Shown here piece by piece: positions 1 to 36,950 of a stretch of 36,950 nt of DNA (the first letter of the stretch is position 1; the number at the start of each line of letters is the position of its first letter). The DNA comes from Opitutia bacterium (GTDB lineage Bacteria > Verrucomicrobiota > Verrucomicrobiia > Opitutales > Seribacteraceae). The notes under the pieces were generated by a model. That model saw nothing but the letters and a program-made list of their open reading frames with translations, was not told where the DNA came from and made no database searches. The stretch spans positions 1 to 36,950 of the forward strand of contig NZKY01000036.1 in assembly GCA_002694035.1 (NCBI GenBank), in the 5' to 3' direction. The translations under genes were made by a program, and so were the position numbers.

Positions 1-12
1 TTTTTCTGTCAT
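1..12 (-). CDS. Start of a further thi-operon gene (partial, probably thiG)
   Basis: An ATG on the minus strand at 12..10 overlaps the TGA stop of the preceding thiE by the ATGA arrangement used at the other junctions of this operon. Only four codons (M-T-E-K) are visible before the window edge. The identity cannot be read from four residues. Because the operon carries thiS, whose thiocarboxylate is used by thiazole synthase ThiG, thiG is the best guess by context (inference only). Confidence 0.4.
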
Positions 13-650
13 ACTGCCAAAAGTTTATTTTTATTTATTACCTGATTGAACCTACTAACATTTTCGCCATACAAATTATTATTTGATAGAGCAGCACAGA
101 CAGCAATTCCTCTTAGATTAAACTTGGAAATCAAATTACAGTCTGGAAGATCAATTCCACCGATTAAAAAAACTGGAATTGGAGATAATAGATTAACAAT
201 ATTATTGATTTCTGATTCAGATATAATGGGAGTTAAATCAAACTTCGTTTTAGATAAACGATATGGTCCTAAACCAACATAGTTGGCAACCCCATCCAAC
301 TTTACTTTTTTTGCCTCCTCAGAATTATGAACTGTTGAACCAATAAATTTATTTCCCCCTAAGGTTTTTCTTGCAAAAAGTGAAGATCCATCTTTCTTCC
401 CCAAATGTACTCCGTCTATCCCTGTTATTCGGGCTATATCGATGTAATCGTTAATAATTAATATTACATCTTTTTGAGCGGTCGCTTTTGTGGCTTCTTT
501 AACTTGATCTTCAAGTTCGGAATGGGAAAGGGACTTCGAGCGAATTTGAATAAACCTGGCTCCCTTTTGAATTAAGATATTAACCTGCGCTGCATGAGAA
601 AGTTCGGAACTATCTCTGGTGATGCAGAGTAAATTAGGAAATTCTATCAT
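9..650 (-). CDS. thiE: Thiamine-phosphate synthase ThiE
   Basis: 213 aa, the usual length for ThiE, a cytosolic TIM barrel that joins HMP-pyrophosphate to thiazole phosphate to give thiamine phosphate. Visible family motifs in order: QIRSK near residues 35-39, an N-D pair at 67-68 before DGVHLGKKD (79-87), GSTVH (104-108), GPYRLSKTK (128-136, the pyrophosphate-binding GPxxxTxxK region) and IGGI (163-166). The ATG overlaps the stop of the upstream TenI-like gene (ATGA), so translation is probably coupled. It lies in the TPP-riboswitch-controlled thiC operon. Of the two ThiE-fold proteins in this operon this one keeps the substrate-binding residues and is the likely synthase. Confidence 0.92.
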   Translation of the reverse strand: MIEFPNLLCITRDSSELSHAAQVNILIQKGARFIQIRSKSLSHSELEDQVKEATKATAQKDVILIINDYIDIARITGIDGVHLGKKDGSSLFARKTLGGNKFIGSTVHNSEEAKKVKLDGVANYVGLGPYRLSKTKFDLTPIISESEINNIVNLLSPIPVFLIGGIDLPDCNLISKFNLRGIAVCAALSNNNLYGENVSRFNQVINKNKLLAV

Positions 651-1276
651 AATTGATTTAAGAAAACTGAATTACCGACTTCAAAATTAACAAATTCTTT
701 GAACGCTTTGACTGGATCCCTGCTACCCCATACTGAACCTAATAAAGCTACACCATCGAACCCCACTTCGGATAGTCGTTTTAATTTTTTTCTTCTAACC
801 CCGCCAAGTGCATAAATTTTTGGTTTATTCGGCGACTCTTGAAATTCATTAGATTTGAATAAAGAGAAAATTTCACTTAGAGGCACTTTAGGTTTATAGC
901 CACTTTTAGATATGGACTCATAAACAGGTCCGAAAAATATATAATCTAATTTCTCAGACATATCTTTAAGCTCGTTCAAATTATGATAAGAACGGCTGCT
1001 TGTAGAAAAAATTTCGCTAGAAGGTTCATCAGAACGATAATGATAACCTCCAAGATCAAATTCCTTAACTAACTCAGAATATCGATGAATAACTATATTG
1101 GGCAAATACTTTCTAGGAACTTGCTTTAGATATTCCCTTAACTTTTCACTTTTACAATTTGGTTTCCTTAAATGAAACCTCTTCAATCCAGCATCAAATA
1201 ATTTACACAGTAAATCAACCTCACCGGTTTTAAATGTCGGGGGAGAAATAAGTATTAAACTAGGAAGCTGACTCAT
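647..1276 (-). CDS. TenI/ThiE-like protein (second thiamine-phosphate synthase-fold protein)
   Basis: 209 aa with the ThiE/TenI TIM-barrel pattern: FHLRKP near residue 34, YHYRSDEP near 78-85, SYHN with a histidine near 98, FFGPVYESISKSGY near 114-127, ALGGV near 156 and GFDGVALLGS near 172. The N-D pair and the DGVHLGQ-type segment that ThiE uses for the HMP substrate are replaced (IHRY, YHYRSD), so it resembles TenI, a thiazole tautomerase in some bacteria, or a diverged ThiE. It overlaps thiS upstream and thiE downstream by four bases each (ATGA). Role in the thiazole branch of thiamine synthesis is inferred from context; the exact reaction is uncertain. Confidence 0.75.
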   Translation of the reverse strand: MSQLPSLILISPPTFKTGEVDLLCKLFDAGLKRFHLRKPNCKSEKLREYLKQVPRKYLPNIVIHRYSELVKEFDLGGYHYRSDEPSSEIFSTSSRSYHNLNELKDMSEKLDYIFFGPVYESISKSGYKPKVPLSEIFSLFKSNEFQESPNKPKIYALGGVRRKKLKRLSEVGFDGVALLGSVWGSRDPVKAFKEFVNFEVGNSVFLNQL

Positions 1277-1475
1277 CCTCCCTGAGTTGCTTGAACGAGA
1301 ATAATCCTATCATCTTCATTTAAAGAAATTTCACTTAATTTTTCAGTTGGAACAATTTCTTCGTTTATGGCAACCGCCCATCCAGATAAATCATGCATTT
1401 CTAAATTTTCTAGAAACAAAGCGAGTGATAAACCTTCTTCAATTGTTTTTAAATTATCATTAACATAAATTTTCA

Positions 1476-1476
<1 letters not shown>
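1273..1476 (-). CDS. thiS: Sulfur carrier protein ThiS
   Basis: 67 aa ubiquitin-like small protein starting MKIYVND and ending in the diagnostic Gly-Gly (VQATQGG). In the family the C-terminal glycine is adenylated and thiocarboxylated, and delivers sulfur to thiazole synthase ThiG. A GTG codon lies one codon upstream, but the ATG at 1476 overlaps the thiC stop as TGATG, a common termination-reinitiation arrangement, so the ATG is preferred. The next gene starts within its stop (ATGA). The genes that activate ThiS (thiF, thiG) are not within the window; thiG may follow to the left. Confidence 0.9.
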
Positions 1477-3419
<1,943 letters not shown>

Positions 3420-3451
3420 TTACCTGAGGATACCGACACTAAAGCATCAAG

Positions 3452-3540
3452 TTTTCCCTCCGGCAAAATTACTTGCATCAGGTTCAAAGGGTCACTTGCG
3501 GGACGAACAAGCTTCTCAGTATAACGCCAAATACTCCCCT
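3452..3540 (-). promoter_or_regulatory. TPP (THI-box) riboswitch
   Basis: On the minus strand upstream of thiC the conserved THI elements occur in the correct order: a GGGGAG start (3539..3534), the invariant CTGAGA (about 3517..3512), ACCCTTTGAACCTGAT (about 3493..3478) and a closing CGGAGGGAAA (about 3461..3452). A CTTG/CAAG stem lies between CTGAGA and ACCC as the variable P3 arm, and GCAA/TTGC forms the P5 arm. The aptamer is followed by 47 bases to the ATG. No strong hairpin plus T-run is seen in that stretch, so control of translation start is more likely than transcription termination (inference). Confidence 0.95.
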
Positions 3541-3558
3541 AAACTAAATGACTTTTTA

Positions 3559-3586
3559 ATAATACAGAAAATAAAGGCAACCAAAA
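3559..3586 (-). promoter_or_regulatory. Possible promoter of the thiC operon
   Basis: Minus-strand TATTAT at 3564..3559 is a good -10 candidate about 20 bases before the riboswitch. The matching -35 region (TTTTGG at 3586..3581, 16-base spacer) is weak. It is the only sensible promoter position between the permease gene and the aptamer. Prediction by eye only. Confidence 0.3.
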
Positions 3587-3650
3587 GTATTTAAAATATT
3601 GAATTGATTGGATAACTCGGTGAAATAAACAACTTTAACTGCATAAAATA

Positions 3651-5174
3651 TTAATTAGCTAGAGGAATTAATTTTGAGGCTAACAGACATGAAATCAAGC
3701 CCACCAAAGAAATCGCAGTTAGCAACACAGACCAAGTTTTCAGAGTCTCTTTCTCTGAAAAACCGCTTAATCTTTGTACAACCCAAAAACCGCTATCATT
3801 CATCCAGGAGAGTGTTATGGAACCAAACCCAATAGCCAAATATATGTACAATGAATGATATCCTAAGTCTTGAACATTAGATAATATTGCAGCCATTAAT
3901 CCAACTCCAGTAATCATAGCTACAGTTGCAGAACCCTGAGCGATTCTTATAATTGCAGTAACGAGCCAAGCCAGTAAAATATAAGAAATATTGAAATTAT
4001 TCGAAACATTCTCCATCGCCTTGCCAACTCCACTTAATCTTATCATACCACCGTATGCTCCTCCTGCCCCTGTTATTAAAATTATAATTCCTGCAGTTGA
4101 AATAGGTTCCTTCAATTGAGTTGAAATCAGATTAATTAGAGATTTATCGTTATTTTCATTATTGCTTAAAGATTGTTTAGCCAGAATGAACAAAGAAAAT
4201 ATTGCAGCCAAAAACATTGCTATATTTGGATCTCCGAAAAATGATAGAATCGCAAATAAAGTTTCAAGATCAAAGATTTGTTGCGAATCACTCCCGCTAC
4301 TTTGTAAATCTAGAATTTTTAACAAAGAAACTGATGAAATAAGAACTACAGGTAGTACAATTGGGCAAAAGGAAAGCCAAGTAGAAGGTAATTCAGTTTC
4401 TGGTTTATTAACGATGTCATTTAAGCTTTGTTTATTAGCACCCGCAACTTCACGCATTGGGAAATCGAAATTATTATCAAACCATTTCGAAAGACATATA
4501 ACGATAACAACCGGCAAAATACTGGCGATCAAACCAGCAATAAGGGCTTCACCAATCTCGAGGCCAAGACCATCCGCAATTATCAAAGGTCCGGGAGTAG
4601 GAGGAACCATTGAATGAGTGATCGCTCCAGCGCCTGCCAGCGCCATAACAAAATATAAATAGTTGCCCCCCAAACGAACTGCCATTGCCCTAGCAATTGG
4701 AATTAGCAGAAAGAATACAGTATCAAAAAAAACTGGAATGGAAAGGAGGAAACCACTCAATAAAAGAACCAAACCAGCTCTTTTCTCACCGAAAATTGAA
4801 AGCAAAAAACGAACAATTCTGTCAGCAGCACCACTTTTTAGCATGCATGTTCCTATGATTGCCGCTAGTGCTATGATCAGACCTACGCTTCCAGCTGTAT
4901 TCCCAAAACCCAAAAGAGACCACTTTATAGCCAAATTAAAGTCCATTTCATTAGAATTTACTAAATCCAATCGACTGTGAAATAAGCCCTTATTTTCCTG
5001 TGAAAATTCGGGAAGCGGACTAGAAAGAAGCCCAACAAGTATTGCAGCACTCATAAGGGTCAAAAATGGATGAATTTTTAGCTTTGCAATTCCAATTACG
5101 ACCCAAATTACACTTACAAAAAGAATAAAAAAAGGTGAGTTAATATTTAAAATACTTGAAGCAATGACCGTCAT
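3651..5174 (-). CDS. GntP-family permease (gluconate/organic acid:H+ symporter)
   Basis: 507 aa integral membrane protein with about 12-14 hydrophobic segments spread over the whole length. GntP-type segments are recognisable: a glycine-rich LALAAIIGTCMLKSGAADRI-like stretch near residue 101, PVFFDTVFFLL near 151 and THSMVPPTPGP near 187. The family imports gluconate or related sugar acids and hydroxy acids; substrate cannot be read here. It lies on the same strand upstream of the thiamine operon, but the riboswitch and a 110-base gap separate them, so it is not expected to belong to the thiamine regulon. No Shine-Dalgarno is visible before the ATG. No sugar-acid kinase or dehydratase is adjacent. 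Confidence 0.88.
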   Translation of the reverse strand: MTVIASSILNINSPFFILFVSVIWVVIGIAKLKIHPFLTLMSAAILVGLLSSPLPEFSQENKGLFHSRLDLVNSNEMDFNLAIKWSLLGFGNTAGSVGLIIALAAIIGTCMLKSGAADRIVRFLLSIFGEKRAGLVLLLSGFLLSIPVFFDTVFFLLIPIARAMAVRLGGNYLYFVMALAGAGAITHSMVPPTPGPLIIADGLGLEIGEALIAGLIASILPVVIVICLSKWFDNNFDFPMREVAGANKQSLNDIVNKPETELPSTWLSFCPIVLPVVLISSVSLLKILDLQSSGSDSQQIFDLETLFAILSFFGDPNIAMFLAAIFSLFILAKQSLSNNENNDKSLINLISTQLKEPISTAGIIILITGAGGAYGGMIRLSGVGKAMENVSNNFNISYILLAWLVTAIIRIAQGSATVAMITGVGLMAAILSNVQDLGYHSLYIYLAIGFGSITLSWMNDSGFWVVQRLSGFSEKETLKTWSVLLTAISLVGLISCLLASKLIPLAN

Positions 5175-5218
5175 AAAATTTAAGATTTAAAAATAGTGAA
5201 TATAGGAGAAATATTTAT

Positions 5219-6355
5219 TCATGAAATTTCAAACTTTCCATTTATATGCTTCTTTATAACCCTGTTCAATTCAAGTAAAGAAAGAGCAGACATCGCCTCT
5301 GAAACCGAAAGAGATGTTCTTTTGGATAGTTCATCAAAAGACAATAACTCACCCTCGGAAAGAACTTTGAGGAGTAATTTTTCATTTGGCCCGAAATCAT
5401 GCAGTTGATTAAAATTGTTAGCTAAACTGCTGTTTTCGCCATCGTCCAAATCTAAATTTGTTTGGATGGTATCTAAACAAGGTCTCAAATCTTCAATAAT
5501 ATCGCGAGCAGATGTTATTAATGTAGCACCTTCGCGAATAATTTTGTGGCATCCCGCTGAACTTGGTTGATCAACTCTCCCAGGAACTGCAAAAACTGAA
5601 CGACCTTGTTCAGCACAAAATTGTGCAGTTATCAAACTACCACCAGAATCTGCTGACTCCACTACAACAACTCCTTGGGAGATTCCCGAAACCAAGCGAT
5701 TTCTCATTGGAAATGTTGTACGATCAGCTCTTCTTCCAAAAGGAAATTCTGAAACAACTGCTCCATTCTCCATTATTCTTTTATATAAGGTAAGGTTTTC
5801 CGGAGGATAAATAATATCAAGTCCGCTCCCTAAAAAAGCTAATGTAGGACCACCAGCATCAAGAGCACCTTCATGTGCCGATGTGTCTATACCCCTAGCC
5901 AGGCCACTTACAATACAAAAACCTGCTTTTGTCAAATCGTATGCCAGTTTTTTGGATTGTTTAATTCCATACATGGTAGGAATTCTTGTGCCAACGATAC
6001 CAAAGCATGGACGGTCGGGAATTGTACCCGAAACATATAAGCCTATTGGAGGATCATAAATTTGTAGAAGAAAATCTGGTAAATCTGATTGAATTAAAAA
6101 GGTAGCATTTCTTTGTTTAATTTTTTCCTTCTCAGATTGTAACCATTCATAATTATTGGGATTTTTAATTGAAGAAATTATCTTTTTTCCAACTCCAGGA
6201 ATTGTAATAAGCTCTCTCTCACTTGCTTCAAAAACAGCACAGGGATTCCCTTTAAAAACTGACAATAAATTTTTGGCTGTAATTGGACCAATTCCAGAAA
6301 TACCATTCAATAACAAGAAAGCATCAGAAATGTTATCTTTTAAAAATGAGGTCAA
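5219..6355 (-). CDS. dprA: DNA-processing protein DprA
   Basis: 378 aa. An N-terminal helix-hairpin-helix region (about 10-65, ISGIGPITAKNL and IPGVGKKI) precedes a Rossmann-type DprA core with GIVGTR (119-124), SGLARGID (150-157), FPMRNR (215-220), SGGSLITA (237-244) and GCHKIIREGA (268-277). A C-terminal winged-helix region (about 318-378) follows. DprA binds incoming single-stranded DNA and loads RecA during natural transformation, and is widely conserved. The start is TTG at 6355, immediately after an in-frame TAA, and no ATG lies nearby downstream, so a TTG (or ATT) start is forced. Its location beside glycan genes has no obvious functional meaning. Confidence 0.95.
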   Translation of the reverse strand: MTSFLKDNISDAFLLLNGISGIGPITAKNLLSVFKGNPCAVFEASERELITIPGVGKKIISSIKNPNNYEWLQSEKEKIKQRNATFLIQSDLPDFLLQIYDPPIGLYVSGTIPDRPCFGIVGTRIPTMYGIKQSKKLAYDLTKAGFCIVSGLARGIDTSAHEGALDAGGPTLAFLGSGLDIIYPPENLTLYKRIMENGAVVSEFPFGRRADRTTFPMRNRLVSGISQGVVVVESADSGGSLITAQFCAEQGRSVFAVPGRVDQPSSAGCHKIIREGATLITSARDIIEDLRPCLDTIQTNLDLDDGENSSLANNFNQLHDFGPNEKLLLKVLSEGELLSFDELSKRTSLSVSEAMSALSLLELNRVIKKHINGKFEIS

Positions 6356-6447
6356 TTAAGAAGAAAGATTTTAGAAATGGGTTTAATCGAAGAGTAGTTG
6401 TCTAATCGCAAGGTAAAATAACTCCGCTTTGTTGTAGATGAAGAATA

Positions 6448-7500
6448 TTAAACTTTTTTAAAATCTTGTACTGTTAAGGGATACCCGACCTCAAAATTTG
6501 CAGACGCTCTCGAGCCTAAAACTTCAGTCCACAAACTTGGACAAAGTCCATCTCCAGGTCGAGCAATTCGAAGATTTTCCTCGGTGAAAACCTCATCCTT
6601 TTGCACAGGACGAGACACCAAAATTGATCTCTTAAAAAAAGCACCTGGAGCACTTTTTTCATTTTGGTAATAACCAACTGAACCAATCGCAGCGTGAGCT
6701 ATTTTTACTTGTTCAACCATTTGAGCAAACTCATGAGGAAGCATTGAAAACTCACCATCTATAGAGTCCTCATTACGATCCAAAGTAAAATGTTTTTCGA
6801 TTACGCGTGCACCCATTGATGTGGCTACTACAGCGACTGTACAACCTCTCGAGTGGTCGGATAGTCCAACAGGCATTCCAAATTTAGTTCTTAATATTTT
6901 AATGGATGATAGATTAAAGGAGTCAGGCTCTGCAGGATACTCACTTACACAATGTAATAAGCAAACAAGGGGTGAACCAGAATTCAATAAGACATCGACT
7001 GCTCTTTCAATTTCTACTAAAGAGGATACTCCTACACTTGCGAGGACAGGTCTCCCTGTTTTTCCAATTTCTTCAAGCAGGGGAAAATGATTAAGCTCAA
7101 AAGATGCAACCTTGTATAAAATTGGCTCAATAGTTTTTTCCAAAAAACCTACGGCAGTTTCATCAAACGGAGAGCTAAAAAGAACTGAACCTAATTCTTT
7201 TGCTTTTTCAGCTAGAGGACGATGCCATTCCCAAGGAGTCATCGCCATCGAATAAAGATCATGGAGATACTTTCCAGTCCAAAGACCTTTTTTTATTAAA
7301 AACCTATCATCTTTAGAGTTAACCGTAATTGTTTCAGGTTTGTATGTTTGTAATTTAATTGCATCTGCACCAGCATCAACAGCAGATTCAACAAGTTTTA
7401 AGGCTTTATCTAGGTCACCACCGTGATTCCCAGACAACTCTGCAACTATAAGAGGTCCTGAATCTGCATTTTGGAGCTTTTCTAATATTGTGATCTCCAA
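6448..7500 (-). CDS. pseI: Pseudaminic acid synthase-like NeuB-family protein (PseI)
   Basis: 350 aa NeuB-family synthase, which condenses a modified hexose with phosphoenolpyruvate to make a nine-carbon nonulosonic acid. The barrel begins with AELSGNHGGD (about 20-29), then GADAIKLQTYKPETITV (about 44-60) and TPWEWH, a pattern typical of PseI rather than NeuB sialate synthases. Later segments include SSPFDE, YKVASFEL, SEYPAEP, GLSDHS and EKHFTLDR. A C-terminal antifreeze-like SAF domain spans about 288-350. The start is TTG at 7500, eleven bases after the pseB stop; no in-frame ATG is close. With pseB upstream and a Maf transferase opposite, flagellin glycosylation is the likely use. Another nonulosonate (for example legionaminate) is possible. 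Confidence 0.88.
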   Translation of the reverse strand: MEITILEKLQNADSGPLIVAELSGNHGGDLDKALKLVESAVDAGADAIKLQTYKPETITVNSKDDRFLIKKGLWTGKYLHDLYSMAMTPWEWHRPLAEKAKELGSVLFSSPFDETAVGFLEKTIEPILYKVASFELNHFPLLEEIGKTGRPVLASVGVSSLVEIERAVDVLLNSGSPLVCLLHCVSEYPAEPDSFNLSSIKILRTKFGMPVGLSDHSRGCTVAVVATSMGARVIEKHFTLDRNEDSIDGEFSMLPHEFAQMVEQVKIAHAAIGSVGYYQNEKSAPGAFFKRSILVSRPVQKDEVFTEENLRIARPGDGLCPSLWTEVLGSRASANFEVGYPLTVQDFKKV

Positions 7501-7511
7501 AGCTAAAATCT

Positions 7512-8513
7512 CTAGTTTTTAGGAACAGGAAGATAATCTGATAGTAGATCCGTAAGCTGTTCGTGATTTAAATTCTCACAATTACAATTACTTGCATATT
7601 TAAAACCTTCTGAACAGGAAACCCCGCCTAATATGCCTATTTTGTTGCCCCAAAAAGATTGAATTGGCTGAATAATGTAGTGGTTTTCAAATTCCAATAC
7701 ATTTCTAGATTCGTCTTCAGGAATCAAAATTTCATGCATTTTTTCACCGGGACGAAGACCTATGGTATCCCACTCCGATTCAGGGGCAATCACACTTGCA
7801 ATATCTGCGACAGTACAGGCAGGGATTTTGGGTACAAAAAGCTCACCTCCTACCATTGACTCAAAACATTTGACGACAAAATCAACACCGTCTTTTAAGG
7901 TTATTAAAAAACGAGTCATGTCAGGATTGGTAATAGTAAGCCTTGATGAAGAAGAATTTCGTTGCGAAATAAACAAAGGAATTACACTACCTCGACTTCC
8001 CACAACATTACCATACCGAACAACTGAAAAAGTTGTGCCCCCATCACCTGCATAACTATTAGCAGCAACAAAAATTTTATCAGAACATAGTTTTGTTGCC
8101 CCATATAGATTAACTGGATTGACGGCTTTATCCGTGCTTAGTGCAATCACTTTTTTAACTCCAGAATGTAAAGAGGCTTCAACTACATTCGTAGCTCCAT
8201 CAACATTCGTTTTGATAAATTCATGAGGGTTATATTCTGCTGCTGGCACTTGTTTTAGGGCAGCCGCATGGACCACAAAGTCAACCCCACGCATGGCAAG
8301 ACATAATCGATCTTTATCCCTAACATCACCCAAAAAAAATCTGACTTGAGTATTGGAAAAATCTTCGTCCATTTTCATCTCAGATTGTTTCCACTCATCA
8401 CGAGAATAAACGATAACTCTTCTAGGTCTAAAATTTTGTAAAATTGTTTTAACAAACTTTTGACCAAATGATCCGGTTCCTCCTGTAATAAGAATTGATT
8501 TGTCGTTGAACAT
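7512..8513 (-). CDS. pseB: UDP-GlcNAc 4,6-dehydratase (inverting), PseB
   Basis: 333 aa short-chain dehydrogenase of the PseB group, which makes the first intermediate of pseudaminic acid from UDP-GlcNAc. Visible: NADP-binding GGTGSFG (11-17), SRDE (37-40), HAAALKQVPAAEYNP (about 82-96), catalytic STDKA (126-130) with Tyr137 and Lys141 in the NLYGATK segment, RYGNVVGSRGSV (166-177) and FVPKIP. Cytosolic enzyme. First gene of pseB-pseI, divergent from the plus-strand Maf gene. PseC, PseH, PseG and PseF, needed to complete CMP-pseudaminate, are not adjacent. Confidence 0.93.
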   Translation of the reverse strand: MFNDKSILITGGTGSFGQKFVKTILQNFRPRRVIVYSRDEWKQSEMKMDEDFSNTQVRFFLGDVRDKDRLCLAMRGVDFVVHAAALKQVPAAEYNPHEFIKTNVDGATNVVEASLHSGVKKVIALSTDKAVNPVNLYGATKLCSDKIFVAANSYAGDGGTTFSVVRYGNVVGSRGSVIPLFISQRNSSSSRLTITNPDMTRFLITLKDGVDFVVKCFESMVGGELFVPKIPACTVADIASVIAPESEWDTIGLRPGEKMHEILIPEDESRNVLEFENHYIIQPIQSFWGNKIGILGGVSCSEGFKYASNCNCENLNHEQLTDLLSDYLPVPKN

Positions 8514-8527
8514 ATAAGAACATAATT

Positions 8528-8557
8528 AATGTAGCAGTGCGAGTGAGTCGATTCCAA
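8528..8557 (-). promoter_or_regulatory. Possible promoter of pseB-pseI
   Basis: On the minus strand TTGGAA (8557..8552) and TACATT (8533..8528) are separated by 18 bases and end 14 bases before the pseB ATG. Each box matches the sigma-70 consensus at four of six positions. The divergent gap 8514-8619 is the only place for promoters of both neighbours. Confidence 0.4.
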
Positions 8558-8605
8558 AGATTTTAATGAATCCTAATGCCTTACACCATAAAAATTCCCA
8601 TTGGT

Positions 8606-8614
8606 TGTTATAAT
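8606..8614 (+). promoter_or_regulatory. Extended -10 promoter of the Maf gene, apparently leaderless
   Basis: A perfect extended -10 (TGTTATAAT) ends at 8614, five bases before the ATG at 8620. No -35 match is present at the normal distance, which an extended -10 can tolerate. The expected transcription start falls at about 8620-8622, on the start codon itself, so the mRNA would have no 5' leader. Confidence 0.55.
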
Positions 8615-8619
8615 TTAAT

Positions 8620-10164
8620 ATGAACAATCATTGGTTATCTGAATCATGTGCTGAAGGAGCAAAATCTGCAATTTTACTCGGTCCTTTAGAACCCGATATA
8701 TTAAAAAATGAAATAGAGAAAAACCCTGTCGGAGTATTATGGATAGCTTCTAAGTATGATAATAATTTGAATCTCGATCAAAAGATAACATTCTTTGATA
8801 AAAGTCTCCCTCTGGAATTGTTTAGAAAAACTTTAGAAGATTTCATCATTTTAAATTATGATGCTCCTCCAAATGTAAAAGTTAGTAGTCTCATAGCTAA
8901 TAATTCAATAAAAAGTTACAATGAGTTTCTGGATTTAATTATTGCCGAAATTGATTCAACCATGCGTGCAAGACGAACACGTTCTGAAACCGGTTTCTTG
9001 AGACAAAAACAAATATTTTCGAACCTTGCCGGCTATTTAAATAATAGATTACCTCAAGAATGGAATGACTTAGGAAAAGGAAAGCTTGCTGTGGTAGTTG
9101 GTGCTGGACCTTCATTGGATGTGACACTTCCCTTTCTCAATGATAAGATACCGAGACCTATAATAATTGCTACAGATAGCAGTTTGTCTGCACTTAATAA
9201 GTTGAACATAGATCCAGATTTTGTTGTAAGTATCGATCCAGAAAAATCATTTTCTTCATGTTGTATAAGCGAGTATTTCCCAGGAACAGTTATTCTTTCA
9301 AGTCAATCACACTCGAGTTGGTCTGAAAATTGGAAAGAAAATATTTGTTTTCTTTCCGGAAGAGTCATAACGGAGGATTGGTTTGGTGAAAAAGGAATTT
9401 CAAAAACAAATATTTCAGCAATAAATAATGCTGGTTTAACCGCTCTTTCTGTTGCGAACTTCTTAGATCCAGCGGCAATCCTTATGATTGGAATGGATTT
9501 AGCTTCTACAGGTCATGGGCAACAGAGGTATGCCGAAGTTACAGGTCGTGACCACATAATAATTAATGCAGCTCATTACCATGAAATACCTGGAAATTTT
9601 AGCGAAAGTGTACCCACCCCATTCCTATCTGACTGGCAAGAAACATCCGAGTTTTGTAAGAAAATATCAAAATCTAAACTTCTAATAAACTTAAATGATC
9701 GAGGCGGCAAATTGGATGGATCAACATTAATCCATCCCAATGAAACTGAAGAATTGAAAGAAGCTTTAAATCAAAACATATCACCCTTCTCAACTCATCA
9801 AACTTCAAAACTACCACCCAAAAAATGCTTAAAAGAAATGGGTCTTAATCAACTTCTCACTATTCTTACTGAGCTATGCGATCAATGCTGGTCAAAGTTG
9901 CAGATTGTTGACCTTGAAGATAAGACTTCTATTCGAAACTTTCTCATAGATACATTTTCAAACAAGGATTTCGCTTCCCTGTTTGGAGATTTCGCATTTT
10001 CAATTTTGCCCAAAATCTCACAAGGCAAAAAACCATCATTGGAAGATTTACAAATTGCTTTTGAACAACTTAGAAATTTACTGTGGATTTTAGAAGACGC
10101 GATCTTAGAATCAAAACCAAGTAAAGAATTCATCCAAAGATTCTTAACCGAAAGATTTGACTAG
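8620..10164 (+). CDS. Maf/DUF115 motility-associated glycosyltransferase
   Basis: 514 aa, the only plus-strand gene of the window. The central DUF115 (6-hydroxymethylpterin pyrophosphokinase MptE-like) domain shows VVVGAGPSLD (158-167), an ATDSSLSAL segment (184-192), FVVSIDP (201-207), and IGMDLA (290-295), with a helical C-terminal region. Proteins of this family (Maf) in motile bacteria transfer pseudaminic or legionaminic acid to flagellin before export. The neighbouring pseB and pseI support that role (inference). Its own upstream signal is an extended -10 placed directly before the ATG. Its stop shares CTAG with the stop of the convergent aminotransferase gene. The N-terminal 130 residues are not recognised as a separate domain. 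Confidence 0.82.
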   Translation: MNNHWLSESCAEGAKSAILLGPLEPDILKNEIEKNPVGVLWIASKYDNNLNLDQKITFFDKSLPLELFRKTLEDFIILNYDAPPNVKVSSLIANNSIKSYNEFLDLIIAEIDSTMRARRTRSETGFLRQKQIFSNLAGYLNNRLPQEWNDLGKGKLAVVVGAGPSLDVTLPFLNDKIPRPIIIATDSSLSALNKLNIDPDFVVSIDPEKSFSSCCISEYFPGTVILSSQSHSSWSENWKENICFLSGRVITEDWFGEKGISKTNISAINNAGLTALSVANFLDPAAILMIGMDLASTGHGQQRYAEVTGRDHIIINAAHYHEIPGNFSESVPTPFLSDWQETSEFCKKISKSKLLINLNDRGGKLDGSTLIHPNETEELKEALNQNISPFSTHQTSKLPPKKCLKEMGLNQLLTILTELCDQCWSKLQIVDLEDKTSIRNFLIDTFSNKDFASLFGDFAFSILPKISQGKKPSLEDLQIAFEQLRNLLWILEDAILESKPSKEFIQRFLTERFD

Positions 10165-11390
10165 CTTTCATTTTTCAAAGCATTCATTGCTTCACCAGCA
10201 TGTTCGACTGCTTCTTCTAAATCATCAACTTGCATTGAATTTGAGATAAACCAATTATGGTGCGGATGAAAATACAACCCTCGATTTGCTGAAAGTTCAC
10301 AGAATCTTTGTAATCTAAATAAGTTATTATCATCTGCAAACCAGGGAAATGGCATTGAAGGAGGGCCAGTCATCACAAGAGGCAAGTCAAATTCTCTCGC
10401 TTTTAATTCTATTTGATTAACGAAATCAGCTCCTTTTGAAAGAACTGATTCTGCAACATTTTCGGAATATGAAATTTCTAAAGACTTCAATGCCGCAGCC
10501 ATCGAAACAGCATCATTCCAACAGCTGCCCGTTAAAAAAACTTCTTTTGATGCATCCTTTAGAAAATCTTTTCCTACACATGCTGAAATTGCATACCCAT
10601 TTCCTAAGCCCTTTGAATAAACAGCTAAATCAGGTGTAAAATTAAAATACTTATGAGATCCACCTTTGTGAAGACGCCAACCTGTTCGCACATCATCTAA
10701 GATGAGTAATATATCATTAGCCCTGCACAACTCTTCAACATCTGACCAAAAGTTTTCAGATGGCATGACAGAGGGTGCGAATGCAGCATGATGATAGGGA
10801 GTTAAAATTAACGATGAGATTTGGTTTTCAAAACTCACTATCAAGTTTCTTAATTGATCTAAATTATTCCATTCAAATTCAAGAATCTTAGATTGATCCT
10901 CTTTAATCTTACCTCCGAGTCCTGGATCACACCATGAATCCACACCATGATAAATTCCTTTTCCTTTGATCACATATGGTTTACCCGAAAATTCTCTGGC
11001 AAGTCTAATAGCCCATGTTGTTAAATCAGAGCCATTTTTTGCAAAAACCGACCAATCAGCAAAGTCTATTTTTTGAGTCAATGATTCAGCTAGATCAACC
11101 ATCACCGAACTTGGTTGATTAAAAACTGAGCCTTTACTTCTCTGGCCTTCAGCAGCAGCTTCAATCCTTGGTTCAGAATAACCATGCAAAATTGCTCCAA
11201 AACCACACATAAAATCTATCCATTCATTCCCATCAACATCTTTAAAACGGCAGCCTATAGCACTTTCCGTGTAATGAGGAAAATGCCTAGGCAATCCAGC
11301 GACTGGAGTCACATGACCATAAATCCCACCTGGAATCACCTTTGATGCCCGAAGAAAAAGCTCATCCGAATTGTCTCGTTTTAAACTCAT
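10161..11390 (-). CDS. Class III PLP-dependent aminotransferase (glutamate-1-semialdehyde aminomutase-like)
   Basis: 409 aa. Class III fold with the order IPGG (about 19-22), DGNEWIDF (53-60), AKNGSD (117-122), YHG (147-149), LDDVRTGWR (231-239, the aspartate that holds the PLP pyridine nitrogen) and YSKGLGNG with the probable PLP lysine K260. The overall pattern resembles glutamate-1-semialdehyde aminomutases and sugar or amino-alcohol transaminases, but the usual DEV is DDV and the region near LTGSCWND is atypical, so it is not called HemL. It starts within the stop of the upstream SCP2-like gene (ATGA), forming a coupled trio with a GT28 glycosyltransferase. It is not a DegT-type aminotransferase, so it is not PseC. 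Substrate unknown. Confidence 0.8.
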   Translation of the reverse strand: MSLKRDNSDELFLRASKVIPGGIYGHVTPVAGLPRHFPHYTESAIGCRFKDVDGNEWIDFMCGFGAILHGYSEPRIEAAAEGQRSKGSVFNQPSSVMVDLAESLTQKIDFADWSVFAKNGSDLTTWAIRLAREFSGKPYVIKGKGIYHGVDSWCDPGLGGKIKEDQSKILEFEWNNLDQLRNLIVSFENQISSLILTPYHHAAFAPSVMPSENFWSDVEELCRANDILLILDDVRTGWRLHKGGSHKYFNFTPDLAVYSKGLGNGYAISACVGKDFLKDASKEVFLTGSCWNDAVSMAAALKSLEISYSENVAESVLSKGADFVNQIELKAREFDLPLVMTGPPSMPFPWFADDNNLFRLQRFCELSANRGLYFHPHHNWFISNSMQVDDLEEAVEHAGEAMNALKNES

Positions 11391-12070
11391 ATAATCGAAG
11401 GCACAACTTTATGCACTCTTCTTGAAATATAGCCAATCTTTTCGAGTAAGGGTATGTTTCCATGAAGTTTAACACGACCAAGTGCAGGGTCAGCTAAGTG
11501 ATCAAATTTTCCACTCACTGTTTCATAGGCTGAAAACAAATCAGAAAACACCAACAAAGCAGTTGAATTTTTACAAGAAGTGTTGCGGAGTTCCCATTTT
11601 TTTGAATCTGAAAAGCACAAATAAAAAGAAAATTCAGTACCCTCTATCTTAAACTCAATTACTTCATCCCGCATCTCAGTAAAAAAATCTGAATAATTAG
11701 AATCAAAATTTGCAAAAACCGAAGTTGCTCCAATAGCAGATCTTAGAGCTATACGGACTTTTTCTTCAGATAATTCATTTCCAGTAAGAATTTTCTTAAT
11801 TTGCAAAAGCGTTTTCAAGGAAGCGATTGCATCTTTAAGATTAAATAAAAAAGGAAAAATCTTAGGTATTGTAAAACCTTTACTTGCCATAGTGATTAGA
11901 TTCTGATCATTGAAAATTAAACCTCCACCCCCAAAGGAAATCAGACCCTTGGGTAAAAATTTAGCACTCAAAATATTCCCCTGCTTCCCACATCTAATTA
12001 ACTCAGTACTCGCCTCTTCAATTGAAATTGAAATAGCATAGGAGATAAGCCTAGTGGAAGAAATTTTCAA
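11387..12070 (-). CDS. Unknown protein with SCP2-like C-terminal half
   Basis: 227 aa, not recognised as a named family. The N-terminal third has a glycine run (FGGGGLIF near 46-53) and a hydrophobic stretch IPKIFPFLFNL (68-78). The C-terminal part (about 140-218) has the sterol-carrier-protein-2 look: a beta-rich segment, then ALLVFSDLFSAYETVSGK and a G-x-V-K-L-H-G-N-I-P-L-L-E-K-like end. SCP2 domains bind lipids or serve as accessory domains of enzymes. The start is a TTG overlapping the TGA of the upstream glycosyltransferase gene (TTGA), and its own stop overlaps the ATG of the aminotransferase. A membrane-lipid or lipid-linked glycan role is a guess from the neighbours. Confidence 0.6.
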   Translation of the reverse strand: MKISSTRLISYAISISIEEASTELIRCGKQGNILSAKFLPKGLISFGGGGLIFNDQNLITMASKGFTIPKIFPFLFNLKDAIASLKTLLQIKKILTGNELSEEKVRIALRSAIGATSVFANFDSNYSDFFTEMRDEVIEFKIEGTEFSFYLCFSDSKKWELRNTSCKNSTALLVFSDLFSAYETVSGKFDHLADPALGRVKLHGNIPLLEKIGYISRRVHKVVPSII

Positions 12071-13173
12071 GATTTACAAATAGCTGCCTCAAGATGATTA
12101 AAGAGTTTCACCGGAGCCTCATCTATTTCAACATTAATTTTAGGTATTCTATGACCTAGATAGACAGGAAGCCTTTTGGGTGATGATAATTTAATTAAAT
12201 TTTTAGACCTGCCAGACCAAAAGTTTAAATTATTCCTTTCTTGAGGCATAATTCCACCAGAAATATCAAAAAGCATTGGGGTACCGCATACAACCGCCTC
12301 AGTCGTGGTACCAGCACCTGGTCGAGCAAACAGGAATTCCGCAGATTTCAGAAGAGAAACCATCTCAACATCATCAATTGTAGGGAGGGGAAATACTTTG
12401 AAATTTAAAAGTCCTTTAAGGTTATTTATTTCATTAAACACTTTATTGTTATTTCCACAAAGAGCGACAACCTGAAATTTTGAATCCTCATTATTTAATG
12501 CATTTAAAACAGGTATATGCTGATTTGCACCATTAGCTCCAGTACCAAGAAGATATAAAGGTAAATTAGCTGAAATAGAGAGCTTTTCCAAAATTTTTTT
12601 CCTATCTGATTGATTTTGTTTTTTATAAAAGGCTTTTCTTAATAGTGGACCAACTTCATGAACCTTACTATCAGGCATCCCCCTTTTTACAGCGGCTTCA
12701 CAAGTTTCTTTGAATGGGCCAAGAAAACTATCTATATTTGGATTTACCCAATGACGGCTAAAACCTGAACTATCTGACATTTCACCACAATATGTCATAA
12801 ATTTGAAAGACCTTCCTAATTGTTCTTTCAGCAATAGATAATACCCATGATTCAAATGAGCATGAACACTAAATACAATATCAGGTGCAAAATCACTAAT
12901 TTCAAGTAACCATTTTTTGGTGCCAAAAATAAAAATTGGATTTCTATGAAGGTTAGCAAATTCTAGGAAATAAAAATAAATATTATGAAAAGCGGGCAAT
13001 TTTTTTTGAATAAAATTATAAAAATTACTCCCAAATGCGTATGGTTTAAATGTAGTCTCCAAGGGGTGAGAAATTAAAACTTCATTACCCTGCTTTTCAA
13101 ACCAATCCCTGAGAGCGTTTGCCCGCATATTATGACCGCCTCCAGTGAATGAACTTAGTATTAAAAGCTTCAA
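12067..13173 (-). CDS. GT28-family glycosyltransferase (MGDG-synthase/UgtP-like)
   Basis: 368 aa GT-B fold. N-terminal glycine-rich acceptor loop FTGGGHNMRA (9-18) is followed by a long aromatic segment with HNIYFYFLEF (63-72), typical of the monogalactosyl/glucosyl-diacylglycerol synthase N-domain. In the second domain are GTGANGANQH (210-219) and the sugar-nucleotide-binding ARPGAGTTTEAVVCGTP (283-299) with GGIMPQERNN (306-315). Family members move hexose or GlcNAc to diacylglycerol or undecaprenyl carriers at the inner membrane face. The start is TTG at 13173 because an in-frame stop lies just upstream and the next ATG (residue 16) would destroy the glycine loop. PseG, also GT-B-like with a GHxxR loop, is a less likely alternative. 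Confidence 0.78.
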   Translation of the reverse strand: MKLLILSSFTGGGHNMRANALRDWFEKQGNEVLISHPLETTFKPYAFGSNFYNFIQKKLPAFHNIYFYFLEFANLHRNPIFIFGTKKWLLEISDFAPDIVFSVHAHLNHGYYLLLKEQLGRSFKFMTYCGEMSDSSGFSRHWVNPNIDSFLGPFKETCEAAVKRGMPDSKVHEVGPLLRKAFYKKQNQSDRKKILEKLSISANLPLYLLGTGANGANQHIPVLNALNNEDSKFQVVALCGNNNKVFNEINNLKGLLNFKVFPLPTIDDVEMVSLLKSAEFLFARPGAGTTTEAVVCGTPMLFDISGGIMPQERNNLNFWSGRSKNLIKLSSPKRLPVYLGHRIPKINVEIDEAPVKLFNHLEAAICKS

Positions 13174-13225
13174 TTCACTTTTTTAAATTCAGTTCAAAGA
13201 CAAACAAAAGATTGGATAAAAAATC

Positions 13226-14470
13226 TTATTCCAAATCGTGTATAAATAATCCACTTCTTAATTTGGGCTCAAACCAAGTAGTTTTTGGTGGCATAATTTC
13301 TCCGGCATCAGCAATGTTTAACAGCTGCTCCATTGAGACTGGATGTAAAGCAAAAGCAACTTCCATTTCTCCTGAATCAACCCTTTGCTTCAATTCTTCC
13401 AATCCTCTTATTCCACCCACAAAATCAATACGCGTATCCTGCCTTAAGTCAGTAATGTTAAGAATGGGATTCAAAATTTTCTCTGATAATATTGTCACAT
13501 CCAAATCCTTTACTGGATCTGAACTGTCCCAAGATCCTTCTTTTGCAATCAAACCATACCACTTATTGTCCATATACATGGCAAATTCACGTAAATTACT
13601 AGGACGAGCATGCTGCTCATCTATTTGCTGGACAATGAAAGATTCTTTAACTTTCTCTAAAAACTGATCGTATTTTAAACCATTGAGATCACTCACAACT
13701 CGGTTGTAGTCAAAAATTTTCAATTGATCTTCTGGGAAAAGAACTGCAAGAAAAAAATTATATTCCTCCTCACCGTTGTGCGAAGTATTGCTTTCTTTTC
13801 TTTTTTGTCCAATTCTAGCAGCCGCTGCTGTGCGATGATGACCGTCTGCAACATAAAGAAATGGAACATCAACAAATTCATTTTCAATATCTTCAAGATT
13901 TTGTTTATCCGAAACAATCCAAAGTTCATGCTTAACACCATCTTCAGCAAAAAAAGAATATATTGGCGTTTTTTTAATATTTTCTTCGACTAAAAGATTA
14001 ATTTTTTGCTTTCCACGGTAGGAAAAAAATACCGGTTCGGCATTTGCATTTAAGCATTCAACATGTTTTACCCTATCTTCCTCTTTAGCAGAGCGGGTCA
14101 ACTCATGTTTTTTTATTACACCCGAATAATATTCTTCAAAAAAACAACAACCCACCAGACCTGTCTGGCTCCTTTGATTCATGGTTAGTCGATAAATATA
14201 AAATGAAGCTTTTTCGTCCTTGAATAAAACTCTGTCAGTTAAAAACTTTTGGTAACTTTCTCTGCCTTTAATATACACTTCTTCAGAATATGGATCTGTG
14301 CTATCGGGTAAATCAATCTCAGGTTTGACAACATGAAGAAAAGAGAATGGATTACCAGTTGCTTCAACTTTCGCTTCAGCAGAATTTAAAACATCATAAG
14401 GGCGTGAAGCTACTTCTTTTGCTAAATTTTTTGTTGGGCGAACTGCTTTAAAAGGCTTAAAAACGGCCAT
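13226..14470 (-). CDS. DUF1015 family protein
   Basis: 414 aa, the usual length for this conserved, poorly characterised family. Characteristic segments: FKAVRPTKN near residue 7, RPYDV (23-27) followed by NPFSFLHV (40-47), YRLTMNQRSQTGLVG (93-107), KHELTR (121-126) and the strongly conserved VADGHHRTAAAA (207-218). The histidine-rich DGHHR motif hints at an enzyme active site but no reaction is assigned here. It lies 28 bases after csrA and 52 bases before the GT28 gene on the same strand, so it may be cotranscribed with the end of the flagellar cluster. The ATG start is unambiguous. Confidence 0.88.
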   Translation of the reverse strand: MAVFKPFKAVRPTKNLAKEVASRPYDVLNSAEAKVEATGNPFSFLHVVKPEIDLPDSTDPYSEEVYIKGRESYQKFLTDRVLFKDEKASFYIYRLTMNQRSQTGLVGCCFFEEYYSGVIKKHELTRSAKEEDRVKHVECLNANAEPVFFSYRGKQKINLLVEENIKKTPIYSFFAEDGVKHELWIVSDKQNLEDIENEFVDVPFLYVADGHHRTAAAARIGQKRKESNTSHNGEEEYNFFLAVLFPEDQLKIFDYNRVVSDLNGLKYDQFLEKVKESFIVQQIDEQHARPSNLREFAMYMDNKWYGLIAKEGSWDSSDPVKDLDVTILSEKILNPILNITDLRQDTRIDFVGGIRGLEELKQRVDSGEMEVAFALHPVSMEQLLNIADAGEIMPPKTTWFEPKLRSGLFIHDLE

Positions 14471-14498
14471 GATTAAAATCTATCTTAAAATAAAAATG

Positions 14499-14795
14499 CT
14501 ATTCGCTGACAGCTTTTTCCTTAGAAGCTTTTTTAGCCTTCATTTGAGCAATAAGCTGTTTTGCCGAACCAGCAGCCAAAGTGCTTTTAAGATTGCCCTG
14601 CTTAGGCAAACTAGTAACAGCAGCAGCAATATTGGAGGACTGCATTTCCTCTAATATTTCTCTTCGTAAAATAGAAATTGATCGTGGAGCAGAAATTCCA
14701 ATCTTTACAGAATCTCCCTCAATTTTAGTGATTGAAATTTCGATTTCATCACCAATTGTTATCCCCTGATCTACTTTTCTTGATAATATCAACAT
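14499..14795 (-). CDS. csrA: Carbon storage regulator CsrA with extended C-terminus
   Basis: 98 aa. Residues 1-60 are a standard CsrA core (MLILSRKVDQG, then VKIGISAPRSISILRREI) with the RNA-binding arginine at position 44. CsrA dimers bind GGA-containing hairpins near ribosome-binding sites and repress or stabilise mRNAs, classically flagellin mRNA in bacteria that also carry FliW. Most homologues end near residue 60-70; here a further 35 residues end in a lysine/alanine-rich tail (QMKAKKASKEKAVSE). The gene follows fliW by 20 bases, the usual pairing of regulator and antagonist. The tail could affect FliW or RNA binding (inference). Confidence 0.96.
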   Translation of the reverse strand: MLILSRKVDQGITIGDEIEISITKIEGDSVKIGISAPRSISILRREILEEMQSSNIAAAVTSLPKQGNLKSTLAAGSAKQLIAQMKAKKASKEKAVSE

Positions 14796-14815
14796 AGGTC
14801 TCGATATTTACTATA

Positions 14816-15271
14816 TTAGAGACCTTCTCCGCCGACATCCAAGACATGGCGTGCTGAAAATTCTTCGTGGTTATTTATAATGCATTGTTTTCCAACCAAT
14901 GTTCTTCTATTAACTATAATTGGCCCCACTAAATTCAGTGAAATCTTCCCGCTTTGATCCGGAGGTAAAGTTACAATATTTAGAATCATTGTATCCTCAG
15001 GACCCGTTATATCTAAAAGTTTTACATCCGCATCAGAGATTTCCAGTGAATAGTCTGAAATGATTCCACCAGGTTCTAAAACAATAAAGGCTAATCCATC
15101 CTTTTTTTGCTCACGAAGCCACATAAACGGAAGTTCTTCCTGATCATAAACCAGCTCCATTTTTCTAATCTCCGCAAAGCCAAACAAACCCTGTGGGAGT
15201 TGTATCTCACTTCTAGCCTCGGATTGATTTAACTCCGGATTATTTGAATCTTCATCTAATTTGAGTTTCAT
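14816..15271 (-). CDS. fliW: Flagellar assembly factor FliW
   Basis: 151 aa. Family segments include LPQGLFGFAEIR (about 26-37), LPFMWLRE, FIVLEPGGI, and TLPPDQSGKISLNLVGPIIVN towards the C-terminus with RRTLVGKQCI. FliW binds CsrA and flagellin alternately, releasing CsrA repression when flagellin is depleted by export. A TTG codon lies directly before the ATG at 15271; the ATG is preferred. A charged N-terminal 20 residues precede the conserved core. It lies between flgL and csrA on the same strand, the arrangement seen in many FliW-bearing bacteria. Confidence 0.95.
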   Translation of the reverse strand: MKLKLDEDSNNPELNQSEARSEIQLPQGLFGFAEIRKMELVYDQEELPFMWLREQKKDGLAFIVLEPGGIISDYSLEISDADVKLLDITGPEDTMILNIVTLPPDQSGKISLNLVGPIIVNRRTLVGKQCIINNHEEFSARHVLDVGGEGL

Positions 15272-15280
15272 CAAGTATGA

Positions 15281-18200
15281 TTAAAGATAATTCAGTAAAG
15301 AGGTGTTTAGTAATTGAGAACCAATTTGTAGTGCGGCTTGATAAGAAGTAGATAAACGCGTTAATCTCATTATCGCCTCGGATAAATCAATATCTACATC
15401 GTTTGAAATTCTTTGATCCAATTGAACATAGTAATCTTCATCGTGAGCTCTCACAGTTTCCATTCTGACCATTCTGGAAGAAAGCTCCCCAAGTTTATTG
15501 ATCAATTTATCTTCCTGCTGAAGTAATTTCATCTCCTCATCTTCAACAGCCTGAGAATAATGGGAAGGAGTTGCGTTCGCCAAAGCATCTCTAAGGTCGA
15601 CAAGAGAGTTTACCACATCCCCTAATTCTTTGGTTCCATTATTATCTGCATCTAAAAAGCCTGAAATCTTGCTTTCATTCCCAATGTAATATTGGGAATT
15701 TTTATCACTGCCTGTGTATGTAACATTGATCACATTTCCTTCACTGTCGCGATGATCAAGAAAAGTTTTAGTTCCAGTTGCAAATGAGAAAGTATCTCCC
15801 ACACTCGCACTCATAGAAGTACCTTTCAGGGGAATATCTCCGGAAATATCGAAGCCAAGAACACGGTAAGGACCAGGATCATTTGGGTTTTGTCCCCATA
15901 AAATATCTGCTTCCATTTCCTGACCATCTTGCAAAATTACTTTTGCTTTCTGAAATGTCGGAGGAACCTCACCAGTACTAGAGGAACCAAAAAAGTATCT
16001 ACCAGGTTCAATAACTTTAAGTCCGACAACTTGACCGTCAGAATCAACAATTGCTTCGGCCTTTGCATCCACTCCAGAACTACCAGCGGGTTGTATAGTC
16101 ACCGCAGCACTTGTTGAGTTTTGAACTTTGAATTTGAATACATGATCTAAAGGTTTTTCGACTTGTAACCAAATATCATTAGCTACAATTTGACCACTTA
16201 ATGTTGGAATCGTTGGGTCACTCGGTTTAACTAATGGCAAATCGCCGGACAAACTTGGAATATTGAGGTAATTATTAAAACTATTTTTTTGGCACTGAAA
16301 ATATTTTCCTTCATGGTAGACAATCTGACCATAATCATAAGATAAATTAGGACTCCAATCATCGCCTTGCTTTGCGGACCGAGGACCCGGCACTGTATTC
16401 GAACTACCAATCTTAGAAAAAAGTGAACCTTCCTGCAGAGTATAATCAGGACTGTTCTGTTGTGTCCAATTGGAAGCAAAATTCGTAGCAGTATTATCAG
16501 TGGGACTTAAATCAATGTTGGCAGTATAGTAAATTCCATTACGGTAAGTGTGGTCGCCTTTATTGTAAGCAAAACCCTCATTCCAAGTTGTTGCTTCAGA
16601 CCAATTATTTGAAAAATTAGCTAGCGTATTGTTTTCTGCATTTGTTGAAGAGTTAGCAAAATAAAGCTTTCCATTAGCTAATGCCATTTCTCCGGAAGCA
16701 ACTGGAGAATTAGCCAACCACTCTGCAGGTTTGGAGATATTTTGTTTGGCTACATAAAAATCGTTATTATCTGAGTCATAGATATAATCACCGGCTTTTG
16801 CTTCCAGCTTTTTACCCGTTGAGTAAATGTGCTCTTTACCCTCGGTAGGTAAGTTGTTACCCAAAAGAAAAACACTACCATCTGATCTTTCTGTAAGGGC
16901 GACCAAATTTTGAAGACTCGCACTTATATTTGAACTATTAACTGTAGTATCAGTCAAAGACAGAGTCGAATTACTTTTAACAACGAAATATTGATTGTTT
17001 ATCGTATCGTGGAGATACTGTCCGCTTTTAAGCTGCACATCGTCCGGTGCATAGCCCATTTCAATCAAACCAGAGGGCAGATAAACCGATACAGGACTAG
17101 TTGTCGTGCTCACCTCCTTAAAATATTTATTGTTAAGGGTGTTGGTGGTAGTGGTTGCCTCACTTTTGACAGTTGGGGAGACATTCGTAGGTTTTGTCCC
17201 CACAGTCATAGAAGACAACAAAGAAGCAGAAGGAGGATTCGGAGGAGTGCCCAATTCATTCCAATTCGAAGAGAAGTTCGCCTCGTTGTTACTCGATGCA
17301 GTAAGGTTGTTAACTGCCTCATAAAGCTTACCATCTTTGAATGCAGTCTCACCGCTTGTCACAACTTCACCAGTCTTCCATTCTCCCAAGTGAGAGGTTT
17401 TAACTTCAAAATATATACCGTCTCCGTTTGAATCCACGCCATCCCATACAACATCTCCAATAGCGTAGTCTTTTTTAGGATCAAATGTACCTCGCATCAC
17501 ATCGGATGCAACTAGGACAGTCTGGCTGTCTGGTGAAATATAATTTCCAGCCAAAAAAGGGGAAGAATTAAAAGGATCCAAACTAGCTGGATCACGAGGC
17601 ATTGTGGAAGCAGTTGCCGTAGCTTGACTGAGTACAGAATTTATATCTGCTGCACTGAGAGTCACATTCTGATTGGCAAGATAATATTTATTATTTGTAT
17701 CATCATGAATATACTGACCAGCATTTAATGATAGAGGAGTACCTGAAGACAACTTAACAACTTGTCCATTATAGGTAACTATATCTCCCGAAGGAGGAAA
17801 GTTTTCAACTATATGTTCTAGATTTGTAGGATCGACTTTAGTTGTATCCTGAACAAGAAAATAACGCCCCTCGTGTAAAATGACATCATTGTTGCTGTAT
17901 TTTTCCTCAACAGATAAAACCTGACCATTTTCCTTTATAAAAGAACCTTTTACAATGGAGCCTCCATCACTTGCTGCTACAAGTTTATACTCGAGGGTTT
18001 CAGGATCAAAAAACACAGCACCATCACTTTCAGAGCCTTTAATCAAAAATTCATTAACAGGTACAGCAATTCTTTTAACTGTATTTGCAAGGTCAGTAGC
18101 TAAGGCTGCACCCGGGTTATCGGATTGTTGATATTCCTGAATTTTACTAGAAAGAAGAATGTTTTGAGCGTAAGTATTTGCTTCTGACAAATCAGCAAAA

Positions 18201-19471
18201 AGTTTGCCATCAGGCGTAGAGTAATAAAACCTACTTGTCGTATCTACTACCTCTAACTTCCAATCTTCTCTTTTGACATCATAACCGCTACCAACTTCTT
18301 TCCAATAATCCATCCCACTGCTCACAGGAGAATGATTTACATTATCAGAAATTAATGACTCAAAAAGTTTACCATCATGCTCAACAATATCTCCCTGTTT
18401 GTATATATTAAGCCGTCTCCATCCATCGGTGTGTTCAATTTGAAGTGAAGATGTCCCGTCAACAAGTTTATCATTAACAGTTAATTTGCGGGTCCAATCA
18501 CTTCCCTTAACAGCGTTGTCGACAAGTTCTTTTTCGGTCAATCCAAGTTCAGAATATTTAACACCAGGATATCGTGACGCAGTTTCCGCATTCAGTTTCT
18601 CTTCCAACTGCTCTGGAAAATAATAATTTGGGTTCCATTTTGTAGTGTAGGAAGAACTGGCACCAAAAGACTCTCCCACACTTCCGTAAACAATTAAATC
18701 ACCATTCGTGGCAATCTCACTGTCTAACTTAGCATTAGGATTACGAGAAATATTACTGCTGGAAACACCTCTTACAAAAGCTTTATACTCCGAAGTTTCA
18801 TAAGACGGAGAATCGGAAAGTAATTCAGTATCATTATTGATCAAGTCCTGTAATCTCGTGGCAATAGTCTGAGTGCTCAAACCATTTAGTTTTGACTGAA
18901 CTACATACTCACGACCGTTTAGTTCAAAAATAATAACTTCATCCTTTTCAACTCTTCTTTTTCCATCATTACCAAGAATCCCGACCTCATTGAAAGAAAA
19001 TGTTTTTGACTCTCGTTTACCTAAAAGAATTTCAGAATTACTAAATTCGGGTTTTAACTTTGTACCGCCAAATAATGACTGCTTTCGATGAGTAGAGTTT
19101 ACTCTATTCAAAGCCTCCTCAATTAATTCGTTTAGCTCATAACCATAAGTCTCCATGGCAGGACCATTTAGACTCGACCCGGCGGTTCTAGCAATTTCCT
19201 GCCCTCGCTGATTTAGTTCTCTCAGTTTATCTAGGTTCAAATGTCCAGCATCAAGGTATTCTTTAGCGTAGGATGCATTCCTTTGGTACTGAGTAAGTTG
19301 CCCCTTTTGTGTTTCCAATTGGATCACACGCCCCAAACGCATCCCATCGTCTTCGGGTAAAGTAAGTTTCTGACCGCTCGAAATTTGAGCATCAAGCTTG
19401 AATCTTTGCTGATCCAATTCCTTTATCTTTTGGATAATCGCGTCGCTTGATGTTATGTTGGGTAATCTCAT
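15281..19471 (-). CDS. flgL: Flagellar hook-filament junction protein FlgL with giant repeat-bearing insertion
   Basis: 1396 aa, against roughly 300-400 aa for most FlgL proteins. Residues 1-140 are a flagellin-type N-terminal helix domain (MRLPNITSSD, ISSGQKLTLPEDDG, QRNASYAKEYLDAG, NRVNSTHRKQSLFGG). Residues about 1300-1396 are the matching C-terminal domain, ending SYQAALQIGSQLLNTSLLNYL, characteristic of FlgL. The roughly 1150 residues between would project outward from the junction. They contain at least five degenerate units of the G-x-x-V-x-Y-x-G-K-x-Y type, three ending in NF[SA]xNW, plus three units with Y[IL]xDxxNNxY[FY]. These resemble chitin-binding CBM5/12 modules, and related units occur in flgK. 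No frameshift is seen; the reading frame is continuous. Confidence 0.9.
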   Translation of the reverse strand: MRLPNITSSDAIIQKIKELDQQRFKLDAQISSGQKLTLPEDDGMRLGRVIQLETQKGQLTQYQRNASYAKEYLDAGHLNLDKLRELNQRGQEIARTAGSSLNGPAMETYGYELNELIEEALNRVNSTHRKQSLFGGTKLKPEFSNSEILLGKRESKTFSFNEVGILGNDGKRRVEKDEVIIFELNGREYVVQSKLNGLSTQTIATRLQDLINNDTELLSDSPSYETSEYKAFVRGVSSSNISRNPNAKLDSEIATNGDLIVYGSVGESFGASSSYTTKWNPNYYFPEQLEEKLNAETASRYPGVKYSELGLTEKELVDNAVKGSDWTRKLTVNDKLVDGTSSLQIEHTDGWRRLNIYKQGDIVEHDGKLFESLISDNVNHSPVSSGMDYWKEVGSGYDVKREDWKLEVVDTTSRFYYSTPDGKLFADLSEANTYAQNILLSSKIQEYQQSDNPGAALATDLANTVKRIAVPVNEFLIKGSESDGAVFFDPETLEYKLVAASDGGSIVKGSFIKENGQVLSVEEKYSNNDVILHEGRYFLVQDTTKVDPTNLEHIVENFPPSGDIVTYNGQVVKLSSGTPLSLNAGQYIHDDTNNKYYLANQNVTLSAADINSVLSQATATASTMPRDPASLDPFNSSPFLAGNYISPDSQTVLVASDVMRGTFDPKKDYAIGDVVWDGVDSNGDGIYFEVKTSHLGEWKTGEVVTSGETAFKDGKLYEAVNNLTASSNNEANFSSNWNELGTPPNPPSASLLSSMTVGTKPTNVSPTVKSEATTTTNTLNNKYFKEVSTTTSPVSVYLPSGLIEMGYAPDDVQLKSGQYLHDTINNQYFVVKSNSTLSLTDTTVNSSNISASLQNLVALTERSDGSVFLLGNNLPTEGKEHIYSTGKKLEAKAGDYIYDSDNNDFYVAKQNISKPAEWLANSPVASGEMALANGKLYFANSSTNAENNTLANFSNNWSEATTWNEGFAYNKGDHTYRNGIYYTANIDLSPTDNTATNFASNWTQQNSPDYTLQEGSLFSKIGSSNTVPGPRSAKQGDDWSPNLSYDYGQIVYHEGKYFQCQKNSFNNYLNIPSLSGDLPLVKPSDPTIPTLSGQIVANDIWLQVEKPLDHVFKFKVQNSTSAAVTIQPAGSSGVDAKAEAIVDSDGQVVGLKVIEPGRYFFGSSSTGEVPPTFQKAKVILQDGQEMEADILWGQNPNDPGPYRVLGFDISGDIPLKGTSMSASVGDTFSFATGTKTFLDHRDSEGNVINVTYTGSDKNSQYYIGNESKISGFLDADNNGTKELGDVVNSLVDLRDALANATPSHYSQAVEDEEMKLLQQEDKLINKLGELSSRMVRMETVRAHDEDYYVQLDQRISNDVDIDLSEAIMRLTRLSTSYQAALQIGSQLLNTSLLNYL
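16274..16363 (-). repeat. FlgL repeat A5 (CBM5/12-like unit)
   Basis: FlgL residues 1037-1066: DDWSPNLSYDYGQIVYHEGK then YFQCQKNS. This is the closest visible match to a chitin-binding module start (W, Y, G-Q-x-V, G-K-x-[YF]-x-C). Confidence 0.6.
16460..16588 (-). repeat. FlgL repeat A4 (CBM5/12-like unit)
   Basis: FlgL residues 962-1004. Immediately after A3: TWNEGFAYNKGDHTYRNGIY opens the unit and TNFASNWTQ closes it. This unit has both the leading and closing tryptophans expected of a small CBM5/12 module. Confidence 0.65.
16592..16705 (-). repeat. FlgL repeat A3 (CBM5/12-like unit)
   Basis: FlgL residues 923-960. SGEMALANGKLYFANSS is followed by ANFSNNWSEA, closely parallel to A2. Confidence 0.6.
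16733..16795 (-). repeat. FlgL repeat B3
   Basis: FlgL residues 893-913: AGDYIYDSDNNDFYVAKQNI. Same core as B1 and B2. Confidence 0.6.
16958..17026 (-). repeat. FlgL repeat B2
   Basis: FlgL residues 816-838: SGQYLHDTINNQYFVVKSNS, nearly the same pattern as B1, both followed by TLS. Confidence 0.6.
17252..17377 (-). repeat. FlgL repeat A2 (CBM5/12-like unit)
   Basis: FlgL residues 699-740. A short SGETAFKDGKLYEAVNN segment is followed by ANFSSNWNEL. The NFxxNW ending recurs in A3 and A4. Confidence 0.6.
17654..17722 (-). repeat. FlgL repeat B1
   Basis: FlgL residues 584-606: AGQYIHDDTNNKYYLANQNV. Shares the Y-[IL]-x-D-x-x-N-N-x-[YF]-[YF] core with B2 and B3. Confidence 0.6.
18287..18406 (-). 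repeat. FlgL repeat A1 (CBM5/12-like unit)
   Basis: Residues 356-395 of FlgL: YKQGDIVEHDGKLFES followed about 20 residues later by YWKEV. The G-D-I-V, D-G-K-L-[FY] and closing W positions match the other A units. Confidence 0.5.
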
Positions 19472-19475
19472 TTAT

Positions 19476-22400
19476 TTATTTGAGGAGTCCCATAACAACG
19501 AGTTCTAACATTTTGTCGAGGGTATTTAGGACTCTAGAGGATGCCTGAAAGGATCTTTGGAATTGCATCAAATCCGCTACTTCTTCGTCTATTGAAACTG
19601 AACTCACTGCGTTTCTTTGTTCAAGAAGAAGATTTTCTATCGTTTTTTGATGGTCTATGTTATCGCTAAGATCAGACAAAGAATTGCCAATATCAGCATT
19701 TATGTCCGAAATATCTTTGGCAAATTCATTATTCCCTAACTCTGCAATGGCTAGAGCAATATCATTAGAGCCTTGATCAAAATCTAAGCTAGCTACAATA
19801 CTTTCTGCTGACAAATCATTATCAACAATAAGAGAACTAGCCAGATTCCAACCGTTGGCTAAAACAGCATCAAAAGAGAAGTTATCCCCTAATAGGAATT
19901 CACTATCGCCCTGTTCTAATCGAAAAGGAATATTTTCATATGCCAACATAACCGAACGACCATCATCTGCTGTGCCAATCAACAAGTCTTCTCCAGCATA
20001 CGCATTATCCGTTTCCATGGTAACATTCTGCATCTTTTTCGCACTTCCGTAAAAGGTATACAAAGAACCAGAATTAGTATCCTCAAGTTGCAACTGTCCA
20101 TCAACTGTATCCCTAATTATATAACCTGTTCCCTCGAACCGTTCCCTTAGCTCTACTGGAATTACCGGTGTGGTGCTAGTAACAGTGAAAGTGTCATTTT
20201 CTGCGTAAGCCAAAGTCATAGAAACTTCATTTCTAAATAACTTCATCTCCCCATTACCTTCGACACCATAAAGTCCAAATTCTTCCTCCATGATGACATT
20301 ACGCCCCATGGTTGGACGGGTTAAATTAGCCTCAAATCCAAATAGATATTCACCTGGGGCATCATTAGGGTTATAAATTCCATTAATCTGGGTGACAAAT
20401 TTTGAAACTAGATTGTTCAATGAAATCCGATAATCCTCAAGTTCAACTTGGCGAGCTTTTTGATAACCATGTAAAGAACCTGACTCTAGTTCTAGCTCTA
20501 CACCATTAACAAAGAGTGCATCTGTTGAAGGTAAATTATTTGATGTGCTTAGAATATTAAAACCTTTAATTTCACCATTCTGGATAATCGCTTCAGCGAC
20601 ACCAATATTTAATTCCTGCAAAGAACCATTACTTATATTAAAACCGCCAGGACTTGACTTTCTCAATACTGATGTTGGTGGAAGTCCGGAATTAGCATCT
20701 GGTTTGAAAATATGAAAGTTATTCTTCCAAATTGCATCGTTTGGGTTAAATAAGTTAATTTGTGCTTCACCTGATATAGCATTCGGCTTGGCTTTAACTA
20801 AAAAATGCGTTGATGATGCTTCATCATAATAAATTTTACCCGAATCAAAATTTAATTGGAGTTCAGTAACCTGTTGTGCATTTTGTATAAAAGTAACCTG
20901 CTCAGGCAAAGATTGGACAGTTGCAACAGTGTCATCAACAAATGCACCTAAACGAATAAAATTAGAGGAAGAATGTGGTAGTTCGGTAGTTGCTGCATCT
21001 ACATTTGCAACAGCCATGTAAAAATCACCCTGCGATCCAGAAGGAGCATTTGGATCGACAAATGAGATTACAGATCCAGCAGTTAATCCCTGTCCGTTAG
21101 GCCAAGCTATATTTAGGCTATTCGATCTTTGTGGAAGTGCATTTCCTATTGTAACAACTCCGGTCTGATCAACAGTTCCGGCTACATTAGAAAGAGATGA
21201 GAATTCTGCTCCTTTGGAAATATTTTGGGAAGCCTGATAATAAATATCATTAAATAAAAATACCTCACCTTTGGAATAATTTCTAGAGCTTAGAACCGAA
21301 TCCGTTGCAGGATCGACAACCCCCAGCTCATTGGATACTGCTCCAACATCCGTGGTAGCCTGATAAACTTTTCCTTCGTAATAAATCTGCTCACCTTTAG
21401 ATATAAAGTCTACATCGGAAAAGGTTCTTTTCGTTTCTTTAATGATCCCATTTGGCACATTGGCAATTGCCATGAAACGAGATTCATCTGATAACAAATC
21501 GCCTTTTTCTGTATTAACGAGTGCCTGATAGTAACTCCCACCCTCAAAAAAAACTTCACCAATTTTCCTGGAACTGGAGGCCGGATCATTTGGAGTAGTA
21601 CTGGCGATATCTCCACCAGTTTGTGGAGCAATTTCATTACCAACATCGACCGGTTGATTTGCCATCTGGATCGGTGCCACTTGCTGATTAACTGGGACCG
21701 CAACTTCCCCTTCCTGTTGCACTGCATCTTGAGCTTGTACAGTTAATTGCTCAGTTGGTTTAGGGGGAAGAATGCTGACAAGAAATGGTCCTTTAGAATC
21801 ATCATACTTCGAACCACCTTTCAAAACTTCAAGTCTTCCAAGCTGTCCATTCGAATCAATCTTAGCCCTTATCAATGCTGAAGTACCCGCAGGATCATTA
21901 GGTGCAGGAATTGAGAACTCTTGTCCCCATTGATTTGAGAGAGACTTTGCCCCTTTGGAATCCAAAATATTTATTTTTTCTCCATTTTTGCCATCAACAA
22001 AAAGATTTACAAAGCCAGAAACCTCGCCTGTAGTTGCAGAAATATCATCCTCTTGTTTAAAATCCATGTAGCTACCCAACTCCTCTAGCAACTTTTGTCG
22101 ATGATCTCGGTAAGATACTGCTTTGCCTTGATCAAGAAGTTCAAAACGGCGAACTTGAGTATTAACTTCATGAATTTGAGAAAGCAAAATATTTATCTGT
22201 TCTGTCGACCTCTTGATAACTTCAGAAATATCGTATTCTATTTGCTCCAAACTATGCCCAGCTTCATTGAACCTTTTGGTCAAAGTTTCAATTTTATGAA
22301 AAATTTCCTGCTTAATAGTTGGCTCATAGGGTGAAGCAGAAAGTTCCTGAAAAGAATTAAAAAAATCATTCAAAGCTCTGGTGAGACTGCCAGGTGCTAG

Positions 22401-22763
22401 ATCACTTTCATGTAAATCATCAAGTCCAACATTTACACCTTGTCTGTTAATTTTTTCGCCTAATGCACTTTGTAATAATTGTAAAATCTCTTGTTGTGCT
22501 GCTAAAGATGCTCCATCTCCTTTCTCACTAATTACTCGAGAGTCTAAGATATGGTTTCTCGCATGATCAATACCACCTGCTTCAAGTCCAGAAGTCAGCA
22601 ATCCTCCAAAAGAAGTATGCATGACTCCTTCCCTAGCAAGCACTCGCTGTCTAGCATATGACTCATCATTTACATGTGCAAGATTTTGACCAGCAATTTC
22701 TGCAGTCCGTGCATGATAGCGGAGTGCTTCAGAATTTTTGCTTATTTCTCCTAAAAGTCCCAC
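19476..22763 (-). CDS. flgK: Flagellar hook-associated protein FlgK with large insertion
   Basis: 1095 aa, about twice the common FlgK length (near 550 aa). The N-terminal region (1-290) is canonical: MGLLGEISKNSEALRYHA, IAGQNLAHVNDESYARQRV, LNDFFNSFQELSASPYEP and VSYRDHRQKLLEELGSYMD. The C-terminal end (about 1055-1095) has SIDEEVADLMQFQRSFQASS and a closing leucine-rich helix, typical of FlgK. Between about 340 and 700 lies an inserted region with repeats of the type KGE-[VI]-x-[YF]-x-x-x-x-YYQA, related to those in FlgL. The start is GTG at 22763; the MGLLG beginning matches the family. FlgK joins hook and FlgL after export with chaperone FlgN, encoded just upstream. Confidence 0.92.
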   Translation of the reverse strand: MGLLGEISKNSEALRYHARTAEIAGQNLAHVNDESYARQRVLAREGVMHTSFGGLLTSGLEAGGIDHARNHILDSRVISEKGDGASLAAQQEILQLLQSALGEKINRQGVNVGLDDLHESDLAPGSLTRALNDFFNSFQELSASPYEPTIKQEIFHKIETLTKRFNEAGHSLEQIEYDISEVIKRSTEQINILLSQIHEVNTQVRRFELLDQGKAVSYRDHRQKLLEELGSYMDFKQEDDISATTGEVSGFVNLFVDGKNGEKINILDSKGAKSLSNQWGQEFSIPAPNDPAGTSALIRAKIDSNGQLGRLEVLKGGSKYDDSKGPFLVSILPPKPTEQLTVQAQDAVQQEGEVAVPVNQQVAPIQMANQPVDVGNEIAPQTGGDIASTTPNDPASSSRKIGEVFFEGGSYYQALVNTEKGDLLSDESRFMAIANVPNGIIKETKRTFSDVDFISKGEQIYYEGKVYQATTDVGAVSNELGVVDPATDSVLSSRNYSKGEVFLFNDIYYQASQNISKGAEFSSLSNVAGTVDQTGVVTIGNALPQRSNSLNIAWPNGQGLTAGSVISFVDPNAPSGSQGDFYMAVANVDAATTELPHSSSNFIRLGAFVDDTVATVQSLPEQVTFIQNAQQVTELQLNFDSGKIYYDEASSTHFLVKAKPNAISGEAQINLFNPNDAIWKNNFHIFKPDANSGLPPTSVLRKSSPGGFNISNGSLQELNIGVAEAIIQNGEIKGFNILSTSNNLPSTDALFVNGVELELESGSLHGYQKARQVELEDYRISLNNLVSKFVTQINGIYNPNDAPGEYLFGFEANLTRPTMGRNVIMEEEFGLYGVEGNGEMKLFRNEVSMTLAYAENDTFTVTSTTPVIPVELRERFEGTGYIIRDTVDGQLQLEDTNSGSLYTFYGSAKKMQNVTMETDNAYAGEDLLIGTADDGRSVMLAYENIPFRLEQGDSEFLLGDNFSFDAVLANGWNLASSLIVDNDLSAESIVASLDFDQGSNDIALAIAELGNNEFAKDISDINADIGNSLSDLSDNIDHQKTIENLLLEQRNAVSSVSIDEEVADLMQFQRSFQASSRVLNTLDKMLELVVMGLLK
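21219..21284 (-). repeat. FlgK repeat K3
   Basis: FlgK residues 494-515: NYSKGEVFLFNDIYYQASQN followed by ISKG. Shares KGE, hydrophobic pair and YYQA with K1 and K2. Confidence 0.6.
21348..21407 (-). repeat. FlgK repeat K2
   Basis: FlgK residues 453-472: ISKGEQIYYEGKVYQATTD. Nearest of the K units to the G-K-x-Y-x-A form seen in FlgL. Confidence 0.6.
21471..21572 (-). repeat. FlgK repeat K1
   Basis: FlgK residues 398-431. Core RKIGEVFFEGGSYYQALVN, comparable with FlgL A units. Confidence 0.55.
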
Positions 22764-22772
22764 GATATAAAA

Positions 22773-23303
22773 TTAGGCTGATTCGTTCAAGGACGATCGG
22801 CTATTTGGAGAAAGATGAACAGTATCACCTGAACGATTATAGGTTTTAGAATGTGATTTAGGATCCGTCACAGAAAGTAATTTATCTGTTACTTCACTTA
22901 AACGAGCTAATATCTTTTGATTTTGCGAAATTCTATGTCTGATCTGAGAAATTAATTTATTTATTTCCTCAATGATACTCTCAAACATAGGCTGGGTAAC
23001 AAGAGGAAAATGCTCAACCAATTGATTAAGACTTGTATCACTGGGCTCTCCCATTGAATGAGCCAACGATGTGACAAAACCCTGCCTTCTTTTCTGAAGA
23101 ATTTGACTAGCTTCCATTTGGGTCTGAACGGACTGATTGATTTCCATTAGACTTTCAGTGCGTCGGTCAAGAATACTTTGTTGTTGAGCATTTAGTAATC
23201 CTACCAAGCTGCCATACTCTTGAAGCTCATCTCTTAAGAGAGAAAGAAGATCTTCCCAAGTAAAGGACAAACTAGAATTCGGTTTCTGAGCAAGCTGAAC
23301 CAT
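22773..23303 (-). CDS. flgN: FlgN-like export chaperone
   Basis: 176 aa, almost entirely helical and polar, with the FlgN-type N-terminus WEDLLSLLRDELQEYGSLVGLLNAQQ (in parts about 16-42) and a LMEINQSVQTQMEASQILQKRR segment (about 52-73). FlgN is the cytosolic chaperone that keeps FlgK and FlgL unfolded and brings them to the export gate. Its position directly before flgK and flgL fits. Residues after about 145 are serine-rich and unlikely to be part of the helical bundle. Similarity at the sequence level is only moderate, so the call leans on context. Confidence 0.8.
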   Translation of the reverse strand: MVQLAQKPNSSLSFTWEDLLSLLRDELQEYGSLVGLLNAQQQSILDRRTESLMEINQSVQTQMEASQILQKRRQGFVTSLAHSMGEPSDTSLNQLVEHFPLVTQPMFESIIEEINKLISQIRHRISQNQKILARLSEVTDKLLSVTDPKSHSKTYNRSGDTVHLSPNSRSSLNESA

Positions 23304-23309
23304 TTTAAA

Positions 23310-23648
23310 TTATTTCTTAATGTCAGGACTATCCGGTCCTTGTTTAGTTTGTAATTGTTGTTGAAGAATAGTTGATACACCAAAGCCCCCTCCCTGGGTA
23401 ATACTTTCGGAAATAGCGTCAGTAAAAAAATGCCTGTACATTCGGTGTGCACCACCATCCTCATTAAAAACTCCTTTAAACATAGGCTTTAAAGCTTCCT
23501 TCAAAAACTGTTTCACTAGAACAGATTCAAACTGGTCACTGACCGCTGCAACTTTCTGGTCATGTGTTGTAGTTTTTGAATGAGCCATCTCCATGAGTAT
23601 GGATGAGTCCATCCCAACATATTGCTTACCTATTGCATCAGATTCCAT
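23310..23648 (-). CDS. flgJ: Rod-binding protein FlgJ, N-terminal domain only
   Basis: 112 aa, corresponding to the FlgJ rod-binding domain: VAAVSDQFESVLVKQFLKEALKPM (in parts about 33-56), GAHRMYRHFFTDAISESITQGGGFGVS (about 66-92). The C-terminal muramidase domain found in gammaproteobacterial FlgJ is absent, as in many other phyla, so peptidoglycan opening for the rod must use a separate lytic enzyme not seen here. Located between flgI and flgN, seven to eight bases from each. Confidence 0.88.
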   Translation of the reverse strand: MESDAIGKQYVGMDSSILMEMAHSKTTTHDQKVAAVSDQFESVLVKQFLKEALKPMFKGVFNEDGGAHRMYRHFFTDAISESITQGGGFGVSTILQQQLQTKQGPDSPDIKK

Positions 23649-23656
23649 AAACTTGA

Positions 23657-24772
23657 CTAATTAATGATTAACTCAGCTTGCAGTGCTCCAGCATTCTTGA
23701 TCGATTGTAATATAGAAGTCATTTCACGTGTGGTAAGTCCAAGCTTATTTAAGGCTGAAGCCAATTCATTAACTGTTGATGCACCTGGTGGATCTAATTC
23801 GTCCAAGGGCTCAAAACGACCAACTTCTTCAATTAACTCGGCATTTTCTCCCTCTAGGATCGTGGTTGCACCCTGTGAAAAAGGCAAAGGTTGACTAACT
23901 CCTGTGGTTGGATTTAAGAAAATGGTAACATTGCTACTACTTACGGCAACGGGAGAAATCCGTACATTCTGAGTGGCTACAATTGTTCCAGTTCTCTCAT
24001 TGATTATAACGCGTGCAGGAACATCTGGTTTTACATCAATTCCACCTAATGCAGCCAAAAAATTAGTAGTCTGACCACGAAACTCATTTGGTACCCTTAC
24101 ATTTACTACCCCGCCATCCACCGCCAATGATGTCCCAGGATAAAATTTATTTATAGCGTCAGCTATTTTAACTGCAGTTAAAGAATCAGGCGATCTGAGG
24201 ATAAGTTCAATTTCACTTCCACTTGTTAGAACTTTACTTTCTATCTCGCGTTCGACTAAACCACCATTGCTTACTATGCCAACTGTCGGATGATTGACTT
24301 GAACATTTGCACCTCCTCCTCCTCCAGCGGATAACCCACCAATGGAAACGGCTCCTTGTGCCACAGAGTAAACTTTTCCATCTGCACCATAAAGAGGAGT
24401 CTGAAGCAAGATACCTCCCTGTAGAGAATCCGCGTTACCAATGGAGGAAACTGTTACATCCATCCTTGAACCTTCCTTTGCGAATGGTCCAATGTCAGCA
24501 GTAACCATAACAGCAGCAATGTTTCTTGACTTATCTGCTTTGTCTGCCCGTATACCTAAAGTTTCAAGTGCGTTCAAAACACCTAATTCGGTATATTCAA
24601 TTCTGGAATCACCCTGGCCAGCAAGACCAGTTACGATACCGTAGCCATAAAGCTGATTACTCCTTGACCCACGCACATCAGTCAAATCCTTAATCCGAGC
24701 ACTGTAAACAAAGGAGGATGCCAAGAAAAATTGGCATCCGATAAGAAATAATTTAAATAACAAACTCAACAT
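23657..24772 (-). CDS. flgI: Flagellar P-ring protein FlgI
   Basis: 371 aa, normal length. N-terminal signal peptide (hydrophobic residues about 4-22, cleavage likely near SFVYSA) then the conserved IKDLTDVRGSRSNQLYGYG, GLAGQGDS, KSRNIAAVMVTADI, GSRMDVTVSSIGNADSLQGG, and the C-terminal LNKLGLTTREMTSILQSIKNAGAL, all hallmarks of FlgI. It forms the P ring around the rod in the periplasm. The ATG lies four bases beyond the flgH stop and no strong Shine-Dalgarno is seen. Confidence 0.97.
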   Translation of the reverse strand: MLSLLFKLFLIGCQFFLASSFVYSARIKDLTDVRGSRSNQLYGYGIVTGLAGQGDSRIEYTELGVLNALETLGIRADKADKSRNIAAVMVTADIGPFAKEGSRMDVTVSSIGNADSLQGGILLQTPLYGADGKVYSVAQGAVSIGGLSAGGGGGANVQVNHPTVGIVSNGGLVEREIESKVLTSGSEIELILRSPDSLTAVKIADAINKFYPGTSLAVDGGVVNVRVPNEFRGQTTNFLAALGGIDVKPDVPARVIINERTGTIVATQNVRISPVAVSSSNVTIFLNPTTGVSQPLPFSQGATTILEGENAELIEEVGRFEPLDELDPPGASTVNELASALNKLGLTTREMTSILQSIKNAGALQAELIIN

Positions 24773-24775
24773 GAA

Positions 24776-25408
24776 TTAAAATGGATTAATGACTGAAGCT
24801 ATTCTTTGATACCAACTTTCCTTTTGAGCATCGTTTAAACTCCCCTTGGAAACAAATTCAATTTGGGCATCAGCAATATACTGAGAAGAAACAATATTTC
24901 TATATCTCAGACCTTCTCTAAAACCTATCCCAATATCTTCCTGCCTAACCATACCTTTCAAAACTGCATAGTAACTTTCACCGGAAAAAGTTACCATCCT
25001 AGCTCCTTCCAATACTAATACGCCATTTGGCAAAACATCGATAATAACAACACTTACCCTACCCTTAAGATCCTTGGTATTTGCAATGGATCCACCACCT
25101 TTATTACTACTTTTGGTCTCAATTTCAGTACCTGGCAAACCACCGTTGTGCGTACCCATCTTACTGTTGGCAAAAAGAAACTGTTTAACAGCATTTTCGA
25201 TTTGAGATTGTCGATTTCTTACTGAATTTTGAGAGGCTGCAAGAGAGGAACTTTCCCCAACATCTATAGTAATTAAATCGCCAACTGAAAAAGACCTTTT
25301 GTCTCCATAAAGCCCTTTTTCATTGTTGGTACTTTTTATCCACAAGGAAGTAGCAGAAAGATTGTTAAAAACAAACAAGGAAAGAATAATTGTGAGAATT
25401 TTGATCAT
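24776..25408 (-). CDS. flgH: Flagellar L-ring protein FlgH, without lipobox
   Basis: 210 aa from the ATG at 25408. This start is preferred to an upstream in-frame one because it gives an immediate signal peptide (MIKILTIILSLFVFNNLSA) and follows the flgA stop by one base, with AAGGTG ten bases before it. FlgH features: SLW near the mature start, VGDLITIDVGESS, LKGRVSVVIIDVLPNGVLVLEGAR, GMVRQEDIG and SSQYIADAQIEFVSKG. It forms the outer-membrane L ring. Unlike proteobacterial FlgH, there is no cysteine at the signal-peptide end, so it should not be lipidated. Confidence 0.93.
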   Translation of the reverse strand: MIKILTIILSLFVFNNLSATSLWIKSTNNEKGLYGDKRSFSVGDLITIDVGESSSLAASQNSVRNRQSQIENAVKQFLFANSKMGTHNGGLPGTEIETKSSNKGGGSIANTKDLKGRVSVVIIDVLPNGVLVLEGARMVTFSGESYYAVLKGMVRQEDIGIGFREGLRYRNIVSSQYIADAQIEFVSKGSLNDAQKESWYQRIASVINPF

Positions 25409-25409
25409 A

Positions 25410-26228
25410 TTATAAGTGCACCTTAACACTGTTTTCATTGAGAACCTTAGCTTGAAATTCTTTTTTAGATGAAAGATTTTTTACCGTGACATCTCCACCA
25501 GCTACCCCATTTTCGAGTGCCATGCCTTTCATAGTAACATAGATCCCATTTCCAGAAGCAAAAACATCAACTATTTGACCTCTTTTCACCAAGGTAACTT
25601 TTGAAAGTAAATTCCATTTAATTGGAGAATTTGCTTTGATGTTATTTGCGAACTGATATCCATTAATATTTGAACCGGCAGGAACTGCACCAGCGTATTG
25701 CTTTAGAATGTCAACTGGTCTCTTACTAAGTTCTACATTGCTTAATCGGGCACCACGCTGAACAGGAGATTTAGAAAAAAGGACATCTACATAATGACCT
25801 AATCTTAAAGGCTCAGCAAAATTACCAATTAACTTACCGTTATCCCAAATACTAAATCTAGTGAATACACTTGGCGACAACTGATCGGGAGAAGAATCAG
25901 ATATCTTTAAAATAAAATTAGAGCTAACCTTCAGGGGTGTCCAAGCTCTAGTTAGGAAAGCAACCACTTTACCTGAAGCCTGGTATCGATGAGAGATGCT
26001 CTCGCCCAAACTTTTTTCTAAAGTCTCTCGATCCAAATTTAAAACTAAATTCTTGTTAAAGCCTTGGTTGGATGAACGGTTATATGGGTTGGATGAAATA
26101 TACGCGGAAGACTTTGTCAAAACCTTAACTTCCGACTGAACGGGGTCGAAATCAAAGGAATCAACAAATCTGTTAAGGTCTGCAAAAGCTAGGCTAAAAG
26201 GAAAAAAATACAGATAGAAATATCGCAT
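25410..26228 (-). CDS. flgA: Flagella basal body P-ring formation protein FlgA
   Basis: 272 aa with a short signal peptide (MRYFYLYFFPFSLAFA). The C-terminal half is the FlgA SAF-type domain: VDVLFSKSPVQRGARLSNVEL (in parts), an ILKQYAGAVPAGSNING stretch, VTLVKRGQIVDVFASGNGI and VTMKGMALENGVAGGDVTVKNLSSKK, the usual family ending. FlgA is a periplasmic chaperone for FlgI assembly. Placed between flgG and flgH, with three bases to flgG and one to the flgH start. Confidence 0.9.
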   Translation of the reverse strand: MRYFYLYFFPFSLAFADLNRFVDSFDFDPVQSEVKVLTKSSAYISSNPYNRSSNQGFNKNLVLNLDRETLEKSLGESISHRYQASGKVVAFLTRAWTPLKVSSNFILKISDSSPDQLSPSVFTRFSIWDNGKLIGNFAEPLRLGHYVDVLFSKSPVQRGARLSNVELSKRPVDILKQYAGAVPAGSNINGYQFANNIKANSPIKWNLLSKVTLVKRGQIVDVFASGNGIYVTMKGMALENGVAGGDVTVKNLSSKKEFQAKVLNENSVKVHL

Positions 26229-26231
26229 CGC

Positions 26232-27014
26232 CTACCTTTTCAGCTGATTGACTCTAGCTAGCATATCGTCAGATGTTTGTATGGACTTAGAATTAATCTC
26301 ATATGCCCTTTGTGCGATAATCATATTAACCATCTCCTCAACAACATTTACATTGGACATTTCAAGATAGCCTTGCTGTAAAACTCCGAACCCATTTTCT
26401 CCTGGAGCACCAATTTCAGGAGCTCCGCTTGCCTCAGTTTCAATGAAAAGATTACCTCCGGTTGCCTTCAAACCAGCAGGATTAGGAAAACGAACTAACT
26501 CAAGTTGGCCAATAATCTGAGTACCGTCTGCAGTTTCAACAGACACTTCTCCAGTTGGCGAAACAAAAACATTAGTTACTTCGGGATCAATTTGAAGACC
26601 GGCAGCCAAAGGCAACGCATCTGCAGTTGTTATTTGACCATCAGGACCGACTTTAAAAGCACCATCTCTCGTGTAAGCTTCTGTACCATCAGGCTTTTCG
26701 ACTTGAAAAAAACCAACACCATCAATCGCAATATCCATTTTTTCGCCGCTTTGAGTAAGTTGGCCCTGAGTGAATATTTTTGCGGTTGATACAACTTTAG
26801 TACCGTTTCCCATCTCAACACCAGTAGGAACAACATTTCCTGCACCTGTTTGTCCACCAGATTGTCTTGGGTTTTGATAAAGCAAATCCTGAAATTCGAT
26901 TTTGTTCTTCTTGTATCCGGTAGTATTTACATTTGCTATATTATTTGAAATGACATTCAGGTTCATTTGCTGAGCCTGCATTCCAGTAGCACCCGAGTAT
27001 AAAGATAAATTCAT
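26232..27014 (-). CDS. flgG: Distal rod protein FlgG
   Basis: 260 aa, exactly the usual FlgG length. N-terminal rod motif (YSGATGMQAQQMNLNVISNN, then IANVNTTGYKK), QTGAGNVVPTGVEMG, then DIAIDGVGFFQVEKPDG and the C-terminal LEMSNVNVVEEMVNMI-IAQRAYEINSKSIQTSDDML. FlgG forms the distal rod and is exported by the flagellar system. Its first six codons match those of flgF apart from the start codon, showing shared ancestry or gene conversion. flgA follows after three bases. Confidence 0.97.
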   Translation of the reverse strand: MNLSLYSGATGMQAQQMNLNVISNNIANVNTTGYKKNKIEFQDLLYQNPRQSGGQTGAGNVVPTGVEMGNGTKVVSTAKIFTQGQLTQSGEKMDIAIDGVGFFQVEKPDGTEAYTRDGAFKVGPDGQITTADALPLAAGLQIDPEVTNVFVSPTGEVSVETADGTQIIGQLELVRFPNPAGLKATGGNLFIETEASGAPEIGAPGENGFGVLQQGYLEMSNVNVVEEMVNMIIAQRAYEINSKSIQTSDDMLARVNQLKR

Positions 27015-27033
27015 GAGAAATAAGTAATAATGG

Positions 27034-27795
27034 TTATGAAGTTTGTCCTAAAGTTCCTATTGCTTTACCGATATTTTGATCAAAAGCCTGAATCATTTTC
27101 TGATTGGCTTCGTGAGCTCTTGAGACCTCAATTAATCCTATCATTTCTTCTATCGCAGATACATTACTTGATTCAAGGTATCCCTGCATCACCGTGAATT
27201 GAGTAGGTTCGGTAGGTTCTGGCGTAACTTCAGGGTCCTTCGCTACAAATCCACCACCCACCTTTTGAAGATTTAAAAGAGGGTTTTCGAAAGAAAAAAC
27301 ACCGAGTTTACCAATATTTTGATCACCTTGAAAAATTTGACCTTCTTTATCAATGGTCAAATCACCCCCACCAGGAATAGTCTGAATATTTGCTCCACCA
27401 TCGTCAGAAAACTGGTGCCCCATGCTATTTACCATGATACCTTGAGAATCGATATAAAATTGTCCATCACGGGTGTAAACCGCATCACCATTTTGGTTAA
27501 GCAGGGCAAAAAAACCTTCACCCCTGAGAGCCAAGTCCATAGGATTATTTGTCTCCTTCATTTCACCCTCGTTGTAATCGACCTGGTTTTTCATGACTGG
27601 AAAAGAACCGGGCATTTCATTTCTCAAACGATCATGAGTACTACGAGCAATTTCACCACCTTCAACCGCTTCGAAGCTTACCGCGACTTTTTTAAATCCT
27701 GCTACATGACTAGCAGCGATGTTATTAGCGATAACATTTTGATATTGCTCTAATCCTCTTAAAGCAGAAGCGTTTTCGTATAAAGATAAATTCAC
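27034..27795 (-). CDS. flgF: Proximal rod protein FlgF
   Basis: 253 aa paralogue of FlgG. N-terminus NLSLYENASALRGLEQYQNV-IANNIAASHVAGFKK, central NPMDLALRGEGFFALLNQNG, and C-terminal GYLESSNVSAIEEMIGLIEV with AHEANQKMIQAFDQ. FlgF is a minor proximal-rod component. The start is GTG at 27795; no in-frame ATG lies nearby and the family N-terminus begins right there. It is followed by flgG after 19 bases. Confidence 0.93.
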   Translation of the reverse strand: MNLSLYENASALRGLEQYQNVIANNIAASHVAGFKKVAVSFEAVEGGEIARSTHDRLRNEMPGSFPVMKNQVDYNEGEMKETNNPMDLALRGEGFFALLNQNGDAVYTRDGQFYIDSQGIMVNSMGHQFSDDGGANIQTIPGGGDLTIDKEGQIFQGDQNIGKLGVFSFENPLLNLQKVGGGFVAKDPEVTPEPTEPTQFTVMQGYLESSNVSAIEEMIGLIEVSRAHEANQKMIQAFDQNIGKAIGTLGQTS

Positions 27796-27860
27796 GCATG
27801 CATGAAAGCAATAAACATGCCAATAAGAACAAGATGCGGAACCTTAATCTGCGAAATAAC

Positions 27861-28139
27861 TTAGTATTCGCAGTTGAGGTCAATTATTCGTCCATCAGGT
27901 ATATGAATAAGTATATTAACTGGAGATCCATCTACCGAAACAACTTCTACCTTAATACCGCTATCATCTTGATGAATCAATTCTGTCTCAGTGTCTAAAT
28001 TTTTTTGAGTTGGTGACTCTGTAGCAGGTTCGGATAGTTGTTTATTTGGGTCGGTCAAATATGGACTGAACGAACTCGCAGATTCATCGGAATTACCCTC
28101 ATGAGCATTCGAACCCCTTCCTGATAGATAACTTTCCAT
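27861..28139 (-). CDS. Small unknown protein between motB and flgF
   Basis: 92 aa, not assigned to a family. The first 60 residues are polar and low in complexity (many S, E, N, T), the last 32 form a likely beta hairpin (IKVEVVSVDG then VNILIHIPDGRIIDLNCEY). The C-terminal strand pattern is loosely like FlaG but too short to assign. It lies in the motility cluster with 32 bases to motB and 65 to flgF, so a flagellar role is plausible by location. ATG start at 28139. Confidence 0.6.
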   Translation of the reverse strand: MESYLSGRGSNAHEGNSDESASSFSPYLTDPNKQLSEPATESPTQKNLDTETELIHQDDSGIKVEVVSVDGSPVNILIHIPDGRIIDLNCEY

Positions 28140-28171
28140 AATATAAATTTAGAAGTTCAAGTAACGGAAAT

Positions 28172-28978
28172 TTATTTTGGTTGAGCAAGATCTTCTTTGC
28201 TCATATCCAAAACAAGACTTAACTCAACCCTTCTGTTTTTTTCAGGCTGATTTGGATAGCGTAAATTATTTGGTTTTGTTGAACCGTGACCCGTAATTCT
28301 TTCCAGTTTTCCATCTAGTTCCCCGGCAGAATAATGAACAAGGGCATCTGTAACCTCTGTACCTTGATCCAAGGACATTGACCAAGGATTAGAACCAGGC
28401 TTGTTGCCAATACTTTCAGGCAAGTCATTGCAGTGCGAATCTACTCTGTAAACCAGGACATGTTGTGAGAGTAACCAAGACATTCTTTGCATTACTTTTC
28501 TTCCATATGTAGTTAATTCTGAGGAGGATGTTTCAAAAAGTGGTTTTTCGTCACCATGAAAAAGTGTTACCTTAAGACCTTCCGAAGTCGCTTCAATCTG
28601 CATAGTTGAATCGTCAATCTCATGAAGTTTTAATCTTTGAAACCAGTCTTGAGCAATTCTATGCAACACATCGATATCAATGGATGTAGTATCGTCAGTG
28701 TTTCTCATTGTAGTGTCAGATCTACCAACTATCTGATCAACCATACTTCCTGGACGAGCATCTTTTTGCTCAATTGGAGTAGACTTAGGAACACCAGCCT
28801 TGTAAGGATCTCGAAAAAAACGAGTTGTTGCAATGATTACTTCTTCATCCTGTGACAAAATCCACAAAACAAGAAATAGAGACATCATTCCAGTAACAAA
28901 GTCAGCATAGGCAACCTTCCAGGCACCCCCGTGACTTCCAGATAGAAATTTTTGACTCTTTTTGAAGTAAGTAGACAT
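28172..28978 (-). CDS. motB: Flagellar motor stator protein MotB
   Basis: 268 aa from the ATG at 28978. One N-terminal membrane helix with GGAWKVAYADFVTGMM, in which Asp26 is the proton- (or ion-) binding residue, then a periplasmic linker and an OmpA-like peptidoglycan-binding domain ending TGHGSTKP and PEKNRRVELSL. MotB anchors the stator to the cell wall and conducts ions with MotA. An in-frame TTG at 29035 would extend it 19 residues into motA; the ATG gives a normal MotB N-terminus and lies 20 bases after the motA stop, so it is preferred. The OmpA portion carries HCND where the family has a variable loop. Confidence 0.93.
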   Translation of the reverse strand: MSTYFKKSQKFLSGSHGGAWKVAYADFVTGMMSLFLVLWILSQDEEVIIATTRFFRDPYKAGVPKSTPIEQKDARPGSMVDQIVGRSDTTMRNTDDTTSIDIDVLHRIAQDWFQRLKLHEIDDSTMQIEATSEGLKVTLFHGDEKPLFETSSSELTTYGRKVMQRMSWLLSQHVLVYRVDSHCNDLPESIGNKPGSNPWSMSLDQGTEVTDALVHYSAGELDGKLERITGHGSTKPNNLRYPNQPEKNRRVELSLVLDMSKEDLAQPK

Positions 28979-28997
28979 ATCTTCCAAAGAAAAGATA

Positions 28998-29858
28998 TCA
29001 GCCCCCTTTGGCTGCGTCCTTACATTTTTCTTCAAGTTCGTCAGCAGTAGGCTGAATCAGATTGTCCAAAGACCTACGACCAATTTCGACTGCCATAATG
29101 GGAGACAATCCGGTTGCAAAACCAGAAACAGATCTCTCAACAATATGGTAGTATAAAAATTCTTGTGTCTGATTTAAGGACACTAAGCGTCCGAGTGGTA
29201 TACCGATTCCATAAGCCAAGAAAATTCCAAGGAAAGTACCACTCAGGGCCGCTGCAACTTTAGCACCAACTGAAGAAGGGTCTTCTAAATTCGACATGGT
29301 ATTAATAATACCAAGCACAGCAGCAACAATTCCAACACCCGGCAAAGCGTCAGCAATCATCTCAATAGCCTTAATGGAACGACCCGCTTCTGCCTCTCGG
29401 CTACTAAGTTCAGCTTTTAAAATCCCTCCAATCTCTGCTGGTTTACATCTACCATCAACAATTGGTCTAAGTGAATTGCATAAAAATTCGACTAAACCAG
29501 CATCGTTCAAAAAAGAAGGATATTTAGTAAAAATTGTACTGTTCTGAGGATCACTAACATGCTCATCTAATGCAGGAGTGCCCTTTCTTCTACCCAGCAT
29601 GAATAGTTCATAGAGCAAAACAGGTAAGTCGATAAACTTATCCTTACTGGCAATGCCACCTTTGAAAGCCTTGATGATATCAATTTTGAGACCAACCAAT
29701 ACGCTTGTCGGGCTTGAAACGACAAGAATACCGAGCCCAATCCCGCAAATAATCATAATTTCTCCTGGGTGTACAAGAGATATCGGATTTCCACCAGCAG
29801 TCATAAAACCACCAATACAGGAAGCGAAAACGATAACCATTCCTACTGCAAGCAACAT
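28998..29858 (-). CDS. motA: Flagellar motor stator protein MotA
   Basis: 286 aa with four membrane segments (near 2-22, 30-50, 170-195, 200-225). Family motifs: GGNPISLVHPGE, the cytoplasmic loop with VLLYELFMLGRRKGTPALDEHV, then ADALPGVGIVAAVLGII and ALSGTFLGIFLAYGIGIPL around the conserved motor prolines. MotA and MotB together form the ion channel that drives rotation. The gene follows fliA by 15 bases and ends just before motB. Confidence 0.96.
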   Translation of the reverse strand: MLLAVGMVIVFASCIGGFMTAGGNPISLVHPGEIMIICGIGLGILVVSSPTSVLVGLKIDIIKAFKGGIASKDKFIDLPVLLYELFMLGRRKGTPALDEHVSDPQNSTIFTKYPSFLNDAGLVEFLCNSLRPIVDGRCKPAEIGGILKAELSSREAEAGRSIKAIEMIADALPGVGIVAAVLGIINTMSNLEDPSSVGAKVAAALSGTFLGIFLAYGIGIPLGRLVSLNQTQEFLYYHIVERSVSGFATGLSPIMAVEIGRRSLDNLIQPTADELEEKCKDAAKGG

Positions 29859-29873
29859 AGCATTAAAATATTT

Positions 29874-30692
29874 TTAAATTAGTGATTGAAAGTGTGAGCG
29901 CAATGTCAACACAGATTGTGATAGAATTTGACTAATTCGTCCTTCTGACAACCCAAAAACATGAGCTATTTCAGATAACTTAAGTTCTTCGTAATAATAT
30001 AACATTAAGATTTTCTTTTGTGGATCAGGGAGTTTTTTGATTTCATCCCTGAGAAGAACCACTTTTTCCCGATGTTCAGTCTGTTCAAGAGCATCCTGTT
30101 CGGTCGGGTCTGCTATAGTGTCGGATAAAGAAGTGGAATCTTCTTCAGAAGAACTTGAATGAATAGGTCCATCGAAAGGAACAAAAGTGATTGGTTGCGT
30201 TTCATGAAGAAGAACTTCGTACTCTGATTGGCTTAAATCAAGTTCCTTCCTTACTTCATCAACAGTAACCGATCTTTTAAATTTAGATTCTAATTCGGAA
30301 ATTGTAGCCTGCAAAGATTTTGCTTTGGCTCGATTTGCTCTTGGCAAAGAGTCAATTTTTCTAAGTTCATCAAGTAAAGAACCTTTAATTCTCAACGCCG
30401 CATAATTTCCAAATGATTTCCCTTTGGAGGGATTAAATTGATTTACAGCAGTAATGAGTGATTTTACTCCGATGCCATACATATCCTCCATTTCATAGTA
30501 ATCAGGAAAATGGTATTTCATTCTGGATACAATTGACTTTACCAAAGGAAGATAATCCTCAATTAGCTGATCCCTCAATTTCTTATCAGCCATTGATTCT
30601 TTGTATTTCATAGCCGCTTCTTTCATGCGAGAAGAATTACTCACCATGGACTGGCTTTCCGGAGTATTCTTTTTTGCACTTGTGAGATTCAT
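29874..30692 (-). CDS. fliA: Flagellar sigma factor sigma-28 (FliA)
   Basis: 272 aa. Sigma-70 region 2 (LIEDYLPLVKSIVSRM, DMYGIGVKSLITAVNQF, FGNYAALRIKGSLLDEL-RK) spans about 43-113, region 3 about 120-175, and region 4 (LPDPQKKILMLYYYEELKLS then EIAHVFGLSEGRISQI) about 220-262. RIKGSLLDELR is the sigma-28 signature in the FliA/WhiG group. It would direct RNA polymerase to late flagellar promoters. No FlgM anti-sigma gene was seen in the window. The N-terminal 30 residues are polar and longer than in most homologues. Confidence 0.95.
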   Translation of the reverse strand: MNLTSAKKNTPESQSMVSNSSRMKEAAMKYKESMADKKLRDQLIEDYLPLVKSIVSRMKYHFPDYYEMEDMYGIGVKSLITAVNQFNPSKGKSFGNYAALRIKGSLLDELRKIDSLPRANRAKAKSLQATISELESKFKRSVTVDEVRKELDLSQSEYEVLLHETQPITFVPFDGPIHSSSSEEDSTSLSDTIADPTEQDALEQTEHREKVVLLRDEIKKLPDPQKKILMLYYYEELKLSEIAHVFGLSEGRISQILSQSVLTLRSHFQSLI

Positions 30693-30698
30693 TTAATA

Positions 30699-31025
30699 TT
30701 AAGCTTGTGCTTCTACCAATGGACGAGAATCGGTCGACGCCGCAGAGTTGCTTGCCTTCGTAAGTGAAACTGGATCTTGTTCAAGGGAATTGTGTAGAGC
30801 AGATGAAGACATTTCAGAAGGGTTGGACGAATCAGAATTTAAGAGAATTGAATTCAATATAAATCTTAATAAAAACCTGCCTGCAATCGAAAAAAATAAA
30901 CACCCAAATGAGGCGAGAACAAGTGTTTTGATCATATCTTCTGAAATAATCAAAGCAAAGAAGAAGAAAAATAAAAAACCGGTAAAACCTGACAAATAGA
31001 AGAAAAATCGAGCGTCGTTGTTCAT
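30699..31025 (-). CDS. Small two-helix membrane protein in the FlhG position
   Basis: 108 aa, not recognised. Two hydrophobic segments (about 7-27, very rich in phenylalanine, and about 34-60) are followed by a polar serine-rich tail (about 64-108). The gap between the helices carries only a few charged residues. It lies between flhF and fliA, seven bases from fliA and four from flhF, and thus occupies the place where the MinD-like ATPase gene flhG normally lies. Function unknown; not related to FlhG by sequence. Confidence 0.6.
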   Translation of the reverse strand: MNNDARFFFYLSGFTGFLFFFFFALIISEDMIKTLVLASFGCLFFSIAGRFLLRFILNSILLNSDSSNPSEMSSSALHNSLEQDPVSLTKASNSAASTDSRPLVEAQA

Positions 31026-31028
31026 TAT

Positions 31029-32180
31029 TTAAACTTTTCTGTATGAAGAAAATCCCCTTGCATACAATTCTTCGGGGAATGTTCTAGCAATCATTTGATT
31101 TAAAACATTGGTGCTGAAATCACCTGTTACATTCTGGCCATTACAAACGCAAAGAGGAGTAAAATTATTCCTCAAAATCATTGGCCACAATTTAGTAGAA
31201 TTTGTTAATTCATCAAAATGAGTAAAAGCTAAATGGGTTGCCCCAACACGGCTACCGAGGTTGAGCGATTTGTTAAGTACTTGCTTATCATATGCTGAAT
31301 TAAGTACAAGGACACGGGTTTGAACTTCTAGTGCATCAAGTGTTTTTGATGTTTCGATCCAATCATCCAACTGACCGAGTGAAAGTCCAGGGAAATCCAA
31401 ATATAGTGGGTTATCGAAAGAAGCATCTGGCACCTTTTCTGCCTCACGAAAAAGAGTGACACCAACAACCTCACAGAAAATTCTTAGTGCATCATCCGGA
31501 TTCGGAACACCATTTTCTACCTTAAGAACATTCGGGCTCTTCTTGTTCATGAAAACATCATGAGCAAGGAATTTACAGAGAGTTGTGGTCTTTCCAACAC
31601 CTGGGGCTCCAATTAGAGCTATTTTATCACCCACACTCTTATTTTCGAGAGATTTGTATCTATCAGTTAAGCCAACAGTGATTTCCTTTAAAGTGTCAGC
31701 CAGAGACATATCTTTAAATTCTCTCCAATTGGACCAAGCTTCAATATCTCGAATTAATTGTTCATCGAATCCAGCTTTAGTCAAAATTTTAATAGAGTCT
31801 GTTTGGTGGGAATCAAAACTTTCATTTTCACTCAATTGATTAGGTTCAACCGAGTTTGTATTTTCTTGAGTTTCTTGATTTGAAGGAATGACTGAGTTTT
31901 CCGGGCTAGAGGTTGTAGGAAGTTTTGAATTTTCTATCAATTCAGTTTCGGGAAGTTCAGACTCATCATTTTCAGAAGGAATCTCAGCAATAACTTCTAA
32001 TTTTGGAGATGATATAAATCTCTTCAAGCCCTCACCCCCAATCTGACGAACCGATAATACTCTAGCATTATCCCCCAACTTTTCTCGGATTACGCGTACA
32101 GCTTCTTCGGCAGATTTTACAGTTAGGCGAAATCTTTTGCCCGCGTTCGAATCTGTCTCTTTATTTGATAAAGTATCCAT
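31029..32180 (-). CDS. flhF: FlhF-like SRP-type GTPase with altered GTPase motifs
   Basis: 383 aa from the ATG at 32180 (an in-frame TTG four codons earlier overlaps flhA and is less likely). The N-terminal B domain (RFRLTVKSAEEAVRVIREKLGDNARVLSV, in parts about 16-45) is typical of FlhF, followed by a low-complexity linker and an NG domain with GAPGVGKTTT (191-200). FlhF usually fixes the site of flagellum formation at the pole. Compared with the family, the segment after the P loop that should read DTYRxGA is VENGVPNPDD (about 221-230), DTAGR is DFPGLS (262-267) and TKLDE is THFDE (320-324). The fold is kept but GTP binding or hydrolysis may be changed (inference). Confidence 0.85.
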   Translation of the reverse strand: MDTLSNKETDSNAGKRFRLTVKSAEEAVRVIREKLGDNARVLSVRQIGGEGLKRFISSPKLEVIAEIPSENDESELPETELIENSKLPTTSSPENSVIPSNQETQENTNSVEPNQLSENESFDSHQTDSIKILTKAGFDEQLIRDIEAWSNWREFKDMSLADTLKEITVGLTDRYKSLENKSVGDKIALIGAPGVGKTTTLCKFLAHDVFMNKKSPNVLKVENGVPNPDDALRIFCEVVGVTLFREAEKVPDASFDNPLYLDFPGLSLGQLDDWIETSKTLDALEVQTRVLVLNSAYDKQVLNKSLNLGSRVGATHLAFTHFDELTNSTKLWPMILRNNFTPLCVCNGQNVTGDFSTNVLNQMIARTFPEELYARGFSSYRKV

Positions 32181-32181
32181 A

Positions 32182-34413
32182 TTACGCAGCAACGGTCAAT
32201 TCTTCTGGATTCTCATTATTAGTGGATTTTTCCATTGCAGATATAATATCCTGAGGCAAGGATTGATCTTCAACAGCGATTGCCCCGAATGGCTCAATTT
32301 GAGTTTCTGTAGGTAACTCCTGGTAAGCGAGGACAACGAGTTGAGGATATGAGGGTTCCATAAAACGGCGAAATGCCAACCTTAACTCAGTAGTTGTAAC
32401 TATAATAGGAGAAAGTCCCCTCTCGGTCATTTCTTTTATTTTTGGTTCAATATCATTTATGATACCCTCTGTCAGACTGGGATCCATAACTAAACCAATG
32501 TCAAACTGACTTCTTTTCACCCTACTTATTAAAGTCTGTTCGAGCCTAGGCTCAAAAGTCATAGCGAGTAACTTGTTGGGTTCAACCTCATACTCTTTCA
32601 CAAAATACATTCCTAACCTTTTTCTAGCCTGCTCAGAGAGATCATCCGGATTCTTGGTAATGTTCGCCATATCGGCAATTGTTTCAAGAATGATAGTAAG
32701 GTTCTTTATTGAAATTTTCTCCCTTAATAAATTCTGCAATGTTCTTTGTATGATGCCGACATTAACCAAATCAGGAAGAAGTTCACTGACTAAAGTAGGG
32801 TTTTTATCCTTAATTAAATCCAACAATCTTTGAGTTCCTTCCCTCTCAAGAATCAAATAAGAGCTGTTTTTTAGAACATCAGCAAGATGAGTCACCAAAA
32901 CAGATGCTGGATCAACAACAGTACAGCCCTCTATCTCTGCATTTCTTCTTTCATCTTCTGGAATCCACATTGCCTGAATTCCAAAAACTGGCTCTATAGT
33001 CGGAATTCCATTCAGTTTACTAGCATCACCACCACCCATACTCATGGCTAGAACTCTATCAGGTACGACAGTTGATCGTATTATTTCCTTCCCCCGAAGA
33101 AGAAAACGATATTCATTTGGCTCAAGTTCAATGTTATCCCGGACTCCTATAGTCGGGAGAAGCATGCCCATCTCACGAGCAAAATTTGTTCGAGCTCCAG
33201 TTATTCTGTCGAGTAAATCGCCACCTTTCTTCTTATCGGCCAAAATAAGTAAACCGTACCCCATTTCCAAACCAAATACTTCCTGCTCAATTGCACTTTC
33301 CATGGGAGACAATTTAGGCTCCTGCTCACCATCATTGGGCAAGGCAGAAGGAGGGATTTGCCCCGCATTTTTGGCAGGTGTAAGGCCAACTCCAACATTA
33401 GGCTGTCCAATTTCTTCTATGCTGGAGTCTTCAGCATTTGAAATTTTATTGAAGTAGTAAGCAGAAGCTAAACAAATAATAGATAGTATAAAAAATGGCC
33501 AAAAAGTTTCCGACAGAAAGAATGCAAATAACAAAAGCATTCCACCGGCAATAGCTATTGCTCTTGGATAAATAGTGAGCTGCCTTCCTACAAATTCTCC
33601 TAAGTTTGCTTCCTCAGAAGAACGAGTCACTAAAATACCCGCTGCAATAGATATTATAATGGCGGGAATCTGACTAACCAAACCGTCACCAATCGATAAG
33701 ATGGTATATTTTTCCAAAGAACCTGTCATGGTCATATCTTTTTGAAAGTAGCCGATAAGAATTCCTCCAATTATGTTGACCACGGTAATAAAAATACCCG
33801 CAATTGCATCCCCTCTTACAAATTTACTAGCTCCATCCATCGAACCGTAAAAATCAGCATCTTTTTGTATCCTTTCACGCTTCGCAAGAGCTTCTGCTTC
33901 TGTGATAACACCCGAGTTCATCTCGGCATCGATCGACATTTGCTTACCCGGCATTGCATCAAGAGTGAATCTGGCAGTAACTTCGGCAATTCTTCCAGCA
34001 CCTTTTGTAATAACTACAAAATTAATGATGACTAAAATTAAAAATATAACAGTACCTACGACATAATTTCCTCCAACAACAAAAGTTCCAAAAGATTCGA
34101 TTACCGAACCAGCATCTCCATCCAGTAGTATAAGTCTAGTAGAAGCAACATTGAGACCTAAACGGTACAAAGTAACAGAAAGAAGCAAAGTTGGAAAAAC
34201 TGAAAATTCTGGGGGATCTTTTACATAAATAACAGTGAGTAATATGATCAAAGAAATCGCAATACTTACAACTAGAAGAACACTCAAAATATCCTTATGC
34301 ACTGGAACAACTAGAAGTAATACTGCCCCGAACAAACCAAAAACGAAACCAAGGTCTGAATTACCTCCAAACCTTGCAAAAGTTGATCTAAATTTGCTCA
34401 AAAAACTTTGCAT
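32182..34413 (-). CDS. flhA: Flagellar export gate protein FlhA
   Basis: 743 aa, slightly longer than the typical 690-700. N-terminal membrane domain with about eight helices (20-330), including the FHIPEP family signature region LDAMPGKQMSIDAEMNSG (151-168) and DGASKFVRGDAIAGI. A cytoplasmic domain follows from about 375, with the conserved VLVTHLADVL, LLRGKEI, IPTIEPVFGIQAMWI and SELLPDLVNVGIIQR segments. FlhA selects export substrates and couples export to the proton motive force. Stop to flhF ATG spacing is one base; one base separates it from flhB. Confidence 0.98.
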   Translation of the reverse strand: MQSFLSKFRSTFARFGGNSDLGFVFGLFGAVLLLVVPVHKDILSVLLVVSIAISLIILLTVIYVKDPPEFSVFPTLLLSVTLYRLGLNVASTRLILLDGDAGSVIESFGTFVVGGNYVVGTVIFLILVIINFVVITKGAGRIAEVTARFTLDAMPGKQMSIDAEMNSGVITEAEALAKRERIQKDADFYGSMDGASKFVRGDAIAGIFITVVNIIGGILIGYFQKDMTMTGSLEKYTILSIGDGLVSQIPAIIISIAAGILVTRSSEEANLGEFVGRQLTIYPRAIAIAGGMLLLFAFFLSETFWPFFILSIICLASAYYFNKISNAEDSSIEEIGQPNVGVGLTPAKNAGQIPPSALPNDGEQEPKLSPMESAIEQEVFGLEMGYGLLILADKKKGGDLLDRITGARTNFAREMGMLLPTIGVRDNIELEPNEYRFLLRGKEIIRSTVVPDRVLAMSMGGGDASKLNGIPTIEPVFGIQAMWIPEDERRNAEIEGCTVVDPASVLVTHLADVLKNSSYLILEREGTQRLLDLIKDKNPTLVSELLPDLVNVGIIQRTLQNLLREKISIKNLTIILETIADMANITKNPDDLSEQARKRLGMYFVKEYEVEPNKLLAMTFEPRLEQTLISRVKRSQFDIGLVMDPSLTEGIINDIEPKIKEMTERGLSPIIVTTTELRLAFRRFMEPSYPQLVVLAYQELPTETQIEPFGAIAVEDQSLPQDIISAMEKSTNNENPEELTVAA

Positions 34414-34414
34414 A

Positions 34415-35524
34415 TTAATTAATTGGTTTGGCCAAAAGTCTCCTCGCCTTCAATCTGTGAAAATAGTATGCATGAGTTTTATAAACCTGTGCCAATATTT
34501 CAGCAACAACCTGGTAAAAATCAAGAGGTATAGCCTCTCCAACTCTCCCGAGAGCAAATAAAGCCCTAGCCACTGGTTTGTTCTCAATGGTAGGTACTTC
34601 GTACTCTGCAGCTAAAATTTTTATCCTTCTGGCCAATAGATTTTCTCCTTTCGCGACAACCACTGGAGCAAGATCCATGCCTTTTTCATATTTCAATGCA
34701 ACAGCATAATGCGTCGGATTGGTCACAACAACATCTGCGGTACCCACATCGGCCAAATTTTGACCTGAAAGAAGTTCGAGAGCTTTCTTTCGTTGAGCTG
34801 ATTTTACCTCAGGAGAAACTTCCTTGCTCTTATTTTCTTCTTTGACTTCTTCTTTGGTCATTTTCATTTCATCATCATTTTCCTTCTTTTTTATTAAATA
34901 ATTAATAATCGCTATGATTAGAAGCATCAGGACTAGAATTGCGAACATGACCACAAACAATTCATAAATAAAGATTGGTATGTGCTGAATCGGTACAGGA
35001 GCATAAAAAATTGGATCATCCAAAAAGAGGGCTAAAGTTAGCCAAACCACAATTCCAATAAATGTGAATTTCAAGAAATCTATCATGAATGTTTTAAGTC
35101 CTTTAATGCCAAAAATTCTTTTAATTCCACTTATTGGGTTTAACTTATTAAATTTAGGTTCTGCAGCTTTTGGGGTTAATCTAAAGCCTGTTTGTAATCC
35201 TTCTGCAACGAAAGCAGCAACAAAAGTTAAAGCTAACATCGGAAAAACAACCCAACCTAACATCTTAAAAGAATTGACCAACAAACTAGCAATTCCTTCC
35301 TGTGTTGCAGTTACTTTGTGAAGGTTTTCAAATAAAGACTTAGTAAATACCATTACCTCTTTTGCCTTAGTTGCAGCGTAAAAAAGAATGACGATCAAAC
35401 CGGCCAATAGCGTGAGCGTCATTCCTATTTCAGGAGCCTTTGCAAATTGCCCTCTTGACCTTGCCTCGCTTAACTTCTTAGCAGTTGGCGGTTCTGTCTT
35501 TGAACTTTTATCTACATCAGACAC
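34415..35524 (-). CDS. flhB: Flagellar export gate protein FlhB
   Basis: 369 aa. N-terminal KTEPPTAKKLSEARSRGQFAK (9-29), four membrane helices, then a cytoplasmic domain containing the autocleavage motif NPTH (269-272) in VVTNPTHYAVAL. FlhB cleaves itself there and switches export from hook to filament substrates. Start is GTG at 35524, three bases after the fliR stop, which fits the conserved N-terminus. A highly charged stretch (about 213-246) links the membrane and cytoplasmic parts. Confidence 0.97.
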   Translation of the reverse strand: MSDVDKSSKTEPPTAKKLSEARSRGQFAKAPEIGMTLTLLAGLIVILFYAATKAKEVMVFTKSLFENLHKVTATQEGIASLLVNSFKMLGWVVFPMLALTFVAAFVAEGLQTGFRLTPKAAEPKFNKLNPISGIKRIFGIKGLKTFMIDFLKFTFIGIVVWLTLALFLDDPIFYAPVPIQHIPIFIYELFVVMFAILVLMLLIIAIINYLIKKKENDDEMKMTKEEVKEENKSKEVSPEVKSAQRKKALELLSGQNLADVGTADVVVTNPTHYAVALKYEKGMDLAPVVVAKGENLLARRIKILAAEYEVPTIENKPVARALFALGRVGEAIPLDFYQVVAEILAQVYKTHAYYFHRLKARRLLAKPIN

Positions 35525-35527
35525 CGA

Positions 35528-36292
35528 CTAGCCAGGTTGAATAATATCAAGCATAACTTCTACCGACCTTCGACTACCGTCAATAATGTATGAGGTTATC
35601 AACAGGATTGAAGAAACTAACAAAACAAGACCTGATAAAATGCGAATAGCAAAACTTGTCATAAAGACATTCATTTTTGGAACTGCTTTACCTAGAACAG
35701 CAAAAGAAACATTAATCAAAAAGTTTAAGGCAATAAAAGGAGCTGCAATTAAGGTTCCTAAAATGAATACTTGCCTTACCTCCTCAACGAATTCTAGTGT
35801 AGGATTAACAGTAAGGAAGAATGATCCAATAGGAAGAATTTCAAAACTCATAACAAACGCCTTGAGGACATCATAGTGAATCCCCTGAACGAAAAAAACC
35901 AAAAGGCTGAAATAATATAAAAGTGTAGTGATAGTAGAATCTGATGAACCAAGGAGGGGATTTACACTGTTACTTGCCATAAGCCCAATTTCATAAGAAA
36001 TTAGATGACCAGCTAATTCCACAGCAAAAAACACCATTCTAACTACCATTGCAAGAAGCAGCCCAATACAAATTTCATTAATTGACAAAATAATGGCTCC
36101 AGCAAAATGATCAGCTATTTCAAGATTAGCAGGTACCAATGGATTTATAATTAGCGACAGAATCAAACCAAAAGCAGTCCTAATTTTCACAGGTATCATT
36201 TTCCCTGCGAAAAGCGGAATTCCCATAAAAAAAGCACCTGTCCTTAAAAAAACAAGAACCCAAACAACGATCTGACCGGCCTCTATTGTCAC
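35528..36292 (-). CDS. fliR: Flagellar export gate protein FliR
   Basis: 254 aa, normal length, about six hydrophobic segments. The beginning VVWVLVFLRTGAFFMGIPLFAG is typical of FliR, as are LGSSDSTITTLLYYFSLLVFF and ALNFLINVSFAVLGKAVPKMN. It forms the core export gate with FliP and FliQ. The start is GTG at 36292, overlapping the fliQ stop (GTGA), so translation is coupled. Confidence 0.95.
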   Translation of the reverse strand: MTIEAGQIVVWVLVFLRTGAFFMGIPLFAGKMIPVKIRTAFGLILSLIINPLVPANLEIADHFAGAIILSINEICIGLLLAMVVRMVFFAVELAGHLISYEIGLMASNSVNPLLGSSDSTITTLLYYFSLLVFFVQGIHYDVLKAFVMSFEILPIGSFFLTVNPTLEFVEEVRQVFILGTLIAAPFIALNFLINVSFAVLGKAVPKMNVFMTSFAIRILSGLVLLVSSILLITSYIIDGSRRSVEVMLDIIQPG

Positions 36293-36558
36293 TGGGCCAT
36301 TGTAGGAATCATATTAATCATCGAAATACAAAATTCAGTCAAAGTTTTTAAAATAAAATTAGCAGAAAGAACAATAGCCAAGGATACGCAGACCAACTTG
36401 GGTACGAAAGTAAGAGTTTGTTCCTGTAAACTTGTAATGGACTGAATAAAACTAACTAACAATCCAACAACAGTAGCAGTTCCGAGGATTGGAATGGCAA
36501 TGATCAAACCAGTTTGGAGCAGATTCCTCATAATATCGACTGCCATTTCCATTGTCAT
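36289..36558 (-). CDS. fliQ: Flagellar export gate protein FliQ
   Basis: 89 aa, exactly the usual size, with two membrane helices. The family signature GLLVSFIQSITSLQEQTLTFVPKL (in parts about 47-70) is clear. Component of the FliPQR gate. fliP precedes it by 14 bases and fliR starts within its stop codon. Confidence 0.97.
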   Translation of the reverse strand: MTMEMAVDIMRNLLQTGLIIAIPILGTATVVGLLVSFIQSITSLQEQTLTFVPKLVCVSLAIVLSANFILKTLTEFCISMINMIPTMAQ

Positions 36559-36572
36559 AAATAAACGCTCCC

Positions 36573-36950
36573 TTAGGCAATATTAAAGCTGTTAACAAGA
36601 GATTGAATTACCAAATACCAACCATCTACTAGAACAAATAAAAGTAGTTTAAAAGGCATGGAAATTACAACAGGAGGCATCATCATCATACCCATTGACA
36701 TCAATGTTGAAGCGACAATAAAATCAACAATAATAAAAGGTATAAAAATTAAAAAACCCATTTGGAAAGCCGTACGAAGCTCACTCAGCACAAAAGATGG
36801 AACCACAATACTTAATGGTAATGCATCGCGAGTCATCGCACCCTGCCTAGAAATTTCGAGAAAGAATTGCACATCTTGCTGTCGAGTCTGGTTCATCATA
36901 AAATCCTTCATATGAGCAGTTGCAACCATTAATGCATCACTTGATTTCAT
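36573..36950 (-). CDS. fliP: Flagellar export gate protein FliP (5' end beyond the window)
   Basis: The C-terminal 125 residues of FliP, which usually has about 220-250. The conserved tail is unmistakable: FMMNQTRQQDVQFF, LPLSIVVPSFVLSELRTAFQ, MGFLIFIPFIIVDFIVASTL, MSMGMMMMPPVVISMPFKLL and FVLVDGWYLVIQSL. The methionine at the window edge is internal, not a start, because the first half of the protein is missing. FliP forms the pore ring of the export gate with FliQ and FliR. Confidence 0.96.
   Translation of the reverse strand: MKSSDALMVATAHMKDFMMNQTRQQDVQFFLEISRQGAMTRDALPLSIVVPSFVLSELRTAFQMGFLIFIPFIIVDFIVASTLMSMGMMMMPPVVISMPFKLLLFVLVDGWYLVIQSLVNSFNIA

Follow-up and report, generated by a model that had tools for sequence, protein, structure and literature searches.

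The carbohydrate-binding modules of family CBM5/12 (PF02839; ChiA1 of Bacillus circulans, 1ed7; Vibrio deacetylases, 3wx7/4ny2), the giant flagellins of marine gammaproteobacteria, the flagellinolysins, and certain phage tail fibres together with an Anabaena injection system provide the closest counterparts to the locus described here. With CBM5/12 the modules of its FlgL share a W-x(5)-Y-x-x-G-D-x-V-x-x-x-G-x-x-Y core, a closing W and a predicted hairpin; they differ from it in lying inside structural proteins, in having no counterpart to the Vibrio Trp at the aligned place of module 1, in an NxN[HR]xP loop, and in being putative binders only. The giant flagellins, in the available part of PMC6248924, are axial proteins of at least about 1000 residues whose ends are conserved and whose centre carries a large insertion, as here. 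In the present case, however, giant size extends to FlgL, FlgK, FliD and FlgE, and an identified module is present in the insertion; a giant FlgL is not reported in that part of the paper. Flagellinolysins, according to excerpts of PMC5595980, carry a foreign metallopeptidase in the flagellin centre. The present genome also has a Peptidase_M9 flagellin, but the modules considered here are non-enzymatic, of CBM type, and located in the junction and cap proteins plus one flagellin. Tail fibres of phages and the contractile injection system of Anabaena (9rkv, 8fqc, 7b5h) contain the same module type, likewise within large assemblies, which are not flagellar.

The window, a 36,950-nucleotide stretch of an Opitutia bacterium contig (NZKY01000036.1), contains a flagellar cluster in which flgL adjoins flgK, with flgA, flgH, flgI, a rod-binding gene, flgN and flgK upstream and fliW and csrA downstream (Table 1). 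The rod-binding ORF (23310-23648) is of insufficient length for an added muramidase domain. The ends of FlgL scored 129.1 bits with NCBIfam TIGR02550 (cut-off 127.2) and 28.2 bits with Pfam Flagellin_N (cut-off 26.6), Flagellin_C remaining below its cut-off (16.9 versus 23 bits), and both terminal regions were conserved in alignment A1, composed of the window FlgL and 15 relatives from 27 giant loci. The N-terminus was matched by 27 loci in 26 relatives, in frames ranging from 559 residues (truncated at a contig end) to 1500. Between these ends lies an insertion of about 1150 residues. An earlier note, made from the sequence alone, had described a FlgL with flagellin-type ends and about four times the usual length, and both statements are borne out, the latter because FlgL measures 271-321 residues in seven of the nine comparison genomes (eight from other families of the order plus G004; full range 271-519). 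The interval of 15572-19051 given in that note covers residues 141-1300, the full ORF being 15281-19471. No peptidase match was obtained in FlgL at E<=1 (Pfam), unlike flagellinolysin. Since phmmer with the whole FlgL against the PDB returned weak matches only, the best being a flagellar hook-associated protein (E 0.029), profiles were used instead.

The insertion had been proposed to contain at least five degenerate G-x-x-V-x-Y-x-G-K-x-Y units (type A), three NF[SA]xNW endings and three Y[IL]xDxxNN units (type B). Both of the latter were found, NF[SA]xNW at residues 732, 952 and 997 and Y[IL]xDxxNNx[YF] at 587, 819 and 896 (shuffle mean 0.00 for each, n=500). The strict form GxxVxYxGKxY gave no match in FlgL, but a relaxed form, fitted after the sequence had been seen, gave five matches (360, 707, 927, 972 and 1048; shuffle mean 0.00, n=500). 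A looser motif matched seven times versus 1.39 expected, a count reached by 0/500 shuffles. Five domains above 5 bits were identified in residues 141-1290 with the A4 module HMM, which was trained partly on the window FlgL; their sum of 145.2 bits was also reached by 0/500 shuffles. In an AlphaFold2 model of residues 131-1290 (36 sequences, mean pLDDT 80.2, pTM 0.68), every A motif (five) and every B motif (three) is placed on a short two-strand hairpin when the strand list is read against motif positions, and two extra hairpins at 530-540 and 674-689 bring the predicted CBM5/12-type hairpins of FlgL to ten. Because every motif falls on a hairpin, A and B are one unit with a longer or shorter turn; the two motifs are thus present, but as variants of one unit and not as two kinds. 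DNA-level repeats were considered and rejected: Tandem Repeats Finder identified one short array of six-base units only, from which it follows that the protein repeats have diverged, and the direct repeats (best 20 of 59 families looked at) were short and diverged.

Table 1. Features of the giant flgL region and of related loci. Positions without a locus prefix are those of the window; A4, score with the A4 module HMM.
Feature	Position	Strand	Evidence
csrA, after fliW	14499..14795	-	Pfam CsrA E 8e-22
fliW, directly downstream of flgL	14816..15274	-	Pfam FliW E 8.3e-32
flgL, giant hook-filament junction protein, 1396 aa	15281..19471	-	TIGR02550 and Flagellin_N
FlgL C-terminal flagellin-type helical region, residues 1272-1396 and stop	15281..15658	-	TIGR02550 second stretch; NF005187 1286-1396; alignment A1
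Module 2, residues 1036-1105, W1039...W1101	16157..16366	-	Pfam CBM_5_12 best stretch 1039-1061; A4 39.6 bits (in training set)
A unit ending NFASNW, residues 960-1004	16460..16594	-	A4 16.1 bits; hairpin 974-977/980-984
B unit 3 and A unit with NFSNNW, residues 890-960	16592..16804	-	Motifs 896, 927, 952; A4 2.0 bits; hairpins 896-899/904-908, 929-932/935-939
B unit 2, residues 815-845	16937..17029	-	Motif 819; A4 -2.6 bits; hairpin 819-822/827-831
Cassette common to giant flagellin, residues 615-790	17102..17629	-	E 5.9e-27 to same-genome flagellin over 615-786
Cassette unit ending NFSSNW, residues 695-740	17252..17389	-	A4 6.1 bits; hairpin 709-712/715-719
Cassette unit, residues 661-699	17375..17491	-	A4 22.7 bits (part in training set); hairpin 674-679/685-689
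B unit 1, residues 579-609	17645..17737	-	Motif 587; A4 -0.2 bits; hairpin 587-590/595-599
Degenerate unit, residues 520-547	17831..17914	-	A4 1.3 bits; hairpin 530-533/536-540
Module 1, complete CBM5/12-type unit, residues 349-393, W351/Y357/G360/W390	18293..18427	-	A4 59.2 bits (in training set)
FlgL N-terminal flagellin-type helical region, residues 1-140	19052..19471	-	Pfam Flagellin_N 22-127; TIGR02550 2-140; alignment A1
flgK, 1095 aa, enlarged	19476..22763	-	Pfam FlgK_D1 and Flg_bbr_C; TIGR02492 159.5 bits, under cut-off 170.75
FlgK unit, residues 492-527	21183..21290	-	A4 15.4 bits; hairpin 501-504/507-511
FlgK unit, residues 455-478	21330..21401	-	A4 6.9 bits; hairpin 459-462/465-469
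FlgK unit, residues 395-428	21480..21581	-	A4 2.1 bits; hairpin 404-407/410-414 in FlgK model
flgN-type chaperone gene, upstream of flgK	22773..23303	-	Pfam FlgN E 2.4e-20
Rod-binding protein, 112 aa	23310-23648	-	Pfam PF10135
Cytochrome c oxidase subunits IV, II with module	L040:3-656; L040:3346-4779	-	Profile; widespread in the window's family
Sodium/solute symporter of one relative, module residues 346-387 after first SSF stretch	L167:2202-4058	-	SSF 151.9 bits; CBM_5_12 E 0.032
Flagellin with C-type lectin domain between ends	L240:2464-3735	+	Pfam Lectin_C E 2.5e-6, above cut-off
Flagellin with Peptidase_M9 (collagenase), flagellinolysin-like	L239:5906-7600	-	E 2e-10

The relation of the units to CBM5/12 was investigated by domain, profile and structure searches. 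For FlgL as a whole, the stretches together scored 36.1 bits with the Pfam CBM_5_12 model (cut-off 26.2), while single stretches reached about 20 bits, under the cut-off (best alone 20.2). Matches to this model were obtained at E<=0.01 in 14 of 16 FlgL relatives; at E<=10 they also occur in 11 of 14 control genomes. When compared with solved structures, the A3 profile (16 rows, 15 from FlgL) matched Vibrio DA1 (4e-7), 3wx7 (1.5e-6) and ChiA1 1ed7 (5.7e-5). The A4 profile, consisting of 19 rows which include oxidase, symporter and secreted modules and no row from FlgK, FliC or FliD, matched 3wx7 (2.9e-10), 1ed7 (1.5e-6) and 2rts (2.8e-5). Module 1 alone gave weak matches (7b5h 0.0015, 2rts 0.0023, 1ed7 0.48). 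Foldseek with the FlgL model returned Vibrio deacetylase chains with probability 1.00 and E of about 3e-3, the matched part of the chain not being shown; a Campylobacter hook-filament junction-cap chain was second (probability 0.28), and DDB1 and other large beta proteins ranked among the matches at probability <=0.06.

In module 1, for which strands are predicted at 362-365, 368-372 and 390-393, W351, G360 and W390 are kept in all 33 readable rows of 36 (three gapped rows were omitted) and position 357 is Y or F. W1039 of module 2 is kept in 34/34 readable rows. Counterparts of the core Y and closing W of CBM5/12, equated with the CBM5 core via the Vibrio modules and not via a CBM5 sequence, are found at Y/F357 and W390 (33/33) in module 1 and at Y1045 (34/34) and W1101 (33/33 readable rows of 36) in module 2. 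The earlier note had seen a resemblance of the A-type pattern to CBM5/12 and would have abandoned it for want of any CBM domain match and CBM5/12 fold; sequence matches and a predicted fold were both found. Supported by Pfam, by the profile-to-structure matches and by AlphaFold2/Foldseek, the resemblance is real as judged by sequence and predicted fold.

In the same genome FlgK is 1095, one flagellin (FliC) 943 and FliD 1951 residues long. Two, three and four A4 domains above 5 bits were identified in the inserts of FlgK, FliC and FliD, respectively, with sums of 24.2, 20.0 and 32.0 bits, each reached by 0/500 shuffles; the FliC test is not fully independent since one FlgL training row sits in the cassette shared with FliC. 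The loose motif was not enriched in FlgK or FliD, where 114/500 and 63/500 shuffles reached the count, and a Pfam CBM match was absent from all three proteins of this genome. FliD of one relative scored 43.1 bits with CBM_5_12, above the cut-off. With an AlphaFold2 model of FlgK residues 271-790 (29 sequences, pLDDT 81.9), Foldseek listed phage tail fibres first by E (probability 0.44 to 0.47), followed by 3wx7 (0.93) and Serratia ChiB (0.54), no E reaching 1e-3. In other species the cassette held in common with the giant flagellin occupies a second position within FlgL (segments >100 aa were used for the cassette tree, >140 aa for its identity table), and this points to duplication or to exchange between flagellar genes as its probable origin. 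The module is thus not limited to a FlgL collar, since FlgK, FliD and a single giant flagellin of this genome have it as well, as do oxidase subunits II and IV and, in one relative, a symporter; the sugar-binding collar at the hook-filament junction which the earlier note envisaged is unproven and, judged from sequence, would be too narrow a functional reading.

Two wider generalizations were rejected. That every giant axial protein carries the module is ruled out by the hook protein FlgE (1265 aa; L200:2129-5926, minus strand), in which the A4 HMM found no module domain; this frame has ambiguous bases, seen as X in the translation. That all flagellins carry it is ruled out by its presence in only one, the giant one, of the 25 flagellin-like frames of this genome. 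The genome (G000, 2.88 Mb) holds a very large flagellin gene family, with 27 Flagellin_N matches, FlgL included, on contigs C19, C68, C145, C39, C51, C142, C31 and C85 (loci L237-L244). Its relatives G001 and G022 have 17 Flagellin_N matches each, and matches also lie in open frames of 2307 aa (G015:C60:8419-8793) and 2077 aa (G031:C15:73308-73712). Because flagellins with a lectin and a collagenase domain (Table 1) are among the 25 frames, display of domains on the filament appears to be a habit in this genome. The neighbour of the lectin flagellin at L240 (1019-2419) is similar to it by eye and has no Pfam lectin match.

Outside the flagellum, a cytochrome c oxidase (COX) subunit IV-like protein was matched in 33 of the 37 genomes of the window's family, all 33 aligning through the module region; among 20 other genomes of the order ten match, and all ten stop by residue 113. 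The module profile itself matched in nine of the subunit IV ORFs. In this genome the unit of COX subunit II separates the COX2 domain from the cytochrome c domain. All of 19 COX2 ORFs, chosen by the motif C[AS]EYCG from 30 loci (L201-L230), matched the module at 2.9 to 38.7 bits under a lenient cut (E<=0.05 for one sequence), one of them being a training row. Two secreted-looking proteins of relatives have an N-terminal module, one over the Pfam cut-off, and the A4 profile compared with structures found the module in the injection-system component All3316/Cis13, a part of a thylakoid-anchored injection system according to excerpts of PMC8894136. Attachment to outside polysaccharide is not expected of the module in All3316/Cis13 and cytochrome oxidase.

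A giant or contig-cut FlgL was identified in 30 of the 37 genomes of the window's family, its own included and one as a 127-aa piece only; no FlgL match was obtained in six of the 37. Based on the A3 profile at E<=0.001, 12 of 15 listed genomes of the family match versus 4 of 162 other genomes of the order, in which figure 141 matchless genomes were counted as other families from list order and not by name; the four matches outside the family are weak (1.3e-4 to 6.7e-4). At E<=0.01, 36 of 41 genomes of the family match the module profile. The trait is nearly restricted to one family of Opitutales. The relatives bear the record titles Opitutales, Opitutia or Verrucomicrobia and, from the naming styles of the isolates, are presumably marine and in some cases single-cell genomes; the single-cell origin would speak against a binning artefact.

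Two genomes deserve separate mention. G004, filed in the window's genus, has a FlgL frame of 519 residues; its locus L062 and locus L059 of G046 each give 513 residues with near-equal scores although the two genomes are filed in different families, a possible binning error. In G007, loci L042 and L043 hold two different FlgL genes (1379 and 1233 aa), both at a contig end, indicating either a second flagellar set or a mixed bin.

The explanation which we hold slightly better than an even chance is that the gene encodes a genuine FlgL in which CBM5/12-derived beta-hairpin modules have replaced or enlarged the outer-domain region, their main role being to build up the shell of the distal flagellum. 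The remodelling would be family-wide, with common modules in FlgK, FlgL, one giant flagellin and FliD. The conserved ends of FlgL would be packed in the tube in the normal way, with the modules pointing outward to form a thick, beta-rich shell, and junction, filament and cap would thereby correspond to one another. Two modules of FlgL (349-393 and 1036-1105) are probably fixed elements, the remaining units varying in number, and any contact with polysaccharide would be multivalent, each module contributing weakly.

The strongest competitor, which we regard as tentative, is that the modules still bind polysaccharide (chitin, mucus, algal glycan or peptidoglycan), making the distal flagellum a sticky, multivalent rod that would adhere to surfaces, gels or algae. 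CBM5/12 kinship agrees with it, many module copies per filament would provide avidity, and the secreted-looking proteins with an N-terminal module, the two GH18 matches of the window's genome and its lectin and collagenase flagellins fit as well, the last two as ligand-binding display. The loops speak partly against it. Binding by CBM5 uses exposed aromatics, a Y-W or W-W pair, the core Y and W holding the fold, according to the available part of PMC8449059. The Vibrio CBM12 Trp column aligns with P382 of module 1 (33/33 rows), or, with the xP motif brought into register, with H/R380, within an invariant NxN[HR]xP loop peculiar to module 1, and the loop of the window's own module 1 has no aromatic. 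On the other side, 19 of 33 readable FlgL rows have an F or W elsewhere in this loop, mostly at position 378, and an aromatic (F, W or Y) is present in the module 2 loop of 31 of 33. Many module 1 rows have a Y-W pair at 389-390, of which W390, however, is the closing W of the core. The putative exposed binding site is therefore ambiguous on sequence. Chitin degradation was rejected as explaining the trait, GH18 being matched in only 15 of 41 genomes of the family; its lack in the other 26, many of them incomplete, also counts against the sticky rod, as do the modules on cytochrome oxidase. In addition, cells of marine Verrucomicrobiota in a bloom, MB11C04 among those probed, were mostly single and unattached in the excerpts of PMC8857213; that the window's family is MB11C04 is a guess from habitat and flagella. 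The role as building block is ranked somewhat above glycan binding because of the oxidase fusions and the module in an injection-system component, and binding of some glycan by the modules is far from excluded.

It is unlikely, in our estimate, that in this family the module is a general decoration for the outward faces of unrelated machines (junction, cap, filament, COX II/IV and, in one genome, a symporter) which ties these machines to a common glycan such as peptidoglycan or capsule and has spread by gene-to-gene exchange. Escape from flagellotropic phages or grazers by variable outer domains, for which the modules would be the raw material of surface variation, seems quite improbable: copy number and insertion points do vary by species (uncut FlgL 932-1502 aa; two cassette positions), and tail fibres of the Agrobacterium phages 7-7-1 and Milano, which we take to use flagella as receptor, are among the structural matches, but modules 1 and 2 are conserved, and the oxidase fusions are left unaccounted for. 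Outer domains rich in beta structure are usual among flagellar proteins, single Pfam CBM stretches are weak and module 1 alone barely finds solved CBMs, yet an ordinary flagellin-type D2/D3 domain with a CBM likeness due to chance or composition is highly improbable, being contradicted by the 0/500 shuffles, the Pfam score above cut-off, the profile matches to solved CBM5/12, FlgE without the domain and the 24 of 25 flagellin-like frames without a module.

No report of CBM5/12 modules in FlgL, FlgK, FliD or cytochrome oxidase was found by word search of open-licence PMC papers. Insertion of domains into flagellin is known; one module family extending over junction, filament and cap and into an oxidase did not turn up in this search. 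A label of chitin adhesin given to such proteins from Pfam alone would be unsafe. With this family of bacteria it becomes testable whether the various flagellar parts evolve their outer domains in concert, and whether recruitment of a CBM fold can serve a purely structural purpose.
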